Assembly: GCF_038023995.1 (NCBI RefSeq)
Contig: NZ_CP150660.1
Coordinates: forward strand, 2,726,501-2,790,500
Direction: 5' to 3'
Source of the DNA: Polaribacter atrinae
GTDB taxonomy: Bacteria; Bacteroidota; Bacteroidia; Flavobacteriales; Flavobacteriaceae
Length of the DNA: 64,000 nt
Position 1 is the first letter of the stretch. Each line of letters starts with the position of its first letter. Below are positions 1 through 64,000 of the stretch, in pieces. A program made the translations under genes and the position numbers. The notes beneath the pieces are model-generated. The model did not search any database, was not told where the DNA came from, and worked only from the letters and a program-made list of their open reading frames with translations.

Positions 1-1045
1 TATCTATGTTACTTTTTGTTAAATAAGTGGGGCCAATTAAAGAGTAATTGGTGTACATGTCAAAATCATCTCTTCGCATTAAATAAAAACGCATAGTAGG
101 GAAAATAGAAAACGCAAACACATTTGTATTGGTGGCTTCTGTGTTAAAAGCGGTAACACTTACACCCCAATCTAGAGAAAAAAGTTTTTGTGTTCTAAAA
201 GCCAATCTTTGGTAGGTGATAGAAAATGAGTTTTCTGCTTTTACATCACCAACCCAAAAAACCGGAATTCCGAAACTTTCGAAATTACCAACTTTTAAAC
301 TCATTCCGAAAAATTTATTTGCACCAAAACCAATTTTACTGGTTCCGTAACTTACTTGTAAAATGTTTTTTGGAAAGAAATATCTTTCATCATTTTCATA
401 TTCTAAAGCCAATGCATCGGGTATTTTTTGAATATGATATTCAAACCCAACAGAGGTTTGTGAAATAGAAGGTTGATTGTGTTTGTCTGATTTCGGGAAA
501 AATGTTCCGTTTAAGGCTAGTTTCCATCGGTCATTTAATTGGTAATTGAATCCAAAACCATAGAGTAAGCTTCCAAAATGAGCATCGTCATAAATTACTT
601 TATCTTCAATAGAAAAACCACTTCTTGTAACATTTGCTGCACCAAGTTCTCCAAAAAAGGATAGTTTTTTAGTTAAGTTGATGTTTTTTTTGAGTGATAA
701 ATACCAAGCATTAATCCACACACTTCTATAATAACCAATATTATTTACATTGTCATATTTAAACCAAGAAGCAGGTCTTATAACACCAAATTGCAACGCT
801 AAGTTTTTGTCTATTTTGTAGCCAAAACCTAGTTTCCCAGAAAAATAGTTTCTACTAAAGGTTTCCGTTTTATAGCCTTCAATTAAGTTATCATTAGAAA
901 AAGGATAAAAAATGCCACCAAAATTAACACTGTAATAAAAGTTTGATAAAAATTTTGAAGGCTGTGTTTTTAGATTTTTATTTTCTTGACTATTCAAGTT
1001 TGAAAATATCATAAAAACAGAAAGCAGTAGTATGTTTTTTTTCAT
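1..1045 (-). CDS. PagL-like (acyloxyacyl hydrolase family) outer-membrane protein, C-terminus cut by window edge
   Basis: The reading frame is open from an ATG at 1045 to the window edge, giving about 348 codons with no stop. The N-terminus is a signal peptide ending near FSNLNSQE. The rest alternates short aromatic-rich strands (for example FYYSVNFGGIFYPF and YGFGFNYQLND), as expected of an outer-membrane beta-barrel. The last visible residues, SLIGPTYLTKSNID, resemble the C-terminal region of Bacteroidota acyloxyacyl hydrolase/lipid A 3-O-deacylase (PagL) proteins, where the catalytic His-Ser region sits. If correct, it would remove an acyl chain from lipid A at the outer membrane. The catalytic end lies partly outside the window, so activity cannot be judged. 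A generic barrel protein is the alternative. Confidence 0.55.
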   Translation of the reverse strand, partial: MKKNILLLSVFMIFSNLNSQENKNLKTQPSKFLSNFYYSVNFGGIFYPFSNDNLIEGYKTETFSRNYFSGKLGFGYKIDKNLALQFGVIRPASWFKYDNVNNIGYYRSVWINAWYLSLKKNINLTKKLSFFGELGAANVTRSGFSIEDKVIYDDAHFGSLLYGFGFNYQLNDRWKLALNGTFFPKSDKHNQPSISQTSVGFEYHIQKIPDALALEYENDERYFFPKNILQVSYGTSKIGFGANKFFGMSLKVGNFESFGIPVFWVGDVKAENSFSITYQRLAFRTQKLFSLDWGVSVTAFNTEATNTNVFAFSIFPTMRFYLMRRDDFDMYTNYSLIGPTYLTKSNID

Positions 1046-1154
1046 GTTATAAAAGTAAGTAACTTTTTAAAAAGAAAAAGTAAAGATAAAAGGTGAGTAC
1101 TATTAATTGATAAGTATTTTTTTTACATTTATTTTTTGGTAGTATATTTACATT

Positions 1155-1763
1155 ATGGAGTTAATTATTTTAGGACTGGTTATTGGTTTAGGAATTTCCT
1201 ATGTAATATCAAAGCGGTTTTCAGTATCAAAGAAAAAGAATTTAGTAGAAAAACAATCTGTTATTTTATTAGATAAAATAAAGAAAGTATCTAAATTGAT
1301 TACCGTAGAAGGAGATTTTTCTGAGATTTATCATCATGAAAATACCAAAGAAAACTTTTGGGGATTTAGTAGCAAGAAGAAAGCAATCGTCTTAATTCAG
1401 GCAAAAGCACATATTGGTTTCGATTTTAGAAAAATAAAATTAGCGGCTAATACAGAAAAAAAGGAAATTGTTTTATCAGATTTTCCGCAACCAGAAGTAG
1501 TTTCTATTGAGTGTGATATTAAGTTTTACGATATAAAAAATGGCTATTTAAATAAGTTTGGTACAGAAGATTTTACTAGTTTAAACAAAGAGGCAAAAGA
1601 ACATGTACTTAACAAAATACCAGAAAGTAATTTAATACAATTGGCAAATAAAGAAGCGTTAGAGGCCATTTTATTGATGGAAAACATTGTAGAAACCATT
1701 GGGTGGAAACTAGATTATACTGCTTTAGAAGCAAATGAAGCGCATAAAAAAATCTCGAAATAA
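1155..1763 (+). CDS. DUF4230 domain-containing membrane-anchored protein
   Basis: This is a 202-residue protein with one N-terminal hydrophobic segment (residues 2-17, LIILGLVIGLGISYVI) followed by a basic stretch and a soluble domain. The domain carries the features I associate with DUF4230: an early KLITVEG segment, a central IQAKAHIGFDF segment and a C-terminal amphipathic helix around LIQLANKEALEAILLMENIVETIGW. The family is typically a membrane-anchored protein of unknown function. The gene stands alone, divergent from the truncated barrel gene and convergent with lpdA, with which it shares a terminator. I cannot propose a role. Confidence 0.7.
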   Translation: MELIILGLVIGLGISYVISKRFSVSKKKNLVEKQSVILLDKIKKVSKLITVEGDFSEIYHHENTKENFWGFSSKKKAIVLIQAKAHIGFDFRKIKLAANTEKKEIVLSDFPQPEVVSIECDIKFYDIKNGYLNKFGTEDFTSLNKEAKEHVLNKIPESNLIQLANKEALEAILLMENIVETIGWKLDYTALEANEAHKKISK

Positions 1764-1782
1764 AACATATTTCGAGATTTTT
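1748..1782. terminator. Bidirectional intrinsic terminator between the DUF4230 gene and lpdA
   Basis: A perfect 14-bp inverted repeat (1748-1761 with 1769-1782) with a 7-base loop is flanked by A runs on the left and T runs on the right. It overlaps the 3' end of the DUF4230 gene and lies just downstream of the lpdA stop, so it can serve both convergent genes. Confidence 0.85.
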
Positions 1783-1803
1783 AAAATTATATATTTTTAC
1801 TGA

Positions 1804-3204
1804 TTAAGCATTTAACGGCTTACCGTCCCAAGCAGCTTTTGCAGCTTCTTTTACCGCTTCAGAATACGTTGGGTGACCATGGCAAATTCTAGCTAAGTCT
1901 TCTGCCGATGCTCTGTATTCCATTGCAACTGCAGCTTCCATAATTAAATCGGCAACACGTGCACCAACCATGTGAACTCCTAAAATTTCATCTGTATTTT
2001 TATCTGCAATAACTTTTACAAAACCATCTGTATCTCCACTTGCACGAGATCTACCTAAAGCTCGCATAGAAAATTTACCAACTTTGTAATCTACTTTTGC
2101 ATCTTTTAATTCTTGTTCTGTTTTACCAACAGCAGCAACTTCTGGCCATGTGTACACAATACCAGGAATTAAATTATAATCGATATGTGGTTTTTCTCCA
2201 GCTAAATATTCAGCTACAACAACACCTTCTTCTTCTGCCTTGTGTGCTAACATTGCTCCTTTAACAACATCACCAATTGCGTAAATATTAGAAACATTGG
2301 TTTGTAAATGATCGTTTGTAGTAACTTGACCACGTTCGTTAACCTCTACACCAATTTTTTCTAAACCTAAACCTTCTGTATATGCTTTTCTACCAACAGC
2401 AACCAAACAATAATCTCCAGTAAAAGTAACTTCTTCACCTTTTTTGTTATTTGCTTTTACGATAACTTCATCACCGTTTCTTTCTACAGAAGTAACACCA
2501 TGACTTACAGCAAATTTAATACCTTGTTTCTTTAAAACTTTAGTAAGTTCTTTAGAAACATCAGCATCCATAGTTGGCGTAATTTTTGGAGCATATTCTA
2601 CAACAGTAACATCTGCACCTAAACGTTTGTAAACAGAACCTAACTCTAAACCAATAACACCACCACCAATTACAATTAAATGTTTTGGTACTTCTGGTAA
2701 TTTTAAAGCTTCAGTAGAAGTAATTACACGTTCTTTATCTAAAGAAATAAAAGGTAAAGTAGACGGTTTAGAACCTGTTGCAATAATAATATTAGTCCCT
2801 TCAATTATTTCTGAAGAACCATCTTTTTTAGTGATTTTAACATGTGTTGCATCTTCAAAAGAACCTAAACCTTCAAAAACATCAACGTTGTTTTTGTCCA
2901 TTAAATACGTGATTCCTCCTGTAGTTGTTTCTACAACTTTGGCTTTTCTTTCTACCATTTTTCCAAAATCAAACGTCGGATTTTCAACAGAAATTCCATG
3001 TTCTTCAAAATGGTTTACAGCATCATAATAATGATGAGAAGAGTCTAATAATGCTTTAGATGGAATACAACCAACGTTTAAACAAGTTCCTCCTAAAGTT
3101 GAGTATTTTTCAATAATTGCTACTTTTTTACCTAATTGAGATGCTCTAACTGCAGAAATGTATCCTCCAGGACCAGATCCAATTACAATAATATCGTATT
3201 TCAT
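1804..3204 (-). CDS. lpdA: Dihydrolipoyl dehydrogenase (E3)
   Basis: This 466-residue flavoprotein oxidises dihydrolipoamide on the E2 subunits of the pyruvate, 2-oxoglutarate or branched-chain oxo-acid dehydrogenase complexes, reducing NAD+. Visible features are the FAD-binding GSGPGG (residues 9-14), the redox disulfide in GGTCLNVGC (Cys41 and Cys46), the NAD-binding GGGVIGLE, the second FAD motif ending IYAIGD, and the C-terminal HGHPTYSE that supplies the catalytic His-Glu pair. Length is normal for the family. The gene is monocistronic here, with a TAnnTTTG promoter box about 57 bases upstream and a shared terminator downstream. No E1 or E2 genes are in the window. Confidence 0.97.
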   Translation of the reverse strand: MKYDIIVIGSGPGGYISAVRASQLGKKVAIIEKYSTLGGTCLNVGCIPSKALLDSSHHYYDAVNHFEEHGISVENPTFDFGKMVERKAKVVETTTGGITYLMDKNNVDVFEGLGSFEDATHVKITKKDGSSEIIEGTNIIIATGSKPSTLPFISLDKERVITSTEALKLPEVPKHLIVIGGGVIGLELGSVYKRLGADVTVVEYAPKITPTMDADVSKELTKVLKKQGIKFAVSHGVTSVERNGDEVIVKANNKKGEEVTFTGDYCLVAVGRKAYTEGLGLEKIGVEVNERGQVTTNDHLQTNVSNIYAIGDVVKGAMLAHKAEEEGVVVAEYLAGEKPHIDYNLIPGIVYTWPEVAAVGKTEQELKDAKVDYKVGKFSMRALGRSRASGDTDGFVKVIADKNTDEILGVHMVGARVADLIMEAAVAMEYRASAEDLARICHGHPTYSEAVKEAAKAAWDGKPLNA

Positions 3205-3260
3205 GATTGCGTTTTTTTGCGTAAAGTGTAACCTTTCGCTTTGTTTCTTATATTGATGAA

Positions 3261-3268
3261 CAAAAATA
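3261..3268 (-). promoter_or_regulatory. lpdA: Bacteroidota -7 promoter box for lpdA
   Basis: The minus strand reads TATTTTTG, an exact match to TAnnTTTG, about 57 bases upstream of the lpdA ATG. No clear TTG element sits 19 bases further upstream. Confidence 0.5.
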
Positions 3269-3366
3269 CATATATTTTCATAGAATAAAGTAAGAAATAA
3301 GTAGTTTTACTAATCTGTATTTCTTAATTTTTAGCTAAATAAGATTAAAAAAGAACTAGGTTTTAA

Positions 3367-4632
3367 ATGAAAAATAATTTGAAAGAATTGACAATACAAA
3401 ATGTCTTAATTATTGGTTACGTTTGGGTTGAGCCAAATTCTTCTGCTGCAGGAAGTAGAATGATGCAATTAATTGAGCAGTTTTTAAAACATAATTTTAA
3501 AATAACTTTTGCTTCTCCTGCGCAAAAAAGTGAAAAAGCTACAAGTTTAAATTCTTTAGGGATTGATGAAGTTTCAATTGAATTAAACAATGCTTCTTTT
3601 GATGATTTTATAAAAGAGTTACAACCTACAATTGTCATGTTCGATCGTTTTATGATGGAAGAGCAATTTGGTTGGCGCGTTGCAGAAAATTGCCCAAATG
3701 CAATTCGAATTTTAGATACAGAAGATTTACACTTTTTAAGAAAAACTCGTCATCAGCAATTAAAGAAAGGAGAAGTTTTTACAACAGAAGCTTTATTAAA
3801 ATCTGCGGATGCCAAAAGAGAAATTGCATCTATTTTGCGTTGCGATATCAGTTTGATTATCTCTAGTTTTGAAATGGATTTGTTAAAATCTGTTTTTAAG
3901 ATTGATGAAAAAATCTTGTATTATCTACCTTTTTTATTAGATAGGATTGATGAAAATCAACAAGAAAAATGGAAGTCTTTTAATGAAAGAGCAAACTTTG
4001 TGTTTATTGGTAATTTCTTTCACAAACCAAATGTAGACGCTGTTTTAACTTTGAAAACTGAAATTTGGAGTGAAATTAGAGAGCAACTTCCAAAGGCAGA
4101 AGTTCATATTTATGGAGCGTATGCGAATCAACAAATAAATCAATTACATAATAAAAAGGAAGGTTTTATAGTAAAAGGCTTTGCAGAAGACGCTAAAGAA
4201 GTAGTGAGAAATGCGAGGGTTGTTTTAGCTCCGTTACGTTTTGGAGCAGGAATAAAAGGAAAACTGACCGAAGCCATGATTTGTGGGTCACCAAGTGTAA
4301 CTTCTACAATTGGAGCAGAAGGAATGTATGATAACTTGACTTGGAATGGTTTTGTAGTAAATGATTTTACAGAATTTTCTACAAAATCGATTCAGTTATA
4401 TACGGATGAAAATCTGTGGGAAAATTCGCAAAAAAGCGGAGTTGAAATCATTAATAACATCTATGATAAGGAAAAGTTAGGTGTGCTTTTTGTCAACCAA
4501 ATAAAAGAAATTCAAGAAAATTTAGAACAACACAGAATACATAATTTTTTAGGGAATTTATTGCAACATCAAACCTTACAAGCTACAAAATATATGAGTA
4601 AATGGATTGAGGCTAAAAATAGTATTCAGTAA
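3367..4632 (+). CDS. Glycosyltransferase, GT4-like (GT-B fold)
   Basis: This 421-residue protein has an N-terminal Rossmann-like start (NVLIIGYVWVEPNSSAAGSRMMQLIEQF) and a C-terminal half with the GT-B donor-binding signature. That signature includes NFVFIGNFFHKPNVDAV, VHIYGAY, a KGFAEDAKEVVRNARVVLAPL segment and the GAGIKGKLTEAM loop followed by SPSVTSTIGAEGM. These are typical of GT4/GT1-group glycosyltransferases that use nucleotide-sugars to build surface polysaccharides. There is no signal peptide or membrane segment, so it is probably cytoplasmic. It stands alone on the plus strand, so acceptor and sugar cannot be inferred. Confidence 0.8.
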   Translation: MKNNLKELTIQNVLIIGYVWVEPNSSAAGSRMMQLIEQFLKHNFKITFASPAQKSEKATSLNSLGIDEVSIELNNASFDDFIKELQPTIVMFDRFMMEEQFGWRVAENCPNAIRILDTEDLHFLRKTRHQQLKKGEVFTTEALLKSADAKREIASILRCDISLIISSFEMDLLKSVFKIDEKILYYLPFLLDRIDENQQEKWKSFNERANFVFIGNFFHKPNVDAVLTLKTEIWSEIREQLPKAEVHIYGAYANQQINQLHNKKEGFIVKGFAEDAKEVVRNARVVLAPLRFGAGIKGKLTEAMICGSPSVTSTIGAEGMYDNLTWNGFVVNDFTEFSTKSIQLYTDENLWENSQKSGVEIINNIYDKEKLGVLFVNQIKEIQENLEQHRIHNFLGNLLQHQTLQATKYMSKWIEAKNSIQ

Positions 4633-4692
4633 TTTATTTTTAGAGGTCTGTACTTGATTATTTGTATTACAATTATATAAAAAGATTCAATA

Positions 4693-4761
4693 TGTCTGGT
4701 TGAGCGCAGTCGAAACCTAATTTTAAGAATTTAATAGTTCTCGATTGCGCTAGAACTGACA
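4693..4761. repeat. Intergenic palindromic repeat (REP-like)
   Basis: Two imperfect inverted arms lie at 4693-4717 (containing GAGCGCAGTCGAAACC) and 4737-4761 (containing CTCGATTGCGCTAGAAC), separated by about 19 bases. The cores GCGCAGTCGA and TCGATTGCGC are nearly complementary. From memory, intergenic elements with this GCAGTCGA core are widely dispersed in Flavobacteriaceae genomes. That statement is recalled, not tested here. Confidence 0.6.
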
Positions 4762-4821
4762 ATCATGAATTTTACAATTACTATCAAAACAGTGTCTAGT
4801 AATTTAATTTTTATCAGATTT

Positions 4822-6444
4822 CTATAAATTAATTTCCTTTACAATACTCTCGTTTCCAAATTTATCAACGGCAGTGATTGCAATCGCATTTAATCTACTT
4901 TTTGAATTTTTAGCATCAACTTTTATCAAAGGAATGTTTTGTGAGTTTGTAAAAGAACCATGTATGTGATAGTCCCATTTAGAGTTGTATTTGTAATAGA
5001 TTACCCAATTTGCAACTTCATCAATATTCTTATGAGTCCAATTTACCAATAAATTTTCTTTTCCTTTAGTGTAACTTAATATTGGAGCTTCTGGTATTGC
5101 TTTACTCAACCAAGGATAACTAGGTATCAATGCTTGTTTTTTATAGGGACCATTAAAAATTGCTGCTGTTAGTTCTGGCGAACTTATTAAAGGAGCAATG
5201 CTCCAATGAACAGTTCCTGGAGATTTTGAGGTCATTCCGCGCGTAATCATAATCTGATTTATAACTTCGTCAATTGCTTCTTCTCCTTTTTCTCTACCAA
5301 TACTCATTCCTGGCCAAAGATGTCTTTCTTTGGTGTTTTCTTCTATCCACCAATTTAATAAAACAGGAAAACTAACATCCATTCTATTAATTGGCCAATA
5401 TAGTTGCGGTGTAAAATAATCTATCCAGCCTTCGTTTAACCAAAGTTTTGCATCAGCATAAAGTTCGTTATATTGATCAAAACCAGCGGTTACAGAAGCA
5501 GGATAATTGGGTCTCCAAAAACCAAAAGGACTAATTCCGAATTTTACGTTAGGTTTTGTTTCTTTTATGTTTGTATAAATACTTTTAACGAATTGGTTTA
5601 CATTGTCTCGTCTCCAATCATCTCTTTTTAATTTTCCGCCAGTGTTTAAGTAGGCTTTCCAACTTTTGTCATCAGGAAAATCTTTATTGTTGTTATAAGA
5701 AGGGTAGGGATAAAAATAATCGTCAAAATGAATTCCGTCTACATTATATCTTTCAACAATATCCATAACAACTTTGTAGCTGTGGTTTTGTGTTTTTTTA
5801 TTTCCAGGATCTAACCAATAAAAACCAGTTTCTAGTTTTACTGCCAATTCTGGGTGTTTACTTGCAATTGAGGCATTTGTTATTTCGCCTCCGGTGGTGT
5901 GATGTGCTCTATAAGGATTTAACCAAGCATGTAGCTCTAGCCCTCTTTTATGCGCTTCTTTAATCCAGAATTCTAATGGATCGTAATAAGGAGAAGGTGC
6001 TTTTCCTTGCGTTCCTGTTAAAAAATAAGACCAAGGCTCTAAGTCGCTTTTGTACATTGCGTCTGCCTGAGGTCTTACTTGTAACACCACTGCGTTAAAA
6101 TTATTTTTATGAAGAAGGTCTAATAATTTAATAGCTTCTTCTTTTTGTTGTTTGGTAGAAAGACCACGTTTACTTGGCCAATTTATATTAGCTACACTCG
6201 CAATCCAAGCAGCTCTGAATTCTCTTTCTGGAGCAGGAACGACCCTTTTTTCTAGGTCAATAATATTTTCTACTTCAATATTATTTTCAGCTTCAATATT
6301 TTTGTTAATTTCAATGTTTTTTTGAGTTTCATTGCCTTTTTTTACATCTGTATTATAAACTTTTTTACTACAACTAATACATAAGAAAGTAGATAAAAGA
6401 ATAAAATAGATTGGTTTTGTATTTTGATAAAAAAGCATTTTCAT
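4822..6444 (-). CDS. Glycosyl hydrolase-like (GHL10/DUF187, YngK type) lipoprotein
   Basis: This is a 540-residue lipoprotein. A hydrophobic leader ends in the lipobox LCISC (Cys near residue 25), then a charged low-complexity linker with repeated NIE/NNIE units leads to the catalytic-type domain from about residue 75. That domain begins EFRAAWIASVANINWPSK and contains VVLQVRPQADAMYKSDLEPWS, LHAWLNPYRAHH, VDGIHFDDYFYPYP and KFGISPFGFWRP, the hallmark segments of the GHL10 (DUF187) TIM barrel. A C-terminal fibronectin-like region follows. The family is thought to act on glycans and its B. subtilis member is YngK. Its position beside a murein-sugar locus suggests a peptidoglycan substrate, which is inference. 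It is separated from the DeoR gene by about 48 bases, in the same direction, so the two may be cotranscribed. Confidence 0.85.
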   Translation of the reverse strand: MKMLFYQNTKPIYFILLSTFLCISCSKKVYNTDVKKGNETQKNIEINKNIEAENNIEVENIIDLEKRVVPAPEREFRAAWIASVANINWPSKRGLSTKQQKEEAIKLLDLLHKNNFNAVVLQVRPQADAMYKSDLEPWSYFLTGTQGKAPSPYYDPLEFWIKEAHKRGLELHAWLNPYRAHHTTGGEITNASIASKHPELAVKLETGFYWLDPGNKKTQNHSYKVVMDIVERYNVDGIHFDDYFYPYPSYNNNKDFPDDKSWKAYLNTGGKLKRDDWRRDNVNQFVKSIYTNIKETKPNVKFGISPFGFWRPNYPASVTAGFDQYNELYADAKLWLNEGWIDYFTPQLYWPINRMDVSFPVLLNWWIEENTKERHLWPGMSIGREKGEEAIDEVINQIMITRGMTSKSPGTVHWSIAPLISSPELTAAIFNGPYKKQALIPSYPWLSKAIPEAPILSYTKGKENLLVNWTHKNIDEVANWVIYYKYNSKWDYHIHGSFTNSQNIPLIKVDAKNSKSRLNAIAITAVDKFGNESIVKEINL

Positions 6445-6492
6445 TGATGTTATAGTGTTTATTCTAAAAATTCCCTTCTTTCTTGGTTAAGA

Positions 6493-7242
6493 TTACATTA
6501 AAACTACTCCAGAATCAACATAGGGTTTTAATATAGGGTCATCTAGTTCTAAATCTGTAATGGCAATATCAATTTCTTTAAGTGGGCAAATATCATAATT
6601 TAGTCTGATATTTAGTTTGTTTGAAGTAGATAGGTACACATTGCGTTCAGAAGAATCAATCATTGCTTTTTTAACTAATGCAACCTCATAGCCTTCTCCC
6701 GTAATTCCTTGTTCCGCATTAAAGGCACTTACCCCTATAAAGCAAAGATTTGCAGTAATGTTAGATAAATATTGAATTACATCAATACCAGTTGTTACCA
6801 TAGAGTTTCTTTGTATTCTACCTCCAATAAATATGGTTTCTATAGTTGGGTGTTCTGCCAATTGCATTGCAATTGGTAAACTATATGTATAAATGGTTGC
6901 TTTTAAGTTTTTTGGAAATAATTTAGCTAACATTAAGTTTGTAGTACCACCACTCATTATAATAACCATTCCGTCTTCTACTAAAGTAATTGCCTTTTTA
7001 GCAATGACAACTTTTTCTTCTCTTTTGTAGATGACATCTTCATTGTAATGGTAAAGTTTTTGCATGGTAGAAATTGCACCTCCATGAACTTTGGTTAACA
7101 GACCTTTTTTATCTAGTTCTTTTATATCTCTTCTTATTGTGTCTTCTGATACATTTAATTTTTCAGCCAAAAAAGTAGAACTAACCTGTCTGTTAAGACT
7201 TACTTCATCTACTACTTTTTGCTGTCTCTCTTTTTTCTTCAT
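6493..7242 (-). CDS. DeoR/GlpR-family transcriptional regulator
   Basis: This 249-residue protein has an N-terminal DeoR helix-turn-helix (residues about 4-57: STFLAEKLNVSEDTIRRDIKELDKKGLLTKVHGG). A DeoRC sugar-phosphate sensor domain follows, with MSGGTTNLMLAKLF, YTYSLPIAMQLAEHPTI, FIGGRIQRNSMVTTG and FIGVSAFNAEQGITGEGYEVALVKKAMI. Family members respond to sugar phosphates and usually repress neighbouring sugar-catabolism genes. It is divergent from the susC gene with a 379-base intergenic region, so the likely target is the murein-sugar operon. A plausible effector is MurNAc-6-phosphate or GlcNAc-6-phosphate, by inference. Confidence 0.9.
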   Translation of the reverse strand: MKKKERQQKVVDEVSLNRQVSSTFLAEKLNVSEDTIRRDIKELDKKGLLTKVHGGAISTMQKLYHYNEDVIYKREEKVVIAKKAITLVEDGMVIIMSGGTTNLMLAKLFPKNLKATIYTYSLPIAMQLAEHPTIETIFIGGRIQRNSMVTTGIDVIQYLSNITANLCFIGVSAFNAEQGITGEGYEVALVKKAMIDSSERNVYLSTSNKLNIRLNYDICPLKEIDIAITDLELDDPILKPYVDSGVVLM

Positions 7243-7621
7243 AAAAAAATGATTTTTTCAAAAGTAAGATTTTATTTAACCATTTTGCAAATGTCTTTTG
7301 GTTAAAAAGATTTTTTTTGCTGTTTTTTTGCGTTTTTAAAAATAAAAATGCAAAAAATAACTGATTTTCTAATATTGTTAAAAAGATGTTTTATTTCATT
7401 CATTTTTCCTAATGCCACTCTCGTTTGTCCTTGTTTTTAAGATAATTATATGTTAATTTAATAATTTTTAATAATTCAGAAAATCGCAATGGATGCGTGT
7501 TTTATTCTTGAAATGTGTAATTTTTCGAATAATTTTATTAAATGCTGCAATTTTGTGCGATTAATTTGCGGTATTTTGTTTTTTTTATATCTTTACCTTA
7601 AATAATTCAAATTCAAACTAA
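7243..7621. promoter_or_regulatory. Divergent deoR/susC intergenic control region
   Basis: These 379 A/T-rich bases contain no gene. They hold several TTTGC/GCAAA-type elements, including an 8-bp inverted repeat TTTTTTGC (7324-7331) with GCAAAAAA (7350-7357), plus TCGCAA and TGCGAT elements between 7480 and 7562. These are possible binding sites for the divergent DeoR regulator. The assignment is weak because short A/T-rich repeats occur by chance. Confidence 0.35.
7565..7595 (+). promoter_or_regulatory. Predicted promoter of the susC operon
   Basis: TTTG at 7565-7568 is followed by exactly 19 bases and then TATCTTTA at 7588-7595. This matches the Bacteroidota TTG-N19-TAnnTTTG pattern except for the final base. 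The ATG of susC is 26 bases downstream. Confidence 0.6.
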
Positions 7622-10600
7622 ATGAAAAAAAATTACAAACTAACATTATCCTTGATAGTGTTTTTGATTGTGCAAAGTACGTTTGCTCAATTAAAGACAA
7701 TTTCTGGAGTTGTTACAGAGAAAGGCAGTGAAATCCCGTTGCCCGAGGTTAGCGTTTTTATTAGTCAAATTAATAAGGGTAGTGTTACAGATTTTGACGG
7801 GAATTATACAATTAAAGCTGAGGATTTAAAAGGAAAAACAATAGCCTTTAGTTACCTTGGTTATAAAACGATTACAATAACCTTAACAGGAGAAAATCAA
7901 GTTATAAATGCAGAATTAGAGGCAGATGCTACTGGTTTAGACGAGATTGTGGTTACTGCACTAGGTATTAAGAGATCAGCAAAATCTTTAGGATATTCTT
8001 TAACTGAGGTTGGTGGCGAAGATATGTCTACAGTAAAAAGTACAAGTGCGGTTAATTCTCTGCAAGGTAGAGTTGCTGGGGTAAATATTTCTGCAGGTAG
8101 TGGTGGAGCCGCTGGATCTAGTAGGGTAATTATTCGTGGAGCAAGTTCATTAACAGGAAATAACCAGCCTTTGTATGTAATTGATGGAATTCCTATTATT
8201 AACAATACAAATGGGTCTGTTGTTGGTGCAACCAATGATGGAACTGGAGATGGAGGAGATGATATTTCTTCATTAAACCCAGATGATATTGAAAGTGTTT
8301 CCGTTTTAAAAGGAAGTTCAGCTGCAGCACTTTACGGTTCTTTAGCGTCTAACGGAGTTATTATGATTACCACAAAATCAGGAAAAGGTCAAAAAAGATT
8401 AGGTGTAGAGCTTTCTAGTTCTTTTACTTTTGATAAAATTAATACAAGTTTACAAAATTTTCAAACTACTTATGGTCAAGGTAATAATAGGTTAAAGCCT
8501 GGTTACGAGTATGATGGTAGTGGTCAGGCGGTTGAAATTTCTAATGTAGCCAATGCTATTGATGATTCTTTTGTAAGTTCTTTACAGTCTTGGGGAGATA
8601 AATTAGATGGCTCAATGGTTTATAATTGGGATGGTACTAAAAGACCTTATTCTAATACCGGAAATAATTTAGATAAATTTTATAATGTAGGTTCTACAGT
8701 TATAAATACAGTAGCATTATCAAAAGGAGGCGAGGAATATAATTATCGTTTTTCTTTTTCTAATTTAGATAATGATGATATTTTTCCGAATACGACTTTA
8801 AATAGAAAATCGATATCATTAAATGCTTCTGCAAATATTACTCCTAAATTAACATCAACAGTTAATGCTAAATATGTGATTGAAAAAGTGCATAATCGTA
8901 TTAATATTGGAGATACACCAGGTAATGCAAACACAGTAGCGTATGTGTTACCAAGCAGTCTTAATATTACAGATTTACAGCCAGGTTTTAATGAGGAAGG
9001 TACAGAATTATTGTTTCAACCAAGTCAGTTTATTTCTAACCCATATTGGGCAACAGATGTATTTAATAATGATGATAAGAAAAATAGATTTACAGCATCT
9101 ACAACTTTAAAATATGATTTTAATGATTGGCTGTATCTTACAGGTCGTGCAGGTATTGATACGTATGATTTAAGTAGAAGAAGGGTTACTCCATTCGGAA
9201 CAGCATACAGGCCAGCAGGTGAAATGACACAAGAAAAATCTACATACACGTTATTTAATGGAGATTTAATGTTAGGTATAAATAAAGATTTATCAGATAA
9301 AATTTCTACGAGCTCAATTTTTGGAGCAAATACAAGAACATCATCTTTCGAATCTTTAAGTGCATTGGGTAGAGGTTTTATTGTAGAAGGTTTAGAAGAT
9401 ATTAACAATACAACGTTACCAGAACCAAGTTTTGGATATTCTAAAACAAAAACGAATTCTCTTTATGGATCTGTTGAAGTAGGTTATGATAAGTTTTTTT
9501 ACTTAACATTTACAGGAAGGAATGATTGGTTTTCTACACTTTCCTTTCCAGGTAAAACAACTCCAAATAATGGGTTTTACTGGTCTTTAAGTCAGAGTTT
9601 ACTGTTAAACGAATTGTTTGATTTACCAGAGCAGGTTAATTATGCTAAAGTAAGAGCAAGTTACGCACAAGTTGCCGGTGGGGCTAGTAATGCGTATAGT
9701 TTAAATTTAGATTATGCAATTACAGGTTCTTTTCAAGGACAGTCTTTCGGAGAATTAAATGGTAACTCTATTCCTAATCCTAACTTAGTTCCTTTTCAAA
9801 AGAATGAATTTGAAGTAGGTTTTGATGGACGTTTTTTCCAAAATCGTTTAAATTTAGACTTTGCTTATTATCAAAATCAAACTACTAATGATATTGTAAG
9901 TGCTTCTGCATCTCAATCATCTGGTTTTACGTCTTCGATTCTTAATATTGGAGAACTTCAAAATAAAGGATTTGAGTTTTTAATTGGAGGTACTCCTATT
10001 AAAACTGAAGATTTTTCATGGTATACTTCTTTCAATTTTGGATATAATGACAGTGAAATTGTTCACACAGATGATGAGGATACTGCCATTAATGTTGATG
10101 GTAGCCAGACGCGTTCTAGAACCGCAATTATTTCTCATATAGTTGGCGAAAATTATGGTGTAATTTGGGGTTCTTCATACAAAAGAGATAGTGAGGGTAA
10201 CATCATGTATAATACAACGGGTTCTATCCCGAAACCAATTCAAGGAGAAAATAAAATTTTAGGTCAAGGTGTTGCACCGTATACTTTAGGTTTTTCTAAC
10301 TCTTTTAAATACAAAGATTTTTCATTAAACTTTTTAATAGATGCTAAGTTTGGTGGAAGTGTTCATTCTGGAACCAATAGAGAATTAATGATGAGAGGTT
10401 TGCATGAAAAAACACTAGAAGGTCGTGAAGATGGTTTGGTGGTGTCTGGTATAGATGATGCAACAGGAAATCCATTTACAATGACTGTAGCCCCAGAAAA
10501 TTTAAGAACCTATTATGGTTTTATTGGTGAAGAGAATTCTGGTATTTCAGAAGAGTTTGTGTACAGTACAGATTTTATAAAATTTAGAGAATTAAGTATC

Positions 10601-10810
10601 GCTTATAGTTTGCCTAAAGCAACTTTAGAAAACATTTTTGTAAGCGATGTAAGGCTTTCTTTAATAGGAAGAAACTTATTTTATATTTCTAAAAAAATAG
10701 ATAATGTAGATCCAGAAGCTTCATTAAACAATTTAAATTCTCAAGGTATAGAAAGATTCGGAACACCATCAACTAGAAGTTATGGATTCGCAATAAATGT
10801 TAAATTTTAA
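7622..10810 (+). CDS. SusC/RagA-family TonB-dependent outer-membrane transporter
   Basis: This 1062-residue protein forms the outer-membrane channel of a SusCD import complex powered by TonB. It has a signal peptide (residues 1-22, ending STFAQ) and a carboxypeptidase-like regulatory domain (about 26-105, ISGVVTEKGSEIPLPEVSVFI to GTIT-type strands). The plug follows with the DEIVVTALGIKRSAKSLGYS box, SAVNSLQGRVAGVNI and SSAAALYGSLASNGVIMITTK. A long beta-barrel ends in a terminal aromatic-type strand, YGFAINVKF. Length fits the family. The susD partner begins 11 bases downstream. Operon context points to peptidoglycan fragments as ligand, by inference. Sequence alone does not fix specificity. 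Confidence 0.95.
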   Translation: MKKNYKLTLSLIVFLIVQSTFAQLKTISGVVTEKGSEIPLPEVSVFISQINKGSVTDFDGNYTIKAEDLKGKTIAFSYLGYKTITITLTGENQVINAELEADATGLDEIVVTALGIKRSAKSLGYSLTEVGGEDMSTVKSTSAVNSLQGRVAGVNISAGSGGAAGSSRVIIRGASSLTGNNQPLYVIDGIPIINNTNGSVVGATNDGTGDGGDDISSLNPDDIESVSVLKGSSAAALYGSLASNGVIMITTKSGKGQKRLGVELSSSFTFDKINTSLQNFQTTYGQGNNRLKPGYEYDGSGQAVEISNVANAIDDSFVSSLQSWGDKLDGSMVYNWDGTKRPYSNTGNNLDKFYNVGSTVINTVALSKGGEEYNYRFSFSNLDNDDIFPNTTLNRKSISLNASANITPKLTSTVNAKYVIEKVHNRINIGDTPGNANTVAYVLPSSLNITDLQPGFNEEGTELLFQPSQFISNPYWATDVFNNDDKKNRFTASTTLKYDFNDWLYLTGRAGIDTYDLSRRRVTPFGTAYRPAGEMTQEKSTYTLFNGDLMLGINKDLSDKISTSSIFGANTRTSSFESLSALGRGFIVEGLEDINNTTLPEPSFGYSKTKTNSLYGSVEVGYDKFFYLTFTGRNDWFSTLSFPGKTTPNNGFYWSLSQSLLLNELFDLPEQVNYAKVRASYAQVAGGASNAYSLNLDYAITGSFQGQSFGELNGNSIPNPNLVPFQKNEFEVGFDGRFFQNRLNLDFAYYQNQTTNDIVSASASQSSGFTSSILNIGELQNKGFEFLIGGTPIKTEDFSWYTSFNFGYNDSEIVHTDDEDTAINVDGSQTRSRTAIISHIVGENYGVIWGSSYKRDSEGNIMYNTTGSIPKPIQGENKILGQGVAPYTLGFSNSFKYKDFSLNFLIDAKFGGSVHSGTNRELMMRGLHEKTLEGREDGLVVSGIDDATGNPFTMTVAPENLRTYYGFIGEENSGISEEFVYSTDFIKFRELSIAYSLPKATLENIFVSDVRLSLIGRNLFYISKKIDNVDPEASLNNLNSQGIERFGTPSTRSYGFAINVKF

Positions 10811-10821
10811 AAAAATAGATC

Positions 10822-12318
10822 ATGAAAAAAATATTTATTTCATTCATAATTATAATGTTTGCGTTAAGTGCTTGTGACGACGGTTTCGAAGAACTTAATG
10901 TAAATCCAACAAAGCCAGTACAATTAGATCCTTCTACAAAATTCACCTATATTCAGTTATATACAGGTGGTAGCAGTTATGTAGCGTATTTATTTTGGAA
11001 TATTATTCATTTAATGCAAAACGTACAGCATTTAAACAATACGTCGTATGCATCATTTTTATATAAAGAAGGAAATACACATTGGTTGTTTGAAGAGCAA
11101 TTTAAAACTACGGTAAAAAATATTGCAGATTTAGAATCTCAATTAGAAGTAAGTACAGAAGCAACTGCATCTATAGATTTAGCAATTACCAGAGTACAAA
11201 AAGTATTAATTTTTAGTAGAATTACTGATGTTTATGGAGATATTCCTTACAGTGAAGCTGGTAAAGGTTTTTTAGAAGGAGTTCGTTTTCCAAAATATGA
11301 TCAACAAAGTGCTATTTATGCAGATATGTTATTGTCTTTAGAAAACGCAGCGGCTACCTTAAGTGCTGGTGGAACAAGTTCTTTTGGTTCTGCAGATTTA
11401 ATGTTTTCTGGAGATGTTGCAAAGTGGAATAAATTTGCAAATTCATTAATGTTGCGTTTGGCAATGCGAATGGTAAAAGTAGATGAAGCTGGTGCAAAAT
11501 CTTGGGCAACCAAAGCTATTGATGGAGGCGTAATGACTAGCAATGCAGATATTGCATACATACAATATGAAAACTCTGCAAATGATGGAGGACCAAATGT
11601 AAATCCTTTAACAAAAGGTTTTACTTCTAGAGCATCAACACAGGTTAAAATTTCTAAAACTTTTATGGATTTTATGAAAACAAGAAACGATCCAAGAGTT
11701 TCTGTTTTAGCATCCACAGTTGATGGAAATACTGATTTTGCATTACAATTTGGGCAAGATATTAATGATGAAACAAGGGGAGATGCAAACTCTAAACCAA
11801 ATATAAATATTTTTGGAGGGTCTGGTACTATAATTTATGATGCACCTTTTTTCTTTCAAACGTATGCAGAAGTAGAGTTTATGTTAGCAGAAGCAGCAGA
11901 ACGTTGGGGATTATCTGGCGGAACTTCTAATGTTGAAACACATTATAACGCAGGTGTAACAGCGGCAATGCAATATTTATCTATGTATGGGCATGGTGTA
12001 GAAATTACAACTGCAGAAATAGATACATATTTAAATTCAAATCCATTTGTACCAGCGCAAGCTTTAAAAATGATAAATGAACAATATTGGGTAGCAACTT
12101 TTGGAAACGGTTTAGAAACTTTTTCTAACTGGAAAAGATCAGGCTATCCAGAATTAGTTCCTGCAAATGTAGCAGCAACGCTTACAAATGGAGAAATTCC
12201 AAGAAGACTTCCATATCCTGCGTCTGAAAAATTGAATAATTCAGTAAATGTAGAGGCTGCAATAGTTTTACAAGGAGGAGACCTTTTAACTACCAGAATG
12301 TGGTGGGATAAAAAATAA
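10822..12318 (+). CDS. SusD/RagB-family nutrient-binding lipoprotein
   Basis: This is a 498-residue surface lipoprotein with lipobox ALSAC (Cys near residue 17). It forms the lid of the SusC channel and binds the glycan. Typical SusD segments are visible: ITRVQKVLIFSRITDVYGDIPYSEAGKG near residues 125-150, KYDQQSAIYADMLLSLENA, WNKFANSLMLRLAMRM, and the C-terminal FFFQTYAEVEFMLAEAAERWG with NEQYWVATFGNGLETFSNWKRSGYP. It resembles the SusD/RagB-like (SusD_2-type) subgroup. It follows susC by 11 bases and is followed by a hairpin terminator. Ligand specificity is inferred from neighbours only. Confidence 0.95.
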   Translation: MKKIFISFIIIMFALSACDDGFEELNVNPTKPVQLDPSTKFTYIQLYTGGSSYVAYLFWNIIHLMQNVQHLNNTSYASFLYKEGNTHWLFEEQFKTTVKNIADLESQLEVSTEATASIDLAITRVQKVLIFSRITDVYGDIPYSEAGKGFLEGVRFPKYDQQSAIYADMLLSLENAAATLSAGGTSSFGSADLMFSGDVAKWNKFANSLMLRLAMRMVKVDEAGAKSWATKAIDGGVMTSNADIAYIQYENSANDGGPNVNPLTKGFTSRASTQVKISKTFMDFMKTRNDPRVSVLASTVDGNTDFALQFGQDINDETRGDANSKPNINIFGGSGTIIYDAPFFFQTYAEVEFMLAEAAERWGLSGGTSNVETHYNAGVTAAMQYLSMYGHGVEITTAEIDTYLNSNPFVPAQALKMINEQYWVATFGNGLETFSNWKRSGYPELVPANVAATLTNGEIPRRLPYPASEKLNNSVNVEAAIVLQGGDLLTTRMWWDKK

Positions 12319-12374
12319 ATAAATTCACTTCCCCAATAATTATTGTCATAATTGTTTTTTTTATTTTGAGTTAG

Positions 12375-12419
12375 TAAGGGGTGAGATGGCGCGAAAGACG
12401 ATTCTCACTCCTTATTTTT
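12375..12419 (+). terminator. Hairpin terminator downstream of susD
   Basis: Arms 12375-12386 (TAAGGGGTGAGA) and 12403-12414 (TCTCACTCCTTA) pair over 12 positions with one G-T wobble, and a short T run follows. It lies in the 203-base gap between susD and the next same-direction gene. It may reduce read-through, giving more SusCD than cytoplasmic enzymes. Confidence 0.7.
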
Positions 12420-12521
12420 AAAGAGGTAATTTGAAATTAAATATTGGAAGAATAAGTTTTTAATAATATAGAGATTAAGGATACCACTATTTAAAAGGAT
12501 AAGAATTAAGACTGTATAAAA

Positions 12522-13022
12522 ATGAAAAATCATAAATCAATAATACCTTACTTTATAGTCTTATTGCTTTTATTAAGTAATTGTAAAGATAATTCTAAGA
12601 CAGAAGAGAAGAAGATTAGCGTTAAGAAAAAAGAAAAAGTTACTTTACCTACAGCCAGTAACAATGACGTTTCCGTAATTAAAGAAGATAATATTTTTGT
12701 TATTGATCAAAAGTTTACAAAGGAAGATGCTCAAAAAAATATAATAGGAAAACCTGTTGAGGTTGATTTATCTACAACATCAGGAGCTATGATTTCTGCG
12801 TATTCTACGTATAATGATGAGTACACCATTTTTTATAAAACTCTCGAAAATAATTCTTGGTCAGATTGGTTAGAGCTAGAAGAAAATGAACACGTTGATA
12901 ACCCAAATCGTAAAGTTTTTTCACCTAAAAATTTAAACCCTTCGGTACAGAAAATTCAATTTAAATCAAGTAAAATAACAAAAAGTGAAGTAGTATTTAG
13001 AATATACACATTTGAAAAATAA
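12522..13022 (+). CDS. Lipoprotein of unknown function, beta-rich, adjacent to the secreted amidase
   Basis: This is a 166-residue lipoprotein (leader LLLLLSNC, Cys near residue 21) with a lysine-rich linker, then a roughly 110-residue domain. The domain contains FTKEDAQKNIIGKPVEVDLSTT, a WSDWLELEENEHVDNPNRKV segment and FSPKNLNPSVQKIQFK. The WSDW-LEL pattern resembles an accessory beta-sandwich that, from memory, occurs N-terminal to amidase domains in some secreted N-acetylmuramoyl-L-alanine amidases. Here it is a separate gene ending 6 bases before the amidase start codon. A substrate-positioning or carrier role for the amidase is inference. I do not recognise a named family. Confidence 0.7.
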   Translation: MKNHKSIIPYFIVLLLLLSNCKDNSKTEEKKISVKKKEKVTLPTASNNDVSVIKEDNIFVIDQKFTKEDAQKNIIGKPVEVDLSTTSGAMISAYSTYNDEYTIFYKTLENNSWSDWLELEENEHVDNPNRKVFSPKNLNPSVQKIQFKSSKITKSEVVFRIYTFEK

Positions 13023-13028
13023 TCCCCT

Positions 13029-15038
13029 ATGAAAAAAATAGTATTCTTACTTATTGTTTTGTCACCGTTTTTTTGTTTTGCAGATTGTACACAACCGGAC
13101 TTTTGTGGAAGAGCTTGTTGGGATACAAATGGTTCACGTCCTGCTCAAACAAATCCAAGTTACACAACACCTACTCATATAATAGTTCATCATACTGGAG
13201 ATGGAATTGTTTTTCCGGCGAATACAAATTATGCAGAAAAAATTAGATATTATTGGGATTTACATGTAAACACCAATGGATGGTCAGATCTTGGATATAA
13301 TTGGTTAATTGATAGAAATGGCGTTATTTATGAAGGAAGAGGAAACGGTGTTTCTGGAGCACATTTTAGTGGGCATAACGCAGGTACAATGGGAGTTTGT
13401 ATGATTGGTGATTTTACTTTAGAATCTCCTTCTGCAAAAGCTTTAACTTCTTTAAAGAATATAATATCTTGGGAGGCAACAGATAAAAATATAGATGTAG
13501 CAGGTGCTAGTTATCATGCATCATCAGGTCTTAATTTAAACAATGTTTCAGGTCATAAAGATGGTGGAGCAACGGCTTGTCCTGGTACAAGTCTTTATGG
13601 TTTATTGCCAAGTATTAGAGCTTCTATAAGTAGTTTTTCTTGTTATACAGACACAACTCCAGCTCCTGGTTTAGATTGTTCAAGTGCAATAGAACTTAGT
13701 AATGGCGTTGTCTATTCTGGAAGTAGCTCTACTGCTGGTTCAAAAGTTGCTACTTTTGGATGTAACTCTTGGACAGAAACAGGTCCGGAGAGAGTACACA
13801 AGATAACTCCTACTGCAGATGGACCAATAACAGTAGCTTTATCTAATTTTTCAGGAGATTTAGATGTTTATATTTTAGGAAGTTGCGATCCTTCAGATTG
13901 TTTAGGAACTGTAAGTTCGTCATCAGCAATTTATGAAAATGGTATTGCAGGACAAACCTATTATTTAGTTGTAGATGCAGATGATGGTAGTGGAGGTTCT
14001 TATGATATTGTAGCAACATATTCAGAAGCAGTAGTTGCTGAAGATGTTACAATTTCAGATGGACTTGTAAATGTAACAACCCTAACTGCTGGTGAAAATA
14101 TAAATGTTTCAGCTACACAAAATTATTCGGGGTCTCAACTCGCTGCCGTTTTACCTAATATTCATCTTGGTTATTACTTGTCAACTGACTGTGATTTGAG
14201 TTCAAATGATGTTTTACTTGGAGAAAGTAGTTCTAATATAGGTAGTGATAATACATCTCAAAATGAGAGTGAAACGCTTACCATTCCTAATAATACTCCT
14301 GCCGGAACTTATTTTATGCTATTTTCTGCGGATAATAGAAGTGAGTTAAATGAAAGTGATAAAACGAATAATGTAAGTTGCATACAAATTACAATAAATA
14401 GTTCTGTAGAACCTGAAGATGTAGAGTTGATAAATACAACTGTAGCTCCAATGATTGTAAATGCAGGCAATGATATTAGGGTTACTGCAACACAAAGTTA
14501 TTCTGGATCTCAGCTTGCTGCTGATTTACCTAATATTCATCTTGGTTATTACTTGTCTACTGATTGTGATTTAAGTGAAAATGATATTTTATTGGGTGCG
14601 GATAATTCTAACCTTGGCAGTGATAATGAAAGTGAAAATGAAAGTTCAAGTCTTACGATTCCAAAGAACACATCTGCTGGAACTTATTTTATCATCTTTT
14701 CAGCAGATAATAACGGAGTACTAACCGAAAATGATGAAGCTAATAATAGAAACTGTATTCAAATTACAGTAGACGCTGCTTTGTCTAATATAGATTATGA
14801 GTTTAAAAATCAATTAAAAGTTTTTCCAAATCCTACATCAGATATCATAAACATAAAGGCAAATACCAATTTGGGTATCAATCAACTTTATATCTATAAT
14901 TTAAATGGACGTTTAATAAAAGAAAGTGCAACAGATTTAGATAAAATTAATATTTCGGAATTATCAAAAGGAATCTATTTATTAAAAGTTGTTGGTAATG
15001 AGAATAAAACAGCGGTTTTTAGAATTATTAAAAAATAA
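13029..15038 (+). CDS. Secreted N-acetylmuramoyl-L-alanine amidase with CARDB-like repeats and T9SS sorting domain
   Basis: This 669-residue protein has a signal peptide (ending CFADC). An Amidase_2/PGRP domain spans about residues 35-205, with zinc-site segments THIIVHHTGDG and SGHKDGGATACPG and the strand GVCMIGDF. A pre-peptidase-type beta domain follows near 225-335 (DCSSAIELSNGVVYSGSS to YDIVATYSE). Two near-duplicate CARDB-like repeats span about 340-455 and 460-580, each with SGSQLAA-LPNIHLGYYLSTDCDLS. The C-terminal T9SS type A domain (KVFPNPTSDIINI to RIIKK) implies export through type IX secretion. It would cut the amide between MurNAc and L-Ala, freeing glycan strands for the downstream glycosidases. 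Operon position supports this. Confidence 0.93.
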   Translation: MKKIVFLLIVLSPFFCFADCTQPDFCGRACWDTNGSRPAQTNPSYTTPTHIIVHHTGDGIVFPANTNYAEKIRYYWDLHVNTNGWSDLGYNWLIDRNGVIYEGRGNGVSGAHFSGHNAGTMGVCMIGDFTLESPSAKALTSLKNIISWEATDKNIDVAGASYHASSGLNLNNVSGHKDGGATACPGTSLYGLLPSIRASISSFSCYTDTTPAPGLDCSSAIELSNGVVYSGSSSTAGSKVATFGCNSWTETGPERVHKITPTADGPITVALSNFSGDLDVYILGSCDPSDCLGTVSSSSAIYENGIAGQTYYLVVDADDGSGGSYDIVATYSEAVVAEDVTISDGLVNVTTLTAGENINVSATQNYSGSQLAAVLPNIHLGYYLSTDCDLSSNDVLLGESSSNIGSDNTSQNESETLTIPNNTPAGTYFMLFSADNRSELNESDKTNNVSCIQITINSSVEPEDVELINTTVAPMIVNAGNDIRVTATQSYSGSQLAADLPNIHLGYYLSTDCDLSENDILLGADNSNLGSDNESENESSSLTIPKNTSAGTYFIIFSADNNGVLTENDEANNRNCIQITVDAALSNIDYEFKNQLKVFPNPTSDIINIKANTNLGINQLYIYNLNGRLIKESATDLDKINISELSKGIYLLKVVGNENKTAVFRIIKK

Positions 15039-15081
15039 AAAAAAGTTGTTTTAAATATTAAAACGCAAAAAAATAAAGTAC

Positions 15082-16539
15082 ATGAATTCAACCATAATTT
15101 TATTAATCATTATCTCTTATTTTGGAGTATTAATGTTAATATCTCACTTTGTTTCAAAAAATACAAGTGATGATTCTTTTTACACCGGAGATAGAAAATC
15201 TCCTTGGCAAGTAGTTGCTTTCGGAATGATTGGAGCTGTTATGTCTGGTGTTACATTTGTTTCTATTCCGGGAATGGTCAGTAATAATTATTTCTATTAT
15301 TTACAATTTGTTTTTGGTAATGTAGTAGGATATATTTTTATCACTTATGTATTAATTCCTATTTATTACAATTTACAATTGGTATCTATTTATAGTTATT
15401 TAGAAACAAGATTTGGATCTAGAACTTATAAAACAGGATCTTTATTTTTTCTGATATCTCAATCGTTTGGTGCTGCCTTAAGATTATTATTAGCAGCAAA
15501 AATTTTACAGTATGCCGTTTTTGATGCACTAAACATTCCGTTTTTTTTAACGGTAATTATCATATTGATTTTAATATGGATGTACACCAATAAATCTGGA
15601 ATTAAAACAATTGTTTGGACAGATACACTTCAAACATTTTTTTTACTAATGGCGGCTATTGTGTCAATATTCATCATTAAAGATTCTTTAAACTTAAGTT
15701 TTTCAGAAACGATCACGTCTGTTACAAATCATAAATACTTTAAGGTTTTTAATTGGGATTTTAATTCTGGTAGTAATTTCTTTAAACAGTTTATTTCTGG
15801 AATTTTAATTGCTGTTGCTATGGTTGGTTTAGACCAAAATATGATGCAAAAAACATTAACCTGTAAAAGTAAAAAAGAAGCGCAGCGTAATATTTTAACC
15901 TTTAGTTTGTTTTTAGCTTTAGCACAGTTTCTCTTTTTAGGTTTGGGAGTGATGTTGTATTTATATGCAGAAAAATTCGGAATTCAATTAGAAATAGAAA
16001 ACGGTCAATTTATTCATACAGATAATTTATTTCCGATGCTTTCTCTTGGTAGTTTTGGTACCGTAGCAGCAATCAGTTTTATTTTAGGAATTACGGCAGC
16101 TTCATTTTCTAGTGTAGATTCATCACTAACGGCGTTAACTACCTCCTTTACACATGATTTTTTAGATATTACACATAAAACTTCAAAAGAAAAAAAACGA
16201 CTTAAAAATTATGTTTTACTTGGTTTCTCAATTGTAATTTTCATTATTATAATGTTATTCTCTGGAAGTAAAGGAGACGTAATTACAACAATTTTTAAAG
16301 TAGCAGGATACACGTACGGTCCGTTATTAGGGCTTTACCTTTTAGGTATTTTCACTAAAATAAGAATAAAAGACAAAGCTGTACCATACATCTGTGTCTT
16401 AATGCCATTACTTACATATTATATAAATTACATAGTTAAAGTTAAGTTTTCATTTGATTTAGGTTTCATGAATATTTTATTAAATGCTTGTCTTACCATA
16501 CTATGTTTAATCCTTATACGAAACAAAAATGACGAATAA
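15082..16539 (+). CDS. Sodium:solute symporter (SSS family), candidate amino-sugar importer
   Basis: This 485-residue inner-membrane protein has about 13 hydrophobic segments. SSS-family signatures are the N-terminal YFGVLMLISHFVSKN-to-FYTGDRKSPWQVVAFGMIGAVMSGVTFVSIPG region, WTDTLQTFFLLMAA, the core GLDQNMMQKTLTCKSKKEAQRN and a later SFSSVDSSLTALTTSFTHDF. These transporters move sugars or amino acids with Na+. It overlaps murQ by 11 bases, so the likely cargo is MurNAc or a MurNAc-containing saccharide. That is inference. B. subtilis uses a PTS permease at the same position of its operon, and no PTS gene is seen here. Confidence 0.92.
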   Translation: MNSTIILLIIISYFGVLMLISHFVSKNTSDDSFYTGDRKSPWQVVAFGMIGAVMSGVTFVSIPGMVSNNYFYYLQFVFGNVVGYIFITYVLIPIYYNLQLVSIYSYLETRFGSRTYKTGSLFFLISQSFGAALRLLLAAKILQYAVFDALNIPFFLTVIIILILIWMYTNKSGIKTIVWTDTLQTFFLLMAAIVSIFIIKDSLNLSFSETITSVTNHKYFKVFNWDFNSGSNFFKQFISGILIAVAMVGLDQNMMQKTLTCKSKKEAQRNILTFSLFLALAQFLFLGLGVMLYLYAEKFGIQLEIENGQFIHTDNLFPMLSLGSFGTVAAISFILGITAASFSSVDSSLTALTTSFTHDFLDITHKTSKEKKRLKNYVLLGFSIVIFIIIMLFSGSKGDVITTIFKVAGYTYGPLLGLYLLGIFTKIRIKDKAVPYICVLMPLLTYYINYIVKVKFSFDLGFMNILLNACLTILCLILIRNKNDE

Positions 16540-17350
16540 ATTAACTACAGAGCAAGTATCAGATTATAATAATTTAGAGCAGATGAGTACCACGGAATTG
16601 CTCACAAATATGAATAATGAGGACAAATTGGTTCCTTTGGCTATTGAAAAAGCAATTCCATCTATACATAAACTGGTAGATGTAATTCATGAAAAAATGA
16701 GCAACGGAGGCCGATTATTTTATATTGGTGCAGGTACAAGCGGACGACTGGGTGTGTTAGACGCATCAGAATGTCCGCCAACGTATGGTGTTTCCGATAA
16801 TTGGGTAATAGGAATTATTGCTGGTGGAGATGTGGCACTTAGAAAAGCCGTAGAAAATGCAGAAGATGACACAGAATTAGCATGGGAAACTTTAAAAGAG
16901 CATAATATTTCTAATAAAGATGTTTTAATTGGTATTGCAGCTTCAGGTACTACACCGTATGTTATTGGTGGTTTGCAAAAAGCAAAAGAACAAAATATAA
17001 TTACAGGTTGTATTACATGTAACGAGGGGTCTCCACTTGCGTTAGAAGCAGATTTTCCTATAGAATTAGTCGTTGGGCCAGAGTTTGTAACAGGAAGCAC
17101 AAGAATGAAAGCAGGTACTGCTCAGAAATTAGCTTTAAACATGATTTCTACAACTGTTATGATAAAACTAGGCAGGGTTAAAGGAAATAAAATGGTAGAC
17201 ATGCAGCTTTCTAATAAAAAGCTCGTTTCTAGAGGAGTAAAGATGGTTATGGATGAGCTCCATATTGAAACAGAATTAGCAAGTAAACTGTTACAGGAAC
17301 ATAAAAGTGTTAGAAAATCTATAGAAGCGTATAGAGAAGAAGTCAAATAA
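16529..17350 (+). CDS. murQ: N-acetylmuramic acid 6-phosphate etherase
   Basis: This 273-residue cytoplasmic enzyme cleaves the D-lactyl ether of MurNAc-6-phosphate to GlcNAc-6-phosphate and D-lactate. It has a SIS fold with GRLFYIGAGTSGRLGVLDASECPPTYG (residues about 62-88), GIAASGTTPYVIGGL, and GSTRMKAGTAQKLALNMIST, which are the classical MurQ segments. E. coli MurQ is somewhat longer and has a C-terminal extension. This shorter form lacks most of that, as I recall for other Bacteroidota. It starts inside the symporter stop region (11-base overlap), showing tight translational coupling. It produces the product that links murein recovery to amino-sugar catabolism. No MurNAc kinase lies in the window. 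Confidence 0.96.
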   Translation: MTNKLTTEQVSDYNNLEQMSTTELLTNMNNEDKLVPLAIEKAIPSIHKLVDVIHEKMSNGGRLFYIGAGTSGRLGVLDASECPPTYGVSDNWVIGIIAGGDVALRKAVENAEDDTELAWETLKEHNISNKDVLIGIAASGTTPYVIGGLQKAKEQNIITGCITCNEGSPLALEADFPIELVVGPEFVTGSTRMKAGTAQKLALNMISTTVMIKLGRVKGNKMVDMQLSNKKLVSRGVKMVMDELHIETELASKLLQEHKSVRKSIEAYREEVK

Positions 17351-17364
17351 TAGATTTTATAGAA

Positions 17365-18471
17365 ATGGCAAAAAAGGAGAGATTAATAGCGTTAGATGTT
17401 CTAAGAGGCATAACAATTGCTTCCATGATTTTGGTAAATACGCCTGGTAGTTGGTCTTATGTTTATTGGCCATTATTACATGCAAAATGGCATGGCTTTA
17501 CACCAACAGACGCTGTCTTTCCTTTTTTCTTATTTATTGTAGGAGTTTCTATACATTTTGCTTTTAAAAATTTTAGACCAAGTGAGCATAAACAAGCAAT
17601 TAAAAAGATTGTTAAAAGAACGTTTATAATATTTGCAATTGGATTGTTTTTAAATTTATTTCCAAAATTCAATTTTGAAACGGTTCGATATTTTGGGGTG
17701 TTGCAAAGAATAGCAATTGCCTATGGTGTGGGTGCTACTCTTTGTTTATTTTTTAATAAAAGAATTCTAACCTACATTACTGTCTTAATTTTAGTTAGCT
17801 ATTGGGCCATTTTATATTTCTTTGTACCAGAAAATCCTTTTGGACCGCAAACAAATTTAGTGGGTAAAATAGACTTGTATTTATTCGGACCAAATCACAT
17901 CTGGAAAGGTCTTGGTTTTCCTTTTGATCCAGAAGGATTATTATCTACGGTACCAGCAATTGCAACAGTACTTATTGGTGCTTTAACGGGTAGTTTTTTA
18001 AGTGAATTCTCTAATATTACGGTTAAAATAAAAACCCTTTTAAGCTACGGGGTTGGTCTTGTTTTACTAGGCTATATTTGGGGTTTTGTATTTCCTATCA
18101 ATAAATCGCTTTGGTCAAGTACTTTTGTTTGCTTTTCTGCAGGATGGGCAATGATTATATTGGCCTTTTTAATATGGATTATCGATCAAAAAAAATGCAC
18201 AGCATGGTCTAAACCATTTATCCATTTTGGCACAAACCCTTTGTTCATCTTTGTATTCTCTGGTTTGTATGCAAAAACAATCATTTATTTAATAAAAATA
18301 ACCAATTCTCAAGGAGAGATTGTATCAGCAAAACAATATTTATATCAAGATATATTTTTTCCTATTGCCGGAAATATGAATGGGTCACTTCTTTTTGCAG
18401 TTGCTCATATTCTATTTTTCTGGTGTTTAGTTTACTTATTACACAGAAATAAAATATTTATAAAAATTTAA
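17365..18471 (+). CDS. NagX/HGSNAT-like membrane acyltransferase family protein (COG4299 type)
   Basis: This 368-residue polytopic membrane protein begins with the family signature LIALDVLRGITIASMILVNTPGSW. FTPTDAVFPFFLFIVGVSIHFAF and LQRIAIAYGVGATLCLFF follow, with FDPEGLLSTVPAIATVLIGALTG further on, and about 10 hydrophobic segments in all. It belongs to the group containing heparan-alpha-glucosaminide N-acetyltransferase and bacterial NagX. Bacterial members often sit in GlcNAc or murein-sugar loci. The exact reaction is not established from sequence. A role in acetylating an amino-sugar across the inner membrane, or in its uptake, is inference. It is 14 bases after murQ and 9 bases before nagZ. 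Confidence 0.85.
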   Translation: MAKKERLIALDVLRGITIASMILVNTPGSWSYVYWPLLHAKWHGFTPTDAVFPFFLFIVGVSIHFAFKNFRPSEHKQAIKKIVKRTFIIFAIGLFLNLFPKFNFETVRYFGVLQRIAIAYGVGATLCLFFNKRILTYITVLILVSYWAILYFFVPENPFGPQTNLVGKIDLYLFGPNHIWKGLGFPFDPEGLLSTVPAIATVLIGALTGSFLSEFSNITVKIKTLLSYGVGLVLLGYIWGFVFPINKSLWSSTFVCFSAGWAMIILAFLIWIIDQKKCTAWSKPFIHFGTNPLFIFVFSGLYAKTIIYLIKITNSQGEIVSAKQYLYQDIFFPIAGNMNGSLLFAVAHILFFWCLVYLLHRNKIFIKI

Positions 18472-18480
18472 TTCCTAAAA

Positions 18481-20169
18481 ATGAAAAAATTAATTCCTAC
18501 ACTTTTAGTTTTACTACTTGTCGCTTTAAGTTGCGATAAAAAACAACCAACAAACATATCGTTAGAAAATACACCACGCACAAAATGGGTAGATAGTATC
18601 TATAATAAAATGACTTTAAAAGAAAAAATAGGTCAATTATTTATGATTGCCACCTATTCTAATAAAGGTAAAAAGCATACAGATTCTATTCAGAGATTGA
18701 TCAATGAGAACGGAATTGGTGGATTGGTGTTTTTTCAAGGTGGTCCTGTTAGACAAGCTCGTCAAACAAATGTATATCAAGCAACATCAAAAGTACCATT
18801 GTTAATTGCAATGGATGCTGAATGGGGTTTAAATATGCGATTAGATAGTACGGTGAGGTTTCCGTATAATATGACTTTAGGAGCCATAAAAGATACCGAC
18901 TTAGTAAGAAAAGTTGGTGAGAAAATTGGGGAGCATTGTAATCGCTTAGGGGTACATATAAACTTTGCTCCTGTGGTAGATATCAATACAAATTCTAAAA
19001 ACCCAATAATTGGTGTGCGTTCTTTTGCCGAAGATAAATACCAGGTTACAGAAAAAGCACTTGCTTTTACAAATGGTATGCAAAGTAAGAATGTGTTAGC
19101 TTGTGCAAAACATTTTCCAGGACATGGAGATACCGATAAAGATTCTCATAAAACGCTTCCAACCGTTACGCTTTCTAAAGAAAGAATAGATTCTGTAGAA
19201 ATGTATCCATACAAAGAATTGTTTAAAAACAAGATGGCAGGTGTAATGGTAGCACATTTAAATGTACCAAGTTTAGAAAAAGATGGGGTGCCTTCATCTC
19301 TATCACATCATATTGTTACAGATATTTTAAAGGAAAGATTAGGCTTTGAGGGACTTATTTTTACGGATGCCTTAAATATGAAAGGTGCTGCTAATTACAA
19401 AGAAACAGGAGCTATAGATTTGGCTGCGTTTATGGCCGGAAATGATATTTTGGTATTGACAGAAGATGTGCCAAAAGCAGTATCTAAAATTACAGAAGCA
19501 TACAATAATAAAGAAATTACAGAAGAAAGGTTAGCGCATTCTGTAAAGAAAATTCTAGCATCAAAATTTGATGTTGACTTAAATAATTTTAAACCAATTG
19601 ATACCTTAAATCTTATTAGTGATTTAAATGATGAAACAAATGATGTTTTAAACGAAGCCGTTTTTATAAATGCAATTACTGCTTTAAAAAATAACAATGT
19701 TCTTCCTTTTAGAGAGGTTGCAAACAAAAAAATAGCATTTGTAGGTTTGGGTGATGGTAATTCGGCTCCTTTTTTAAATGCTTTACAATCACATTTAAAA
19801 GTTGATGATTTTTCTGATTTAAAACAACCAGAATTGCTTAGAAAACTTAAATCGTATGAGAAGGTGATTGTTAGTTATCATCGATTAAATAGCCGATTAA
19901 CTTCAAAAATATCTGATGAGGATAGATTAAAGATAGAAGAAATAGCAAAAAATAACAAGGTTGTTTTAGATGTATTTGCAAGTCAATATAGTTTAGAGAA
20001 TTTAGACTTCGAAAACATCGAGGCAGCTATTGTGTCTTATGAAAACTCTGAAATAGCTCAAAAGGTATCCGCAGAAATTATTTTAGGAAATAAAGATGCA
20101 AAAGGAAAATTATCAGCATCCTTAAATGATGAATTTATTGCTGGTTCTGGAATTAAAATATTAAAATAA
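18481..20169 (+). CDS. nagZ: Beta-N-acetylhexosaminidase, GH3 (NagZ-like), lipoprotein
   Basis: This 562-residue lipoprotein (lipobox VALSC, Cys near residue 18) has a GH3 TIM barrel. NagZ signatures are KHFPGHGDTDKDSHKTLP (residues 210-227), whose Asp-His pair (His223) is the general acid/base dyad of NagZ-type GH3 enzymes, and FTDALNMKG with nucleophile Asp296. A C-terminal extension (about residues 390-562) resembles the second alpha/beta domain of two-domain GH3 enzymes but is short. The lipid anchor indicates periplasmic or surface action, like B. subtilis NagZ and unlike cytoplasmic E. coli NagZ. It would release GlcNAc from GlcNAc-MurNAc strands after amidase action, leaving MurNAc ends for the NamZ-like enzyme. 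Confidence 0.93.
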   Translation: MKKLIPTLLVLLLVALSCDKKQPTNISLENTPRTKWVDSIYNKMTLKEKIGQLFMIATYSNKGKKHTDSIQRLINENGIGGLVFFQGGPVRQARQTNVYQATSKVPLLIAMDAEWGLNMRLDSTVRFPYNMTLGAIKDTDLVRKVGEKIGEHCNRLGVHINFAPVVDINTNSKNPIIGVRSFAEDKYQVTEKALAFTNGMQSKNVLACAKHFPGHGDTDKDSHKTLPTVTLSKERIDSVEMYPYKELFKNKMAGVMVAHLNVPSLEKDGVPSSLSHHIVTDILKERLGFEGLIFTDALNMKGAANYKETGAIDLAAFMAGNDILVLTEDVPKAVSKITEAYNNKEITEERLAHSVKKILASKFDVDLNNFKPIDTLNLISDLNDETNDVLNEAVFINAITALKNNNVLPFREVANKKIAFVGLGDGNSAPFLNALQSHLKVDDFSDLKQPELLRKLKSYEKVIVSYHRLNSRLTSKISDEDRLKIEEIAKNNKVVLDVFASQYSLENLDFENIEAAIVSYENSEIAQKVSAEIILGNKDAKGKLSASLNDEFIAGSGIKILK

Positions 20170-20211
20170 CTAAAACATATTCATTTTGTAAACAACTAAA
20201 AACCAAGAATT

Positions 20212-21678
20212 ATGAAACAATTATTACATTTCACAGTAATTTCCTTATTTGTCTTTTTTTCATATAATAAAGCTTTATCACAGGAAATTATTAAAAAAGG
20301 AATTCATGAATTACAAGCAGAAGAGTTTGGTGGTTCTGCTAAACACCAAAAAAGTTCAGGTAAAATTGTTTCAGAAATTATTCCATTGCAAAGCAAAACT
20401 GCTAAAGCATTGTCTAAAAAAGTTTTTGGTTTTTTACCTTATTGGGAGCAAAGTAGCGGCGCGCATAATAATATTCAGTATAATTTATTAACGCATTTGG
20501 CTTGTTTTGATTTTAGAGTGCAATTAGACGCTTCAATTTCTACACCTCCAGGTTGGCCTTGGACAACAGAGATTAATGCAGCACATACAGCAGGAACTAA
20601 AGTTATAATGACTGTTGTAAATTTTGGTGGTGCAGATGGTGCAGACGCAGTAGCTTGGGAGTTGTTTACAAATACAACTAAGAAAAACACTTTTTTTACC
20701 AATGTTAAAAATTTAATTGAAACGTATAATTTAGATGGTGTTAATATCGATTTTGAAGGAATGGTTAGTGCGCATAGAGGAGCTGAATTAAATACGTTTA
20801 TGGCAAGTTTAACTGCTTATATTCATCAAGAACTACCAGGAAAAGAAGTTTCTTTTGATGGTCCGGCAGTAAATTGGGGTGGATGGGTTATGGATGATTT
20901 AGTAGATAGTGTAGATTATTTAATTATAATGGCATATGATTATACGTCTGGTTCCTCTGCTAATGCAGGGCCTGTAGCTCCATTAACACACCACACTTCT
21001 TGGAAAAGATTTGTGAAAAGAACCGTAGAAACCGGAACTTATAAAGTGCCTGTTACAAAGAATCCAGAAAAGTTGGTGATGGCAATTCCGTATTATGGAC
21101 AACATTGGAAAACCGCAACAAATGTTTCTGAATCAGCAACAGTTTCGCATGTTAAATCTACCAGGTATAAAGACACTTCTATAGATGCAAGTGCTTATGG
21201 AGGTTGGATATGGAACAGTGATTTTGAGGTTCCTTGGTACACTTGGAATGATGGTGTAAATTGGAATCAGATTTGGGCAGATAATGAATTAAGTATTTCA
21301 AAAAAATACGATTTGGCAATAGAAAATAATTTAGGAGGTGTTGGTATTTGGGCATTAAATTATGATGGAACAAGACCAGAACTTTGGAATTTAATCAACA
21401 CTAAATTTGGTTCAACGGCTAATGTAGATTCATATTTGAATGATTTAATAGCTGTATATCCTAACCCTACCAATAACATTATTAATATTTCAAATGAAAA
21501 AAACATAAAATTCGCTAAAATTGGTGTTTATAATACTTTAGGAAAATTAGTTAAGGAAGTTGGTCTGCAAAAAACAGCTATTGATATTTCTAATTTTTCA
21601 AATGGAGTATATTTCTTGAAAATTATTGATGAATCTGGAAAACAAGCAACATTAAAAATTTTAAAATCATCTTTATAA
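20212..21678 (+). CDS. Secreted GH18-family glycosidase (YaaH/chitinase-like) with T9SS sorting domain
   Basis: This 488-residue protein has a signal peptide ending NKALSQ. Its GH18 barrel starts at KVFGFLPYWEQ near residue 68. The catalytic motif is YNLDGVNIDFEG, with the DxxDxDxE glutamate at residue 182. YLIIMAYDYTSG and the late GVGIWALNYDG strand complete the barrel. The C-terminal region (YPNPTNNIINI to ATLKILKSSL) is a T9SS type A sorting domain. It looks closer to the YaaH/SleL murein-active branch than to classical chitinases, but I cannot confirm that without alignment. An endo-N-acetylglucosaminidase role on peptidoglycan fits the operon. Chitin is the alternative substrate. Confidence 0.88.
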   Translation: MKQLLHFTVISLFVFFSYNKALSQEIIKKGIHELQAEEFGGSAKHQKSSGKIVSEIIPLQSKTAKALSKKVFGFLPYWEQSSGAHNNIQYNLLTHLACFDFRVQLDASISTPPGWPWTTEINAAHTAGTKVIMTVVNFGGADGADAVAWELFTNTTKKNTFFTNVKNLIETYNLDGVNIDFEGMVSAHRGAELNTFMASLTAYIHQELPGKEVSFDGPAVNWGGWVMDDLVDSVDYLIIMAYDYTSGSSANAGPVAPLTHHTSWKRFVKRTVETGTYKVPVTKNPEKLVMAIPYYGQHWKTATNVSESATVSHVKSTRYKDTSIDASAYGGWIWNSDFEVPWYTWNDGVNWNQIWADNELSISKKYDLAIENNLGGVGIWALNYDGTRPELWNLINTKFGSTANVDSYLNDLIAVYPNPTNNIINISNEKNIKFAKIGVYNTLGKLVKEVGLQKTAIDISNFSNGVYFLKIIDESGKQATLKILKSSL

Positions 21679-21687
21679 TTTACAATC

Positions 21688-22896
21688 ATGAAAAATTTAA
21701 TAATACTAATATCTCTTGTTTTAGTTTCCTGCAGTACTAAGCCAACCAAAGAAAAGGAAACAGAAGTAGCGAACATCGTAGCAGAAAAAGAAGAGGTTAA
21801 AATTATTGTTGCTGCCAATCAAACAGCTGAATATTTACATTTATTAAAAGGTAAAAAAGTAGGTATTGTTGCTAACCAAACAAGTGTTATATTTAAAGGA
21901 GAAACTAATGTACACCTTGTAGATTCTTTAGTTGCTTTGGGAGTAGGTGTTACTAAAGTTTTTGCTCCAGAACATGGTTTTAGAGGTAAGGCAGATGCGG
22001 GAGAACATGTTGAAGATGGTATTGATGCTACAACAGGTTTACCAATTATATCATTATACGGTGCAAATCGAAAGCCATCTCATGAACACTTAAAAGGTTT
22101 GGATGTAATGTTGTTTGACATTCAAGATGTTGGGGTGCGTTTCTACACCTATATTTCTACTTTACATAATGTTATGGAGGTTTGTGCAGAGTTAAATATT
22201 CCACTTATAGTACTAGACAGACCGAATCCTAATGGACATTATATTGATGGCCCTATGCTAAAAGAAGAAGCAAAAAGTTTTGTTGGGATGCATCCGGTTC
22301 CTACAGTTTATGGAATGACAATTGGCGAGTACGGAAAAATGATTAATGGCGAAAAATGGTTAGAAAATGGAATTCAATGTGATTTAACAGTAATTTCTTT
22401 AAAGAATTACACACATAATTCTGAGTATGATTTACCAATTTTACCATCACCAAATTTACCGAATGCTCAATCTATTAATTTGTATCCTAGTTTATGCTTT
22501 TTTGAAGGAACCAATGTAAGTGCAGGTAGAGGCACAGAAATGCAATTTCAAATTTTTGGTTCGCCTTTTTTAGCGAAGGAATCTTTTGATTTTAGTTTTA
22601 CGCCAGAACCTAATTTTGGTGCAAAACATCCAAAGCACAAAGGTGAAGTTTGTTTTGGTAAAGATTTACGTACTTATAAAAAATTAAGCAATTTAAATTT
22701 AGATTGGCTTATAGAATCTTATGCGCATACGTCTGATAAAGAAAAGTTTTTTAATAAATTCTTTTTAAAGTTAGCAGGAACAAAAGAATTGCAAAAGCAA
22801 ATTGAAGTAGGTTTATCTTCTAAAGAGATAAAAGAAACTTGGCAAAATGGCTTAAATAAATTTAAAGAAACAAGAGAGAAATATCTTATTTATTAA
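21688..22896 (+). CDS. namZ: NamZ-type (DUF1343) exo-beta-N-acetylmuramidase, lipoprotein
   Basis: This 402-residue lipoprotein (lipobox LVLVSC) begins its DUF1343 domain at KVGIVANQTSVIF near residue 58. Family segments are KVFAPEHGFRGKADAGEHVEDGID, LPIISLYGANRKPSHEHLKGLDVMLFDIQDVGVRFYTYISTLHNVMEVCAE and LDRPNPNGHYIDGPML, with AGRGTEMQFQIFGSP further on. The characterised B. subtilis member, NamZ (formerly YbbC), removes MurNAc from non-reducing glycan ends. In B. subtilis it works with NagZ and the amidase AmiE, and all three activities are encoded in this operon. It is the last gene, 9 bases after the GH18 gene and ahead of a strong terminator. Confidence 0.92.
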   Translation: MKNLIILISLVLVSCSTKPTKEKETEVANIVAEKEEVKIIVAANQTAEYLHLLKGKKVGIVANQTSVIFKGETNVHLVDSLVALGVGVTKVFAPEHGFRGKADAGEHVEDGIDATTGLPIISLYGANRKPSHEHLKGLDVMLFDIQDVGVRFYTYISTLHNVMEVCAELNIPLIVLDRPNPNGHYIDGPMLKEEAKSFVGMHPVPTVYGMTIGEYGKMINGEKWLENGIQCDLTVISLKNYTHNSEYDLPILPSPNLPNAQSINLYPSLCFFEGTNVSAGRGTEMQFQIFGSPFLAKESFDFSFTPEPNFGAKHPKHKGEVCFGKDLRTYKKLSNLNLDWLIESYAHTSDKEKFFNKFFLKLAGTKELQKQIEVGLSSKEIKETWQNGLNKFKETREKYLIY

Positions 22897-22924
22897 TTGT
22901 TTTTCTTGGAATAAAAGGTAAAAT

Positions 22925-22972
22925 AAAAATCGGTTTTTCTTAGGGTAAAACACCCTTGAAAAACCGATTTTT
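22925..22972. terminator. Strong bidirectional terminator ending the murein-sugar operon
   Basis: A perfect 15-bp inverted repeat (22925-22939 with 22958-22972) contains an inner AGGGT/ACCCT stem (22942-22946 with 22952-22956). A runs and T runs flank it, so it can stop transcription from namZ and from the convergent peptidase gene. Confidence 0.9.
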
Positions 22973-22991
22973 TGTTGTAAAATATCTTATT

Positions 22992-25010
22992 TTAAAGTAA
23001 GCCTGCTCTTTTTAATAAAGCATCTGGTTTTGGCTCTTTACCTCTAAAACGTTTGTATAATTCCATTGGTTTTTCTGTTCCACCTTTAGAAAGTACATTG
23101 TCTTTAAATTTGGTAGCTACTTCTTTATTAAAAATTCCTTCTTCTAAGAAATATTCAAAAGCATCTGCATCTAAAACTTCTGCCCATTTGTAAGAATAAT
23201 ATCCGGCAGAATAGCCTCCTTGAAAAATATGAGAAAAAGCAGTACTCATACAGTTTTCTGCAACATCAGGATATAATTTTGTGTTTGCAAAAGCATTATT
23301 CTCAAACTCTTTTATAGAAGTAATTGTCTGTGGCGACTCGCTACCGTGCCATTGCATGTCTAATAAACCAAAACTTAACTGGCGTAAGGTTTGCATTCCT
23401 TCATGAAAACTTGCAGATTCTTTAATCTTCTCTACATATTTCATCGGAATAACTTCTCCGGTTTCATAATGTTTTGCAAACAATTCTAAAGCTTCTTTTT
23501 CGAAACACCAGTTTTCTAAAACCTGACTTGGTAATTCTACAAAATCCCAAGAAACAGACGTTCCAGATAAACTATTGTAGGTGGTGTTTGCTAACATTCC
23601 GTGTAATGCATGACCAAATTCGTGAAACAGCGTAGTAACCTCGTTAAACGTTAATAAAGACGGTTTGGTTTCGGTGGGTTTGGTAAAATTACAAACAATG
23701 GAAACCTGTGGTCTTTCGTTAATTCCGTTTTTAATTTGTTGTGATTTGTAACTTGTCATCCACGCACCATTTCTTTTCCCTTTTCTTGGATGAAAATCTG
23801 CATAAAACACAGAAATAAAGTTACCGTTTGTGTCTGTTACATTATATGTTTTAACATCTTCGTGATATTTGTCGATGTTAGATACTTCTTCAAATTTTAA
23901 ATCATATAATCTGTTGGCAATTTCAAAAACACCATCAATTACGTTTTCTAATTTAAAATAAGGTTTTAATAATTCTTGGTCTAAATCGAATAATTCTTTC
24001 TTTAATTTCTCAGAATAGTAAGAACCATCCCATTTTTCAAGATGATCTATTCCGTCTAATTTTTTAGCAAAGTTTTCTAAGTTTCCAAACTCTTTTAAAG
24101 CAGCAGGTTTTGCTTTTTCTAAAAGATTATTAGAAAATTCGATTACTTTTTCTGGCGTTTCTGCCATTCTTTCTTCTAAAACAAAATGAGCATGTGTTTT
24201 ATAACCTAATAAATTAGCTCTTTGATGACGAAGATTTACAATTTCTAAAACAATTTTTTCATTATTGAATTCATTGTCTTGAAAAGCTTTTTTACCAGCT
24301 GCAATTGCCATTTTTTTACGCAACTCTCTATTGTCTGCATAGGTTAAAAAAGGAATGTAACTTGGGTAATCTAAGGTAAAAATATATCCTTCTTTATCTT
24401 TAGAAGTTGCCACTTCTTTGGCTGCTTCTTTTACACTTTCTGGTAAACCAGCTAAATCTTCTTCATTTGTTAAGTGAAGTTCAAAAGCATTGGTTTCTGC
24501 CAATACATTTTCTCCAAATTTTAAAGATAATTTAGAAAGTTGAGCATCTATTTTACGAAGTTCAATTTTATCAGCTTCCTTTAAATTAGCACCATTTCTT
24601 GCAAAACTTTTGTACTGCTTTTCTAAAAGCATTGTTTGTTCTGGCGTTAAATCTAACGTTTCTTTACTATCAAAAACCGATTTTACTCTTTTAAACAAAG
24701 CTTCGTTTAAAGTAATATCATTACTAAACTCACTTAACCAAGGAGAAACTTCTTGTGCAATTTTCTGAATCTCATCATTAGTTTCTGCAGAGTTTAAGTT
24801 GAAGAAAATACTCGTAATTTTATTTAGTTTTTCACCTGTAAAATCTAACGCAACGGTTGTGTTTTCAAAAGTAGGAACATCAGTATTGTTTATAATTTCA
24901 TCAATTTCTGCTTTGGCAATTTCAATCCCTTTTTTTATGGCAGGTTTGTAATCTTCATTAGAAATTTTAGAAAAAGGAGGTGTATTAAAATCTTGTAAAA
25001 GTGGATTCAT
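22992..25010 (-). CDS. M3-family oligopeptidase (Dcp/oligopeptidase A type)
   Basis: This roughly 672-residue cytoplasmic zinc metallopeptidase has the M3 motif HEFGH at residues 463-467 (context LFHEFGHALHGMLANTT). It also has the family segments SGTSVSWDFVELPSQVLENW and FSHIFQGGYSAGYYSYKWAEVLDADAF. It has no signal peptide. The reading frame extends to a TTG at 25034, but that codon lies inside a TAnnTTTG promoter box, so the ATG at 25010 (MNPLLQDF) is the likely start. Members degrade short peptides. Its position next to a murein locus could make it useful for released peptides, but the family is ubiquitous, so this is weak. Confidence 0.93.
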   Translation of the reverse strand: MNPLLQDFNTPPFSKISNEDYKPAIKKGIEIAKAEIDEIINNTDVPTFENTTVALDFTGEKLNKITSIFFNLNSAETNDEIQKIAQEVSPWLSEFSNDITLNEALFKRVKSVFDSKETLDLTPEQTMLLEKQYKSFARNGANLKEADKIELRKIDAQLSKLSLKFGENVLAETNAFELHLTNEEDLAGLPESVKEAAKEVATSKDKEGYIFTLDYPSYIPFLTYADNRELRKKMAIAAGKKAFQDNEFNNEKIVLEIVNLRHQRANLLGYKTHAHFVLEERMAETPEKVIEFSNNLLEKAKPAALKEFGNLENFAKKLDGIDHLEKWDGSYYSEKLKKELFDLDQELLKPYFKLENVIDGVFEIANRLYDLKFEEVSNIDKYHEDVKTYNVTDTNGNFISVFYADFHPRKGKRNGAWMTSYKSQQIKNGINERPQVSIVCNFTKPTETKPSLLTFNEVTTLFHEFGHALHGMLANTTYNSLSGTSVSWDFVELPSQVLENWCFEKEALELFAKHYETGEVIPMKYVEKIKESASFHEGMQTLRQLSFGLLDMQWHGSESPQTITSIKEFENNAFANTKLYPDVAENCMSTAFSHIFQGGYSAGYYSYKWAEVLDADAFEYFLEEGIFNKEVATKFKDNVLSKGGTEKPMELYKRFRGKEPKPDALLKRAGLL

Positions 25011-25031
25011 GGATTCTTTGTATATAGATCT

Positions 25032-25039
25032 CAAAGATA
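25032..25039 (-). promoter_or_regulatory. -7 promoter box of the M3 peptidase gene
   Basis: The minus strand reads TATCTTTG, an exact TAnnTTTG match, 21 bases upstream of the ATG at 25010. It overlaps the alternative upstream TTG and therefore argues against that start. Confidence 0.6.
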
Positions 25040-25181
25040 AATATTCTATTAATTTAATATCTTAATTTTAGTTAAAAAACTTCTATTTATCGAGTTAATA
25101 ACTAACTTTAACTTTTTTTTGAAATAAGGGTTGCTTAGGTGCTACTTTTTAATTAAAATACAGAATATATCCCCCTAAATT

Positions 25182-27662
25182 ATGAAGTGCTTTAAAAGTT
25201 ATTTATTATTTATTTTTTTATTAGTTGTTACTGTAGTTTCTGCTCAGTTACCTTGTAGTGCTGGTTTTAATGCAAATGGTACAGATGATTTTATAACTGT
25301 ACCTAATACTGATGCAATTAATGTACAAGATACTAGAAACAGAACGGTAGAGTTTTGGTTTAAACCTTCGGATATTACTACGAGACAAGTACTGTATGAA
25401 GAAGGAGCACAAGTAAATACAATTATTTTTTTTATTGAAAACGGTAGGATTTATGTTGGTGGCTATAGAAATAATGCAGATGTTGTGGCAAATAGACGTT
25501 TCTTTAGATCTGCTATTGGAGATGTAGAAGTTGGTAAATGGAGTCATGTTGCTTTAACCTTAGAAGACACTGCTAGTCCTGATTTAACTTTTAAATGGTT
25601 TTTAGACGGAGTTGAAAAAGATGTACAAGATGGTGTTCAAATAAGCAGACATACTGGAGATATTGCTATTGGTAGAAATGGAGGGAATATGAGGTATCCA
25701 GAGAGTTTAACGACAAATTGGGTGTCTAGTTCTGTTAGCGGTTCAACTTCAGAAACTTATAGTGGTGTTTTTACAGATCAGTTGAGTGCAGACTATAATT
25801 TTAATGGTAATATTTCTTTATTTAGAATTTGGAATGTAGCGAGAACCCAAGCTCAAATAGATACAAATAAATCTACCTATTTAACATCAGGAACTAGTTT
25901 AGTAGCGTATCAAGATGGTGACGATATTAAATATCAAGCAAATGGAACCGCGTCTATAGCAGCAACTGCAACAGCAAACGGAAGTGGTACAACTTATACT
26001 TGGTCTGTAGGTTCTTCTACAGATTTTTCTAATAATGCTAATTGGTCTGGTACGTCTTCTGATGTAACAAAAACACAAAAAGTTATCATTAATAATAGTA
26101 CAAATAATCCAATTATAACTGCTACTATAGGAGTTGTTAATATTGGTGATTTAACAGTAGATGCTAATGCAGAAATTACTGTAGAAAGTGGAGCAACTCT
26201 TAATGTGTTTTATTCTTTAATTAATAATGGGAAGATTGTAATTAAAGATGGAGGATCATTAATATATCATGCCTGTAATTCTCCAATACAAGGTTTGGGT
26301 ACTGTCGATATTCAAAAAATTACTCCAACGTATTCTACTAATAAATTCTTTTCATATTGGAGTTCTCCGGTTATTAGTTCAGATTCTAATATTGCAACCG
26401 TTTTTTCAGATGCTTCACTTATTTATAAATTCGATGCTGCTGCTGAAAATTCAGATTGGGTTGCTACAGGTACTTCAGATTTTAATACAGGAATTGGATA
26501 TGCTGTTCGTAATGAAAGTACTGGAGGACAATTAAGAACTTTTTCTGGTAAAATTAATGAAGGTGCTATAGAAGTAGACATATATAATACGTCTAATTTA
26601 GAAGGAACAGATTTTGATGGAGTGGTTTGGTCTACAAGTGGAGATAATTTAGTAGGAAATCCATACGCTTCAGCGATAGATTGGGAGTTGGTTATATCAG
26701 ATTCAGATAATAGTGAAATTGAGGGAACAATGTATCTTTGGGATCAAAACTCGGTTCATATAGGAGAAAACAGACAAGTAGATTATATAGAATATAATGC
26801 AACAGGTGGTTAAACTCCTTCTGTAAATAGCGTTATTGGTTCTGGTCAAGGTTTTTTTATAAAAACAACAAGTACAAACCCTAATTTAAAAATCACTTTT
26901 AAAACTACACATCAAGTAGAGGGTTTAAATACTAAATTTTTTAAAAGCAACGAGGGGAGTGCTAGTAGTATAAAAAAACAAGGGCGCTCTTGGTTTACTT
27001 TTAATCATAATGATATAACAAAAACAATATTGATAGGTTTCGTAGAAGGTGCAACAGATAAGTTTGATAGGTTATATGATGCTCCTTTTGATGTAGAGAA
27101 GAAATCTATGGAGTTTTACTCGTTTGTAGAAGATGTACACAAAGCAACTATACAAGGTTTACCTGTTTTAAAAGAGGATACTAAAACAATTAAGGTAGGG
27201 TTTGTTGTAGATGAGTTAGGTGATTATTCTATAGATATACAAGAAGAACAAATAGAAGAAGCTTATTATATTTATTTATTAGATACAGAAAAAGGAGTTA
27301 CTGTAGATTTAAAGCAGTCAGAATATAATTTTACTGTTGATGCTGTTGGAGAAAATAATACAAGATTTAAAGTTGTTTACACTAAAAATAAATTAAAAAC
27401 ATTAAGTGCAGATTCATATGAAATGGATGCAAATAAATTTTTGGTATATCTTAATGAAAGAAAAGAATTAATAGCAACATATAATAATAGTGTAGATGAT
27501 ATAGATGAGGTTTCTGTGTTTAATGTTCAGGGAAGAAAAGTAGCATCTTTTAAAGGAGAACAGAAAATGAATACTTCTAATCTATCATCAGGAGTGTATA
27601 TTGTAAGTGCTAAATTACAAGATAATAGAAGCTTAAATAGAAAAATAGTGCTTGTAGATTAG
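25182..27662 (+). pseudogene. LamG-domain T9SS surface protein interrupted by an in-frame TAA
   Basis: The first part (25182-26813) encodes a signal peptide (ending TVVSAQ) and a LamG/concanavalin-like domain (ANGTDDFITVPNTDAINV, TVEFWFKPSD, GKWSHVALTLED, GNISLFRIWNVARTQAQID). It continues into the start of the conserved WSSPV-to-LVGNPYASAIDW module found in T9SS proteins. A TAA at 26811-26813 then stops the frame. The same frame continues without shift (TPSVNSVIGSGQGFFIKTTS and onward) to 27662. It ends in a T9SS type A domain (VFNVQGRKVASF, SGVYIVSAKL). The product is therefore split in this sequence, losing its sorting signal. A point mutation, recoding or an assembly error are all possible. 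Intact, it would be an 826-residue secreted adhesin or lectin-like protein. Confidence 0.85.
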
Positions 27663-27679
27663 TCCTTTAAAAAAGGCAA

Positions 27680-27716
27680 AAAAAAACTCAGAATTTTATA
27701 AATTCTGAGTTTTTTT
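27680..27716. terminator. Bidirectional terminator between the LamG gene and purE
   Basis: The stem 27686-27696 with 27700-27710 (ACTCAGAATTT / AAATTCTGAGT) is extended by an A run on the left and a T run on the right, with a loop of about 3 bases. Confidence 0.85.
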
Positions 27717-27729
27717 ATTTTAAAAATCA

Positions 27730-28209
27730 TTATTTTCTAACTCTTTCTGAAGCTTGATTTACTTTTAATTTTAATTCTTCTTTGTAAGCGATTATCTTAT
27801 TTAAAATAAGCTCGTCTGAAGCACCAATAATTTGAGCCGCTAAAATACCTGCATTTTTTGCGCCATCTAAAGCAACAGTTGCAACTGGTACGCCACCTGG
27901 CATTTGCAAAATAGATAAAACAGAATCCCAACCATCAATAGAGTTTCTACTCTTTACAGGAACTCCAATTATAGGTAATGGACTCATAGAAGCTACCATT
28001 CCTGGTAAATGTGCTGCACCACCGGCTCCAGCAATAATTACTTTTATACCTCTTTTGTGTGCATTTTTAGAGTATTCAACCAGTTTTTCTGGAGTTCTGT
28101 GAGCAGAAACAATATCTACTTCTATTTTAATATCAAAACTCTCTAAAATGTCTATTGCTTCTTGCATTATTGGAAGATCAGAATCGCTTCCCATTATTAT
28201 TCCTACCAT
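27730..28209 (-). CDS. purE: 5-(carboxyamino)imidazole ribonucleotide mutase
   Basis: This 159-residue class I PurE converts N5-CAIR to CAIR in de novo purine synthesis. Signatures are VGIIMGSDSDLPIMQ at residues 2-16, SAHRTPEKL, AGAGGAAHLPGMVAS and the GVPV loop. Length is normal. It lies 54 bases downstream of purK in the same direction. The two enzymes act consecutively and are very likely cotranscribed. Confidence 0.97.
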   Translation of the reverse strand: MVGIIMGSDSDLPIMQEAIDILESFDIKIEVDIVSAHRTPEKLVEYSKNAHKRGIKVIIAGAGGAAHLPGMVASMSPLPIIGVPVKSRNSIDGWDSVLSILQMPGGVPVATVALDGAKNAGILAAQIIGASDELILNKIIAYKEELKLKVNQASERVRK

Positions 28210-28263
28210 ATTTTTTCAATTATCAATTATCAGTTATTAATGTTAACTAATAATTGTTTGCTG

Positions 28264-29427
28264 TTAATTATTTTTACTAATCACTCTAATCGTTTCTTTT
28301 ACTTCTTGTGCTACTTTTCTAGCAATATCAATGTCAGAATTTACAATAGTAACATGTCCCATTTTACGAAACGGACGTGTTTCTTTTTTTCCGTAGATAT
28401 GTGGCGTAACACCATCAATTTTTAAAATTTCTTCTATATTCTCGTAAATTACATCACCAGAAAAACCTTCTTCACCAACCAAGTTTACCATAATTCCAGC
28501 AACTTTACTATCTGTATTTCCTAACGGAAGATTTAATATTGAGCGTAAATGTTGTTCAAATTGATTGGTATAACTCGCTTCTATAGAATAATGTCCAGAA
28601 TTATGGGGTCTTGGAGCAACTTCATTCACTAAGATTTTATCATCTACTGTTTGAAACATTTCTACAGCCAACAAGCCAACAAAATCTAAATCACTTACTA
28701 CTTTTAAGGCAACTTCTCTTGCTTTTTCTGCTATTGTACTATGTATTCTTGCTGGACAAATAACATACTCAACCTGGTTTGCTTCTGGATGAAATTCCAT
28801 TTCTACAACTGGGTAGGTTTTTACTGCACCAGCAGCGTTTCTAGCTACAATTACTGCCAATTCATTTTTAAACGGAATCAGTTTTTCTGTAATACACTCA
28901 ACATTTGGTAAAGATTCTAAATCTTCTATATTTCTAACAATTTTTACACCATTACCATCATAACCAAAACGAGCTGCTTTCCAAACAAAAGGAAAATCTA
29001 TCGTGTTATTTTCATATGAATGTTTAATCTCTGTGGAATGTGCAAAATGAGAAAATTCTGCAGTAGGAATTTCATGATCTACATAAAAATTCTTTTGTCT
29101 GGCTTTATTTTGAATAATGCGTAAATCTTTCGGTTTCGGAAAAATGGTTAAACCTTCATCTTCTAGTTTGTCTAAAGCATCTAAGTTTACATTTTCAATT
29201 TCAATGGTTAAAACATCTACGGTTTTACCAAAGTTGTAAACGGCATCAAAATCTAGTAAATCTCCAACCACAAACGTGTTACAGATTTCTGCACATGGTG
29301 CATTTTTATTAGTTTCTAAAATAGAAGTATGAATGTCTAATTTTTGAGTTTCTGCTAAAAGCATTCTACCTAATTGACCGCCACCAAGAATGCCTAATTT
29401 AAAATTTGAAGAATAATAATTTTTCAC
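28264..29427 (-). CDS. purK: 5-(carboxyamino)imidazole ribonucleotide synthase
   Basis: This 387-residue ATP-grasp enzyme uses ATP and bicarbonate to make N5-CAIR from AIR. Visible features are the N-terminal GILGGGQLGRML (residues 13-24), the ATP-grasp segments PFVWKAARFGYDGNGVKIV and CITEKLIPFKNELAVIVAR, LAVEMFQTVDDKILVNEVAPRPHNSGHYSIEA, and the C-terminal LYGK-type region HIYGKKETRPFRKMGHVTI. The start codon is GTG at 29427, 22 bases after a TAnnTTTG box. No closer ATG precedes the conserved GILGGGQLG motif. It forms an operon with purE. Confidence 0.97.
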   Translation of the reverse strand: MKNYYSSNFKLGILGGGQLGRMLLAETQKLDIHTSILETNKNAPCAEICNTFVVGDLLDFDAVYNFGKTVDVLTIEIENVNLDALDKLEDEGLTIFPKPKDLRIIQNKARQKNFYVDHEIPTAEFSHFAHSTEIKHSYENNTIDFPFVWKAARFGYDGNGVKIVRNIEDLESLPNVECITEKLIPFKNELAVIVARNAAGAVKTYPVVEMEFHPEANQVEYVICPARIHSTIAEKAREVALKVVSDLDFVGLLAVEMFQTVDDKILVNEVAPRPHNSGHYSIEASYTNQFEQHLRSILNLPLGNTDSKVAGIMVNLVGEEGFSGDVIYENIEEILKIDGVTPHIYGKKETRPFRKMGHVTIVNSDIDIARKVAQEVKETIRVISKNN

Positions 29428-29449
29428 GTTGAGAATTGTTGTGTTTAGG

Positions 29450-29457
29450 CAAAAATA
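29450..29457 (-). promoter_or_regulatory. purK: -7 promoter box of purK-purE
   Basis: The minus strand reads TATTTTTG, an exact TAnnTTTG match, 22 bases upstream of the GTG start of purK. Confidence 0.55.
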
Positions 29458-29480
29458 AGCAACTTATATAAAGTACCCTA

Positions 29481-29906
29481 TTAATAATTTGTGATTCGAA
29501 GTGCGGTTCCACTTTTTGTAACCCTATACTCTATTGCAGGACAGATAAAACCTTCTGTTTGTGGAGCGCCTCCAATTCCTTTTCCAACACCGTATTCGCT
29601 GCCATCACATGCACATTTTAGAATAAAACTTCCATTAAAAGTCATTGCTGTAGTGCAATCTCCGGCAGGACACAGTTTATCATAAGCAACAAAATCGGTG
29701 CCATTAACATTCATTAAAAGAACGCCTTTAGAGCCTGCATTTAATTCTACATACCCACCAGGAACATTCGCATTTAATAACTGAGGATTGTTTAAATCTG
29801 TTACGTAACTTAAAGGTAAAGCTTGTATGCAATTGTTTAAATCGTCATTATTAGAGCAATTTAATAACGTTAAAAAGAAGCTGAAAAATACTATTTTTTT
29901 AATCAT
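29481..29906 (-). CDS. Rieske-fold-like lipoprotein lacking the cluster ligands
   Basis: This is a 141-residue lipoprotein (lipobox LTLLNC, Cys near residue 17). The body resembles a small Rieske domain: VELNAGSKGVLLMNVNGTDFVAYDKLCPAGDC, then LKCACDGSEYGVGKGIGGAPQ. A real Rieske site uses CxH and CxxH. Here the second pair reads CACDGS with Asp in place of the ligand His, and the first box has no His, so a [2Fe-2S] cluster is unlikely. Similar degenerate lipoproteins occur in Flavobacteriia, as I recall, without known function. It is transcribed divergently from the greA leader region. Confidence 0.7.
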   Translation of the reverse strand: MIKKIVFFSFFLTLLNCSNNDDLNNCIQALPLSYVTDLNNPQLLNANVPGGYVELNAGSKGVLLMNVNGTDFVAYDKLCPAGDCTTAMTFNGSFILKCACDGSEYGVGKGIGGAPQTEGFICPAIEYRVTKSGTALRITNY

Positions 29907-29954
29907 ACAAAAGTTTCATTTTATTTAAAACGTTAGCAAGTTACAAATATTTTG

Positions 29955-29962
29955 TATATTTG
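29955..29962 (+). promoter_or_regulatory. -7 promoter box upstream of the greA leader / candidate small RNA
   Basis: TATATTTG is an exact TAnnTTTG match. TTA, one base from the TTG element, sits 19 bases upstream at 29933-29935. Transcription should begin at about 29967. Confidence 0.55.
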
Positions 29963-29967
29963 TTATT

Positions 29968-30029
29968 CGATCTCATTCCTGTTACAGGGCAATGGGATTT
30001 TTTAATATAAACCCGTATTGGGTTTTTTT
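29968..30029 (+). ncRNA. Candidate small RNA or terminated 5' leader of greA
   Basis: Directly after the predicted promoter, an 8-bp stem (29970-29977 with 29991-29998) is topped by a two-base bulge and a 4-bp CCTG/CAGG stem with a 3-base loop. An intrinsic terminator follows (AAACCC 30009-30014, GGGTTT 30020-30025, T run to 30029). The predicted RNA is about 60 nt. It could be a free-standing small RNA, perhaps related to the Flavo-1 type of Bacteroidota RNA (a memory-based suggestion), or an attenuating leader for greA 66 bases downstream. No coding capacity was seen. Confidence 0.5.
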
Positions 30030-30095
30030 AGTGTAAAAGGGACTTGTTTTTAATAAGTTTATTAAATGTAGGTTACAAATTTAAATAATAAAAAA

Positions 30096-30569
30096 ATGAG
30101 CGAGATATCTTATTATTCAGCAGAAGGATTAAAGAAATTGAAAGATGAATTGGTGCAACTAGAACAGGTTGAGCGTCCAAGAGTAACTACAGAAATTGCA
30201 GATGCACGAGATAAAGGAGATTTAAGTGAAAATGCAGAATACCATGCTGCAAAAGAAGAACAATCTCACTTAGAATTTAAAATTGCCAAGTTAAAGAATG
30301 TTATTTCTAGTGCAAGAATTATAGATGAATCTCAATTAGATACTTCTAAGGTGTTGATTCATTCTATTGTAAAAATAAAAAATGTAGCAAACAAAATGGA
30401 ATTTTCTTACACGTTGGTGGCAGATTCAGAAACCGATGTTAGAAACGGTAAATTGTCTGTAAACTCTCCAATTGGTAAAGGTTTGTTAGGTAAAGAAGTT
30501 GGTGATGTTGCAGAAATTAAAGTACCAAACGGAATTATGAAGTTCGAAATTGTAAATATTTCTAGATAA
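30096..30569 (+). CDS. greA: Transcription elongation factor GreA
   Basis: This 157-residue protein rescues backtracked RNA polymerase by stimulating transcript cleavage. The N-terminal coiled coil carries EISYYSAEGLKKLKDELVQLE and the tip motif DARDKGDLSENAEYHAAKEEQ (acidic residues act at the polymerase active site). The C-terminal FKBP-like domain ends SPIGKGLLGKEVGDVAEIKVP. Length is typical. It is preceded by the candidate small RNA or leader and followed by an intergenic repeat and a terminator. Confidence 0.97.
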   Translation: MSEISYYSAEGLKKLKDELVQLEQVERPRVTTEIADARDKGDLSENAEYHAAKEEQSHLEFKIAKLKNVISSARIIDESQLDTSKVLIHSIVKIKNVANKMEFSYTLVADSETDVRNGKLSVNSPIGKGLLGKEVGDVAEIKVPNGIMKFEIVNISR

Positions 30570-30570
30570 A

Positions 30571-30643
30571 GTCATTACAAGAAAGAATGACGAAGTAATC
30601 TCTTTATCTATTAAAAGATTGCTTCATTACATTCGCAATGACG
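30571..30643. repeat. Intergenic inverted repeat of the GTCATT...AATGAC type
   Basis: Immediately after the greA stop, outer arms start GTCATT and end AATGAC. An internal segment AAGTAATCTCTTTA is mirrored by AAAAGATTGCTTCATT. Such cryptic palindromes (GTCATTGCGA...) are, as I recall, dispersed in many Bacteroidota genomes. No coding content. Confidence 0.55.
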
Positions 30644-30660
30644 TTTTTTATTCATTATAA

Positions 30661-30698
30661 ATTCGGGTTTTAGCATTGCTAGAACCCGAATTCTTTTT
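30661..30698 (+). terminator. greA: Intrinsic terminator after greA
   Basis: The 15-bp stem 30661-30675 with 30678-30692 (one G-T wobble) is followed by a T run. The tight loop of two bases would open to four or more in RNA. Confidence 0.85.
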
Positions 30699-30768
30699 TT
30701 ACCTTTACTACTGTTTGTAAGATCTAGCACAGTTGAGGTCTAATTTATAAATCAATACAATAAACAAA

Positions 30769-31158
30769 ATGAGCATTTTTACAAAAATAATAGAAGGAGA
30801 AATTCCTTGTTACAAAGTAGCAGAAGACGATAATTATATTGCTTTTTTAGATATCAACCCAAATGCCAAAGGGCACACTTTGGTAGTTCCAAAAAAGGAA
30901 GAAAACAAATTATTCGATTTGTCTAAAGAAGATTATTTAAGTCTTATGGATTTTTCTTACCGTGTTGCAAAGGCTTTAGAAAAAGCAGTTTCTTGTAAAA
31001 GAGTTTGTACAAGTGTAATTGGTTTAGAAGTGCCTCATGTACATGTACATTTAGTACCAACAAATGCAATGGAAGATATTCAGTTTACTAAAAAAGTAAA
31101 ATTAACAAATGATGAGTTTGTTGCGTTGGCGGCAAGTATTTCATCAGAATTTGAATAG
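30769..31158 (+). CDS. HIT-family (histidine triad) hydrolase
   Basis: This is a 129-residue protein with the histidine triad HVHVHLVP near residues 89-96 and the N-terminal family segment MSIFTKIIEGEIPCYKVAEDDNYIAFLDINPNAKGHTLVVPKKE. HIT proteins of this Hint-like branch hydrolyse nucleoside phosphoramidates or adenylated intermediates in the cytoplasm. The specific substrate is unknown. It ends one base before a small membrane-protein gene, so the two are probably cotranscribed. Confidence 0.92.
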   Translation: MSIFTKIIEGEIPCYKVAEDDNYIAFLDINPNAKGHTLVVPKKEENKLFDLSKEDYLSLMDFSYRVAKALEKAVSCKRVCTSVIGLEVPHVHVHLVPTNAMEDIQFTKKVKLTNDEFVALAASISSEFE

Positions 31159-31159
31159 A

Positions 31160-31339
31160 ATGAAAAACTGGGTAAAAACAGGATTGATTTGGGGATGTGT
31201 AATGTTTATTTTAGTAACTTTTGTTTCTCCTTATCTTTTTAATGAAGAAATTACCTTAAACAGAATTATCATAAATATTTTTTTATGGTTAATTTTAGGC
31301 TTGTTATTTGGTTATTCTGTACGCAAAAAATTACAATAA
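31160..31339 (+). CDS. Small two-helix membrane protein
   Basis: This is a 59-residue protein (MKNWVKTGLIWGCVMF...) with two hydrophobic segments, residues about 6-22 and 33-51, and a basic C-terminus RKKLQ. An upstream in-frame ATG exists at 31109, but it lies inside the HIT gene. The ATG at 31160, one base after the HIT stop, gives a normal membrane-protein N-terminus. No family recognised. Coupling to the HIT gene is the only context. Confidence 0.75.
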   Translation: MKNWVKTGLIWGCVMFILVTFVSPYLFNEEITLNRIIINIFLWLILGLLFGYSVRKKLQ

Positions 31340-31435
31340 GTATCTAAAAGAGCTTTTTTTTAATCTGAATTTATTTAAAATTCTTATAATTTTTAAGATT
31401 AGTAGTTTTAAACTATGTCGTATTTATTAAAAAGA

Positions 31436-31469
31436 AAAACCACGTTTTCATAAAAGAAAACGTGGTTTT
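31436..31469. terminator. Bidirectional intrinsic terminator
   Basis: A perfect 14-bp inverted repeat (31436-31449 with 31456-31469, core CCACGTTTTC) with a 6-base loop lies between the small membrane-protein gene and the convergent surface-protein gene. A two-copy 14-bp tandem repeat (ATATTCAATCAAAA) lies just beside it at 31472-31504. Confidence 0.85.
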
Positions 31470-31515
31470 AAATATTCAATCAAAAATATTCAATCAAAAA
31501 TATTTTATAGAAAAT

Positions 31516-34500
31516 TTATTTTACTAATATCTTTTTACTAATATTCCCTTTTTCTGTAGCAATATTTACAATATAAATAGATTCAGAAATGGTATTAATT
31601 TTCAATCTATTTTGGGTTGTATTGGTTTCAATAGTATTCCATTCAGCCGCTTTCTGACCTAATAAATTAAATAAAGTTACCTTTTTTAATTCTAAATTAC
31701 TGTTGTTCTCAATTACCAATTCTTTGGCGTTATTATCTAAGTAAATAGAAACGTTGTTCTCTAAAATTACATCTTCTATCCCTAATACTTGGCTTTTAGT
31801 AGTTTCAGAAAAAGCAAGTACAAAGCGGTCTGTGTAGGTTCCTTTTGCAAGTGTTAAAACAATACTTGCATCATTAAGTAAATAAGAGGTGCTTGTTAAT
31901 TTATCTTTAATATAAACGTTTCTGTTAATCGCATTCCATTCATCAATGCTAATTGCTACTTGTCCGTCCTTAGAAATAACCAACTCTAAAGGGATTTCTA
32001 GTTCTTCAGAAATACTTTGTACACCGGTAATTACATATTTTTCATCAGAGTTTGGAAACTTCCAATAGATATCAGTTGTTCCTACATCATAAATTTCTGT
32101 GTCATATCCTTTATCAAAATCAAAAGAGTTATTGTCTTTAAATGAAATGGCTAATTGTCTATGTAAATTGAAGTTATTATCATTTGTATAACTCATTCCT
32201 AATTTAATAATTGGTAATGTATCTGTAAGGCTTGTTTTAGCAGCAGATTTTTTATTTTCACTTTTAAAGAAATAAGAATTTGCTCCTTCTTGTACATATT
32301 CCCTTTGGCTGTTGTTAAAAACAATAGGTCCAGAAAGTACATCATCTCCTTGTATAAAAAAACCTTGACCGATTGCTATAAAGGCTTTTGGCTCTGTATA
32401 AGATCCACTACCTAAAGTAGGTGTACCATTATTACTTTTATTATTGTCAACTACACTGTTTGCAGCAACGCCTCCAGATAAGTTTCTAACAGCATATCCA
32501 CCAACGTATCCACCATAATTATGTCCTTCAGAACCATTACTAGAACTTTCTTCTCCTACATGTTCCCAAAAATATAAACTACCGTTCGTAACATCTAAAT
32601 TATCTTGAATAAACTTTTTACTACTCATTGCAGATGCATACGGGTTTCCTACTAAATAAGAGTCTCTTGCATTAATAGTTGTTGTTAATTCTCCATCTTT
32701 AGGAGTACCAACAAAAGTATAATTTTGTGCAGCACCAGGACCTTTAAAAGTAAATCCATCGGTTTGTGAAATTGTTTCACTTTTGTATTTATGAGACCAA
32801 CCAGATCTTCCATTAGATCCTGTTGCATATGTGTATATCCAATGATCTGCTATAGAAATAGGTGATGTAGTATTACCATCATAACCCCCCACAAAGTTAA
32901 TGTCTGTAATTGTAGAAGTTGCAGAGGTTGGTATTGTGCCGTCTTTTAAAACATCTTTTATAGTAAATGTTGTTGCATTAAGAGTATGTACAGGAGAGCT
33001 TAATAATTATATCTGTACTTACTTGGTACTGTAGAGTTTTGGTCTACTAATAATTTACCGTTTCCAGTAACTTTAGATGCTGTTTTATGCGTTTGAATTA
33101 ACTGTGCCTTATTAGTATTGTCTGAACTAATTAAGCGTATTTCATCGTTTGTATCTTTAATAATTATTTCATTTGTAACTACTAATAGGTTATCTGTAAT
33201 TGTAAAAATACTACTTTCTTTAACTTCTAATTTTCTAGCACTTAACTTACCTGTATGATTATAATCTTCAGAAACCTTTACATTTCTAGATCTATCTGGG
33301 TATCCGTTTGTCCAAACACTACTACCTAATACGGTAGTTCTGTCTGTGAATTGAAATCTACGTAAACCTGGTTTAATATTGGCTTCATCATTAGCAGTAG
33401 CTATTTCAGATAATAAAGGATCGTGTGCATGACGTTCTATAGCATTATCATTTACTAAATCTGAATAGGTAATAATATTATCATTTATAAAAGCAACCCA
33501 TTCTGTTGCATCTGCAGTTTTATTTGGTGCAGAAACTTCATCAATACGCACATAGCTTGTATTGTCTTCTATAGATGCTATCACATCAATCCTTGATGCC
33601 CAAGCATTCGTATTAGATATTCTAGTTAAGGCTATATTATCATTGGCATCATCAAAATCTGTAACATTTGTATCAACTATTTCAGAAGCTGTAGAAAGCT
33701 TGTTAGAAACGGTTCCTGCAGATATTAATAGAGATTCACCCGGGTTAATAGCATTTGTGTTAGAGATAAAAGCAGTTGGCGTATTATCTGTTTGATCTCC
33801 AGAGGTGTTTTTAAAGAGTGCAATAATAGCTGCATTTGGTGCAACAATATTTGTAGCATCTGTATTGGTAATTTCTATCCAACGTTCTGTATTTGTTTGG
33901 TATACTTGTGTAATCATAGCAACTCCACAAACATTTGTAGCAGCATCTAAAGCATAGGTGCTATAAGTAGAAGTATAATTTGTAGAGGTTGTAGAGGTGT
34001 CATTAGTTTCTAAGCTAGTTGCTAATCCATTACTACCAATAGGGTTATTTGTAATGTTTATAACAGCGTTTGTAACGTTTGTAATTGTGTTGTTAGAAGT
34101 ATTTGTACCATAACCATTGGTTACATTTGTATTTGTTAATACGGCAGGTATACCAGCTTCTATAGTGTCTGGGCAGCCATCACCATCAGAATCTAAGTCT
34201 AATGAATTAGGGATACCGTCATTATCAATATCATTACTTCCTTCTACAGTGTCTAAAATACCATCGTTATCATCGTCTATATCATTTACATCTGCAACGC
34301 CATCAGCATCAGTATCTCTTAAAATATTAAAAGAAACAGAAGGAGCATCTGTAGTCTTGTTACTATCTTCTTGGTCTTGTGTGTTTGTTACTGTGTTTGT
34401 TAATGAAGAGCTAACCGCTGTACCTGTCATTGGGTTAACGATTGCTTTTATTGTAATCGTTTCTATTTGTCCGCTTGTAAGTGTTCCTACTGTCCAATTT

Positions 34501-36335
34501 GGTTCAGACCAAGAACCTGTACTCGCTTCTGCACTACATATTTTTAATCCAGCAGGAATAACATCTGAAATGTTAACATTTGTTACTGCGTCTAATCCTT
34601 TACTTTCTACTGTAATTTTAAAAGTAATTGTATCCCCTTCTATAACTTCTGTTTTGTCAGCAGTTTTGTTTACAACAACATCAGGATTACAATAATAAGC
34701 AGAAATAGATTTAGAATCATAAGTACAACCTCCTTTAGAAACACGTACGTAATAATCTCCAGCTTCTGTTGGAGTATATGTATGGTTTGTTGCTCCTTGT
34801 ACCAAAGTACCATTGTCATACCATTGATAAGTTTCAAAATCTTTATTAACTACTTCAATTGAACCACTTGGCAAACATCCCCCACCTGTAATGGCTAATA
34901 CTGTAGCCGGTTCAGTGTCAAATCCAGAAAAATATCCTGCGACACCAATGTTCGTGCTTTGTCCTGTAAAACCAACTGCTATTGGCCCACTAGACTCTAC
35001 AGAAACGTTTCCACTAAGTCCTGAAACATAAAAAGTTTTCCAATCTGAATTACCAGAAACAGCTTCTGCTGGATCTAAATTTATTCTAGTACCATTATCT
35101 TTTAAATAAATAGATCAGCGGTCTGTTGTTGTAGATGCAATAATAAAGACTCCTCCAGTAACAGGCGTCCCAGATAAGTCTGTTATATTGTGTATAAAAT
35201 CCATGGTGTCTGGTAGTAAACAGCTTACAGGTGCCACGAAATTTAAACTAACTGTTTTAGTTGCTGAGCTTCCAGAAAGTACTTGATATGCATATACGTT
35301 CTTTGTAGATTTTACAAACATGTTTTTTCCAACTGATGAACCAGAATAGTAAGAAGCAGGTATTTCTACATATTCTCCAATACCAATTGTAGCAAATGGA
35401 GTAGTAGTTTCATCACTTGTATTTACAAATATATTTGTATTTGCTTGCGTTCCTATAATAATAACAAACTCATTACTAGATCCTCCTTGGCCACGAACAA
35501 AAACATATTCTTTACCTAATTTATCTTCTGGTACGGGTTGATCTGCACCAGCATCTCTAGCTTGACTAGTAGCACTTACTCCAAAATTTAACATCCCATT
35601 ACTAATAGCAATGTCTTTATTAAAATTAATAGAAGCTCCAATCCAACCATCTATATTTGCTGTTGCAGCACTTTTTGCAGCTTCAACAACATAAGATTCT
35701 CCTTTGTTAAGTGTTATTTCAATAGCGTTTGCAGTAATACCATCTATATCATTTTGTAATCTAAATTCACAAGCAGGGTCATAACCGTTTATGGTAATTT
35801 CTGTATTGTCTTCTGTAGCCATAATACCTAAAGTAGCATTTATACTGTTATGGCTTGCTTCAATTGGTGCTCCTCCCCATTTAAATTTTTGGCCTAAAGC
35901 GGCTCTACCTTTAGAGGTGATTGAAGTACCTTGTGCGCTAGAACGTCCTCTATAGTTTACATAAAACTCTTCTCCATTGGGAGCTTCAATACGTAAACCA
36001 CTATTCTTTAAAACAACTCCAGTATTTGTATTGGATACTAATGTTATGTTGTTATCTCCGTTTGCTAAGCTATAAATTATTGGTGTAGATTTAGATAGAG
36101 AAAGGGTAGCAATAGCATTGGTATTAGTTCCTTGATAAATTTTAACCTCGAAACTATTTGTTTCTGGTGTTGATAAATATAAACTCTGTTGCTTAACAGA
36201 TTGATTATTTGAATGTTGCTTTAAAGGAGGTAAAAAGTGTAAGTCGCTTAATTGACCATAACTTATTTGAGAAAAAGTAAATAGAATGATAAATATAGAT
36301 GCTCTCTTTAATTTTTTTAAACTTAAGATGTTCAT
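31516..36335 (-). pseudogene. Large T9SS surface protein (IgGFc-binding-like, DUF11, TSP3 repeats) broken into three frames
   Basis: Fragment 1 (36335-35115) has a signal peptide (ending ISYGQ) and an IgGFc-binding-like domain (KFKWGGAPIEASHNSINATLGIMATEDNTEITI, KEYVFVRGQGGSSNEF). It stops at an in-frame TGA (35117-35115). The frame stays open after it ([19 protein letters not shown]) into fragment 2 (to 33000). Fragment 2 has a PKD/Ig-like C-rich segment, a DUF11 repeat ([19 protein letters not shown]), calcium-type TSP3 repeats ([19 protein letters not shown]) and a lamin-tail-like region. At about 33000 the frame breaks. The expected family motif YNYWSSPVHTL is present only if one base is restored. 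Fragment 3 (to 31516) then runs to a C-terminal T9SS type A domain. Intact length would be about 1,607 residues. The lesions are few and the rest is undegraded, so inactivation is recent or the lesions are sequence errors. Confidence 0.85.
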
Positions 36336-36659
36336 ATATAGCTAGTTTTTTTAATTTATAATATCATTTGGAGCTACAAATTTACTGATGAGGTTTAAAA
36401 AAATAGGGTGTTTTTATTCGAGTGGTTTTTTTCTGTATTTAAAATGCGGTTTAGTATAGTTGAACTGCTTTTGTAGTTAGGTAAAATTGGTTGAATGCCC
36501 TTTTAATAAGAAAAGGAAATGTAGTTTTTAGAAGTTATTGACTGCTTAAAGAATAGTCATTTTATCAATAAAATAAAGGGATGACAAGAGTTTGGAGTTT
36601 ACTTAAGATAGTAAAAGAACCTTTTTAAAGTAAGGTTTTTTTTTGTTAAAACCATTCAA
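36336..36659. other. 324-base intergenic region
   Basis: No gene seen. It contains the promoter box at 36377-36384 and, near the histidine-kinase end, a short hairpin AACCTT (36618-36623) with AAGGTT (36632-36637) beside a T run. That hairpin could be the weak terminator of the kinase gene. The middle is A/T-rich with nothing recognisable. Confidence 0.5.
36377..36384 (-). promoter_or_regulatory. -7 promoter box of the interrupted surface-protein gene
   Basis: The minus strand reads TAAATTTG, an exact TAnnTTTG match, 41 bases upstream of the start codon. The control region is intact although the coding sequence is interrupted. Confidence 0.45.
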
Positions 36660-37811
36660 CTACACTTTATCTAAGAGGATCTCAAAAGTAGTTCCTTTTT
36701 CAATTTCAGATTTTTGTACAAATATTTTTCCTTTGTGATAATCAGCAACAATACGTTTAGAAAGTGATAATCCTAAGCCCCAACCACGTTTTTTGGTAGT
36801 GAAACCGGGTTTAAAAATTTGTTTAAATAATTTTTTAGGCATTCCTTTACCAGTATCGGTAATGGTGATTTTTACCTTTTTAGCGGTGTTTTCTATAGTT
36901 AGTTGTAGTTGTCCCTTGCCTAACATGGCGTCAATAGCATTCTTAATAAGGTTTTCTATAACCCAGCCAAATAACTCTGTATTTAAATTGGTGTAAATTT
37001 CAGCATCTGTAGTAGAAAAAGAGAAGGATATTTGCTTAGAACTTCTAGATTCTAGGTAATCGAAAGCTTGTTTGGTAACGGCAACCACATTTTCTTTTTC
37101 TAGTTCTGGTGTAGAACCAATTTTAGAAAAACGATTTGCAATGGTGTTTAATCTACTAACATCTTTTTCTATTTCTGCGACATATTTATCATCAACCTTT
37201 TCCATTTTTAAAATGGCAATCCAACCTAAAAGAGAAGACAAAGGCGTACCAATTTGATGTGCTGTTTCTTTAGCCATTCCTGTCCAAAGTTGATTGGTTT
37301 CTGCAACTTTATTAGAGTTGTAAAACATATAAATAACACTTAAAAAGAGAAATAAAATTAAAATTAATGCAATTGGATAGTAGGTTAATCTGTTTAATAA
37401 ATCGGAATTTCGATAATAAATAAACTGTTTGTTTTTGCCTTTATAACTCACTTCAATGGGCTCATTTTCGGCCTTCATTTCTATAAGTTGTTTTTCTAAA
37501 TATTTAGGATTTGAAGCTTTTACAGAGTCAAGGTTTTGAAAATATTCTATTTCTCCTTTGTCATTTACCAGAATCATTGGAATATTACTGTTGTTCTCAA
37601 TTATTTTTAAGGGTAAATCTACATTGGCATCTAAGTTGGTGTCGCTAGCAATTTCTTTTTGAGCGGTTGCTAAAATTTCCATTTTAATACGTTCTTCATG
37701 CTTAAATTTTTGAAAGAAAGTATAGGTATTCCACAAGATTAAAGAAACAATAATAAACGAAACAAGAATTGTAATTCGTTTAAATAAAAGGGTGTTCGAA
37801 AAAATTTTCAT
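36660..37811 (-). CDS. Membrane-bound sensor histidine kinase
   Basis: This roughly 383-residue protein has two hydrophobic segments (about 12-30 and 143-162) flanking a periplasmic loop of about 110 residues. The H-box follows at ETAHQIGTPLSSLLGW (phospho-acceptor His), then the HATPase domain with NLIKNAIDAM (N box), DTGKGMPKKLF (G1) and GLGLSLSKRIV (G2). It lacks an evident HAMP domain. The frame extends one codon upstream to a TTG, but the ATG at 37811 is the normal start. No response regulator is adjacent, so it is an orphan kinase here and its signal is unknown. Confidence 0.93.
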   Translation of the reverse strand: MKIFSNTLLFKRITILVSFIIVSLILWNTYTFFQKFKHEERIKMEILATAQKEIASDTNLDANVDLPLKIIENNSNIPMILVNDKGEIEYFQNLDSVKASNPKYLEKQLIEMKAENEPIEVSYKGKNKQFIYYRNSDLLNRLTYYPIALILILFLFLSVIYMFYNSNKVAETNQLWTGMAKETAHQIGTPLSSLLGWIAILKMEKVDDKYVAEIEKDVSRLNTIANRFSKIGSTPELEKENVVAVTKQAFDYLESRSSKQISFSFSTTDAEIYTNLNTELFGWVIENLIKNAIDAMLGKGQLQLTIENTAKKVKITITDTGKGMPKKLFKQIFKPGFTTKKRGWGLGLSLSKRIVADYHKGKIFVQKSEIEKGTTFEILLDKV

Positions 37812-38006
37812 CAAAACAAATATAAGGTTTCCTCTGTATAACTCATTTAAAGATTAGATAGTATCTTTACAAAGCAAAAATATTTGCCAGTTAGCATATT
37901 TGCTTTTTATCAAAATATATTTTGATAAAGGGTGTTGAACGAAGATGATCTATTTCGTTAAACTGTTTAGTTGTGCTCTAAATGGCATTTAGTAAAATTT
38001 ATAAGT

Positions 38007-38867
38007 ATGCTATCTATTAACCCAAAAGAGATTACAACCCAAAAATTACACAGTTATTTATTAGGTGCCATTGCGCCAAGACCTATTGCTTTTGCAAGTA
38101 CGGTTGATGCAGATGGGAATCCGAATTTATCACCTTTTAGTTTTTTTAATATTTTTGGAGCAAACCCACCAATATTAATCTTTTCTCCAGCAAGAAGGGT
38201 AAAAGATAATACTACAAAACACACGCTAGAAAATGTTTTGGCTACCAAAGAAGTGGTTATAAATGTGGTAAATTATGCCATGGTACAACAAATGTCTTTA
38301 AGTAGTACAGAATATCCGCAAGGTGTAAATGAGTTTGAAAAAGCAGGGTTTACCATGTTAGCTTCAGAGAGGGTAAAACCTTTTAGAGTAGCAGAATCTC
38401 CTGTGCAATTAGAGTGTAAGGTAAATGATGTTATTTTTACTGGTGATGAAGGTGGAGCAGGAAATTTAATAATTTGTCAGGTAGTTAAAGTACATATTTC
38501 TGAAGATGTTTTAGCGGAAGACGGAAGCATAGATCAACATAAAATAGACTTGGTCGCAAGAGCAGGAGGTAGTTTTTATACTAGGGCAAAAGAAGGCTTT
38601 TTTGAGATACCAAAACCAGTAAGTACTTTAGGTATTGGAGTTGATAAAATACCTTTAGAAATAAGAAATAGTACGGTGTTAACGGGTAATAATTTAGGGA
38701 TGTTAGGTAATGTAGAACAATTGCCAACAGAAGCAGATGTTAATAACTTTAAGAAAGATCATTTAGAGTTTATTGGACTAGAAACCACAAAAAAACATAC
38801 ATTTGCCCAAGAGTATTTAAAAAAGAATGATGTAGAAAGTGCTTGGAAAGTGCTTTTATTAAATTAG
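38007..38867 (+). CDS. Flavin reductase-like (DIM6/NTAB) FMN-binding protein
   Basis: This 286-residue protein has the flavin reductase-like split-barrel signature AIAPRPIAFASTVDADGNPNLSPFSFFNIFGANPP near residues 20-54 and NVVNYAMVQQMSLSS further on. The frame is open from a TTG at 37971, but ATG 38007 gives the standard MLSINPKEIT N-terminus. Family members bind FMN and reduce it, or act as FMN-dependent oxidoreductases in the cytoplasm. The substrate is unknown. The DUF3127 gene begins 5 bases downstream, so the two form an operon. Confidence 0.88.
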   Translation: MLSINPKEITTQKLHSYLLGAIAPRPIAFASTVDADGNPNLSPFSFFNIFGANPPILIFSPARRVKDNTTKHTLENVLATKEVVINVVNYAMVQQMSLSSTEYPQGVNEFEKAGFTMLASERVKPFRVAESPVQLECKVNDVIFTGDEGGAGNLIICQVVKVHISEDVLAEDGSIDQHKIDLVARAGGSFYTRAKEGFFEIPKPVSTLGIGVDKIPLEIRNSTVLTGNNLGMLGNVEQLPTEADVNNFKKDHLEFIGLETTKKHTFAQEYLKKNDVESAWKVLLLN

Positions 38868-38872
38868 AAATT

Positions 38873-39241
38873 ATGGAAGTTATTGGTAAAGTAAAATTAA
38901 TTGGAGACGTTCAAACATTTGGATCAAACGGATTTCAAAAAAGAGAATTAGTGGTTACAACAGATGATCAATATCCGCAAATGATTAATATCGAGTTTCA
39001 ACAAGATAAAACTGATTTATTAAACAATTACAAAGTTGGTCAAGATGTAAAAGTTTCTATCAATTTAAGAGGTAGAGAATGGATTAACCCACAAGGTGAA
39101 GCTAAATATTTTAACTCAATAGTTGGGTGGAGAATAGAAAATTTATCTCAAGCGTCTGCAGGTGGTAATTTACCTCCAGTAGATCAATTTGAGCCTGCAT
39201 CTAAAGTTACAGATGAAGAGCCAGATGATTTACCTTTCTAG
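38873..39241 (+). CDS. DUF3127 (OB-fold-like, SSB-related) protein
   Basis: This 122-residue protein has an OB-fold-like pattern (MEVIGKVKLIGDVQTFGSNGFQKRELVV, NIEFQQDKTDLLNNYKVGQDVKVSINLRGREW) and an acidic C-terminal tip DEEPDDLPF. That tip is strikingly like the DDIPF tail by which single-stranded DNA-binding proteins recruit partners. The DUF3127 family is found in Bacteroidota with unknown function. A nucleic-acid role is inference from fold and tail. The ATG at 38873 is chosen because the upstream ATG at 38843 lies inside the preceding gene. Confidence 0.85.
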   Translation: MEVIGKVKLIGDVQTFGSNGFQKRELVVTTDDQYPQMINIEFQQDKTDLLNNYKVGQDVKVSINLRGREWINPQGEAKYFNSIVGWRIENLSQASAGGNLPPVDQFEPASKVTDEEPDDLPF

Positions 39242-39261
39242 AAAGGTATATTTCTAAATAT

Positions 39262-39300
39262 AAAAAAAAGAGTGTAAATTAAATTTACACTCTTTTTTTT
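39262..39300. terminator. Bidirectional terminator after the DUF3127 gene
   Basis: A near-perfect palindrome (39262-39280 with 39282-39300; core AGTGTAAATT) is bounded by an A run and a T run. It lies between convergent genes. Confidence 0.85.
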
Positions 39301-39347
39301 ATATAAAATTTTGTCTTGTTTCTTGTACTTAATAAGAAACTATAAAC

Positions 39348-39593
39348 TTATTTCTTCTCACCTTTTTTAGGCATTGGTCCACGTAAATGAACAACCAATC
39401 CGTTTAAGAAGTTACGTAATATTTGATCCTGACATTCTACATATTTAGGGTGTTCTTCACTTCTAAATAAAGCACCTAATTCTGCTTTACTTACTTTAAA
39501 GTCTACCAAAGCACAAATTTCTACAATATCTGTATCGCGTAATTTATGAGCTACACGTAGTTTTTTTAAAATGTCATTATTTGTTAATCCCAT
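39348..39593 (-). CDS. DUF1456 (YehS-like) protein, single-repeat form
   Basis: This 81-residue protein has one DUF1456 unit: LTNNDILKKLRVAHKLRDTDIVEICALVDFKVSKAELGALFRSEEHPKYVECQDQILRNFLNGL. E. coli YehS has two such units. The short form is what I expect in Bacteroidota. Function unknown. It follows the VTT-domain gene by 29 bases in the same direction. Confidence 0.85.
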   Translation of the reverse strand: MGLTNNDILKKLRVAHKLRDTDIVEICALVDFKVSKAELGALFRSEEHPKYVECQDQILRNFLNGLVVHLRGPMPKKGEKK

Positions 39594-39622
39594 AATACTA
39601 ATATAATTATTTTAATCTGAGT

Positions 39623-40246
39623 TTAATGTACAACTTGAAAAATTGCCCAAGCATATATTGCAAATCTAACAAAACGAAATAAACCAAAAAAGACAACTTT
39701 ATTAAATGGATATTTTATCATTCCTGCAGCAATACAAGCAATTGAAAAAGGTAATGGTAATAAGGCGCCTACCAATATTAAGATGCCACCCCATTTACGA
39801 GTGTTTTTTAGGTTTTTAGCCATTTTTACTTCTAAATATTCCTTTACTGATGCTATTTTTAAAGCTGTTTTTCCTAAAAAGTAAGAAATTAATCCACCGC
39901 AATAAGATAAAGTAGCTAAAATTGCTAAGTTTAATATTGGATCAGGTGTTTTTTTAGACCACGCAATAAACATTTCTGGCGGTACTAGCCCTAATAAGGT
40001 TTCAGAAACAAAAAAGAATATTAAAACTGTAAGTCTAGAAACTGTTTCTGTAAAATGATGCAAGCCTTCATTAATATCATATACATATTTATTAAAAAGA
40101 AATAAGCTTGCAACAACAATAACAATTGGCCAAAAAGCTTTCTTTAAGCTCTCCCAGATAAACATATAAAACCCTGTTCTATGGAAATAGGAGTGCATTA
40201 GTTTAGCTCTATGCGTTTTTGTTTTTTTTTTTGTTTTTTTTGCCAT
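39623..40246 (-). CDS. VTT-domain (DedA-like/YqaA-like) membrane protein
   Basis: This 207-residue protein starts with a very basic segment (AKKTKKKTKTHRAKL), followed by about five hydrophobic helices. The VTT-like core includes FVSETLLGLVPPEMFIAW, LATLSYCGGLISYFLGK and ILVGALLPLPFSIACIAAGMIKYPFNKVVFFGLFRFVRF, in which the acidic re-entrant and P-F-G patterns of VTT proteins are recognisable. Relatives act in lipid scrambling or membrane homeostasis. The role here is unassigned. Confidence 0.8.
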   Translation of the reverse strand: MAKKTKKKTKTHRAKLMHSYFHRTGFYMFIWESLKKAFWPIVIVVASLFLFNKYVYDINEGLHHFTETVSRLTVLIFFFVSETLLGLVPPEMFIAWSKKTPDPILNLAILATLSYCGGLISYFLGKTALKIASVKEYLEVKMAKNLKNTRKWGGILILVGALLPLPFSIACIAAGMIKYPFNKVVFFGLFRFVRFAIYAWAIFQVVH

Positions 40247-40278
40247 TTTTAGATTCCTCTTTTTCTTTAAATAGGTTA

Positions 40279-40286
40279 CAAAAATA
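40279..40286 (-). promoter_or_regulatory. -7 promoter box of the VTT gene
   Basis: The minus strand reads TATTTTTG (exact TAnnTTTG), 32 bases upstream of the ATG. Confidence 0.5.
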
Positions 40287-40369
40287 AGGACTTAATTTTT
40301 ATAAAGTGAATAATAATTTATATTCCTACTCTTTTATGAATTCCTTAATTTAGCAACAAATAAATTCTT

Positions 40370-40996
40370 ATGATTTGGCTTACAGATAAAATTGATTTCC
40401 CACCTTATGAATATACCACAAATGATGGAATTATCGCTCTAGGTGGAGATTTATCTGACGAACGTTTAATTTATGCCTACAAAAATGGAATTTTCCCATG
40501 GTTTTCAGAAGGAGAGCCAATTGTTTGGTATTGTCCGTTAGAAAGAATGGTGTTGTTTCCGGATGCTATAAAAGTTTCTAAATCGATGCGTAAAATTATC
40601 AATAAAAATCAATTTGCCATAACAGAGAATAAAGCATTTAAAGAAGTGATTTACTACTGTAAAAATATTGAAAGAAGTGATGGTTTTGGTACTTGGATAA
40701 CTGATGATATGGAGCAGGCCTACATCAATTTGCATAAAAAAGGCATCGCAAAATCTATAGAAGTATGGTTTAATAATGAGTTAGTTGGTGGTTTGTATGG
40801 TTTAGAAATAAATACTATTTTCTGTGGAGAAAGTATGTTTAGTAAAGTTTCTAATGCTTCTAAGTTGGCATTTATTCATCTCGCCGAAAAGAAAGAATAT
40901 ACTTTAATCGATTGCCAAATGTATAATGATCATTTAGCGAGTTTAGGCGCTCAAGAAATTGATAGAAATACATTTTTAAAAATACTAAAAGTTTAA
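40370..40996 (+). CDS. aat: Leucyl/phenylalanyl-tRNA--protein transferase
   Basis: This 208-residue enzyme attaches Leu or Phe from tRNA to N-terminal Lys or Arg of proteins, making N-end-rule substrates for ClpAP. Signatures are DGIIALGGDLSDERLIYAYKNGIFPWFSEGEPIVWYCPLERMVL (residues about 20-63), ERSDGFGTWITDDMEQAYINLHKKGIAKSIEVW and GLYGLEINTIFCGESMFSKVSNASKLAFIHL. Length is normal. It is followed by an outer-membrane protein gene with 64 bases between. Confidence 0.96.
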   Translation: MIWLTDKIDFPPYEYTTNDGIIALGGDLSDERLIYAYKNGIFPWFSEGEPIVWYCPLERMVLFPDAIKVSKSMRKIINKNQFAITENKAFKEVIYYCKNIERSDGFGTWITDDMEQAYINLHKKGIAKSIEVWFNNELVGGLYGLEINTIFCGESMFSKVSNASKLAFIHLAEKKEYTLIDCQMYNDHLASLGAQEIDRNTFLKILKV

Positions 40997-41060
40997 AATT
41001 TTAAAAAAATATAAGCAATGGAATAGTTGTTGCTGAGGTTCTGATATCCAATACCTTGCA

Positions 41061-41597
41061 ATGAAAAAAATACTACTTTCACTCCTGTTTTTTTGTACGA
41101 TTCAAACTTTATTATCACAAGAAAAACTTGGACAACCTTTTTTTACTGGTTCAGCAAATTTAACCTTTGCTGTTAATGAACATTATACGTTAGATCCAGA
41201 CGATGGTGAAACATTTTTAATTCCTTCAGCAATTTTTTTTAGAATGGGTTTTGGGTGCGAAATTAAAAAAAGAGTTGCCATAAGTGTAAATGGTGGTTTC
41301 GATTATCATTGGAATTATGCCGTAAGTGCTTTTCCAACTTACGTGAGTTTAAAATACAATATAACCGAAGATGAAGGAGATAATTTTTTTTCCGAAGTGA
41401 GTTACGGAAAAATGTGGCGTCCATCTAGTAATTATCCTAACGGAAATTATTACCGAATAGGGTTAGGTACTCAAGTTGCAGGAGCAGAAAGATGGAACAC
41501 AATAGTTCGTTTAGACTTTCATAGAAAAGGAATCATCGGCTTCGAAAATAACAGATTAGACAGTGTTTCTTTAGGGATCGGTTTCTCGTTTTTCTAA
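41061..41597 (+). CDS. Small outer-membrane beta-barrel-like protein of unknown function
   Basis: This 178-residue protein has a signal peptide (ending TLLSQ). Alternating hydrophobic strands (FFRMGFGCEIKKRVAISVNGGFDYHW, YYRIGLGTQVAGAERWNTIVRLDFHRKG) end in SLGIGFSFF with a terminal Phe, as in outer-membrane barrels. An eight-stranded porin-like fold is plausible. No family name recognised. Its stop overlaps that of the convergent pseudouridine synthase gene by 4 bases. Confidence 0.75.
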   Translation: MKKILLSLLFFCTIQTLLSQEKLGQPFFTGSANLTFAVNEHYTLDPDDGETFLIPSAIFFRMGFGCEIKKRVAISVNGGFDYHWNYAVSAFPTYVSLKYNITEDEGDNFFSEVSYGKMWRPSSNYPNGNYYRIGLGTQVAGAERWNTIVRLDFHRKGIIGFENNRLDSVSLGIGFSFF

Positions 41598-43264
41598 AAA
41601 TCTGGGGTCACTGTAAAACTCATTTTCTTATGAGTTGTAGGGTGTGAAAATTCTATGAATTCAGCATGTAAATGCAACCTGTTTTCTTTATTTCCATACA
41701 AGTCATCACCAACAATTGGTGTATTTAGTCCTTTTATATGAGCGGAATGTACTCTTAATTGATGCGTTCTTCCTGTAATTGGGTAGAAATGAACTTTTGT
41801 TTTTCCGTTTTGTCTATCGATGATTTTCCAATCGGTTTCTGCATTTTTTCCATGAACAAAATCTACTAATTGTTTAGGTCTATCGTCTAAATCTACACGC
41901 AAAGGAAGTTTTATTTTACCACTTTCTTCGGTTAGGTTTCCATCTAATAAAGCAACATATCGTTTTTTTACAGTTCTGTTTATAAACTGACTTTGTAATA
42001 CTTTATTGGCTTCTTTTGTTTTGGTCAATAATAAAATTCCAGAAGTAGACATGTCTAATCTGTGAACAATTAATGGACCCGTAGCATCTGGATATTTCTC
42101 TTTAATTCGCGTATATACAGAATCTGAAATGTCCTTTCCTGGTACAGATAAAAACTCCGTTGGTTTATTTACAACTAATAAAACATCATCTTCATAAATG
42201 ATTTCTAATTCTTGTTTCTCTGCTAAATTTTCTAACAATAAATTTTCATCCATTGCAATACCTTCTAACATGTGTGTTAAAATAGGTTTGCATCTGCCTT
42301 GGCAGGCAGGATAAAAGTTCTTATGTTTTCTAATAGCGGAGTTTGGCGAGATTCCCCACCAAAATTCTGCCATACAAATAGGCGTTAAATCGTTTAAAAA
42401 AGCATGTTGTAATAATTTAGGAGCAGAACATTCTCCGGATCCTGCAGGTGGTTTTATAGCAGGATTTGTAAAAATATCTAATAAATTACGCAGCTCTTTT
42501 TTTTGATTTAAGAAAGCATATTTACTGAAAAGAGTTTGTTGTAAATAGTTAGATTTTTCTTTTCTTTCTTTTTTTAAGAATGCAATTTTATCTTCAAAAA
42601 GAGCTAATTCCGTTCTTTTTTTAGCAATTTTATCGTCGTAATATTCTAAAAGTTCTTTGTAATAAAATTGATTATTAAAACTTTCTTGGACTAATTTTTT
42701 ATTTAAAACATTAAAATCAGCTTCATTTAAAGTTGCTTGTCCGTTGGTCTTTCTTCTTTTTCTATCTTTTTTCTGAAGATTCATTTTTCTCCTCTCCAGC
42801 ATTAAATCGTCTTCTATTTCTTTTGATAATTTTTTAACAGATTTTTTTAGCTTTAAATAGCTTCTATCCTTTTTTAAAAGAGATAATTGTGCGTTTATTT
42901 TATCTATTTCTTGCTCTCCTTTAATATAGAAACTTCCTTCTGTTCTCATATTAAAAACAGGCGGAACAAATTTTTCAGGCAAACTTTTATCTGCTAATTT
43001 TCCTGAAAAGGCAGCTAAATAACCAATTTCATTTTGTTTGTTTTTAACCACCAAAACTCCAAACATTTTACCAATAGGTAATGTTTCTTGTTCTTCGGAT
43101 AATCCAAAATTGTGTGTAAAGTCCGTTTGGTTTTCTAAATATTCTTGCAATTCATTTGTAGCAATTGTTGCTAATTGATGAGGTTGATAGTAAAAGGGAA
43201 AAGTAAATTTTTTTGGAAGTTCAATTCCTGAAATATCGGCTTTAAAATTTTGGAAATAATTCAA
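41594..43264 (-). CDS. RluA-family pseudouridine synthase with long N-terminal extension
   Basis: This is a 556-residue protein. The C-terminal third is an RluA-type catalytic domain with PLIVHRLDMSTSGILLLTK (catalytic Asp404) and the PITGRTHQLRVHSAHIKGLN segment. The N-terminal roughly 340 residues contain a highly charged coiled-coil stretch (about 125-265). A cysteine-bearing segment follows (GSGECSAPKL ... ACQGRCKP), possibly metal-binding. Family members isomerise uridines in rRNA or tRNA, and the extension may position the RNA. The only start available is TTG at 43264, because a stop codon lies two codons upstream. Target RNA unknown. Confidence 0.88.
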   Translation of the reverse strand: MNYFQNFKADISGIELPKKFTFPFYYQPHQLATIATNELQEYLENQTDFTHNFGLSEEQETLPIGKMFGVLVVKNKQNEIGYLAAFSGKLADKSLPEKFVPPVFNMRTEGSFYIKGEQEIDKINAQLSLLKKDRSYLKLKKSVKKLSKEIEDDLMLERRKMNLQKKDRKRRKTNGQATLNEADFNVLNKKLVQESFNNQFYYKELLEYYDDKIAKKRTELALFEDKIAFLKKERKEKSNYLQQTLFSKYAFLNQKKELRNLLDIFTNPAIKPPAGSGECSAPKLLQHAFLNDLTPICMAEFWWGISPNSAIRKHKNFYPACQGRCKPILTHMLEGIAMDENLLLENLAEKQELEIIYEDDVLLVVNKPTEFLSVPGKDISDSVYTRIKEKYPDATGPLIVHRLDMSTSGILLLTKTKEANKVLQSQFINRTVKKRYVALLDGNLTEESGKIKLPLRVDLDDRPKQLVDFVHGKNAETDWKIIDRQNGKTKVHFYPITGRTHQLRVHSAHIKGLNTPIVGDDLYGNKENRLHLHAEFIEFSHPTTHKKMSFTVTPDF

Positions 43265-43281
43265 ATTTTAAAATTATAAAG

Positions 43282-44241
43282 TTAAAGGCTAAAAGTAGCA
43301 CGTTGTAAACGGTCGTTAATAGATTTTCCTAAACCAAATTCTGGAAATCGTTCTGCAATAATTACATCCAATTTTTTACTGTCTAATTCGTGTAAAGAAT
43401 CGTATAATTTTGATGCAGCTTCGTGCATAGATCCTTTTTCTGATAAAATAATTTCTGTTAGAGAAACATCATTCAAAGAATTTTTAAAAGGTAATACACC
43501 AATTTTTTTGCCTTCATGCTTTTTTACCTCACTGGCAATATCATCAACCAAAAAAGTACGAGTAGCAGGTGCATAATGTCTAGCCAACATTCCTGGAGCA
43601 TCCGGACTTATTTCTTCTTTATTTTTAATGTTAATTGTACCAACAACAGCTTCAATATCTTCTAAAGCCAACGCTCCTAATCTGTAAATAATAGGTTCAT
43701 CATCTATAAAACCAATAATGGTAGATTCAATGCCGTTTGTACAAGCCCCACCATCTAAAACTTGCTGAATATCATTCTTAAAATAGCGTTCTACATGTGT
43801 TGGTTTTGTTGGGCTAATGCTTCCAAAAGGATTCGCACTTGGTGCTGCTAAAGGAAAAGGGAGTTGTCTTAATAACTCTAAAGTTACAGGGTGATTCGGT
43901 ACACGAACCGCAACGGTATCTTTACCGGCAGTAATAATATCAGGAATATTTTTGTTCTTTTTTAAAACCAATGTCATAGAACCAGGCCAAAAAGCAGCCG
44001 CTAATAATTTTGCTTTTTCAGGGACATGAGTTACAATTCCGTCTAAAGAATCTACAGAAGGAATGTGTACAATTAAAGGGTTAAAAAACGGACGTTTCTT
44101 AGTTGAAAAAATACTTTTTATCGCTTTTTCGCTAAAAATATTTCCGGCTAAACCATAAACAGTTTCTGTTGGTATGGCAACCAACTCTTCATTGGTTAAT
44201 AGCTGTATGGCTTTTTGTATGTCTTTAGAAATGATGCTCAT
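43282..44241 (-). CDS. L-threonylcarbamoyladenylate synthase (Sua5/YrdC type)
   Basis: This 319-residue protein makes threonylcarbamoyl-AMP for the t6A37 modification of ANN-decoding tRNAs. The YrdC domain has LVAIPTETVYGLAGNIFSEKAI, KRPFFNPLIVHI, FWPGSMTLVLKKNKNIPD, TVAVRVPNHPVTLELLRQLPFPLAAPSANPFGSISPT and GIESTIIGF. A C-terminal Sua5 domain begins after SPDAPGMLARHYAPAT. The two-domain length is that of Sua5 rather than short TsaC. It precedes the RluA-family gene by 17 bases, so the two RNA-modification genes probably form an operon. Confidence 0.95.
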   Translation of the reverse strand: MSIISKDIQKAIQLLTNEELVAIPTETVYGLAGNIFSEKAIKSIFSTKKRPFFNPLIVHIPSVDSLDGIVTHVPEKAKLLAAAFWPGSMTLVLKKNKNIPDIITAGKDTVAVRVPNHPVTLELLRQLPFPLAAPSANPFGSISPTKPTHVERYFKNDIQQVLDGGACTNGIESTIIGFIDDEPIIYRLGALALEDIEAVVGTINIKNKEEISPDAPGMLARHYAPATRTFLVDDIASEVKKHEGKKIGVLPFKNSLNDVSLTEIILSEKGSMHEAASKLYDSLHELDSKKLDVIIAERFPEFGLGKSINDRLQRATFSL

Positions 44242-44260
44242 TGGTTATTCTTATAGATGG

Positions 44261-44268
44261 CAAATTTA
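44261..44268 (-). promoter_or_regulatory. -7 promoter box of the Sua5-type gene
   Basis: The minus strand reads TAAATTTG (exact TAnnTTTG), 19 bases upstream of the ATG. Confidence 0.5.
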
Positions 44269-44389
44269 AATATAAAATAGCAGAAATAGGTTTACTTAAT
44301 TTGATAAGAATAAAGTTGTGTCTTTTTTGTCATTTTAAGCTTATTTCTGACGAATTGTTAGGCTTTTTAACAGATTATTATTGATATTT

Positions 44390-44421
44390 TTGTTTAAATG
44401 AACGTGTGTTCAGTATCTTTG
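44390..44421 (+). promoter_or_regulatory. Promoter of the DUF134 gene with an internal palindrome (possible operator)
   Basis: TTG at 44390-44392 is followed by a 21-base spacer and TATCTTTG (44414-44421), an exact TAnnTTTG box 15 bases from the ATG. Inside the spacer lies the palindrome TGAAC-GTGT-GTTCA (44399-44412), placed where a bound repressor would block polymerase. The layout resembles TetR-type operators, but no TetR gene is present in the window. DUF134 autoregulation is the alternative. Confidence 0.6.
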
Positions 44422-44436
44422 CGTGAAATTTGAAAA

Positions 44437-44844
44437 ATGCCCAGGCCCAAAAAGAAAAGAAAAGTAGACAATCCGCCAAAAATGCTTGGTTTTAAGCCTT
44501 TTGGAATTCGGTTTTGTGATGCAGAACATGTTGTTATGCAATATGAAGAATATGAGGCTATTAAATTGGTTATTTATGATGGGCTATCGCATGACACCGC
44601 AGCAGAAAATATGGAGGTTTCTAGACCTACACTTACTAGAATTTACAATAGTGCCCTGCAAAAAATTGGTCAAGGATTTGTAGAAGGAAAGTCGATTGTT
44701 ATTAAAGGAGGTGATTTTGAATTTAATAAGGAATGGTTTAAATGTAAAACATGTTTCAAATTAATTGATGGTATTAAAGACCCTAATGTTTGTGTTGATT
44801 GTACTACTGATTTTAAAAATGAATTAATAAATTTAAATAATTAA
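44437..44844 (+). CDS. DUF134 (UPF0251) DNA-binding protein
   Basis: This 135-residue protein begins MPRPKKKRKV, and the DUF134 sigma-70-region-4-like helix-turn-helix follows (EEYEAIKLVIYDGLSHDTAAENMEVSRPTLTRIYNSALQKIG, about residues 38-79). The C-terminus has a four-Cys cluster, CKTC (x13) CVDC, which could bind zinc or an Fe-S cluster. Such proteins look like small metal- or redox-sensing regulators. Experimental function is not known to me. It is followed after 131 bases by the PLP-fold enzyme gene in the same direction. Confidence 0.88.
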   Translation: MPRPKKKRKVDNPPKMLGFKPFGIRFCDAEHVVMQYEEYEAIKLVIYDGLSHDTAAENMEVSRPTLTRIYNSALQKIGQGFVEGKSIVIKGGDFEFNKEWFKCKTCFKLIDGIKDPNVCVDCTTDFKNELINLNN

Positions 44845-44975
44845 ATAAGTTAGCGTATTTGCGCGTCATTATACACATTAAAATCGGTCTTTTAGTGTGA
44901 AAAATAGAGTTGAAACGTACAATATTCTTATCTAAAAAAAATATGCCTAAAAGCGCATTTTAAAGAAAATTACTT

Positions 44976-47048
44976 ATGACGAATAATATAGCTATAGAAG
45001 ATCAATATAAAAGAACTTCTTTGTTTGAAAAAGAAAATATCAATTACTTGGTTCATGTGTTAAAGCGATTTAATACAGTGCCTAAAATAAATAACATTAA
45101 CATTATTACTTCTAATACGGTGCCTAATGTTTTTAAAATTGTACCAAATAAATCGATTATAATTGGTGCTTTGTATTTAAGAAATCCTGTTTTAGCTTTG
45201 GTTTACTTAAGATACGGAATAGAGTGGCAACTTTGGTATAAAGCTTTAGAGGGCGAAAAAAAAGAAACTTCTTTATGTAATATTGCTGCCTTAGAAGTAA
45301 CTAGAATATTTTATAAATTATTACCTAAAGAAGATAAAGAAAAGTTAGACAATGTTGATCATTCTTTAATCAATTTGATAAAAGATAGTACTGCTTTAAA
45401 TGCAGAATCTTTATTGAAACATGAAGAATTAGAAGCTTTTCATGGGTTAAATACCGGACCTAAAGTATTTGAGAAATCTTGGAAAGCTATTGTTGATAAC
45501 CTTGCAAAACCTACGGAATATTTATTGATGGATGGTGGTGACCATAGGTTAAATATTGATGAAATAGATTTGCTAAATAAATATGGATGCAGGCCATTTC
45601 CAAGACCAGAAGCCTTTACGTTTGCTTCTTCTACGGCTACAAGTGTTTCTAATTTTGCTTTTGATAAAACAGACAAGGCTAGAAGCATTTTAATAAAAAA
45701 TAGTTTAAAAAATGGTTTTAAAGAAAGTGCCATTGAGTTTTCTGAATTATTGAAAAGTAATTTGAGAAAAATTTTTACTTTAAATGATGCTTGCGAAATT
45801 ATTTTTTCTCCTTCCGGAACAGATTCGTCACTTCAAATTGCAGCTATTAGTCAAATTGTTACCGACAAAGAAATTACACATATTTTAGTAGCTTCTGATG
45901 AAACGGGTAGTGGTGTTCCTGCAGCATTAAAAGGGTGTCATTTTGAGAATAATACTGCTTTAAATTATCCGGTTAAAAAAGGAGATAAAATGGAAGGTTT
46001 TAGGGATGTTGACCTTATTAAAATTCCGTTTAGGGATGAAAAAGGAACCTTAAAATCAACAGAAGAATTAGATGCAGAAGTATTTGCAGCCATTACTGAA
46101 ACTCATAAATTAGGCAAGCAAATTGTATTGCATGTTATGGATCATTCTAAATTAGGTTATCAATCTCCTAGTGTAAAAATGATGCAAGAAATAGATGCTC
46201 TTAAAGATGTATCATTACAAGTAATTATAGATGCAGCGCAGTTAAGGTTAGATCCTACAGACATACAGAATTATTTAAGTAGGGGATATATTGTTAGTAT
46301 TACAGGAAGTAAATACTTTACTGGACCTCCGTATTCTGGAGCATTAATTTTTCCGGAAAGTGTTAGTCAACAAATTACTTCAGCTAAAAAGAAGTTGCCA
46401 AAAGGGTTGAATATATATTTTAATCATTCAGATTGGCCAACATCATGGTTTTGTTCTAAAGACTTGTCTGACGGATTTAATTATGGCTCTTATATGCGTT
46501 GGAATGCTGCCATTGTAGAAATGGATAGGTATTATAAAACTCCTATTTTATATAGAAATATGGGAATTGAGATGTTTTGCAATTTTGTTGAAGACTCTAT
46601 AAATGAAGCTTCTTTTTTAGAGCCTGTTTATGGTGATGAACTTAAGGTAAAAACGTACAATAATGAGGAGTTTGGAATACGAAATATCCGTACTATTTTT
46701 CCTTTTTTCATTCTTAAAAATAAAGTAGCATTATCTGTTGATAACGTAAAAAAACTCTACACGCTTTTAAATTCTGATCTCTCTAATAAGTTTGAAGGAG
46801 CTTCTTTAGAAATTATAAGATTAGCAGCACAAAAATGCCATATTGGGCAAGCAGTAAACGTAAAGTTTGAAGATGATTTACAGAGTGCTGTTTTAAGAAT
46901 TAGCTTAGGAGCTAGAGTAATTTCTGAAAGTTGGGTAAATAGAGATATTAGTCTTTATTTTAGAAATATAGAAGCACAAATGAGTCAAATAACTGTAATT
47001 ATTAAAAAAATAGAATTAATTCTTAACGACCCCGAATTATTGAAATAG
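44976..47048 (+). CDS. Large PLP-dependent fold-type I enzyme of unrecognised family
   Basis: This is a 690-residue protein. Residues about 1-190 are an alpha-rich domain I do not recognise. From about residue 205 the sequence follows a PLP fold-type I enzyme: a phosphate-binding-type loop PSGTDSS (279-285), QVIIDAAQLRLDP with the cofactor-ring Asp419, and SITGSKYFTGPPYSG with the candidate Schiff-base Lys446. The Asp-Lys spacing of 27 residues fits aminotransferase class V-like or decarboxylase-like enzymes. It lacks the group II decarboxylase motifs I know, so the reaction is unknown. There is no signal peptide. It sits between DUF134 and, convergently, a HemG-like flavodoxin gene 6 bases away. 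Confidence 0.8.
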   Translation: MTNNIAIEDQYKRTSLFEKENINYLVHVLKRFNTVPKINNINIITSNTVPNVFKIVPNKSIIIGALYLRNPVLALVYLRYGIEWQLWYKALEGEKKETSLCNIAALEVTRIFYKLLPKEDKEKLDNVDHSLINLIKDSTALNAESLLKHEELEAFHGLNTGPKVFEKSWKAIVDNLAKPTEYLLMDGGDHRLNIDEIDLLNKYGCRPFPRPEAFTFASSTATSVSNFAFDKTDKARSILIKNSLKNGFKESAIEFSELLKSNLRKIFTLNDACEIIFSPSGTDSSLQIAAISQIVTDKEITHILVASDETGSGVPAALKGCHFENNTALNYPVKKGDKMEGFRDVDLIKIPFRDEKGTLKSTEELDAEVFAAITETHKLGKQIVLHVMDHSKLGYQSPSVKMMQEIDALKDVSLQVIIDAAQLRLDPTDIQNYLSRGYIVSITGSKYFTGPPYSGALIFPESVSQQITSAKKKLPKGLNIYFNHSDWPTSWFCSKDLSDGFNYGSYMRWNAAIVEMDRYYKTPILYRNMGIEMFCNFVEDSINEASFLEPVYGDELKVKTYNNEEFGIRNIRTIFPFFILKNKVALSVDNVKKLYTLLNSDLSNKFEGASLEIIRLAAQKCHIGQAVNVKFEDDLQSAVLRISLGARVISESWVNRDISLYFRNIEAQMSQITVIIKKIELILNDPELLK

Positions 47049-47054
47049 TTAAAT

Positions 47055-47621
47055 TTATATTTTGTGAAGAATAGGTGTGGGTTTATTACTTTTAAAACTC
47101 ACACTTATTTTTTTTCCAAAATCGTTTACTTTTTCCCAATTGGTAAACTCTATGGGGTCTTTAGAATTTGTTGGTCCATCTGTTAATTTCATGATTAATT
47201 TAATCATAATGCTGTCAATTATAGAGTATGATTTATAATCTAATTTACCAGCAAATACTTCTAAGAAATCAGGATTCCAATTTGTATCCTGTATGAATTT
47301 AATTAGATAAGGGTTTGTAGCAGTTGTGTTCTTATCTACTTTTCTTGCTACTAAATTAACTGAGAAGAAGGCTGTTTTTATTCCTTTAAGTTGCTCTTTG
47401 TTTTTTAAGATAAAGTCATAAATCTTTTTGTTATGTTTTCCGTATCTAATACTAGCACCAATTATTAGGGTATGAAATTCAGATACATGACCAATAAAAT
47501 TTTCAATTGAAAATAGTTCTGTTTTTATCTGTTCCTTCTTGAAATCAGCACTTAACTTTTCGCAAATTTTTTTAGTTTGTCCGTCTGTAGAGCAGTAAAT
47601 GATTCCAATTTTTCTTTTCAT
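47055..47621 (-). CDS. HemG-like flavodoxin-domain protein (menaquinone-dependent protoporphyrinogen IX dehydrogenase family)
   Basis: This 188-residue protein has a flavodoxin fold: KIGIIYCSTDGQTKKICEKL for FMN phosphate binding near residues 4-23, LIIGASIRYGKHNKKIYDFI, and a HemG-like end with SIMIKLIMKLTDGPTNSKDPIEFTNWEKVNDFGKKI. These match the HemG group, which oxidises protoporphyrinogen IX to protoporphyrin IX with quinone as acceptor in heme synthesis. Other heme genes are absent from the window. It is convergent with the PLP-enzyme gene. Confidence 0.87.
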   Translation of the reverse strand: MKRKIGIIYCSTDGQTKKICEKLSADFKKEQIKTELFSIENFIGHVSEFHTLIIGASIRYGKHNKKIYDFILKNKEQLKGIKTAFFSVNLVARKVDKNTTATNPYLIKFIQDTNWNPDFLEVFAGKLDYKSYSIIDSIMIKLIMKLTDGPTNSKDPIEFTNWEKVNDFGKKISVSFKSNKPTPILHKI

Positions 47622-47930
47622 AACATTATTTTGTCACTTCGTCTTGAATTATTCACGCTATACAACAAAACGTACCTGTTTTTTACAGCTACTAATTTAC
47701 AAAATTCAGTCTATTTTTTATCATTTTAAAGGTGTTTTATATTAATTTTATTATATAATTTTATGAATACAATGCCTTTAAATACATCTATTTTGTTGGT
47801 TGCTTTTTACTGTGGATGAAAATAGACTGAATTTTATAAATGATATGTTATGTTTTTGTTTAATAGTTGGTTACGTTTATGTAAAGGACTAGTTTTATTG
47901 TTTTTCATAAACGATAATACCTAAACAACT
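47622..47930. other. 309-base intergenic region with an inverted repeat
   Basis: No gene found between hemG-like and tyrS. It contains the long inverted repeat at 47701-47717/47819-47835 and a second 8-bp inverted repeat CGTTTATG (47874-47881) with CATAAACG (47906-47913) downstream of tyrS. No T run follows, so it is a doubtful terminator. Confidence 0.5.
47701..47835. repeat. Perfect 17-bp inverted repeat around a 101-base spacer
   Basis: The arms at 47701-47717 and 47819-47835 (core ATTCAGTCTATTTT and its complement) are identical in inverted orientation and extend outward to 22 of 23 matching bases. The spacer is A/T-rich and non-coding. It may be a MITE-like mobile remnant or a large RNA stem. 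No clear target-site duplication was seen. Confidence 0.55.
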
Positions 47931-49139
47931 TTATTTTATTAATTCGTAAAAGTTTCTTTTGCCTATCTTTATTTTCATACCTGGTCGTATTATAATTTCG
48001 TTATGAATTTCTTTGCTTTTTTTTAAGTCAATTTGAACCGCTCCACTTTCAATTAATCTTCGTATAGCAGATTTTGATAATCCTTTTTTTAATTGAACAC
48101 ATAAATCTATCAACTTAATAGTCTGGTTTACGTGTTGTATAGTATTCATTATTACAGGTTCAAACTCTTTATTTTCAATTTTTTTATTTTGAAATTGCTT
48201 TACAAAGTAGTCTTCTGCATCTTGTGCTAGTTTACTATTATGGTATTGTGTAATAATATTTTTAGCAATTATTTTTTTTATTTCCATTGGGTTTTCACCA
48301 TTTGTTAATCTGTTTTTAATAGTTTGTTTTTCGTTAAAAGAGAAATCGGTTGTTAAGTGTAAAAACTCTTCAATCAAACTATCAGGGATGGACATTGTTT
48401 TCCCAAACATATCTTTGGCATCATCTGTTAATCCTATAATGTTGTTTAGGGATTTACTCATTTTTTCTTTTCCATCAAGTCCTTTTAATAAAGGCATACA
48501 CATTACAATTTGTGGATTCATTTTAAAAGTTTCTTGTAATTTTCGTCCCATTGTACAATTAAAAAGTTGATCAGTTCCTCCCATTTCAATATCTGCTTTA
48601 ATTTCTACAGAGTCAAATGCTTGAAGAATTGGGTATACCAACTCGTGCATTGCAATAGGTGTATTTTCTGTAAACCGTTTGTTAAAGTCATTTCTATGCA
48701 TAAGTTGGGCAACTGTGACTTTTGATAATATCTGAATTACTTCTGTGAATGATAGTTTATCTAACCATTCAGAATTAAATACAATTTTAACTTTATCTAT
48801 GTCTATAATTTTAGATAATTGATTTATGTATGTTTCTGCGTTATGCTGAACTTCTTTTACTGATAATGGCTTTCTACTTTTGTTTTTTCCTGTAGGATCA
48901 CCAATTCTAGCAGTAAAATCTCCAACTAAGATGATGACTTGATGTCCTAAATCTTGAAATTCTTTGAGTTTTTTCAATACAACGGCGTGTCCCAAGTGTA
49001 AATCTGGGGCAGTTGGGTCAAAGCCAAGTTTAATAATTAGTTTTCGTTTCTGATTTTTAGCTTGTTCTAACTTTTCTTCCAACCCATTTTTTGGAAGAAT
49101 AATTTCTACGTTTTCTTTTAATCTATTTATTGTTTCCAT
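47931..49139 (-). CDS. tyrS: Tyrosyl-tRNA synthetase, TyrRZ-like
   Basis: This 402-residue class Ib synthetase charges tRNA-Tyr. It has IIKLGFDPTAPDLHLGHAVVLKKL with the HLGH version of the HIGH motif, VILVGDFTARIGDPTGKN, FDSVEIKADIEMGGTDQLFN and GKEKMSKSLNN (the KMSKS loop), followed by a C-terminal S4-like domain (LSKSAIRRLIESGAVQID). The KFGxDPTxPDLHLGH style belongs to the TyrZ group rather than the form I usually associate with the housekeeping enzyme of Flavobacteriia, so it may be a second copy. It is preceded by a leader peptide and terminator that appear to control its transcription by attenuation. Confidence 0.95.
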   Translation of the reverse strand: METINRLKENVEIILPKNGLEEKLEQAKNQKRKLIIKLGFDPTAPDLHLGHAVVLKKLKEFQDLGHQVIILVGDFTARIGDPTGKNKSRKPLSVKEVQHNAETYINQLSKIIDIDKVKIVFNSEWLDKLSFTEVIQILSKVTVAQLMHRNDFNKRFTENTPIAMHELVYPILQAFDSVEIKADIEMGGTDQLFNCTMGRKLQETFKMNPQIVMCMPLLKGLDGKEKMSKSLNNIIGLTDDAKDMFGKTMSIPDSLIEEFLHLTTDFSFNEKQTIKNRLTNGENPMEIKKIIAKNIITQYHNSKLAQDAEDYFVKQFQNKKIENKEFEPVIMNTIQHVNQTIKLIDLCVQLKKGLSKSAIRRLIESGAVQIDLKKSKEIHNEIIIRPGMKIKIGKRNFYELIK

Positions 49140-49150
49140 ATTTTTTAAAT

Positions 49151-49182
49151 AAAAAAAGCCCGAGCAAATGCTCGGGCTTTTT
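49151..49182 (-). terminator. tyrS: Intrinsic terminator in the tyrS leader (attenuator)
   Basis: On the minus strand a 14-base stem (49182-49169 with 49166-49153, core GCCCGAGCA) is followed by a run of seven T, 11 bases before the tyrS ATG. It lies upstream of the gene in its own direction, so it must regulate tyrS rather than end another gene. Its 5' arm can alternatively pair with TGCTCGG at 49245-49239 in the leader. Confidence 0.9.
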
Positions 49183-49205
49183 AGTTATGTTATAATTTAT
49201 AAGTA

Positions 49206-49310
49206 TCAGATATTATTTGAAGTATATACATAGCCATTCCGAGCAGATATTATTTTGTAATAATAAGTACTGAAATAAGGAAGGCGTAATATGTTGTTCA
49301 ATTTTTTCAT
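49206..49310 (-). CDS. Tyrosine-rich leader peptide controlling tyrS
   Basis: A 34-codon open frame starts at ATG 49310, five bases after the predicted transcription start, and ends at TGA 49208-49206. It begins MKKLNNILRLPY, continues FSTYYYK and ends GYVYTSNNI. Six of 34 residues are Tyr (12, 16, 17, 18, 27, 29), including three consecutive Tyr codons. The segment TGCTCGG (49245-49239, codons 22-24) lies just after the Tyr run. It is the exact complement of the 5' terminator arm (49175-49169). Ribosome stalling at the Tyr codons under low charged tRNA-Tyr would leave this segment free to form an antiterminator. The arrangement is the classical amino-acid attenuator. It is inferred from sequence only. 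Confidence 0.8.
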   Translation of the reverse strand: MKKLNNILRLPYFSTYYYKIISARNGYVYTSNNI

Positions 49311-49319
49311 TCTCTATTG

Positions 49320-49349
49320 CAAATGTAATTTTAAATTTTTATTCTGCAA
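49320..49349 (-). promoter_or_regulatory. tyrS: Promoter of the tyrS leader transcript
   Basis: On the minus strand TTG (49349-49347), then exactly 19 bases, then TACATTTG (49327-49320) match the Bacteroidota consensus TTG-N19-TAnnTTTG. Transcription should start near 49315, almost at the leader-peptide ATG. Confidence 0.75.
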
Positions 49350-49434
49350 TTTTTTTTGTAAGATAACTGTGTTTTAACTTGTACCTAAGGTTGTTGTGTT
49401 TCCGTACAGTAATTTTTATTTCACCGTAGATTTT

Positions 49435-49932
49435 TTATCCTCCACCATTTAATTGATTAATTAATGTTCCGTGCATAATTAAAAATGCTGGATAGTATGT
49501 GTATATAATTAATTCATTTAAATCAATCAATTCTTCTGGTTGTTTTATGATTTCACAACTTATTTCAAAAACTGAAAAATTGCCTTTAGTCTTTTTATAC
49601 TTTAGTAAATGAATTTTATTATCATCGTATAAGTTAAATTCCTGTTTAAAGCTATTTATCTTTAAGATGTATTTTTTTTCAAGTCCTTTTTGATTAATCG
49701 TAATTATACTATCGAGAAGCCAATTAAAATTGATTGAGCCAATCGTTTCTGAATTTTTAATTATAGAATATTGAAATTTTTCCCACCACTTATCTTTTGT
49801 TTTAAACTCAATAGAATCTCCTAAATAATTTATTTTTCCAATAGCGTTTGAATCAGATGTTAATTTGCAAATAGTCTTACCATTTTCATTAATTTCAAAA
49901 TAGTATTTGTTAAAGTCTGTTTTTATATTCAT
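49435..49932 (-). CDS. Hypothetical protein, possibly tubby-like/LURP-one-like fold
   Basis: This 165-residue protein has no signal peptide. It is made of regular beta-strands such as KYYFEINENGKTICKLTSDSNAIGKI and WEKFQYSIIKNSETIGSINFNW, with a C-terminal helix (ELIIYTYYPAFLIMHGTLI). The strand rhythm recalls tubby-like or scramblase-type beta-barrels with a central hydrophobic helix. I do not recognise a named family, and this is a fold guess. It lies upstream of the tyrS leader in the same direction. Confidence 0.6.
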   Translation of the reverse strand: MNIKTDFNKYYFEINENGKTICKLTSDSNAIGKINYLGDSIEFKTKDKWWEKFQYSIIKNSETIGSINFNWLLDSIITINQKGLEKKYILKINSFKQEFNLYDDNKIHLLKYKKTKGNFSVFEISCEIIKQPEELIDLNELIIYTYYPAFLIMHGTLINQLNGGG

Positions 49933-50212
49933 ATCATTGGTTTTACTATTTGAAGAAAATAATATGCAAAAGTTATAATTTTTCCTGATTATTTTTTGTT
50001 TTCCGAATTTGGGTTCAATGTTTCTACATGTTTATGTATCAATAATTTCGTGATTAAATAGTGAATTTAGTAGACAAAATATGAAGTACTAAATACCGTA
50101 GGAATTTTCCGAATAAATTAAAACCAATAATAAAATTTATTTGGTGTTGGTTGTAGTTATTTTTCAAGTGTTAAGCAATTTTTTTTCACATGATGTTTGT
50201 AACTGGCATTAT

Positions 50213-50532
50213 TCAGGATATATTAATTTCCATTCGTATGATGTCACTATTATAGTAATTTTGTGAAATTCCACCACCTCCAGAAAATGTCCCTTTGGAA
50301 TAATTTTTAAGTTTTGTCCTAACATTAGATATTACTTTAAAATTTAGCTGTTCATTAAAATGATTTTCATAAACAATTATTTGGTTCGGGACAAAATTGT
50401 ATTTAATTAATAATTGTTCATCCTCAGTGTTGAATTGATAATAAGGTTCACTATCTAACTTGTTGTCAGTTATACATCCTACAATAAAAATAAGTCCGAT
50501 ACTCAGAAGTAACAGTTTTATTTTTTTTTCAT
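50213..50532 (-). pseudogene. Small lipoprotein gene out of frame at a poly-A9 tract after the start codon
   Basis: An ATG at 50532-50530 is followed by nine A. Read directly it gives MKKK and a stop. One extra A would give MKKKIKLLLLSIGLIFIVGC, a normal lipoprotein leader. About 85 more codons are open (ITDNKLDSEPYYQ to IIRMEINIS) ending at TGA 50215-50213. The downstream frame has no alternative early start codon. The frame is clean, so the gene is either freshly broken, phase-variable by slippage in the A9 run, rescued by transcriptional slippage, or mis-sequenced. Family unknown. Confidence 0.6.
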
Positions 50533-50579
50533 AATTGAAATCTTTAGTTTGTTAATGTGTATTACGTTAGCTTGTTTAG

Positions 50580-51803
50580 CTAAATATCTCTAGATAATAA
50601 TACATTTTTAGTGTCTTTGTCTACCTTATTTAACTTCTGTAAAGCAATGTCTAATGGGTTTATAATCTCCATTAAATCTTTTCTTCTTACATGCGTATAA
50701 ATCATGGTAGTTTCTGGTTTTGCATGTCCTAATAAAGATTGAATGTATCTAATGTCAACACCGTTTTCTAATAAGTGTGTAGCATAACTATGTCTTAAAG
50801 TGTGTGGTGTAACTGTCTTTTTAATATTAGCTCTAGTACAGCTTTTTCTTAAAAATTGTCTAACACTTTCTGTGCTGTATTTTCCTCCATTATGTCCTTC
50901 TACAAAATAAATCTTTGGTTTGTAAGAATAGTAATAGTTAGATAATAGAGGCAAAAAACTATCAGCTAAACTAACATATCGGTCTTTTCTACCTTTGCCA
51001 TTTTTTACAATCAACTGTTTTCTTTCAATATGAAAATCTACCAATTTTAAATTTGTAAGTTCACTAATTCGTAATCCACAAGAGTAAATTAATGCTAAAA
51101 TTGCTCTATGTTTTAAGTTTTGTGTGCATCTTATAATTTCTAAAACTTCTTCTTGTGATAATACACTGGGCAATTTTCTAGATTTCTTTGGTCTTTCTAA
51201 TACTAAATCATTAATTTTTGTTTGTGGAGAAAATATAATAAAAATCTTTAAAGCACTTATAAATTGTCTCTGAGAGCTAATTGAATAATCTCGTTCTATA
51301 AAAACTTTTTCAATAAACAGTTCAACACTTCTATTGGTAAGTTCTTCTAAAGGTGTTTTTGTGTGGAAGTTTATAAAATCGGCAACAAAAAAAGTATACG
51401 TCTGTATTGTGCTTTTACTGTATCTTTTTCCTTTTAAAAAAAGATAAAAGTTATTCAGTAGTTTTTTCTGATCATCCGTTAAGTTTCTTTTAAAAAGTAT
51501 TTTTTTACTTAATTTAGAGGTATCAACCGTTGTTATGTTTTTAAAAAGAGTGGTAATTGTATTTAAGTTTTCTGGCGTGTCTTTTAAATACCAGGCAACT
51601 AATGTGCTACTCCAATAGGTATCTTTTACAGATTTTACAAGGGCAACGAGTTTATTATTAAAAGTAAATTTTAATAAAAGCTGATCCTCTTTTCTGTGAT
51701 TTTTTTGTTCTAGATAAATGGTTGGTAGTCTTTTCAAGATATTTTCAGTTTTATAGCACTTTAAATATAATGAAAAAAATAGTATTAACTTATTTATTTT
51801 CAA
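50580..51803 (-). CDS. Tyrosine recombinase/integrase
   Basis: This 407-residue protein is a tyrosine recombinase. It has a SAM-like core-binding domain about residues 105-200 (DDQKKLLNNFYLFLKGKRYSKSTIQTYTFF) and a catalytic domain with YSCGLRISELTN (Arg245), TPHTLRHSYATHLLENG (His334, Arg337, His338), LLGH (His360) and nucleophile Tyr369 in ETTMIYTHV. No in-frame ATG precedes the conserved part. The start is TTG at 51803 or TTG at 51737. It resembles XerC/D-like chromosomal integrases of Bacteroidota. It lies next to an islet bounded by duplicated sequence, so it may have mobilised this region. Confidence 0.92.
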   Translation of the reverse strand: MKINKLILFFSLYLKCYKTENILKRLPTIYLEQKNHRKEDQLLLKFTFNNKLVALVKSVKDTYWSSTLVAWYLKDTPENLNTITTLFKNITTVDTSKLSKKILFKRNLTDDQKKLLNNFYLFLKGKRYSKSTIQTYTFFVADFINFHTKTPLEELTNRSVELFIEKVFIERDYSISSQRQFISALKIFIIFSPQTKINDLVLERPKKSRKLPSVLSQEEVLEIIRCTQNLKHRAILALIYSCGLRISELTNLKLVDFHIERKQLIVKNGKGRKDRYVSLADSFLPLLSNYYYSYKPKIYFVEGHNGGKYSTESVRQFLRKSCTRANIKKTVTPHTLRHSYATHLLENGVDIRYIQSLLGHAKPETTMIYTHVRRKDLMEIINPLDIALQKLNKVDKDTKNVLLSRDI

Positions 51804-51861
51804 TCAATTATAAGTAAACTGAATTTCCTCTTAGAAAAGAAGTCTGAATAAAAACAGTAAT

Positions 51862-51959
51862 TTAATTAATCATTTTCGCTTCATCAAAACTTGTCGTTGG
51901 ACAAAATAATAAATCTGTAAGGTTATCGATTTCATATTCTTTAGATTTTTTTTACAAAA
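51862..51959 (-). pseudogene. Decayed copy of the 3' end of the 139-residue gene at 53481-53900
   Basis: On the minus strand this segment encodes SKEYEIDNLTDLLFCPTTSF, closely matching the C-terminal part of the intact gene (EIDNPTDLLFCPTASF), with a frameshift upstream. At DNA level a 34-base block differs at one position (51903-51936 against 53540-53573). It is a remnant lacking any start. Confidence 0.8.
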
Positions 51960-52064
51960 TGATTTAATTTGATTTTCTATTTTTTCTAGGTGAGCTATAA
52001 TTAAGTTAAGAGAAAGGTTTGTTATATCTAACCCCTATTTTTAGTACTTTTACTAAAAAAGAAA

Positions 52065-53489
52065 ATGTCAAAGTTGCTACCTAATTTACCAATTGAAAAT
52101 TTAACTACTAAAAATGATTATATAGGAATTATTGAAAAAGGAACACTTCTAAAATCTTTCTTTTTAAACAATAAAGATGAATTTTCTGAGATAAAAATAT
52201 TTTCTATTTATGGTGAATGGGGAAGTGGGAAAAGTACTTTAATGAAATATTTAGAAAGGGAGTTGAAAGGTTCTTTTAATACTTTTTTCTTTGAATCGTG
52301 GGAGTTTGAAAGTGATGAGAATTTGTCCCTTTCTTTATTAGAAACATTAACAAAAAATACAGGTTCAATTACTGATGGATTTATAAAAAATGCAAATAAA
52401 CTGTTAGAAGGTTTTGCGAAATCGGTAACTTTTAAAACTCCAATTGTAAATATCAATGCAGAAAAAATTATAGAAGAAGTAGATAAAATTTCTTTTTTAG
52501 AATTGAAAGAAAAGTTTAAATCAGACTTTATTAATTGGGAGAATAAAATTACTGAAGGAGATAAGTCTCCTGACTATAATATTGTTTTTATTGATGATTT
52601 AGATAGGTGTGAACCAGAAAACATCCTGAATCTACTATCTGCAATGAAGCTTTTTTTTACATACGGAAAGAAAACGATTTTTCTATGTGGTATTGATAAA
52701 AAGGCAATTAGAGAAGCAGTTAAAACAAAGTATGGTGAGATTGTTAAAGCAAATGAATATCTAGAAAAAGTTTTTGACATTTCTTTTTCGATGCCAGAAA
52801 GCGTTGATACTTCAAAATTAGTACATCAATATTTTGGTGAAGATGAAATGTTTGGAGACGAAAAGTTAGGAGATTTAATTAGTGCATTTTTTGACGACCT
52901 TCATTTTAAAAACCCAAGAAGAATAAAGAAAATTTTAAATAAATATTTGATCATTAAAATGATGCAGTCAAATGTTGACTTCGATGATTATTTGATTCCT
53001 AATATTATTAATAATGAAAAAGGAACTTTGTTTGAAACATATTTAACTTTATATCTCTTAATTTTAAAAGAATTTGAACCTGAAAATTTCAAACTTCTAT
53101 TTGATTTAACTTATAAAAGAATTAATTATACAACTGCAATTGGTAAGAAAGTTACAGAAAATAATGAATTTAAAAACGCTGTAAATAGTAACCTTATACA
53201 TTTAAAAGAAGATAGAATAAATAGAAGTTTGGATGAAGATGACATGAGAAGTGTTAAAGGTTTTAATTCTATTGTTGCTTTTTTTTCTCCAAGAGAAATA
53301 GACCAGTTAGATGGGTATGCTTTTATTGGTGCTGATGAATTTTCAGAGAAGGTTGGTACAAGTAAAAAAAGTTATGAATATTACTTTACTATATTTATTC
53401 TTAAAAATAAGACTAAAATCATTAAAGAGTTTGAAAGTATAAGTTTATCTCTTTTGGACTATAAAAAAATGATCTCAAACTTAATTTAA
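52065..53489 (+). CDS. KAP-family P-loop NTPase
   Basis: This is a 474-residue protein. The Walker A motif GEWGSGKST lies at residues 50-58 (context IFSIYGEWGSGKSTLMKYLE). The Walker B with the KAP signature is FIDDLDRCEPENILNLLSAMKLFF (Asp177-Asp178), and a later arginine-bearing segment is FKNPRRIKKILNKY. No membrane helices are evident, unlike many KAP proteins that insert helices in the NTPase domain. KAP NTPases are often found on mobile elements and in bacterial conflict loci. The effector here is not apparent. A promoter-like TACTTTTA lies at 52045-52052. The stop overlaps that of the convergent 139-residue gene by 9 bases. Confidence 0.88.
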   Translation: MSKLLPNLPIENLTTKNDYIGIIEKGTLLKSFFLNNKDEFSEIKIFSIYGEWGSGKSTLMKYLERELKGSFNTFFFESWEFESDENLSLSLLETLTKNTGSITDGFIKNANKLLEGFAKSVTFKTPIVNINAEKIIEEVDKISFLELKEKFKSDFINWENKITEGDKSPDYNIVFIDDLDRCEPENILNLLSAMKLFFTYGKKTIFLCGIDKKAIREAVKTKYGEIVKANEYLEKVFDISFSMPESVDTSKLVHQYFGEDEMFGDEKLGDLISAFFDDLHFKNPRRIKKILNKYLIIKMMQSNVDFDDYLIPNIINNEKGTLFETYLTLYLLILKEFEPENFKLLFDLTYKRINYTTAIGKKVTENNEFKNAVNSNLIHLKEDRINRSLDEDDMRSVKGFNSIVAFFSPREIDQLDGYAFIGADEFSEKVGTSKKSYEYYFTIFILKNKTKIIKEFESISLSLLDYKKMISNLI

Positions 53490-53900
53490 TAAATCATTAT
53501 AAAAGTCATCCTCCTCATCATCAAAGCTTGCCGTTGGACAAAATAATAAATCTGTAGGGTTATCGATTTCATATAAATACTCATACCCTTTAGATTCTTT
53601 TTTACAAAAAGGCTCTAAAAGTCTTGCCATATTTGTAAAACCTTCTAGGGTTAGTATACAGAAAAAAGTTTCGTTGTCTTTGGTTAAGATGCCTTCATCA
53701 GTTTTAAATAAACCAAAAATTAAATTGCAATTACGAGGCGTAATAAAATCTACTGTGGCTAAATCTAATTTTTGTTTTTTTTTGATAATGGTGTTTACTA
53801 TTAGTTCTCTAAATAGAATTGCTTCTTCTTTATTAAAGTTGTAAAGTCTTACAATGTTCTGGTCGTGACCATCTATATTTTCAATATAATCTAATTCCAT
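53481..53900 (-). CDS. Conserved hypothetical protein (139 residues)
   Basis: This soluble, acidic 139-residue protein begins MELDYIENIDGHDQNIVRLYNF. It contains a central FITPRNCNLIFGLFKTDEGIL and ends with a very acidic tail (SFDDEEDDFYNDLLN). No signal peptide or membrane helix. I do not recognise a characterised family. Its 3' end is duplicated about 1.5 kb away across the KAP gene, which suggests that it served as an insertion target. The preceding core gene is a cell-wall amidase. Confidence 0.75.
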   Translation of the reverse strand: MELDYIENIDGHDQNIVRLYNFNKEEAILFRELIVNTIIKKKQKLDLATVDFITPRNCNLIFGLFKTDEGILTKDNETFFCILTLEGFTNMARLLEPFCKKESKGYEYLYEIDNPTDLLFCPTASFDDEEDDFYNDLLN

Positions 53901-53974
53901 TTTGTGTCTTAATAAGTTTTTCTACAATTTTTCTTCATAAATGATAGGTAAAGAAAGATTGATGAATGATATTT

Positions 53975-54781
53975 TTAAATTTTATTCATTAATAGGAATA
54001 ATATTTTTTTGTCTTTTTCTGTTAATTCATTAGACACCTCTTCTGAGTTAAAATGAAGTTTAAAAGCATAAATAGCATTTTTTATATTGTCGGTTTTATA
54101 ACCAATATATTTTAAAGCAAAAGTGCTATTAAAGTCTACTGGTAGTACTACCGTTTTTAAATCTTCTTCATCATACCAAATTCCCAACCCACTTTCATAC
54201 AGTGATTTCCAAGGAAATAATGCACTCGGATCTGTTTTTCTTCCAGGGGCAATGTCTGAGTGCCCCACAATATTTTGTGCTGGTATTTTGTATTTTGTAG
54301 TCAGTTTTTTAAGTAAGAAAATCAGACTATTAATTTGTGCATAAGAAAAAGGTTCTTTTCCATTATTATCTAATTCAATACCAATAGAAGCACTATTTAT
54401 GTCTGTATTTTTACCCCAACTACCATTACCTGCATGCCAACCTCTTACCAAGTCATGTAGCATTTGTGTAGTGGTTCCGTCATCGCAAATTACATAATGA
54501 GAGCTTACTTGTGTGCGCTCTAAAGCAAAGGTTTTGTAGGTTTGTTGACAGCTGTCTTGAGCCGTATGATGAATTACGATTAAATTAGGTTTCCTTAAAT
54601 TAAAATTTTGAGATTCAATAACTTTAGTCGTTCTGTTTCCTATGGTGTCTTGCTCAATTTTAGCAAGAGATTTCCCTAGTTTTTTTGCTTTTTTATGATA
54701 CGTGTTCTTAGAAACTTGGTAGATGTTTTTAGAACATGAACCAAATAGAGAAATGATGATTAAAAGTCTTAAGTATTTCAT
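53975..54781 (-). CDS. N-acetylmuramoyl-L-alanine amidase (Amidase_2, AmpD-like) lipoprotein
   Basis: This 268-residue protein begins MKYLRLLIIISLFGSC, a lipoprotein leader. The frame extends 18 codons further, into the polA stop region, so ATG 54781 is chosen. The Amidase_2 domain has LIVIHHTAQDSC (zinc His), SSHYVICDDGTTTQMLHDLVRGWHAG, IGIELDNNGK and NIVGHSDIAPGRKTDPSALFPWKSL (second zinc His and the catalytic-region Lys). It would cleave the MurNAc-L-Ala bond in the periplasm. It is 10 bases downstream of polA in the same direction and probably cotranscribed. It is distinct from the T9SS-exported amidase of the murein locus. Confidence 0.93.
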   Translation of the reverse strand: MKYLRLLIIISLFGSCSKNIYQVSKNTYHKKAKKLGKSLAKIEQDTIGNRTTKVIESQNFNLRKPNLIVIHHTAQDSCQQTYKTFALERTQVSSHYVICDDGTTTQMLHDLVRGWHAGNGSWGKNTDINSASIGIELDNNGKEPFSYAQINSLIFLLKKLTTKYKIPAQNIVGHSDIAPGRKTDPSALFPWKSLYESGLGIWYDEEDLKTVVLPVDFNSTFALKYIGYKTDNIKNAIYAFKLHFNSEEVSNELTEKDKKILFLLMNKI

Positions 54782-54791
54782 TGTTATTTTT

Positions 54792-57641
54792 TTAATGTGC
54801 TTGTAACCAGTTTTCTCCAATTCCAACTTCAACATCTAAAGGAACACTCATTTTAAAAGCATTTTCCATTTCGTACTTTATAATAGGTCTTATAGTTTCT
54901 AGTTCGTCTTTATGCGCGTCAAAAACCAATTCATCATGTACCTGTAAAAGCATTTTAGATTTAAAACCTTCTTTCTCAAAACGGTTATGAATATTAATCA
55001 TGGCTAATTTTATAATGTCTGCTGCAGAACCCTGAATAGGAGCATTTACAGCATTTCTTTCTGCACCAGATCTAACCATGGCGTTTCTAGAATTGATATC
55101 TTTTAAGTATCTACGTCTGTTTAAAATTGTTTCTACATAACCATGTTCTCTTGCAAAATCTACTTGTGCAGACATGTAGGCTTTTAACTTCGGATAGGTT
55201 TCATAATACGTGTCAATCAATTCTTTAGCTTCGCTTCTAGATAAGTCTGTTTGATTGCTCAACCCAAAAGCAGAAACTCCATAGACAATTCCAAAATTAA
55301 CCGTTTTAGCATTACTTCTTTGTTCGCGAGTAACTTCTTCTAACGGAACATTAAAAACTTTTGCAGCGGTAGAAGCATGAATATCTTCACCGTTTTTAAA
55401 AGCTTCCATCATGTTTTCTTCTTCACTTAAAGCTGCAATAATTCGCAATTCTATTTGAGAATAATCGGCCGCTAACAGCACATAATTTTCATCTCTAGGG
55501 ATAAATGATTTTCTAACTTCTTTACCACGTTCTGTTCTAATAGGGATATTTTGTAAATTCGGATTGTTAGAACTCAATCTTCCTGTAGCAGCAACTGCTT
55601 GCATATATTCCGTATGAATTCTTCCCGTTTTCGGATTGACTTCATTTGGCAAGGCATCTACATACGTACTTTGTAATTTTTTATACTGACGATATTCTTG
55701 AATATCTCTAATAATTTTATGGTCTTTTGCTAAGAATGATAAAATATCTTCTCCTGTTTTATATTGACCCGTCTTTGTCTTTTTAGGTTTTTTAACCAAT
55801 TCCATTTTTTCGAACAAAACAATTCCTAACTGTTTTGGTGAAGCAATATTAAATTCTTCTCCTGCTTGCTCGTAAATATTTTTTTCAAGTCTGTTAATGT
55901 CATCCGTTAAGGCAACAGATAATTCTTTTAAGAAATCGATGTTAATGTTAATTCCCTCAATTTCCATGGCTGTTAAAACCGAAACCAACGGCAATTCAAT
56001 ATCATTAAAAAGAGTACTAACATTTCCACTTTCTAATTCACCTGTAAAAAGTTGTTTCAGTTGAAACGTAATATCTGCATCTTCTACAGCATATTCTGTT
56101 TGCTCTGCAACTGGCACAACGCGCATAGAAAGTTGATTTTTTCCTTTTTTACCAATCAAATCTACAATAGAAACAGGTTGATAATTTAAGTAGGTTTCTG
56201 CCAACATATCCATATTATGACGCATATCTGGATTGATCAAATAATGCGCAATCATCGTATCAAATAACTTCCCTTTTACAGGCATCTCATAATTCGATAA
56301 TACTTTAATGTCATATTTTAAATTATTCCCAATTTTCTCGATTGCATCGGATGTAAAAAACGGACGAAATTCTTCTAAAATAGCTTTTGTTTCTTCTTGA
56401 TCTTCTGGGAACGAAACATAATATCCTTTACCCACTTCGTAAGAAAAAGCAATTCCTATCAATTCTACTTCCAAAGCTTTTAAACCCGTAGTTTCTGTAT
56501 CAAAACAAACCGAAGTTTGTTCCATTAACTTTTTAAGTAATAATTTTCTAGCAAAAGGCGAATCAATATGTTGGTAAAAATGACTCGTATCTTTTATGGT
56601 TTTAAAACCAGAGGCAGTTGCTTCTTCAGAAACAGATCCACTACCAGGAGCCGCAAATAAATCAAACTGACCTTCAGGTATTGGTGCTGCTTTTTTTGCA
56701 ACAACTTTAGCAATTTCTTCTACTGTGCTTTCTGCAGAGTTAGCTCTTTCTGCATTTTCAACAGCAAAAGTTCGTAAGAAATTGGTTAATAAATTTCTAA
56801 ATTCTAATTCATTAAAAAGTTCCGTTACCTTTTCTTTATCTGGTTGGTCTAATTCAAAATCTTTCGCATTAAAAGTTACCGGAACATCCAACATAATTGT
56901 TGCCAATTGTTTAGAAAGCAAACCTAATTCTCCATTTGCCTCTATTTTCTCCTTCATTTTCCCTTTTAGCTCATGTGTGTTTGCCAATAGGTTTTCCATA
57001 GAGCCATAAGCTGCTAAAAATTTCTTTGCGGTTTTTTCTCCAACACCAGGTAAACCTGGGATATTATCTGCAGAATCTCCCATCATTCCAAGAAAATCAA
57101 TTACTTGCTCTGGGTTTTCTACGCCAAACTTTTCTTTTACTTCATCAACTCCCCAAATATCATAACCACCACCAAAACGAGGTTTGTACATAAAAATGTT
57201 TTCAGAAACTAACTGAGCAAAATCCTTATCAGGTGTTACCATATAGGTTTTGTAACCTTCTTTTTCTGCTTGTTTAGAAAGGGTTCCAATTACATCATCA
57301 GCCTCAAAACCATCTTTTACCATAATAGGAATGTGCATGGCTTTTAAAATTTCTTGAATGTAAGGTACTGCCAGTTTAATAGCTTCGGGAGTTTCATCTC
57401 GGTTGGCTTTATAAGCCTCAAACATCTCTACCCTGTCTACACTTCCGCCTTTATCAAAACAAACGGCCAAATGATCTGGTCTTTCACGTTTTATAACGTC
57501 TAAAAGAGAGTTCATAAACCCCATAATTGCAGAGGTATCTAGACCTTTACTATTAATTCTTGGGTTTTTTATAAAAGCATAATATCCTCTAAAAATTAAT
57601 GCAAAGGCATCCACTAAAAAAACTCTTTTTTGATCTGACAT
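54792..57641 (-). CDS. polA: DNA polymerase I
   Basis: This 949-residue enzyme acts in replication-primer removal and repair. The N-terminal 5'-3' exonuclease/FEN domain (VFLVDAFALIFRGYYAF, LAVCFDKGG, DGFEADDVIGTL, GDSADNIPGLPGVGEKTAKKFLAAYG) covers about residues 1-300. The 3'-5' exonuclease domain carries CFDTETTGLKALEVELIGIAFS and KIGNNLKYD. The family A polymerase domain has LLAADYSQIELRIIAAL, RSNAKTVNFGIVYGVSAFGL and LLQVHDELVFDAH. All three domains look active. A TAnnTTTG box lies 41-48 bases upstream. Confidence 0.98.
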   Translation of the reverse strand: MSDQKRVFLVDAFALIFRGYYAFIKNPRINSKGLDTSAIMGFMNSLLDVIKRERPDHLAVCFDKGGSVDRVEMFEAYKANRDETPEAIKLAVPYIQEILKAMHIPIMVKDGFEADDVIGTLSKQAEKEGYKTYMVTPDKDFAQLVSENIFMYKPRFGGGYDIWGVDEVKEKFGVENPEQVIDFLGMMGDSADNIPGLPGVGEKTAKKFLAAYGSMENLLANTHELKGKMKEKIEANGELGLLSKQLATIMLDVPVTFNAKDFELDQPDKEKVTELFNELEFRNLLTNFLRTFAVENAERANSAESTVEEIAKVVAKKAAPIPEGQFDLFAAPGSGSVSEEATASGFKTIKDTSHFYQHIDSPFARKLLLKKLMEQTSVCFDTETTGLKALEVELIGIAFSYEVGKGYYVSFPEDQEETKAILEEFRPFFTSDAIEKIGNNLKYDIKVLSNYEMPVKGKLFDTMIAHYLINPDMRHNMDMLAETYLNYQPVSIVDLIGKKGKNQLSMRVVPVAEQTEYAVEDADITFQLKQLFTGELESGNVSTLFNDIELPLVSVLTAMEIEGININIDFLKELSVALTDDINRLEKNIYEQAGEEFNIASPKQLGIVLFEKMELVKKPKKTKTGQYKTGEDILSFLAKDHKIIRDIQEYRQYKKLQSTYVDALPNEVNPKTGRIHTEYMQAVAATGRLSSNNPNLQNIPIRTERGKEVRKSFIPRDENYVLLAADYSQIELRIIAALSEEENMMEAFKNGEDIHASTAAKVFNVPLEEVTREQRSNAKTVNFGIVYGVSAFGLSNQTDLSRSEAKELIDTYYETYPKLKAYMSAQVDFAREHGYVETILNRRRYLKDINSRNAMVRSGAERNAVNAPIQGSAADIIKLAMINIHNRFEKEGFKSKMLLQVHDELVFDAHKDELETIRPIIKYEMENAFKMSVPLDVEVGIGENWLQAH

Positions 57642-57681
57642 TATATTGATTTTGTGGTTTAAATTGATGATAATTTGACCT

Positions 57682-57689
57682 CAAAAATA
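57682..57689 (-). promoter_or_regulatory. polA: -7 promoter box of polA
   Basis: The minus strand reads TATTTTTG (exact TAnnTTTG), 40 bases upstream of the polA ATG. Confidence 0.5.
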
Positions 57690-57760
57690 GTGTTTTTTGA
57701 GATGCGAGAAAGGTACAAAACTTTAACAAGACGTTAAAATCCAATCGATATTTAAACAGT

Positions 57761-57768
57761 TATCTTTG
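57761..57768 (+). promoter_or_regulatory. -7 promoter box of the metallophosphoesterase gene
   Basis: TATCTTTG (exact TAnnTTTG) lies 21 bases upstream of the ATG at 57790, divergent from the polA promoter. Confidence 0.55.
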
Positions 57769-57789
57769 CCAACATTTTAAAATTTATCT

Positions 57790-59013
57790 ATGCCACGTTG
57801 GGTTTTTCCTTTAATTATATTAACGATTGTTATCACTCTTGTAGAAATTTATACTTTTCAGGCTTTTAAAACAGTCTCTAAAAGTAAAATAGTTCGTTAT
57901 TCCTTTCTATTAGTCAGTATTGCAGTATACATTAATTTTTTTATCAATATAATAACCTATTCTAGAACAGAGGGACAAACAGCTCATTTTCAAATGGGAG
58001 TAGGGTTGTTATTAACCATTTCTATCCCTAAACTGGTTATTATCATCTTGCTTTTCGGAGAAGATGCCTATCGTTGGGTTTTAAAATTATTTTCTGCAAT
58101 TTCAAGCGGAGAAACAAAATCTTTAGTTGGTAGAAGAAAATTTATTTCTCAAATAGCTTTAGGATTAGCAGCAATACCTTTTGCCGCTTTTATTTACGGA
58201 ATTATTCAAGGTAAATACAATTACAAAGTTTTAAAATATCAGTTAAGTTTTAAAGATTTGCCAGATGCTTTTGATGGTTTTACCATTACTCAAATTTCTG
58301 ATATTCATTCGGGGAGTTTTACCAATAAAGAAAAAATTCAATACGGAGTCGATTTAATTAATCAACAAAAATCGGATATCATGTTGTTTACAGGTGATAT
58401 TGTAAATAATAAAGCAGATGAAATGGATGATTGGATGGATGTTTTTGATAAGTTAGAAGCAAAAGAAGGCAAGTATTCCATTTTAGGAAACCATGATTAT
58501 GGCGATTATATGGATTGGGAGAAACCGCAAGACAAAATAGATAATTTTCAAAAAGTAAAAGATATTCACAAGAAAATAGGATTCGATTTATTGTTAGATG
58601 AACATCGTTATTTAGAAAAAGACGGACAAAAAATTGCTTTAGTAGGTGTAGAGAATTGGGGAAAAGGATTTAACCAAGCGGGCGATTTAGCAAAAGCTTC
58701 TGCCAACATCAAAAAAGAAGATTTTAAAATCTTAATGAGCCACGATCCAAGTCATTGGGAGTACAAGGTAAAAGAAGATCCTTTTAATTATCAGCTTACA
58801 TTAAGTGGGCATACACATGGTTTGCAAATCGGAATCGAAATTCCGGGTTGGATCAAATGGAGTCCGTCTAAATACGTGTACAAACAATGGGCAGGTTTGT
58901 ATGAGGAATACGGGAGATATATTAATGTAAATAGGGGGTTTGGGTATCATGCATTTCCTGGTAGAGTAGGTGTTTGGCCAGAAATTACGGTCATAGAACT
59001 TAAAAAAGCTTGA
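57790..59013 (+). CDS. Membrane-anchored metallophosphoesterase
   Basis: This 407-residue protein has about four hydrophobic helices (residues 3-25, 36-57, 68-90 and 125-145), then a calcineurin-like phosphoesterase domain. Metal-site motifs are ITQISDIHSGSF, LFTGDIVNNKADE, SILGNHDYGDY, LMSHDPSHWE and LTLSGHTHGLQIG. The overall plan matches YkuE/YaeI-type membrane phosphodiesterases, some of which act on lipid-linked substrates. The precise substrate is unknown. It has its own promoter box and is separated from the thioredoxin-like gene by 87 bases with another promoter box. Confidence 0.92.
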   Translation: MPRWVFPLIILTIVITLVEIYTFQAFKTVSKSKIVRYSFLLVSIAVYINFFINIITYSRTEGQTAHFQMGVGLLLTISIPKLVIIILLFGEDAYRWVLKLFSAISSGETKSLVGRRKFISQIALGLAAIPFAAFIYGIIQGKYNYKVLKYQLSFKDLPDAFDGFTITQISDIHSGSFTNKEKIQYGVDLINQQKSDIMLFTGDIVNNKADEMDDWMDVFDKLEAKEGKYSILGNHDYGDYMDWEKPQDKIDNFQKVKDIHKKIGFDLLLDEHRYLEKDGQKIALVGVENWGKGFNQAGDLAKASANIKKEDFKILMSHDPSHWEYKVKEDPFNYQLTLSGHTHGLQIGIEIPGWIKWSPSKYVYKQWAGLYEEYGRYINVNRGFGYHAFPGRVGVWPEITVIELKKA

Positions 59014-59040
59014 CAGTCAGACCATTTAATTACTTTTTAA

Positions 59041-59048
59041 TATATTTG
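59041..59048 (+). promoter_or_regulatory. -7 promoter box of the thioredoxin-like gene
   Basis: TATATTTG (exact TAnnTTTG) lies 52 bases upstream of the ATG at 59101. Confidence 0.5.
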
Positions 59049-59100
59049 TTAAATTACTAGTAACTATTTATATGTTTTTCCCCCTTAAGAAATCTATACT

Positions 59101-59394
59101 ATGGCAAAGTTTGGTGATTTAATAAGTGCAGAAAAGCCTGTTTTAATTGACTTTTATAAAGATTGGAACGAGGTAGATAATGCCGTACATACGTTAAGAG
59201 ATGTTGCTGCGGTTTTAGGTGATAAAGCCAAGGTGATTAAAATTGATATTGCTAAAAATGAGGCGCTTGCAGAAGCACTGCGAGTAAATGGAAATCCCAC
59301 TTTTATGATTTATAAAAATGGCGAAATGAAATGGCGTCAAACAGGTCTTCTAGATGCAAATAGTTTAATAGCATTGGTGCTAAAGTATCTTTAA
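59101..59394 (+). CDS. Thioredoxin-fold protein without the CxxC active site
   Basis: This 97-residue protein fits the thioredoxin fold: PVLIDFYKDWNEVDNAVHTLRDVAAVLGDKAKVIKIDIAKNEALAEALRVNGNPTFMIYKNGE. The cis-proline region (GNPTFMIYKNG) is intact. The place of the WCGPC motif is taken by DWNEVDN, and the protein contains no cysteine at all. It therefore cannot act as a disulfide oxidoreductase. A binding or chaperone-like role is possible. The family appears common in Flavobacteriia, from memory. Confidence 0.88.
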   Translation: MAKFGDLISAEKPVLIDFYKDWNEVDNAVHTLRDVAAVLGDKAKVIKIDIAKNEALAEALRVNGNPTFMIYKNGEMKWRQTGLLDANSLIALVLKYL

Positions 59395-59402
59395 TTTTTT
59401 TA

Positions 59403-59475
59403 GAAGCTATTTCCTGCTTTTCACTATATCTTTTTGCAGAAAAAGCAAAAAGGATGCCGTTTCAATCAGGGCTAG
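59403..59475. repeat. Intergenic repeat with CTTTTTGC/GCAAAAAG stem
   Basis: Between the thioredoxin-like gene and a convergent lipoprotein gene lies a sequence with CTTTTTGC (59430-59437) and GCAAAAAG (59445-59452). It is flanked by GCTATTTCCTGC and CAATCAGGGCTAG. I recall very similar sequences scattered between genes in many Flavobacteriaceae. Dispersal has not been tested here. Confidence 0.5.
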
Positions 59476-59499
59476 AACTTGGTTGTAGAATTTAAAGAT

Positions 59500-60012
59500 C
59501 TATTGCTCTGTGAAAAATTCGTTGAAGCAATTAATTCCACTCAAATCTTTCTCAATTTCTATTTTTTGAGAAGTTGTATTTGCTCTCCAAACTTTTTTAA
59601 TATTCTTAATTTTTAAACGATCTGTTTTATCAATGATTGCAATAATATTTGTACTATTATCCGTATTTAGATTGCAGTAACCTATGGTTATAGATTCAGT
59701 ATTTTTTAAGTTAGAAATACTTAAAGTATCTAAAATTTTATAAGTAAGGTTTTTAACGGAATCGGTAGTAATGCCTTTAAATATAACTAAATGTGTCGAT
59801 TCGTTTTTTAGATGTAGAATTCCATACTTGTCTTCTCTTTTATTTTCATAAATACTGGTATCAGTAACTTTTACATACGCTTTAAGTAGCGATATGTCTT
59901 TAAAGTTTCGGGAAGCAGATTCCATTCCAATTATAGAGTGATTTTTTTTGTTTGTTTTATGACCACAACTAACAATCATCAATAAAATTATACTATAGAA
60001 TGCATTTTTCAT
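59500..60012 (-). CDS. Hypothetical lipoprotein
   Basis: This 170-residue protein begins MKNAFYSIILLMIVSC, a lipoprotein leader. The frame extends seven codons upstream, but ATG 60012 gives the canonical leader. The body is beta-rich and lysine/threonine-rich (YVKVTDTSIYENKREDKYGILHLKNE, NIIAIIDKTDRLKIKNIKKVW). No family recognised. It stands alone, convergent with the thioredoxin-like gene. Confidence 0.7.
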   Translation of the reverse strand: MKNAFYSIILLMIVSCGHKTNKKNHSIIGMESASRNFKDISLLKAYVKVTDTSIYENKREDKYGILHLKNESTHLVIFKGITTDSVKNLTYKILDTLSISNLKNTESITIGYCNLNTDNSTNIIAIIDKTDRLKIKNIKKVWRANTTSQKIEIEKDLSGINCFNEFFTEQ

Positions 60013-60183
60013 GATGTTTGCTTTTAGAATCACTTTTTTGAATTACAAAAGTTATGCCTTTTTTAATTACAAGCCTATTTTTTTATAAAACGTATACCAG
60101 ATGAGACGTGTATGAAATACAAAAGAAGGGTATTATAAGGTTTGTCAACCCTTAAAAAAAATAGGAATGATACTCTGTAACTT

Positions 60184-60846
60184 TTATATTGACTTAAATA
60201 CAAATCCTTTATCAGAAAAATGCTTTAATACTTTTGGTAATGCATATTTCATTCTTTCGGCAGCTTTTACGCTATCATGAAAAACGATAATACTACCGCT
60301 TTCAGTATTTTTTAAAACATTCTCTAAGCACTTTTCATTAGAAATAGTCGTGTCAAAATCTGCGGATAAAACACTCCACATAATAATTTTGTACCCTTTT
60401 TCAATCAATTTTTTTGCTTGAGACTTTTTTACTTTTCCGTAAGGAGGTCTAAAGAGTTTTAAGTTTTGAGTATTAAGGTTTGAGTTTGCTGCTTTTTTAA
60501 ATTCTTTATAAATAACATCTTCACACGCTAAAGCATTGTTTACGTATGTGGTTTGATCCGTTTTCCAGCCTTTTAAATGGTTTTGGGTATGGTTCCCAAT
60601 ACTATGACCATCAGTAATAATATTTTGAAAGATTTTTGGGTGATTTTGTATGTTTTTGCCAATACAAAAAAAGGTGGCTTTTGCGTTGTATTTCTTTAAT
60701 TCGGTTAAAACAAATTGAGTAATATCTGGCGTTGGTCCATCATCAAAAGTGAGAAAAATCTCTTTTTTATCAGAATTAAAACGCCACGTATATTTTGAGA
60801 AGAATCTCATCATAAAACGTGGCGTTCTGGGGAAATAATTTTTCAT
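60184..60846 (-). CDS. Polysaccharide deacetylase (NodB domain, CE4)
   Basis: This 220-residue protein has the CE4 motifs IFLTFDDGPTPD (catalytic and metal Asp pair near residues 33-34), SIGNHTQNH (metal His pair) and LFRPPYGK, with WSVLSADFD and IIVFHDS further on. It would remove N-acetyl groups from GlcNAc or MurNAc residues of peptidoglycan, or from an exopolysaccharide. No signal peptide is obvious. The N-terminus is basic and aromatic (MKNYFPRTPRFMMRFFSKYTW). It follows the DUF2723 gene by 10 bases, so it is in the same operon. Confidence 0.93.
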   Translation of the reverse strand: MKNYFPRTPRFMMRFFSKYTWRFNSDKKEIFLTFDDGPTPDITQFVLTELKKYNAKATFFCIGKNIQNHPKIFQNIITDGHSIGNHTQNHLKGWKTDQTTYVNNALACEDVIYKEFKKAANSNLNTQNLKLFRPPYGKVKKSQAKKLIEKGYKIIMWSVLSADFDTTISNEKCLENVLKNTESGSIIVFHDSVKAAERMKYALPKVLKHFSDKGFVFKSI

Positions 60847-60856
60847 TTATAAAATA

Positions 60857-63800
60857 TTATTCTTCATCTGGCATTAGATGATCAAATAGCTTTACGATAG
60901 AAATGAATTCGTTTTGTAAGTCATCTAAATATTCTTTATCAACTTCGCCTGCTTCTGTTTGAGAAATAATGTTTCTGTACATATACAGGGTTGTATCGAT
61001 GTCGTCAAAAATTAACTCTGTATCATCCATAGAAAAAGTGCTTAACCAGATTAATTTTTCTTTAAAAAGATCTATCAATGTTCTAGCTGTTTCTCTTGCT
61101 TTTTTACTGTCTTTTAGACCGTAATAAGCTTCTGGGTATCCCATAGATAAACTATAATGATCAAAGTCTTTAATAGGCATTTTATCTAATGATAAATCTA
61201 AAATTTCTAATGCTTTTGCTGTGTCTCCTTCATTTGCGAAAGCTTCAGATAAACGCAATAAGCTATTACGCATAGAAATTGAATTTCTTTTGGTTTGTTC
61301 GTCTAAATAAATTTTTCCGTCGTTAATGTTTCTCCAATCCCATTTCTGAACGTTGGTGTACATTTTTTCGGTATCAATTCTTCCCATATCAAACAAGCTC
61401 TTATTTGCCATAGGAGTTTTAATAGGAACTAATTTATAAGCCAAACCATCTAATTGTAGGTAGTCTTTTAACCAAAGGTATTCTTCTGGAGCATTTGCGC
61501 CACCAGTAAAGTAAATTGGTCTTTCCCAATTGTTATTGGCAAGAATATCTAACATTAAAATTCTATTCTTAAATAAAGCTCTATCATCAATAGTAATATC
61601 GATATAAGGCACTATTTTATCAGCATCTTTTTGTGCTACAATTCCGCTTTTTAAGACCGCTTCTTTATTAACAGGAAGTCTAATTTTATTAGTCGGATAA
61701 AACTTTTCTTTTTGACCATTTTCTGTTTCTACATAAGTTGCATCACTATCAGAAGCAATCCAACGCATAAAGTTTTTAATAGTCATTACAGAGTCTTTAA
61801 AACGTGGATGATCCATAGAATAAGCAACATCTAAAGTTCCGTATTTGTATTGATCGTGTTCTAATTGAGACGGAATAGGTGCAGCCTTATAGGTAGCTCG
61901 CTTCATTTGGTCTATGTACCAATCTGTAGCAAATAACGACGTGTTTACTAGTTTTACATCAGTTCTAAAATCTTCCACCTCTTGCATGTACCAAAGTGGG
62001 AACGTGTCATTGTCTCCAATGGTAAACATAATAGCGTTTTCATCACAACTTTGTAAATATGCCTTCGCGTTTAAGTGCGTTGTGTATCTGTTAGAACGAT
62101 CGTGATCATCCCAATTTTGAGAAGCCATTAAAGTAGGTACTGCTAATAGAGAAACCAAAGAAACCGCTATGGCTATTGTTTTCTTATTGCCAAAATTCTT
62201 TAAGTATTCATAGAGTGCAAGTACACCAAAACCAATCCAGATCGCAAAAATGTAAAAACTTCCTACCACGGCATAATCTCTTTCTCTAGGCTCAAAAGGC
62301 TTTGGGTTTGTATAGAAAATAATGGCAAATCCTGTAAAAGCAAAGAATAAGAAGAGCGTAAAGAAGTTTTCTTTATCCCATTTAATTTGATACAATAAGC
62401 CAATAATCCCTAAGATTAAAGGTAAAAAGTAGTATTTGTTTCTTCCTTTATTTTCTAAAACCTGAGAAGGTAAATTCTTTTGAGAACCTAATCTCATTTC
62501 ATCTAACGCATTAATTCCGCTAATCCAGTTTCCATTAAAAATATCTAAGTTTCCTTGTATGTCATTTTGCCTTCCAACAAAATTCCACATAAAATAGCGT
62601 CCGTACATGTAGCCAAACTGATAGCTCATCATAAACTTTACGTTCTCTGCAAATGTAGGTCTACGTTTACTATTTTGTGGAATACCAGCAATAGATTTGT
62701 ACATTTTTTCTGATGCAGGATTTACCATTCTTGGTATAAAACCTTTGTGTTTATCAGACCAATTAGGTACAACACCTTTGTAGTTATTTACAATCTCGTA
62801 TCTACCATTTATTTTTTCATACTTAGGTTTGTCATCCTTATAAGGGTTTTTAGCATCTTGTTCTCTATCGTAATTATTAGAATAATACGTGTCATAAAAA
62901 ACATTAGCATCTCCATATTGTTCACGATCATAATACGCTAATAACTCACGCGCACTAGAAGGGTTGTTCTCGTTAATTGTGGTGTTTGCGTTTGCTCTAA
63001 TTGGTAACATCATCCAAGAAGAGAAACCAATCATAATAAACAATACAGAAAGGATTAAGGTATTTGTGTGAATTTTATTTTTCTTACGTGTGTAGTTTAA
63101 ACCTAAGTAAAATAACACAACCAAAATAATTGCAGCAATAATACTTCCAGAATTATAAGGCATTCCTATAGAGTTGATAAAAAATAACTCTGAAGCACTA
63201 AAGAATTTTAAAGTAAACGGAAATAAGAACTTAAATACAAACATCAATGCAAGTACAGAAATAATAGTTGCAATTGCAGTTGTTTTTATATTGATGGTTT
63301 TATAAGTCTTAAAGAAATATAACATTACAATTGCCGGAATTACCAATAACGAAAGGATGTGAACACCAAACGATAAGCCTACCACAAAACTGATTAGTAT
63401 TAACCACTTGTTACCTCTAGCTGTATGTAATTCGCTTTCCCACTTTAAACCTAACCAAAATAATAAAGCCATTAAAAAAGATGACATTGCATACACTTCT
63501 CCTTCTACCGCACTAAACCAGAAACTGTCTGAAAAAGTATACGCTAAAGCACCTACAACAGAACTTCCTAAAATTGCAATGTATTTTCCTTCAGAAATTT
63601 CACTTGTTTTTAAAGCAAGCTTCAAAGCTAAATTAGAAATGGTCCAAAACATAAATAGAATTGTGAACGCACTTGCCAATGCAGACATAAAGTTTACCAT
63701 TTTAGCAATGTGCGTAATGTCTGTAGTAAACATGGCAAAAAATGCACCTAACATTTGAAATAAAGGTGCTCCTGGTGGATGCCCAACTTCTAATTTAACG

Positions 63801-63934
63801 GATGTAGAAATGTACTCTCCACAATCCCAGGCACTCACGGTAGGTTCTAATGTAAGATAGTATGTAATTAAAGCAATTACAAATGTTGCCCATCCTAAGA
63901 TGATGTTCCATTTTTTAAAGTTTGCTGATGTCAT
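60857..63934 (-). CDS. DUF2723 polytopic membrane protein (glycosyltransferase-like)
   Basis: This is a 1025-residue protein. The first roughly 320 residues hold about nine membrane helices with the DUF2723 signature LEPTVSAWDCGEYISTSVKLEVGHPPGAPLFQ (residues about 29-60). Acidic and His residues there resemble the loop of GT-C glycosyltransferases such as protein O-mannosyltransferases. More helices lie near 490-590, then a large soluble C-terminal region with NDTFPLWYMQEVEDFRTDVKLVNTSL and TPR-like helices. Glycosyltransferase activity is a family-level inference. It is cotranscribed with the deacetylase, which suggests a role in surface glycan or glycoprotein assembly. Confidence 0.88.
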   Translation of the reverse strand: MTSANFKKWNIILGWATFVIALITYYLTLEPTVSAWDCGEYISTSVKLEVGHPPGAPLFQMLGAFFAMFTTDITHIAKMVNFMSALASAFTILFMFWTISNLALKLALKTSEISEGKYIAILGSSVVGALAYTFSDSFWFSAVEGEVYAMSSFLMALLFWLGLKWESELHTARGNKWLILISFVVGLSFGVHILSLLVIPAIVMLYFFKTYKTINIKTTAIATIISVLALMFVFKFLFPFTLKFFSASELFFINSIGMPYNSGSIIAAIILVVLFYLGLNYTRKKNKIHTNTLILSVLFIMIGFSSWMMLPIRANANTTINENNPSSARELLAYYDREQYGDANVFYDTYYSNNYDREQDAKNPYKDDKPKYEKINGRYEIVNNYKGVVPNWSDKHKGFIPRMVNPASEKMYKSIAGIPQNSKRRPTFAENVKFMMSYQFGYMYGRYFMWNFVGRQNDIQGNLDIFNGNWISGINALDEMRLGSQKNLPSQVLENKGRNKYYFLPLILGIIGLLYQIKWDKENFFTLFLFFAFTGFAIIFYTNPKPFEPRERDYAVVGSFYIFAIWIGFGVLALYEYLKNFGNKKTIAIAVSLVSLLAVPTLMASQNWDDHDRSNRYTTHLNAKAYLQSCDENAIMFTIGDNDTFPLWYMQEVEDFRTDVKLVNTSLFATDWYIDQMKRATYKAAPIPSQLEHDQYKYGTLDVAYSMDHPRFKDSVMTIKNFMRWIASDSDATYVETENGQKEKFYPTNKIRLPVNKEAVLKSGIVAQKDADKIVPYIDITIDDRALFKNRILMLDILANNNWERPIYFTGGANAPEEYLWLKDYLQLDGLAYKLVPIKTPMANKSLFDMGRIDTEKMYTNVQKWDWRNINDGKIYLDEQTKRNSISMRNSLLRLSEAFANEGDTAKALEILDLSLDKMPIKDFDHYSLSMGYPEAYYGLKDSKKARETARTLIDLFKEKLIWLSTFSMDDTELIFDDIDTTLYMYRNIISQTEAGEVDKEYLDDLQNEFISIVKLFDHLMPDEE

Positions 63935-64000
63935 AGTTATTTTAATAATATGTGGCGAATTTACTAATAAATATGAATTAAATTAGTTTGGGATTGGTAT

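Follow-up and report, generated by a model that had tools for sequence, protein, structure and literature searches.

Vecchione and Sello are said to have shown in 2010 (J Bacteriol 192:3565) that the indolmycin-resistant auxiliary tryptophanyl-tRNA synthetase of Streptomyces, TrpRS1, is under ribosome-mediated transcriptional attenuation, and the control codons and hairpins of its leader are reportedly arranged as in the leader described here. The latter precedes, on the minus strand, a tyrosyl-tRNA synthetase (TyrRS) gene of Polaribacter atrinae, which we call tyrS2 and which lies in the window, that is, the whole stretch of 64,000 nucleotides that was analysed (contig NZ_CP150660.1, positions 2,726,501 to 2,790,500). 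Streptomyces TrpRS1 is the closest precedent for the tyrS2 leader. As far as the available part of the source goes, both systems concern an auxiliary aminoacyl-tRNA synthetase (aaRS) standing beside a divergent housekeeping enzyme (PMC9437257). The tyrS2 leader differs in that it serves tyrosine, belongs to Bacteroidota, is conserved as a peptide and has a predicted near-leaderless start; compared with TrpRS1, tyrS2 is at most a candidate for resistance. Attenuators in front of aaRS genes also include, in the accessible portion of another report, gamma-proteobacterial pheST and, as predictions, Streptomyces trpS and leuS (PMC1262725). These share with the tyrS2 leader the regulatory codons, the competing hairpins and the intrinsic terminator, and serve other amino acids in other phyla. 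In Flavobacterium psychrophilum, which belongs to the same bacterial family, leader-peptide attenuation, the same inferred class of mechanism, has been proposed for amino-acid biosynthesis operons, and some aaRS mRNAs carry structured 5′-UTRs; unlike the tyrS2 leader, the attenuation cases are biosynthesis operons, and the available part of that source names no tyrosyl-tRNA synthetase (PMC9723704). The literature searched, which covered few subscription papers and no supplements, described no leader of this kind in front of a Bacteroidota TyrRS gene. The novelty suggested in the initial annotation has to be qualified, since pheST, trpS and leuS, as well as attenuation in F. psychrophilum, precede it as far as the accessible text of those sources goes. 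As far as we searched, the amino acid, the phylum, the widely spread cassette and the constraint at the peptide level are new.

On the minus strand of the window, a -33-like promoter TTG (49347..49349) is followed, at a spacing of 19 nt, by a -7 box of the Bacteroidota TAnnTTTG type, TACATTTG (49320..49327), located 9 nt upstream of the ATG of a leader ORF. This ORF, MKKLNNILRLPYFSTYYYKIISARNGYVYTSNNI (49206..49310, with the ATG at 49310 and the stop ending at 49206), has 34 codons, six of which encode Tyr, including Tyr16-Tyr17 (49260..49265) and Tyr18 (49259-49257). An intrinsic terminator lies downstream, with a stem pairing approximately 49182-49170 with 49165-49153; its 3′ arm together with the T tract (region 4) occupies 49151..49166, the T tract itself 49157-49151, and the ATG of tyrS2 (47931..49139, 402 aa) is found at 49139, 11 nt past the T tract. 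Region 2 (TGCTCGG, 49239..49245), the antiterminator 5′ arm, is exactly complementary to CCGAGCA (49175-49169) within region 3 (GCCCGAGCA, 49169..49177), which is both the terminator 5′ arm and the antiterminator 3′ arm. The promoter, the Tyr-rich frame, the terminator, its distance to the tyrS ATG and the exact complementarity had all been noted in the initial annotation and were found again at the same positions. In addition, MFE folding and inspection gave an inner extension of the antiterminator, in which GGCTATGT (49228..49235) pairs with ACATAACT (49183..49190) with one C-A mismatch. Region 1 (CGCCTTCCT, 49278..49286), corresponding to codons 9-11, is the predicted 5′ arm of a protector helix, the partner of which comprises the last GG of region 2 and the following AATGGC, to 49233. 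The fold energy of the 173-nt leader was -37.7 kcal/mol (z -5.5; none of 200 shuffles equalled it), a large share of which comes from the terminator.

Three features are not visible in the window sequence on its own, namely the identity of tyrS2 as a second TyrRS, the non-conservation of the third Tyr and the conservation of the leader as a peptide. We compared 86 leaders, consisting of the best 80 of 228 relatives, the window and 5 further genomes (L086 duplicates L016), and the leader ORF was present in all of them. In 77/86 leaders, a TAnnTTTN box ended 3-12 nt upstream of the start codon, compared with 92 of 1458 control windows, and the strict TAnnTTTG form in 53; no Shine-Dalgarno-like motif was detected within 20 nt upstream of the start in any of the 86. 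Because the box sits so close to the leader start and such a motif is lacking, a near-leaderless mRNA is expected. Leaderless mRNAs amount to 5.5% in F. psychrophilum, according to the available part of that study (PMC9723704). The run of three Tyr codons emphasized in the initial annotation exists in the window, but the conserved signal is the pair Tyr16-Tyr17, which is Tyr-Tyr in 86/86 leaders, as opposed to Tyr18, which is Tyr in 32/86. Codon 16 is TAT in every leader and codon 17 varies between the two Tyr codons. TAC makes up 61% of the Tyr codons of tyrS2 (227/370), and yet codon 16 of the leader is always TAT, so that slow decoding may be favoured at this position. Just two Tyr codons are present in 12 of the 86 leaders.

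The leader peptides, 24 to 37 residues long, share the consensus MKxLNxILRLP[FY]FSxYY, in which L8 and P11 are invariant and L4 (85/86), R9 (85/86), L10 (84/86) and F13 (85/86) almost so. The codons of the conserved residues vary freely, including CTN/TTR switches at Leu. Among the 66 distinct leaders, pN/pS was 0.18 over codons 2-17 and 0.07 over codons 4, 5 and 7-13, compared with 0.90 over codons 18-24 and with 1.5 and 1.7 in the other two frames, values that are rough because pS is near saturation. Sets of 15, 19 or 34 diverged representatives gave 0.18-0.21 for codons 2-17 and 0.88-0.98 for codons 18-24. The sharp rise after codon 17 indicates that peptide-level selection ends at Tyr17. 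The leader peptide itself is under selection at the amino-acid level, beyond its Tyr codons. An antisense gene as the origin of the codon pattern was rejected, since the opposite strand has no generally open frame: over codons 1-17, its three frames are free of stops in 8, 0 and 1 of the 86 leaders, respectively. The constraint on the peptide is not explained by counting Tyr codons, and nascent-chain-assisted stalling would predict it. In this respect the simple attenuator model of the initial annotation, which accounts for the Tyr codons and the arms, left the peptide-level selection unexplained.

ErmCL, TnaC and SecM are arrest peptides that make contacts with the ribosomal exit tunnel. As in these peptides, residues upstream of the supposed stall site of the tyrS2 leader are selected and none after it; in contrast to them, its motif is apparently unrelated and the arrest is only supposed. 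To our knowledge, the motif resembles no known arrest motif. The leader might alternatively be a drug- or metabolite-dependent arrest peptide of the ErmCL or TnaC kind, MKxLNxILRLPFFSxYY, whose ligand would be a TyrRS- or ribosome-directed antibiotic, or tyrosine, bound to the ribosome, the level of Tyr-tRNA being secondary. The constraint of codons 4-14 as amino acids with synonymous change left free, its abrupt end at Tyr17, the unconserved third Tyr and the leaders with two Tyr codons only would all suit such a peptide. We nonetheless regard it as unlikely, because a conserved pair of Tyr codons at the supposed stall site, in front of a TyrRS gene, directly fits the sensing of charged tRNA, and because such a peptide has no known ligand.

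Past codon 18 the reading frame drifts: the core of region 2 lies in one frame in 50 leaders and in another in 34, and was not found in 2. A stretch complementary to the terminator 5′ arm was present between codon 18 and the terminator in 81/86 leaders at p<0.05 (each leader against 200 simple shuffles), so that the complementarity between TGCTCGG and CCGAGCA first noticed in the window extends beyond chance to its relatives. The best such stretch begins at leader index 61-67 in 79/86 leaders, and in 6 of the 81, all from Chryseobacterium, it was at index 54 and not at region 2. The five leaders with p>0.05 were L016 and L086, whose identical sequence had its terminator misplaced by the script; L077 (5 bp, p 0.075); and L087 and L088, from one genus, which have lost the region 2 core. 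In L088 (G296:C9), the tyrS2 orthologue is broken by several in-frame stops, and the leader keeps the conserved N-terminal part.

Covariation was analysed in the 38 of 86 leaders that were aligned. In the antiterminator, 87% of the cells were paired, with CG 24 and UA 14 at columns 68/153 and UA 25, UG 12 and CG 1 at columns 69/152, and sliding the arms lowered the pairing to 46% or less. Its covariation score of 0.207 was reached by none of 500 shuffles, and neither the pairs changed on both sides (354/500) nor the pair types (500/500) exceeded the shuffles. For the terminator, 98% of the cells were paired and 4 pairs had changed on both sides, with no excess of pair types over shuffles (148/500). 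When leaders were folded only to the terminator 5′ arm, region 2:3 belonged to the MFE structure in 82 of 84 (L027, without a recognised arm, and the duplicate being left out); the exceptions were L087 and L088. These folds carry inner helices that differ by lineage, and their energy had a mean z of -2.1, being near 0 in Flavobacterium leaders. The locus combines an intrinsic terminator with a mutually exclusive antiterminator that shares its 5′ arm, two of the features expected of a leader-peptide attenuator. The conserved Tyr frame and the covarying arms that the initial annotation suggested looking for in relatives are both there, which excludes non-conservation and supports its reading of the leader as a leader-peptide attenuator. 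The same results bear on the proposal that the ORF encodes a small functional protein and that the terminator is a separate, constitutive element uncoupled from it. Such a protein would account for the strong purifying selection on the peptide, but selection spans just 17 residues of a peptide whose length varies from 24 to 37, the RNA arms and not the reading frame are kept past codon 18, and region 2:3 covaries; we consider this proposal extremely improbable.

The stretch at region 2 that is open to pairing with region 1 reads GGAAUGGC or GGGAAG. Across 80 leaders, the cognate 1:2 duplexes had a mean energy of -12.0 kcal/mol compared with -10.8 kcal/mol for cross-pairings, 1.2 apart, and the p values against 30 shuffles ranged from 0.03 to 0.90. 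A T after the CGG of region 2 occurs only in L007, L017 and L084, and all three carry the partner A; the partner A is uncompensated in L025, L074 and L076, and a G is uncompensated in L024, L053 and L069. The helix is predicted in many leaders, but L025, L069, L074 and L076 have it in a disrupted or weak form. Region 1 may well form a protector helix.

T-boxes act by direct binding of tRNA. A scan of 48900-50000 against Rfam produced 50 sub-threshold matches, nearly all on the terminator hairpin, and none at the gathering score; by Rfam, the leader shows neither the T-box consensus nor a specifier loop. A T-box or a protein-binding leader with a merely incidental small ORF has a parallel in Bacillus subtilis tyrZ, which, in the part of the source at hand, likewise encodes a second TyrRS and is conditionally controlled in its own right, there by a T-box, a sensor of tRNA charging, and by MarR (PMC9437257). 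Unlike tyrZ, tyrS2 has a leader that is presumably translated. This alternative is very improbable, because no Rfam family covers the leader at gathering score and because its ORF is selected at the protein level, with the selected part ending in invariant Tyr codons.

The anatomy of the leader, its conservation and its linkage to tyrS2 are drawn directly from sequence comparison, as are the covarying pairings 2:3 and 3:4 and a degree of compensation in 1:2. They point to a ribosome-mediated transcription attenuator that very probably induces a backup TyrRS, tyrS2, when charged tRNA-Tyr drops. From them we infer where transcription starts, that the ribosome stalls, that read-through results and what induces it, in the following way. 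Transcription would begin at about the leader AUG. When charged tRNA-Tyr is scarce, the ribosome would stall with its A site at Tyr16 (UAU) or Tyr17 and, given the size of a ribosome footprint, would cover approximately leader index 28-62. Region 1 (24-32) would then be hidden in part or for the most part, and region 2 would stay exposed. In 79 leaders, region 2 starts at index 61-67, directly downstream of a ribosome stalled at Tyr16/17. Exposed region 2 would pair with region 3, the terminator 3:4 would be blocked and tyrS2 would be transcribed. When charged tRNA-Tyr is plentiful, the ribosome would move on, region 1:2 would pair, the terminator would form and transcription would end. As a further step, the conserved chain LNxILRLPFFS may aid the stall from within the exit tunnel. 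The switch must be kinetic, because the full terminator outpairs the antiterminator core, with identical core sequence. The textbook masking of region 2 by a ribosome at the stop codon does not apply in the window, since the stop lies 30 nt beyond region 2.

The initial annotation had named the target simply tyrS. The target is indeed a TyrRS gene, but an auxiliary and patchy one. With the TIGR00234 model, 20/20 tyrS2 carriers tested were found to have a second TyrRS that scores above cut-off and whose open frame spans 430-449 codons, and a housekeeping tyrS as the controlled gene was rejected because another full-length TyrRS is present in all of these carriers. The best matches of the tyrS2 protein from the window were the TyrRS chains 6bqy (312 bits) and 1h3e (297 bits), most others scoring 99 or less. 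It carries the motifs HLGH and KMSKS, which we take to mark TyrRS type 2, and the housekeeping TyrRS of the same genome (L185) carries HIGS and KFGKT, presumably those of type 1. tyrS2 is thus a second, divergent enzyme beside a housekeeping one, as is characteristic of auxiliary aaRS. A motif like LRLPFF was absent from 10 housekeeping TyrRS loci (L177-L186), which had few YYY matches and none upstream of those genes. Some TyrRS match was obtained in 388 of 397 genomes of the same family, and a close match to tyrS2 (62-100% identity) only in the genome of the window itself and in G395, G013, G244, G093 and G296, the last one interrupted by stops; the next listed matches were ~30% identical, which is also the level of identity between tyrS2 and the other TyrRS of the family. 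Around tyrS2, a gene for a XerA-like tyrosine recombinase is located upstream (50580-51803; 214 bits, just below the model cut-off of 220). A hemG-like gene for a menaquinone-dependent protoporphyrinogen IX dehydrogenase lies downstream on the same strand (47055-47621); none of the other tyrS2 loci has a relative of this gene within 1.5 kb on either side. A minus-strand Flavo-1 RNA maps to 59406-59477 with 73.1 bits, above the gathering score of 42.

Leader and gene occur together. The leader was found 166-191 nt upstream of tyrS2 in all of the best 80 of 228 relatives, the window and the 5 further genomes, distances that end at the start of the tyrS2 match and hence, in some rows, a few residues into the protein. 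In the family of Chryseobacterium (presumably Weeksellaceae, since its genome G647 coincides in position with the Chryseobacterium contaminans locus L023), 226 genomes were compared, of which 61 had tyrS2 (E 1e-90 or better) and 63 the leader (E 1e-4 or better); all 61 were among the 63, and in 61/61 carriers the leader was on the same contig and strand, 166-189 nt upstream of the tyrS2 match. Two loci are relics: in G1000 (L226), an intact leader and terminator precede a tyrS2 whose frame is cut short at 87 codons, and in G870 (L227), a decayed leader without the terminator 3′ arm is followed by no tyrS2 in the 4.5 kb examined. In a sample of 395 genomes from the phylum, tyrS2 at 70% identity or above was present in 3 genomes, the same 3 that gave a strong leader match (E 6e-16 or better; next best 3.1e-4). 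The leader pattern matched in 52 of 299 family genomes, a rate similar to that of a backward control pattern; of 30 pattern loci examined, 26 were chance-like, and the real leaders of this set (the other 4 and the window) occurred only before tyrS2, in 5/5 carriers. Strong matches to the leader HMM were found solely at tyrS2 or its relics. No leader variant with other control codons was detected in the genome samples searched by pattern and by leader HMM. In a midpoint-rooted tyrS2 tree of 85 rows, Arenibacter, Gelidibacter and Chryseobacterium are each scattered over well supported groups, and Sphingobacterium is placed, weakly supported, next to Vaginella. Frames flanking the 86 rows within 1.5 kb fell into 65 clusters, 15 of which span more than one label; just one flanking frame, in L007/L018, is common to two named genera (the leader frame, the duplicate L086 and same-genus genomes without a species name being disregarded). 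The scatter in the tree and the unshared flanks fit a horizontal spread of leader and tyrS2 as a single unit. As for a mobile vehicle, plasmid and phage records gave only matches below 60% identity, and the 4 leader-pattern matches in viral contigs were all chance-like.

tyrS2 probably replaces the housekeeping TyrRS when the latter is inhibited or starved. Certain second copies of aaRS confer resistance, as IleRS2 to mupirocin, SerRS2 to albomycin and TrpRS1 to indolmycin, and TyrZ excludes D-Tyr, according to the accessible part of the source (PMC9437257). The patchy, horizontally spread tyrS2 can be likened to these copies. By this analogy, there is about an even chance that tyrS2 serves to tolerate a TyrRS inhibitor; that it copes with tyrosine scarcity is possible though doubtful, and that it excludes D-Tyr or an analogue is a faint prospect. 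We also put forward, tentatively and at less than even confidence, a hybrid sensor in which the conserved nascent chain LNxILRLPFFS would prime arrest at the Tyr pair that begins with UAU, two such codons then being enough to sense the loss of charged tRNA-Tyr, for instance through an inhibitor of the housekeeping TyrRS, and to switch on a drug-tolerant spare TyrRS. The arrest peptide would act as an amplifier, and leader and gene would have spread horizontally as a cassette through Bacteroidota.

All in all, covariation supports a probable leader-peptide attenuator of a TyrRS gene in Bacteroidota, and the gene behind it encodes a spare enzyme, a hint that tolerance of TyrRS inhibition may be inducible. 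The constraint on the peptide reaches exactly as far as the Tyr pair, which suggests that an attenuator responding to charged tRNA may be combinable with an arrest peptide. Should the spare enzyme prove inhibitor-tolerant, that would matter for the use of TyrRS as a target of drugs in these bacteria.
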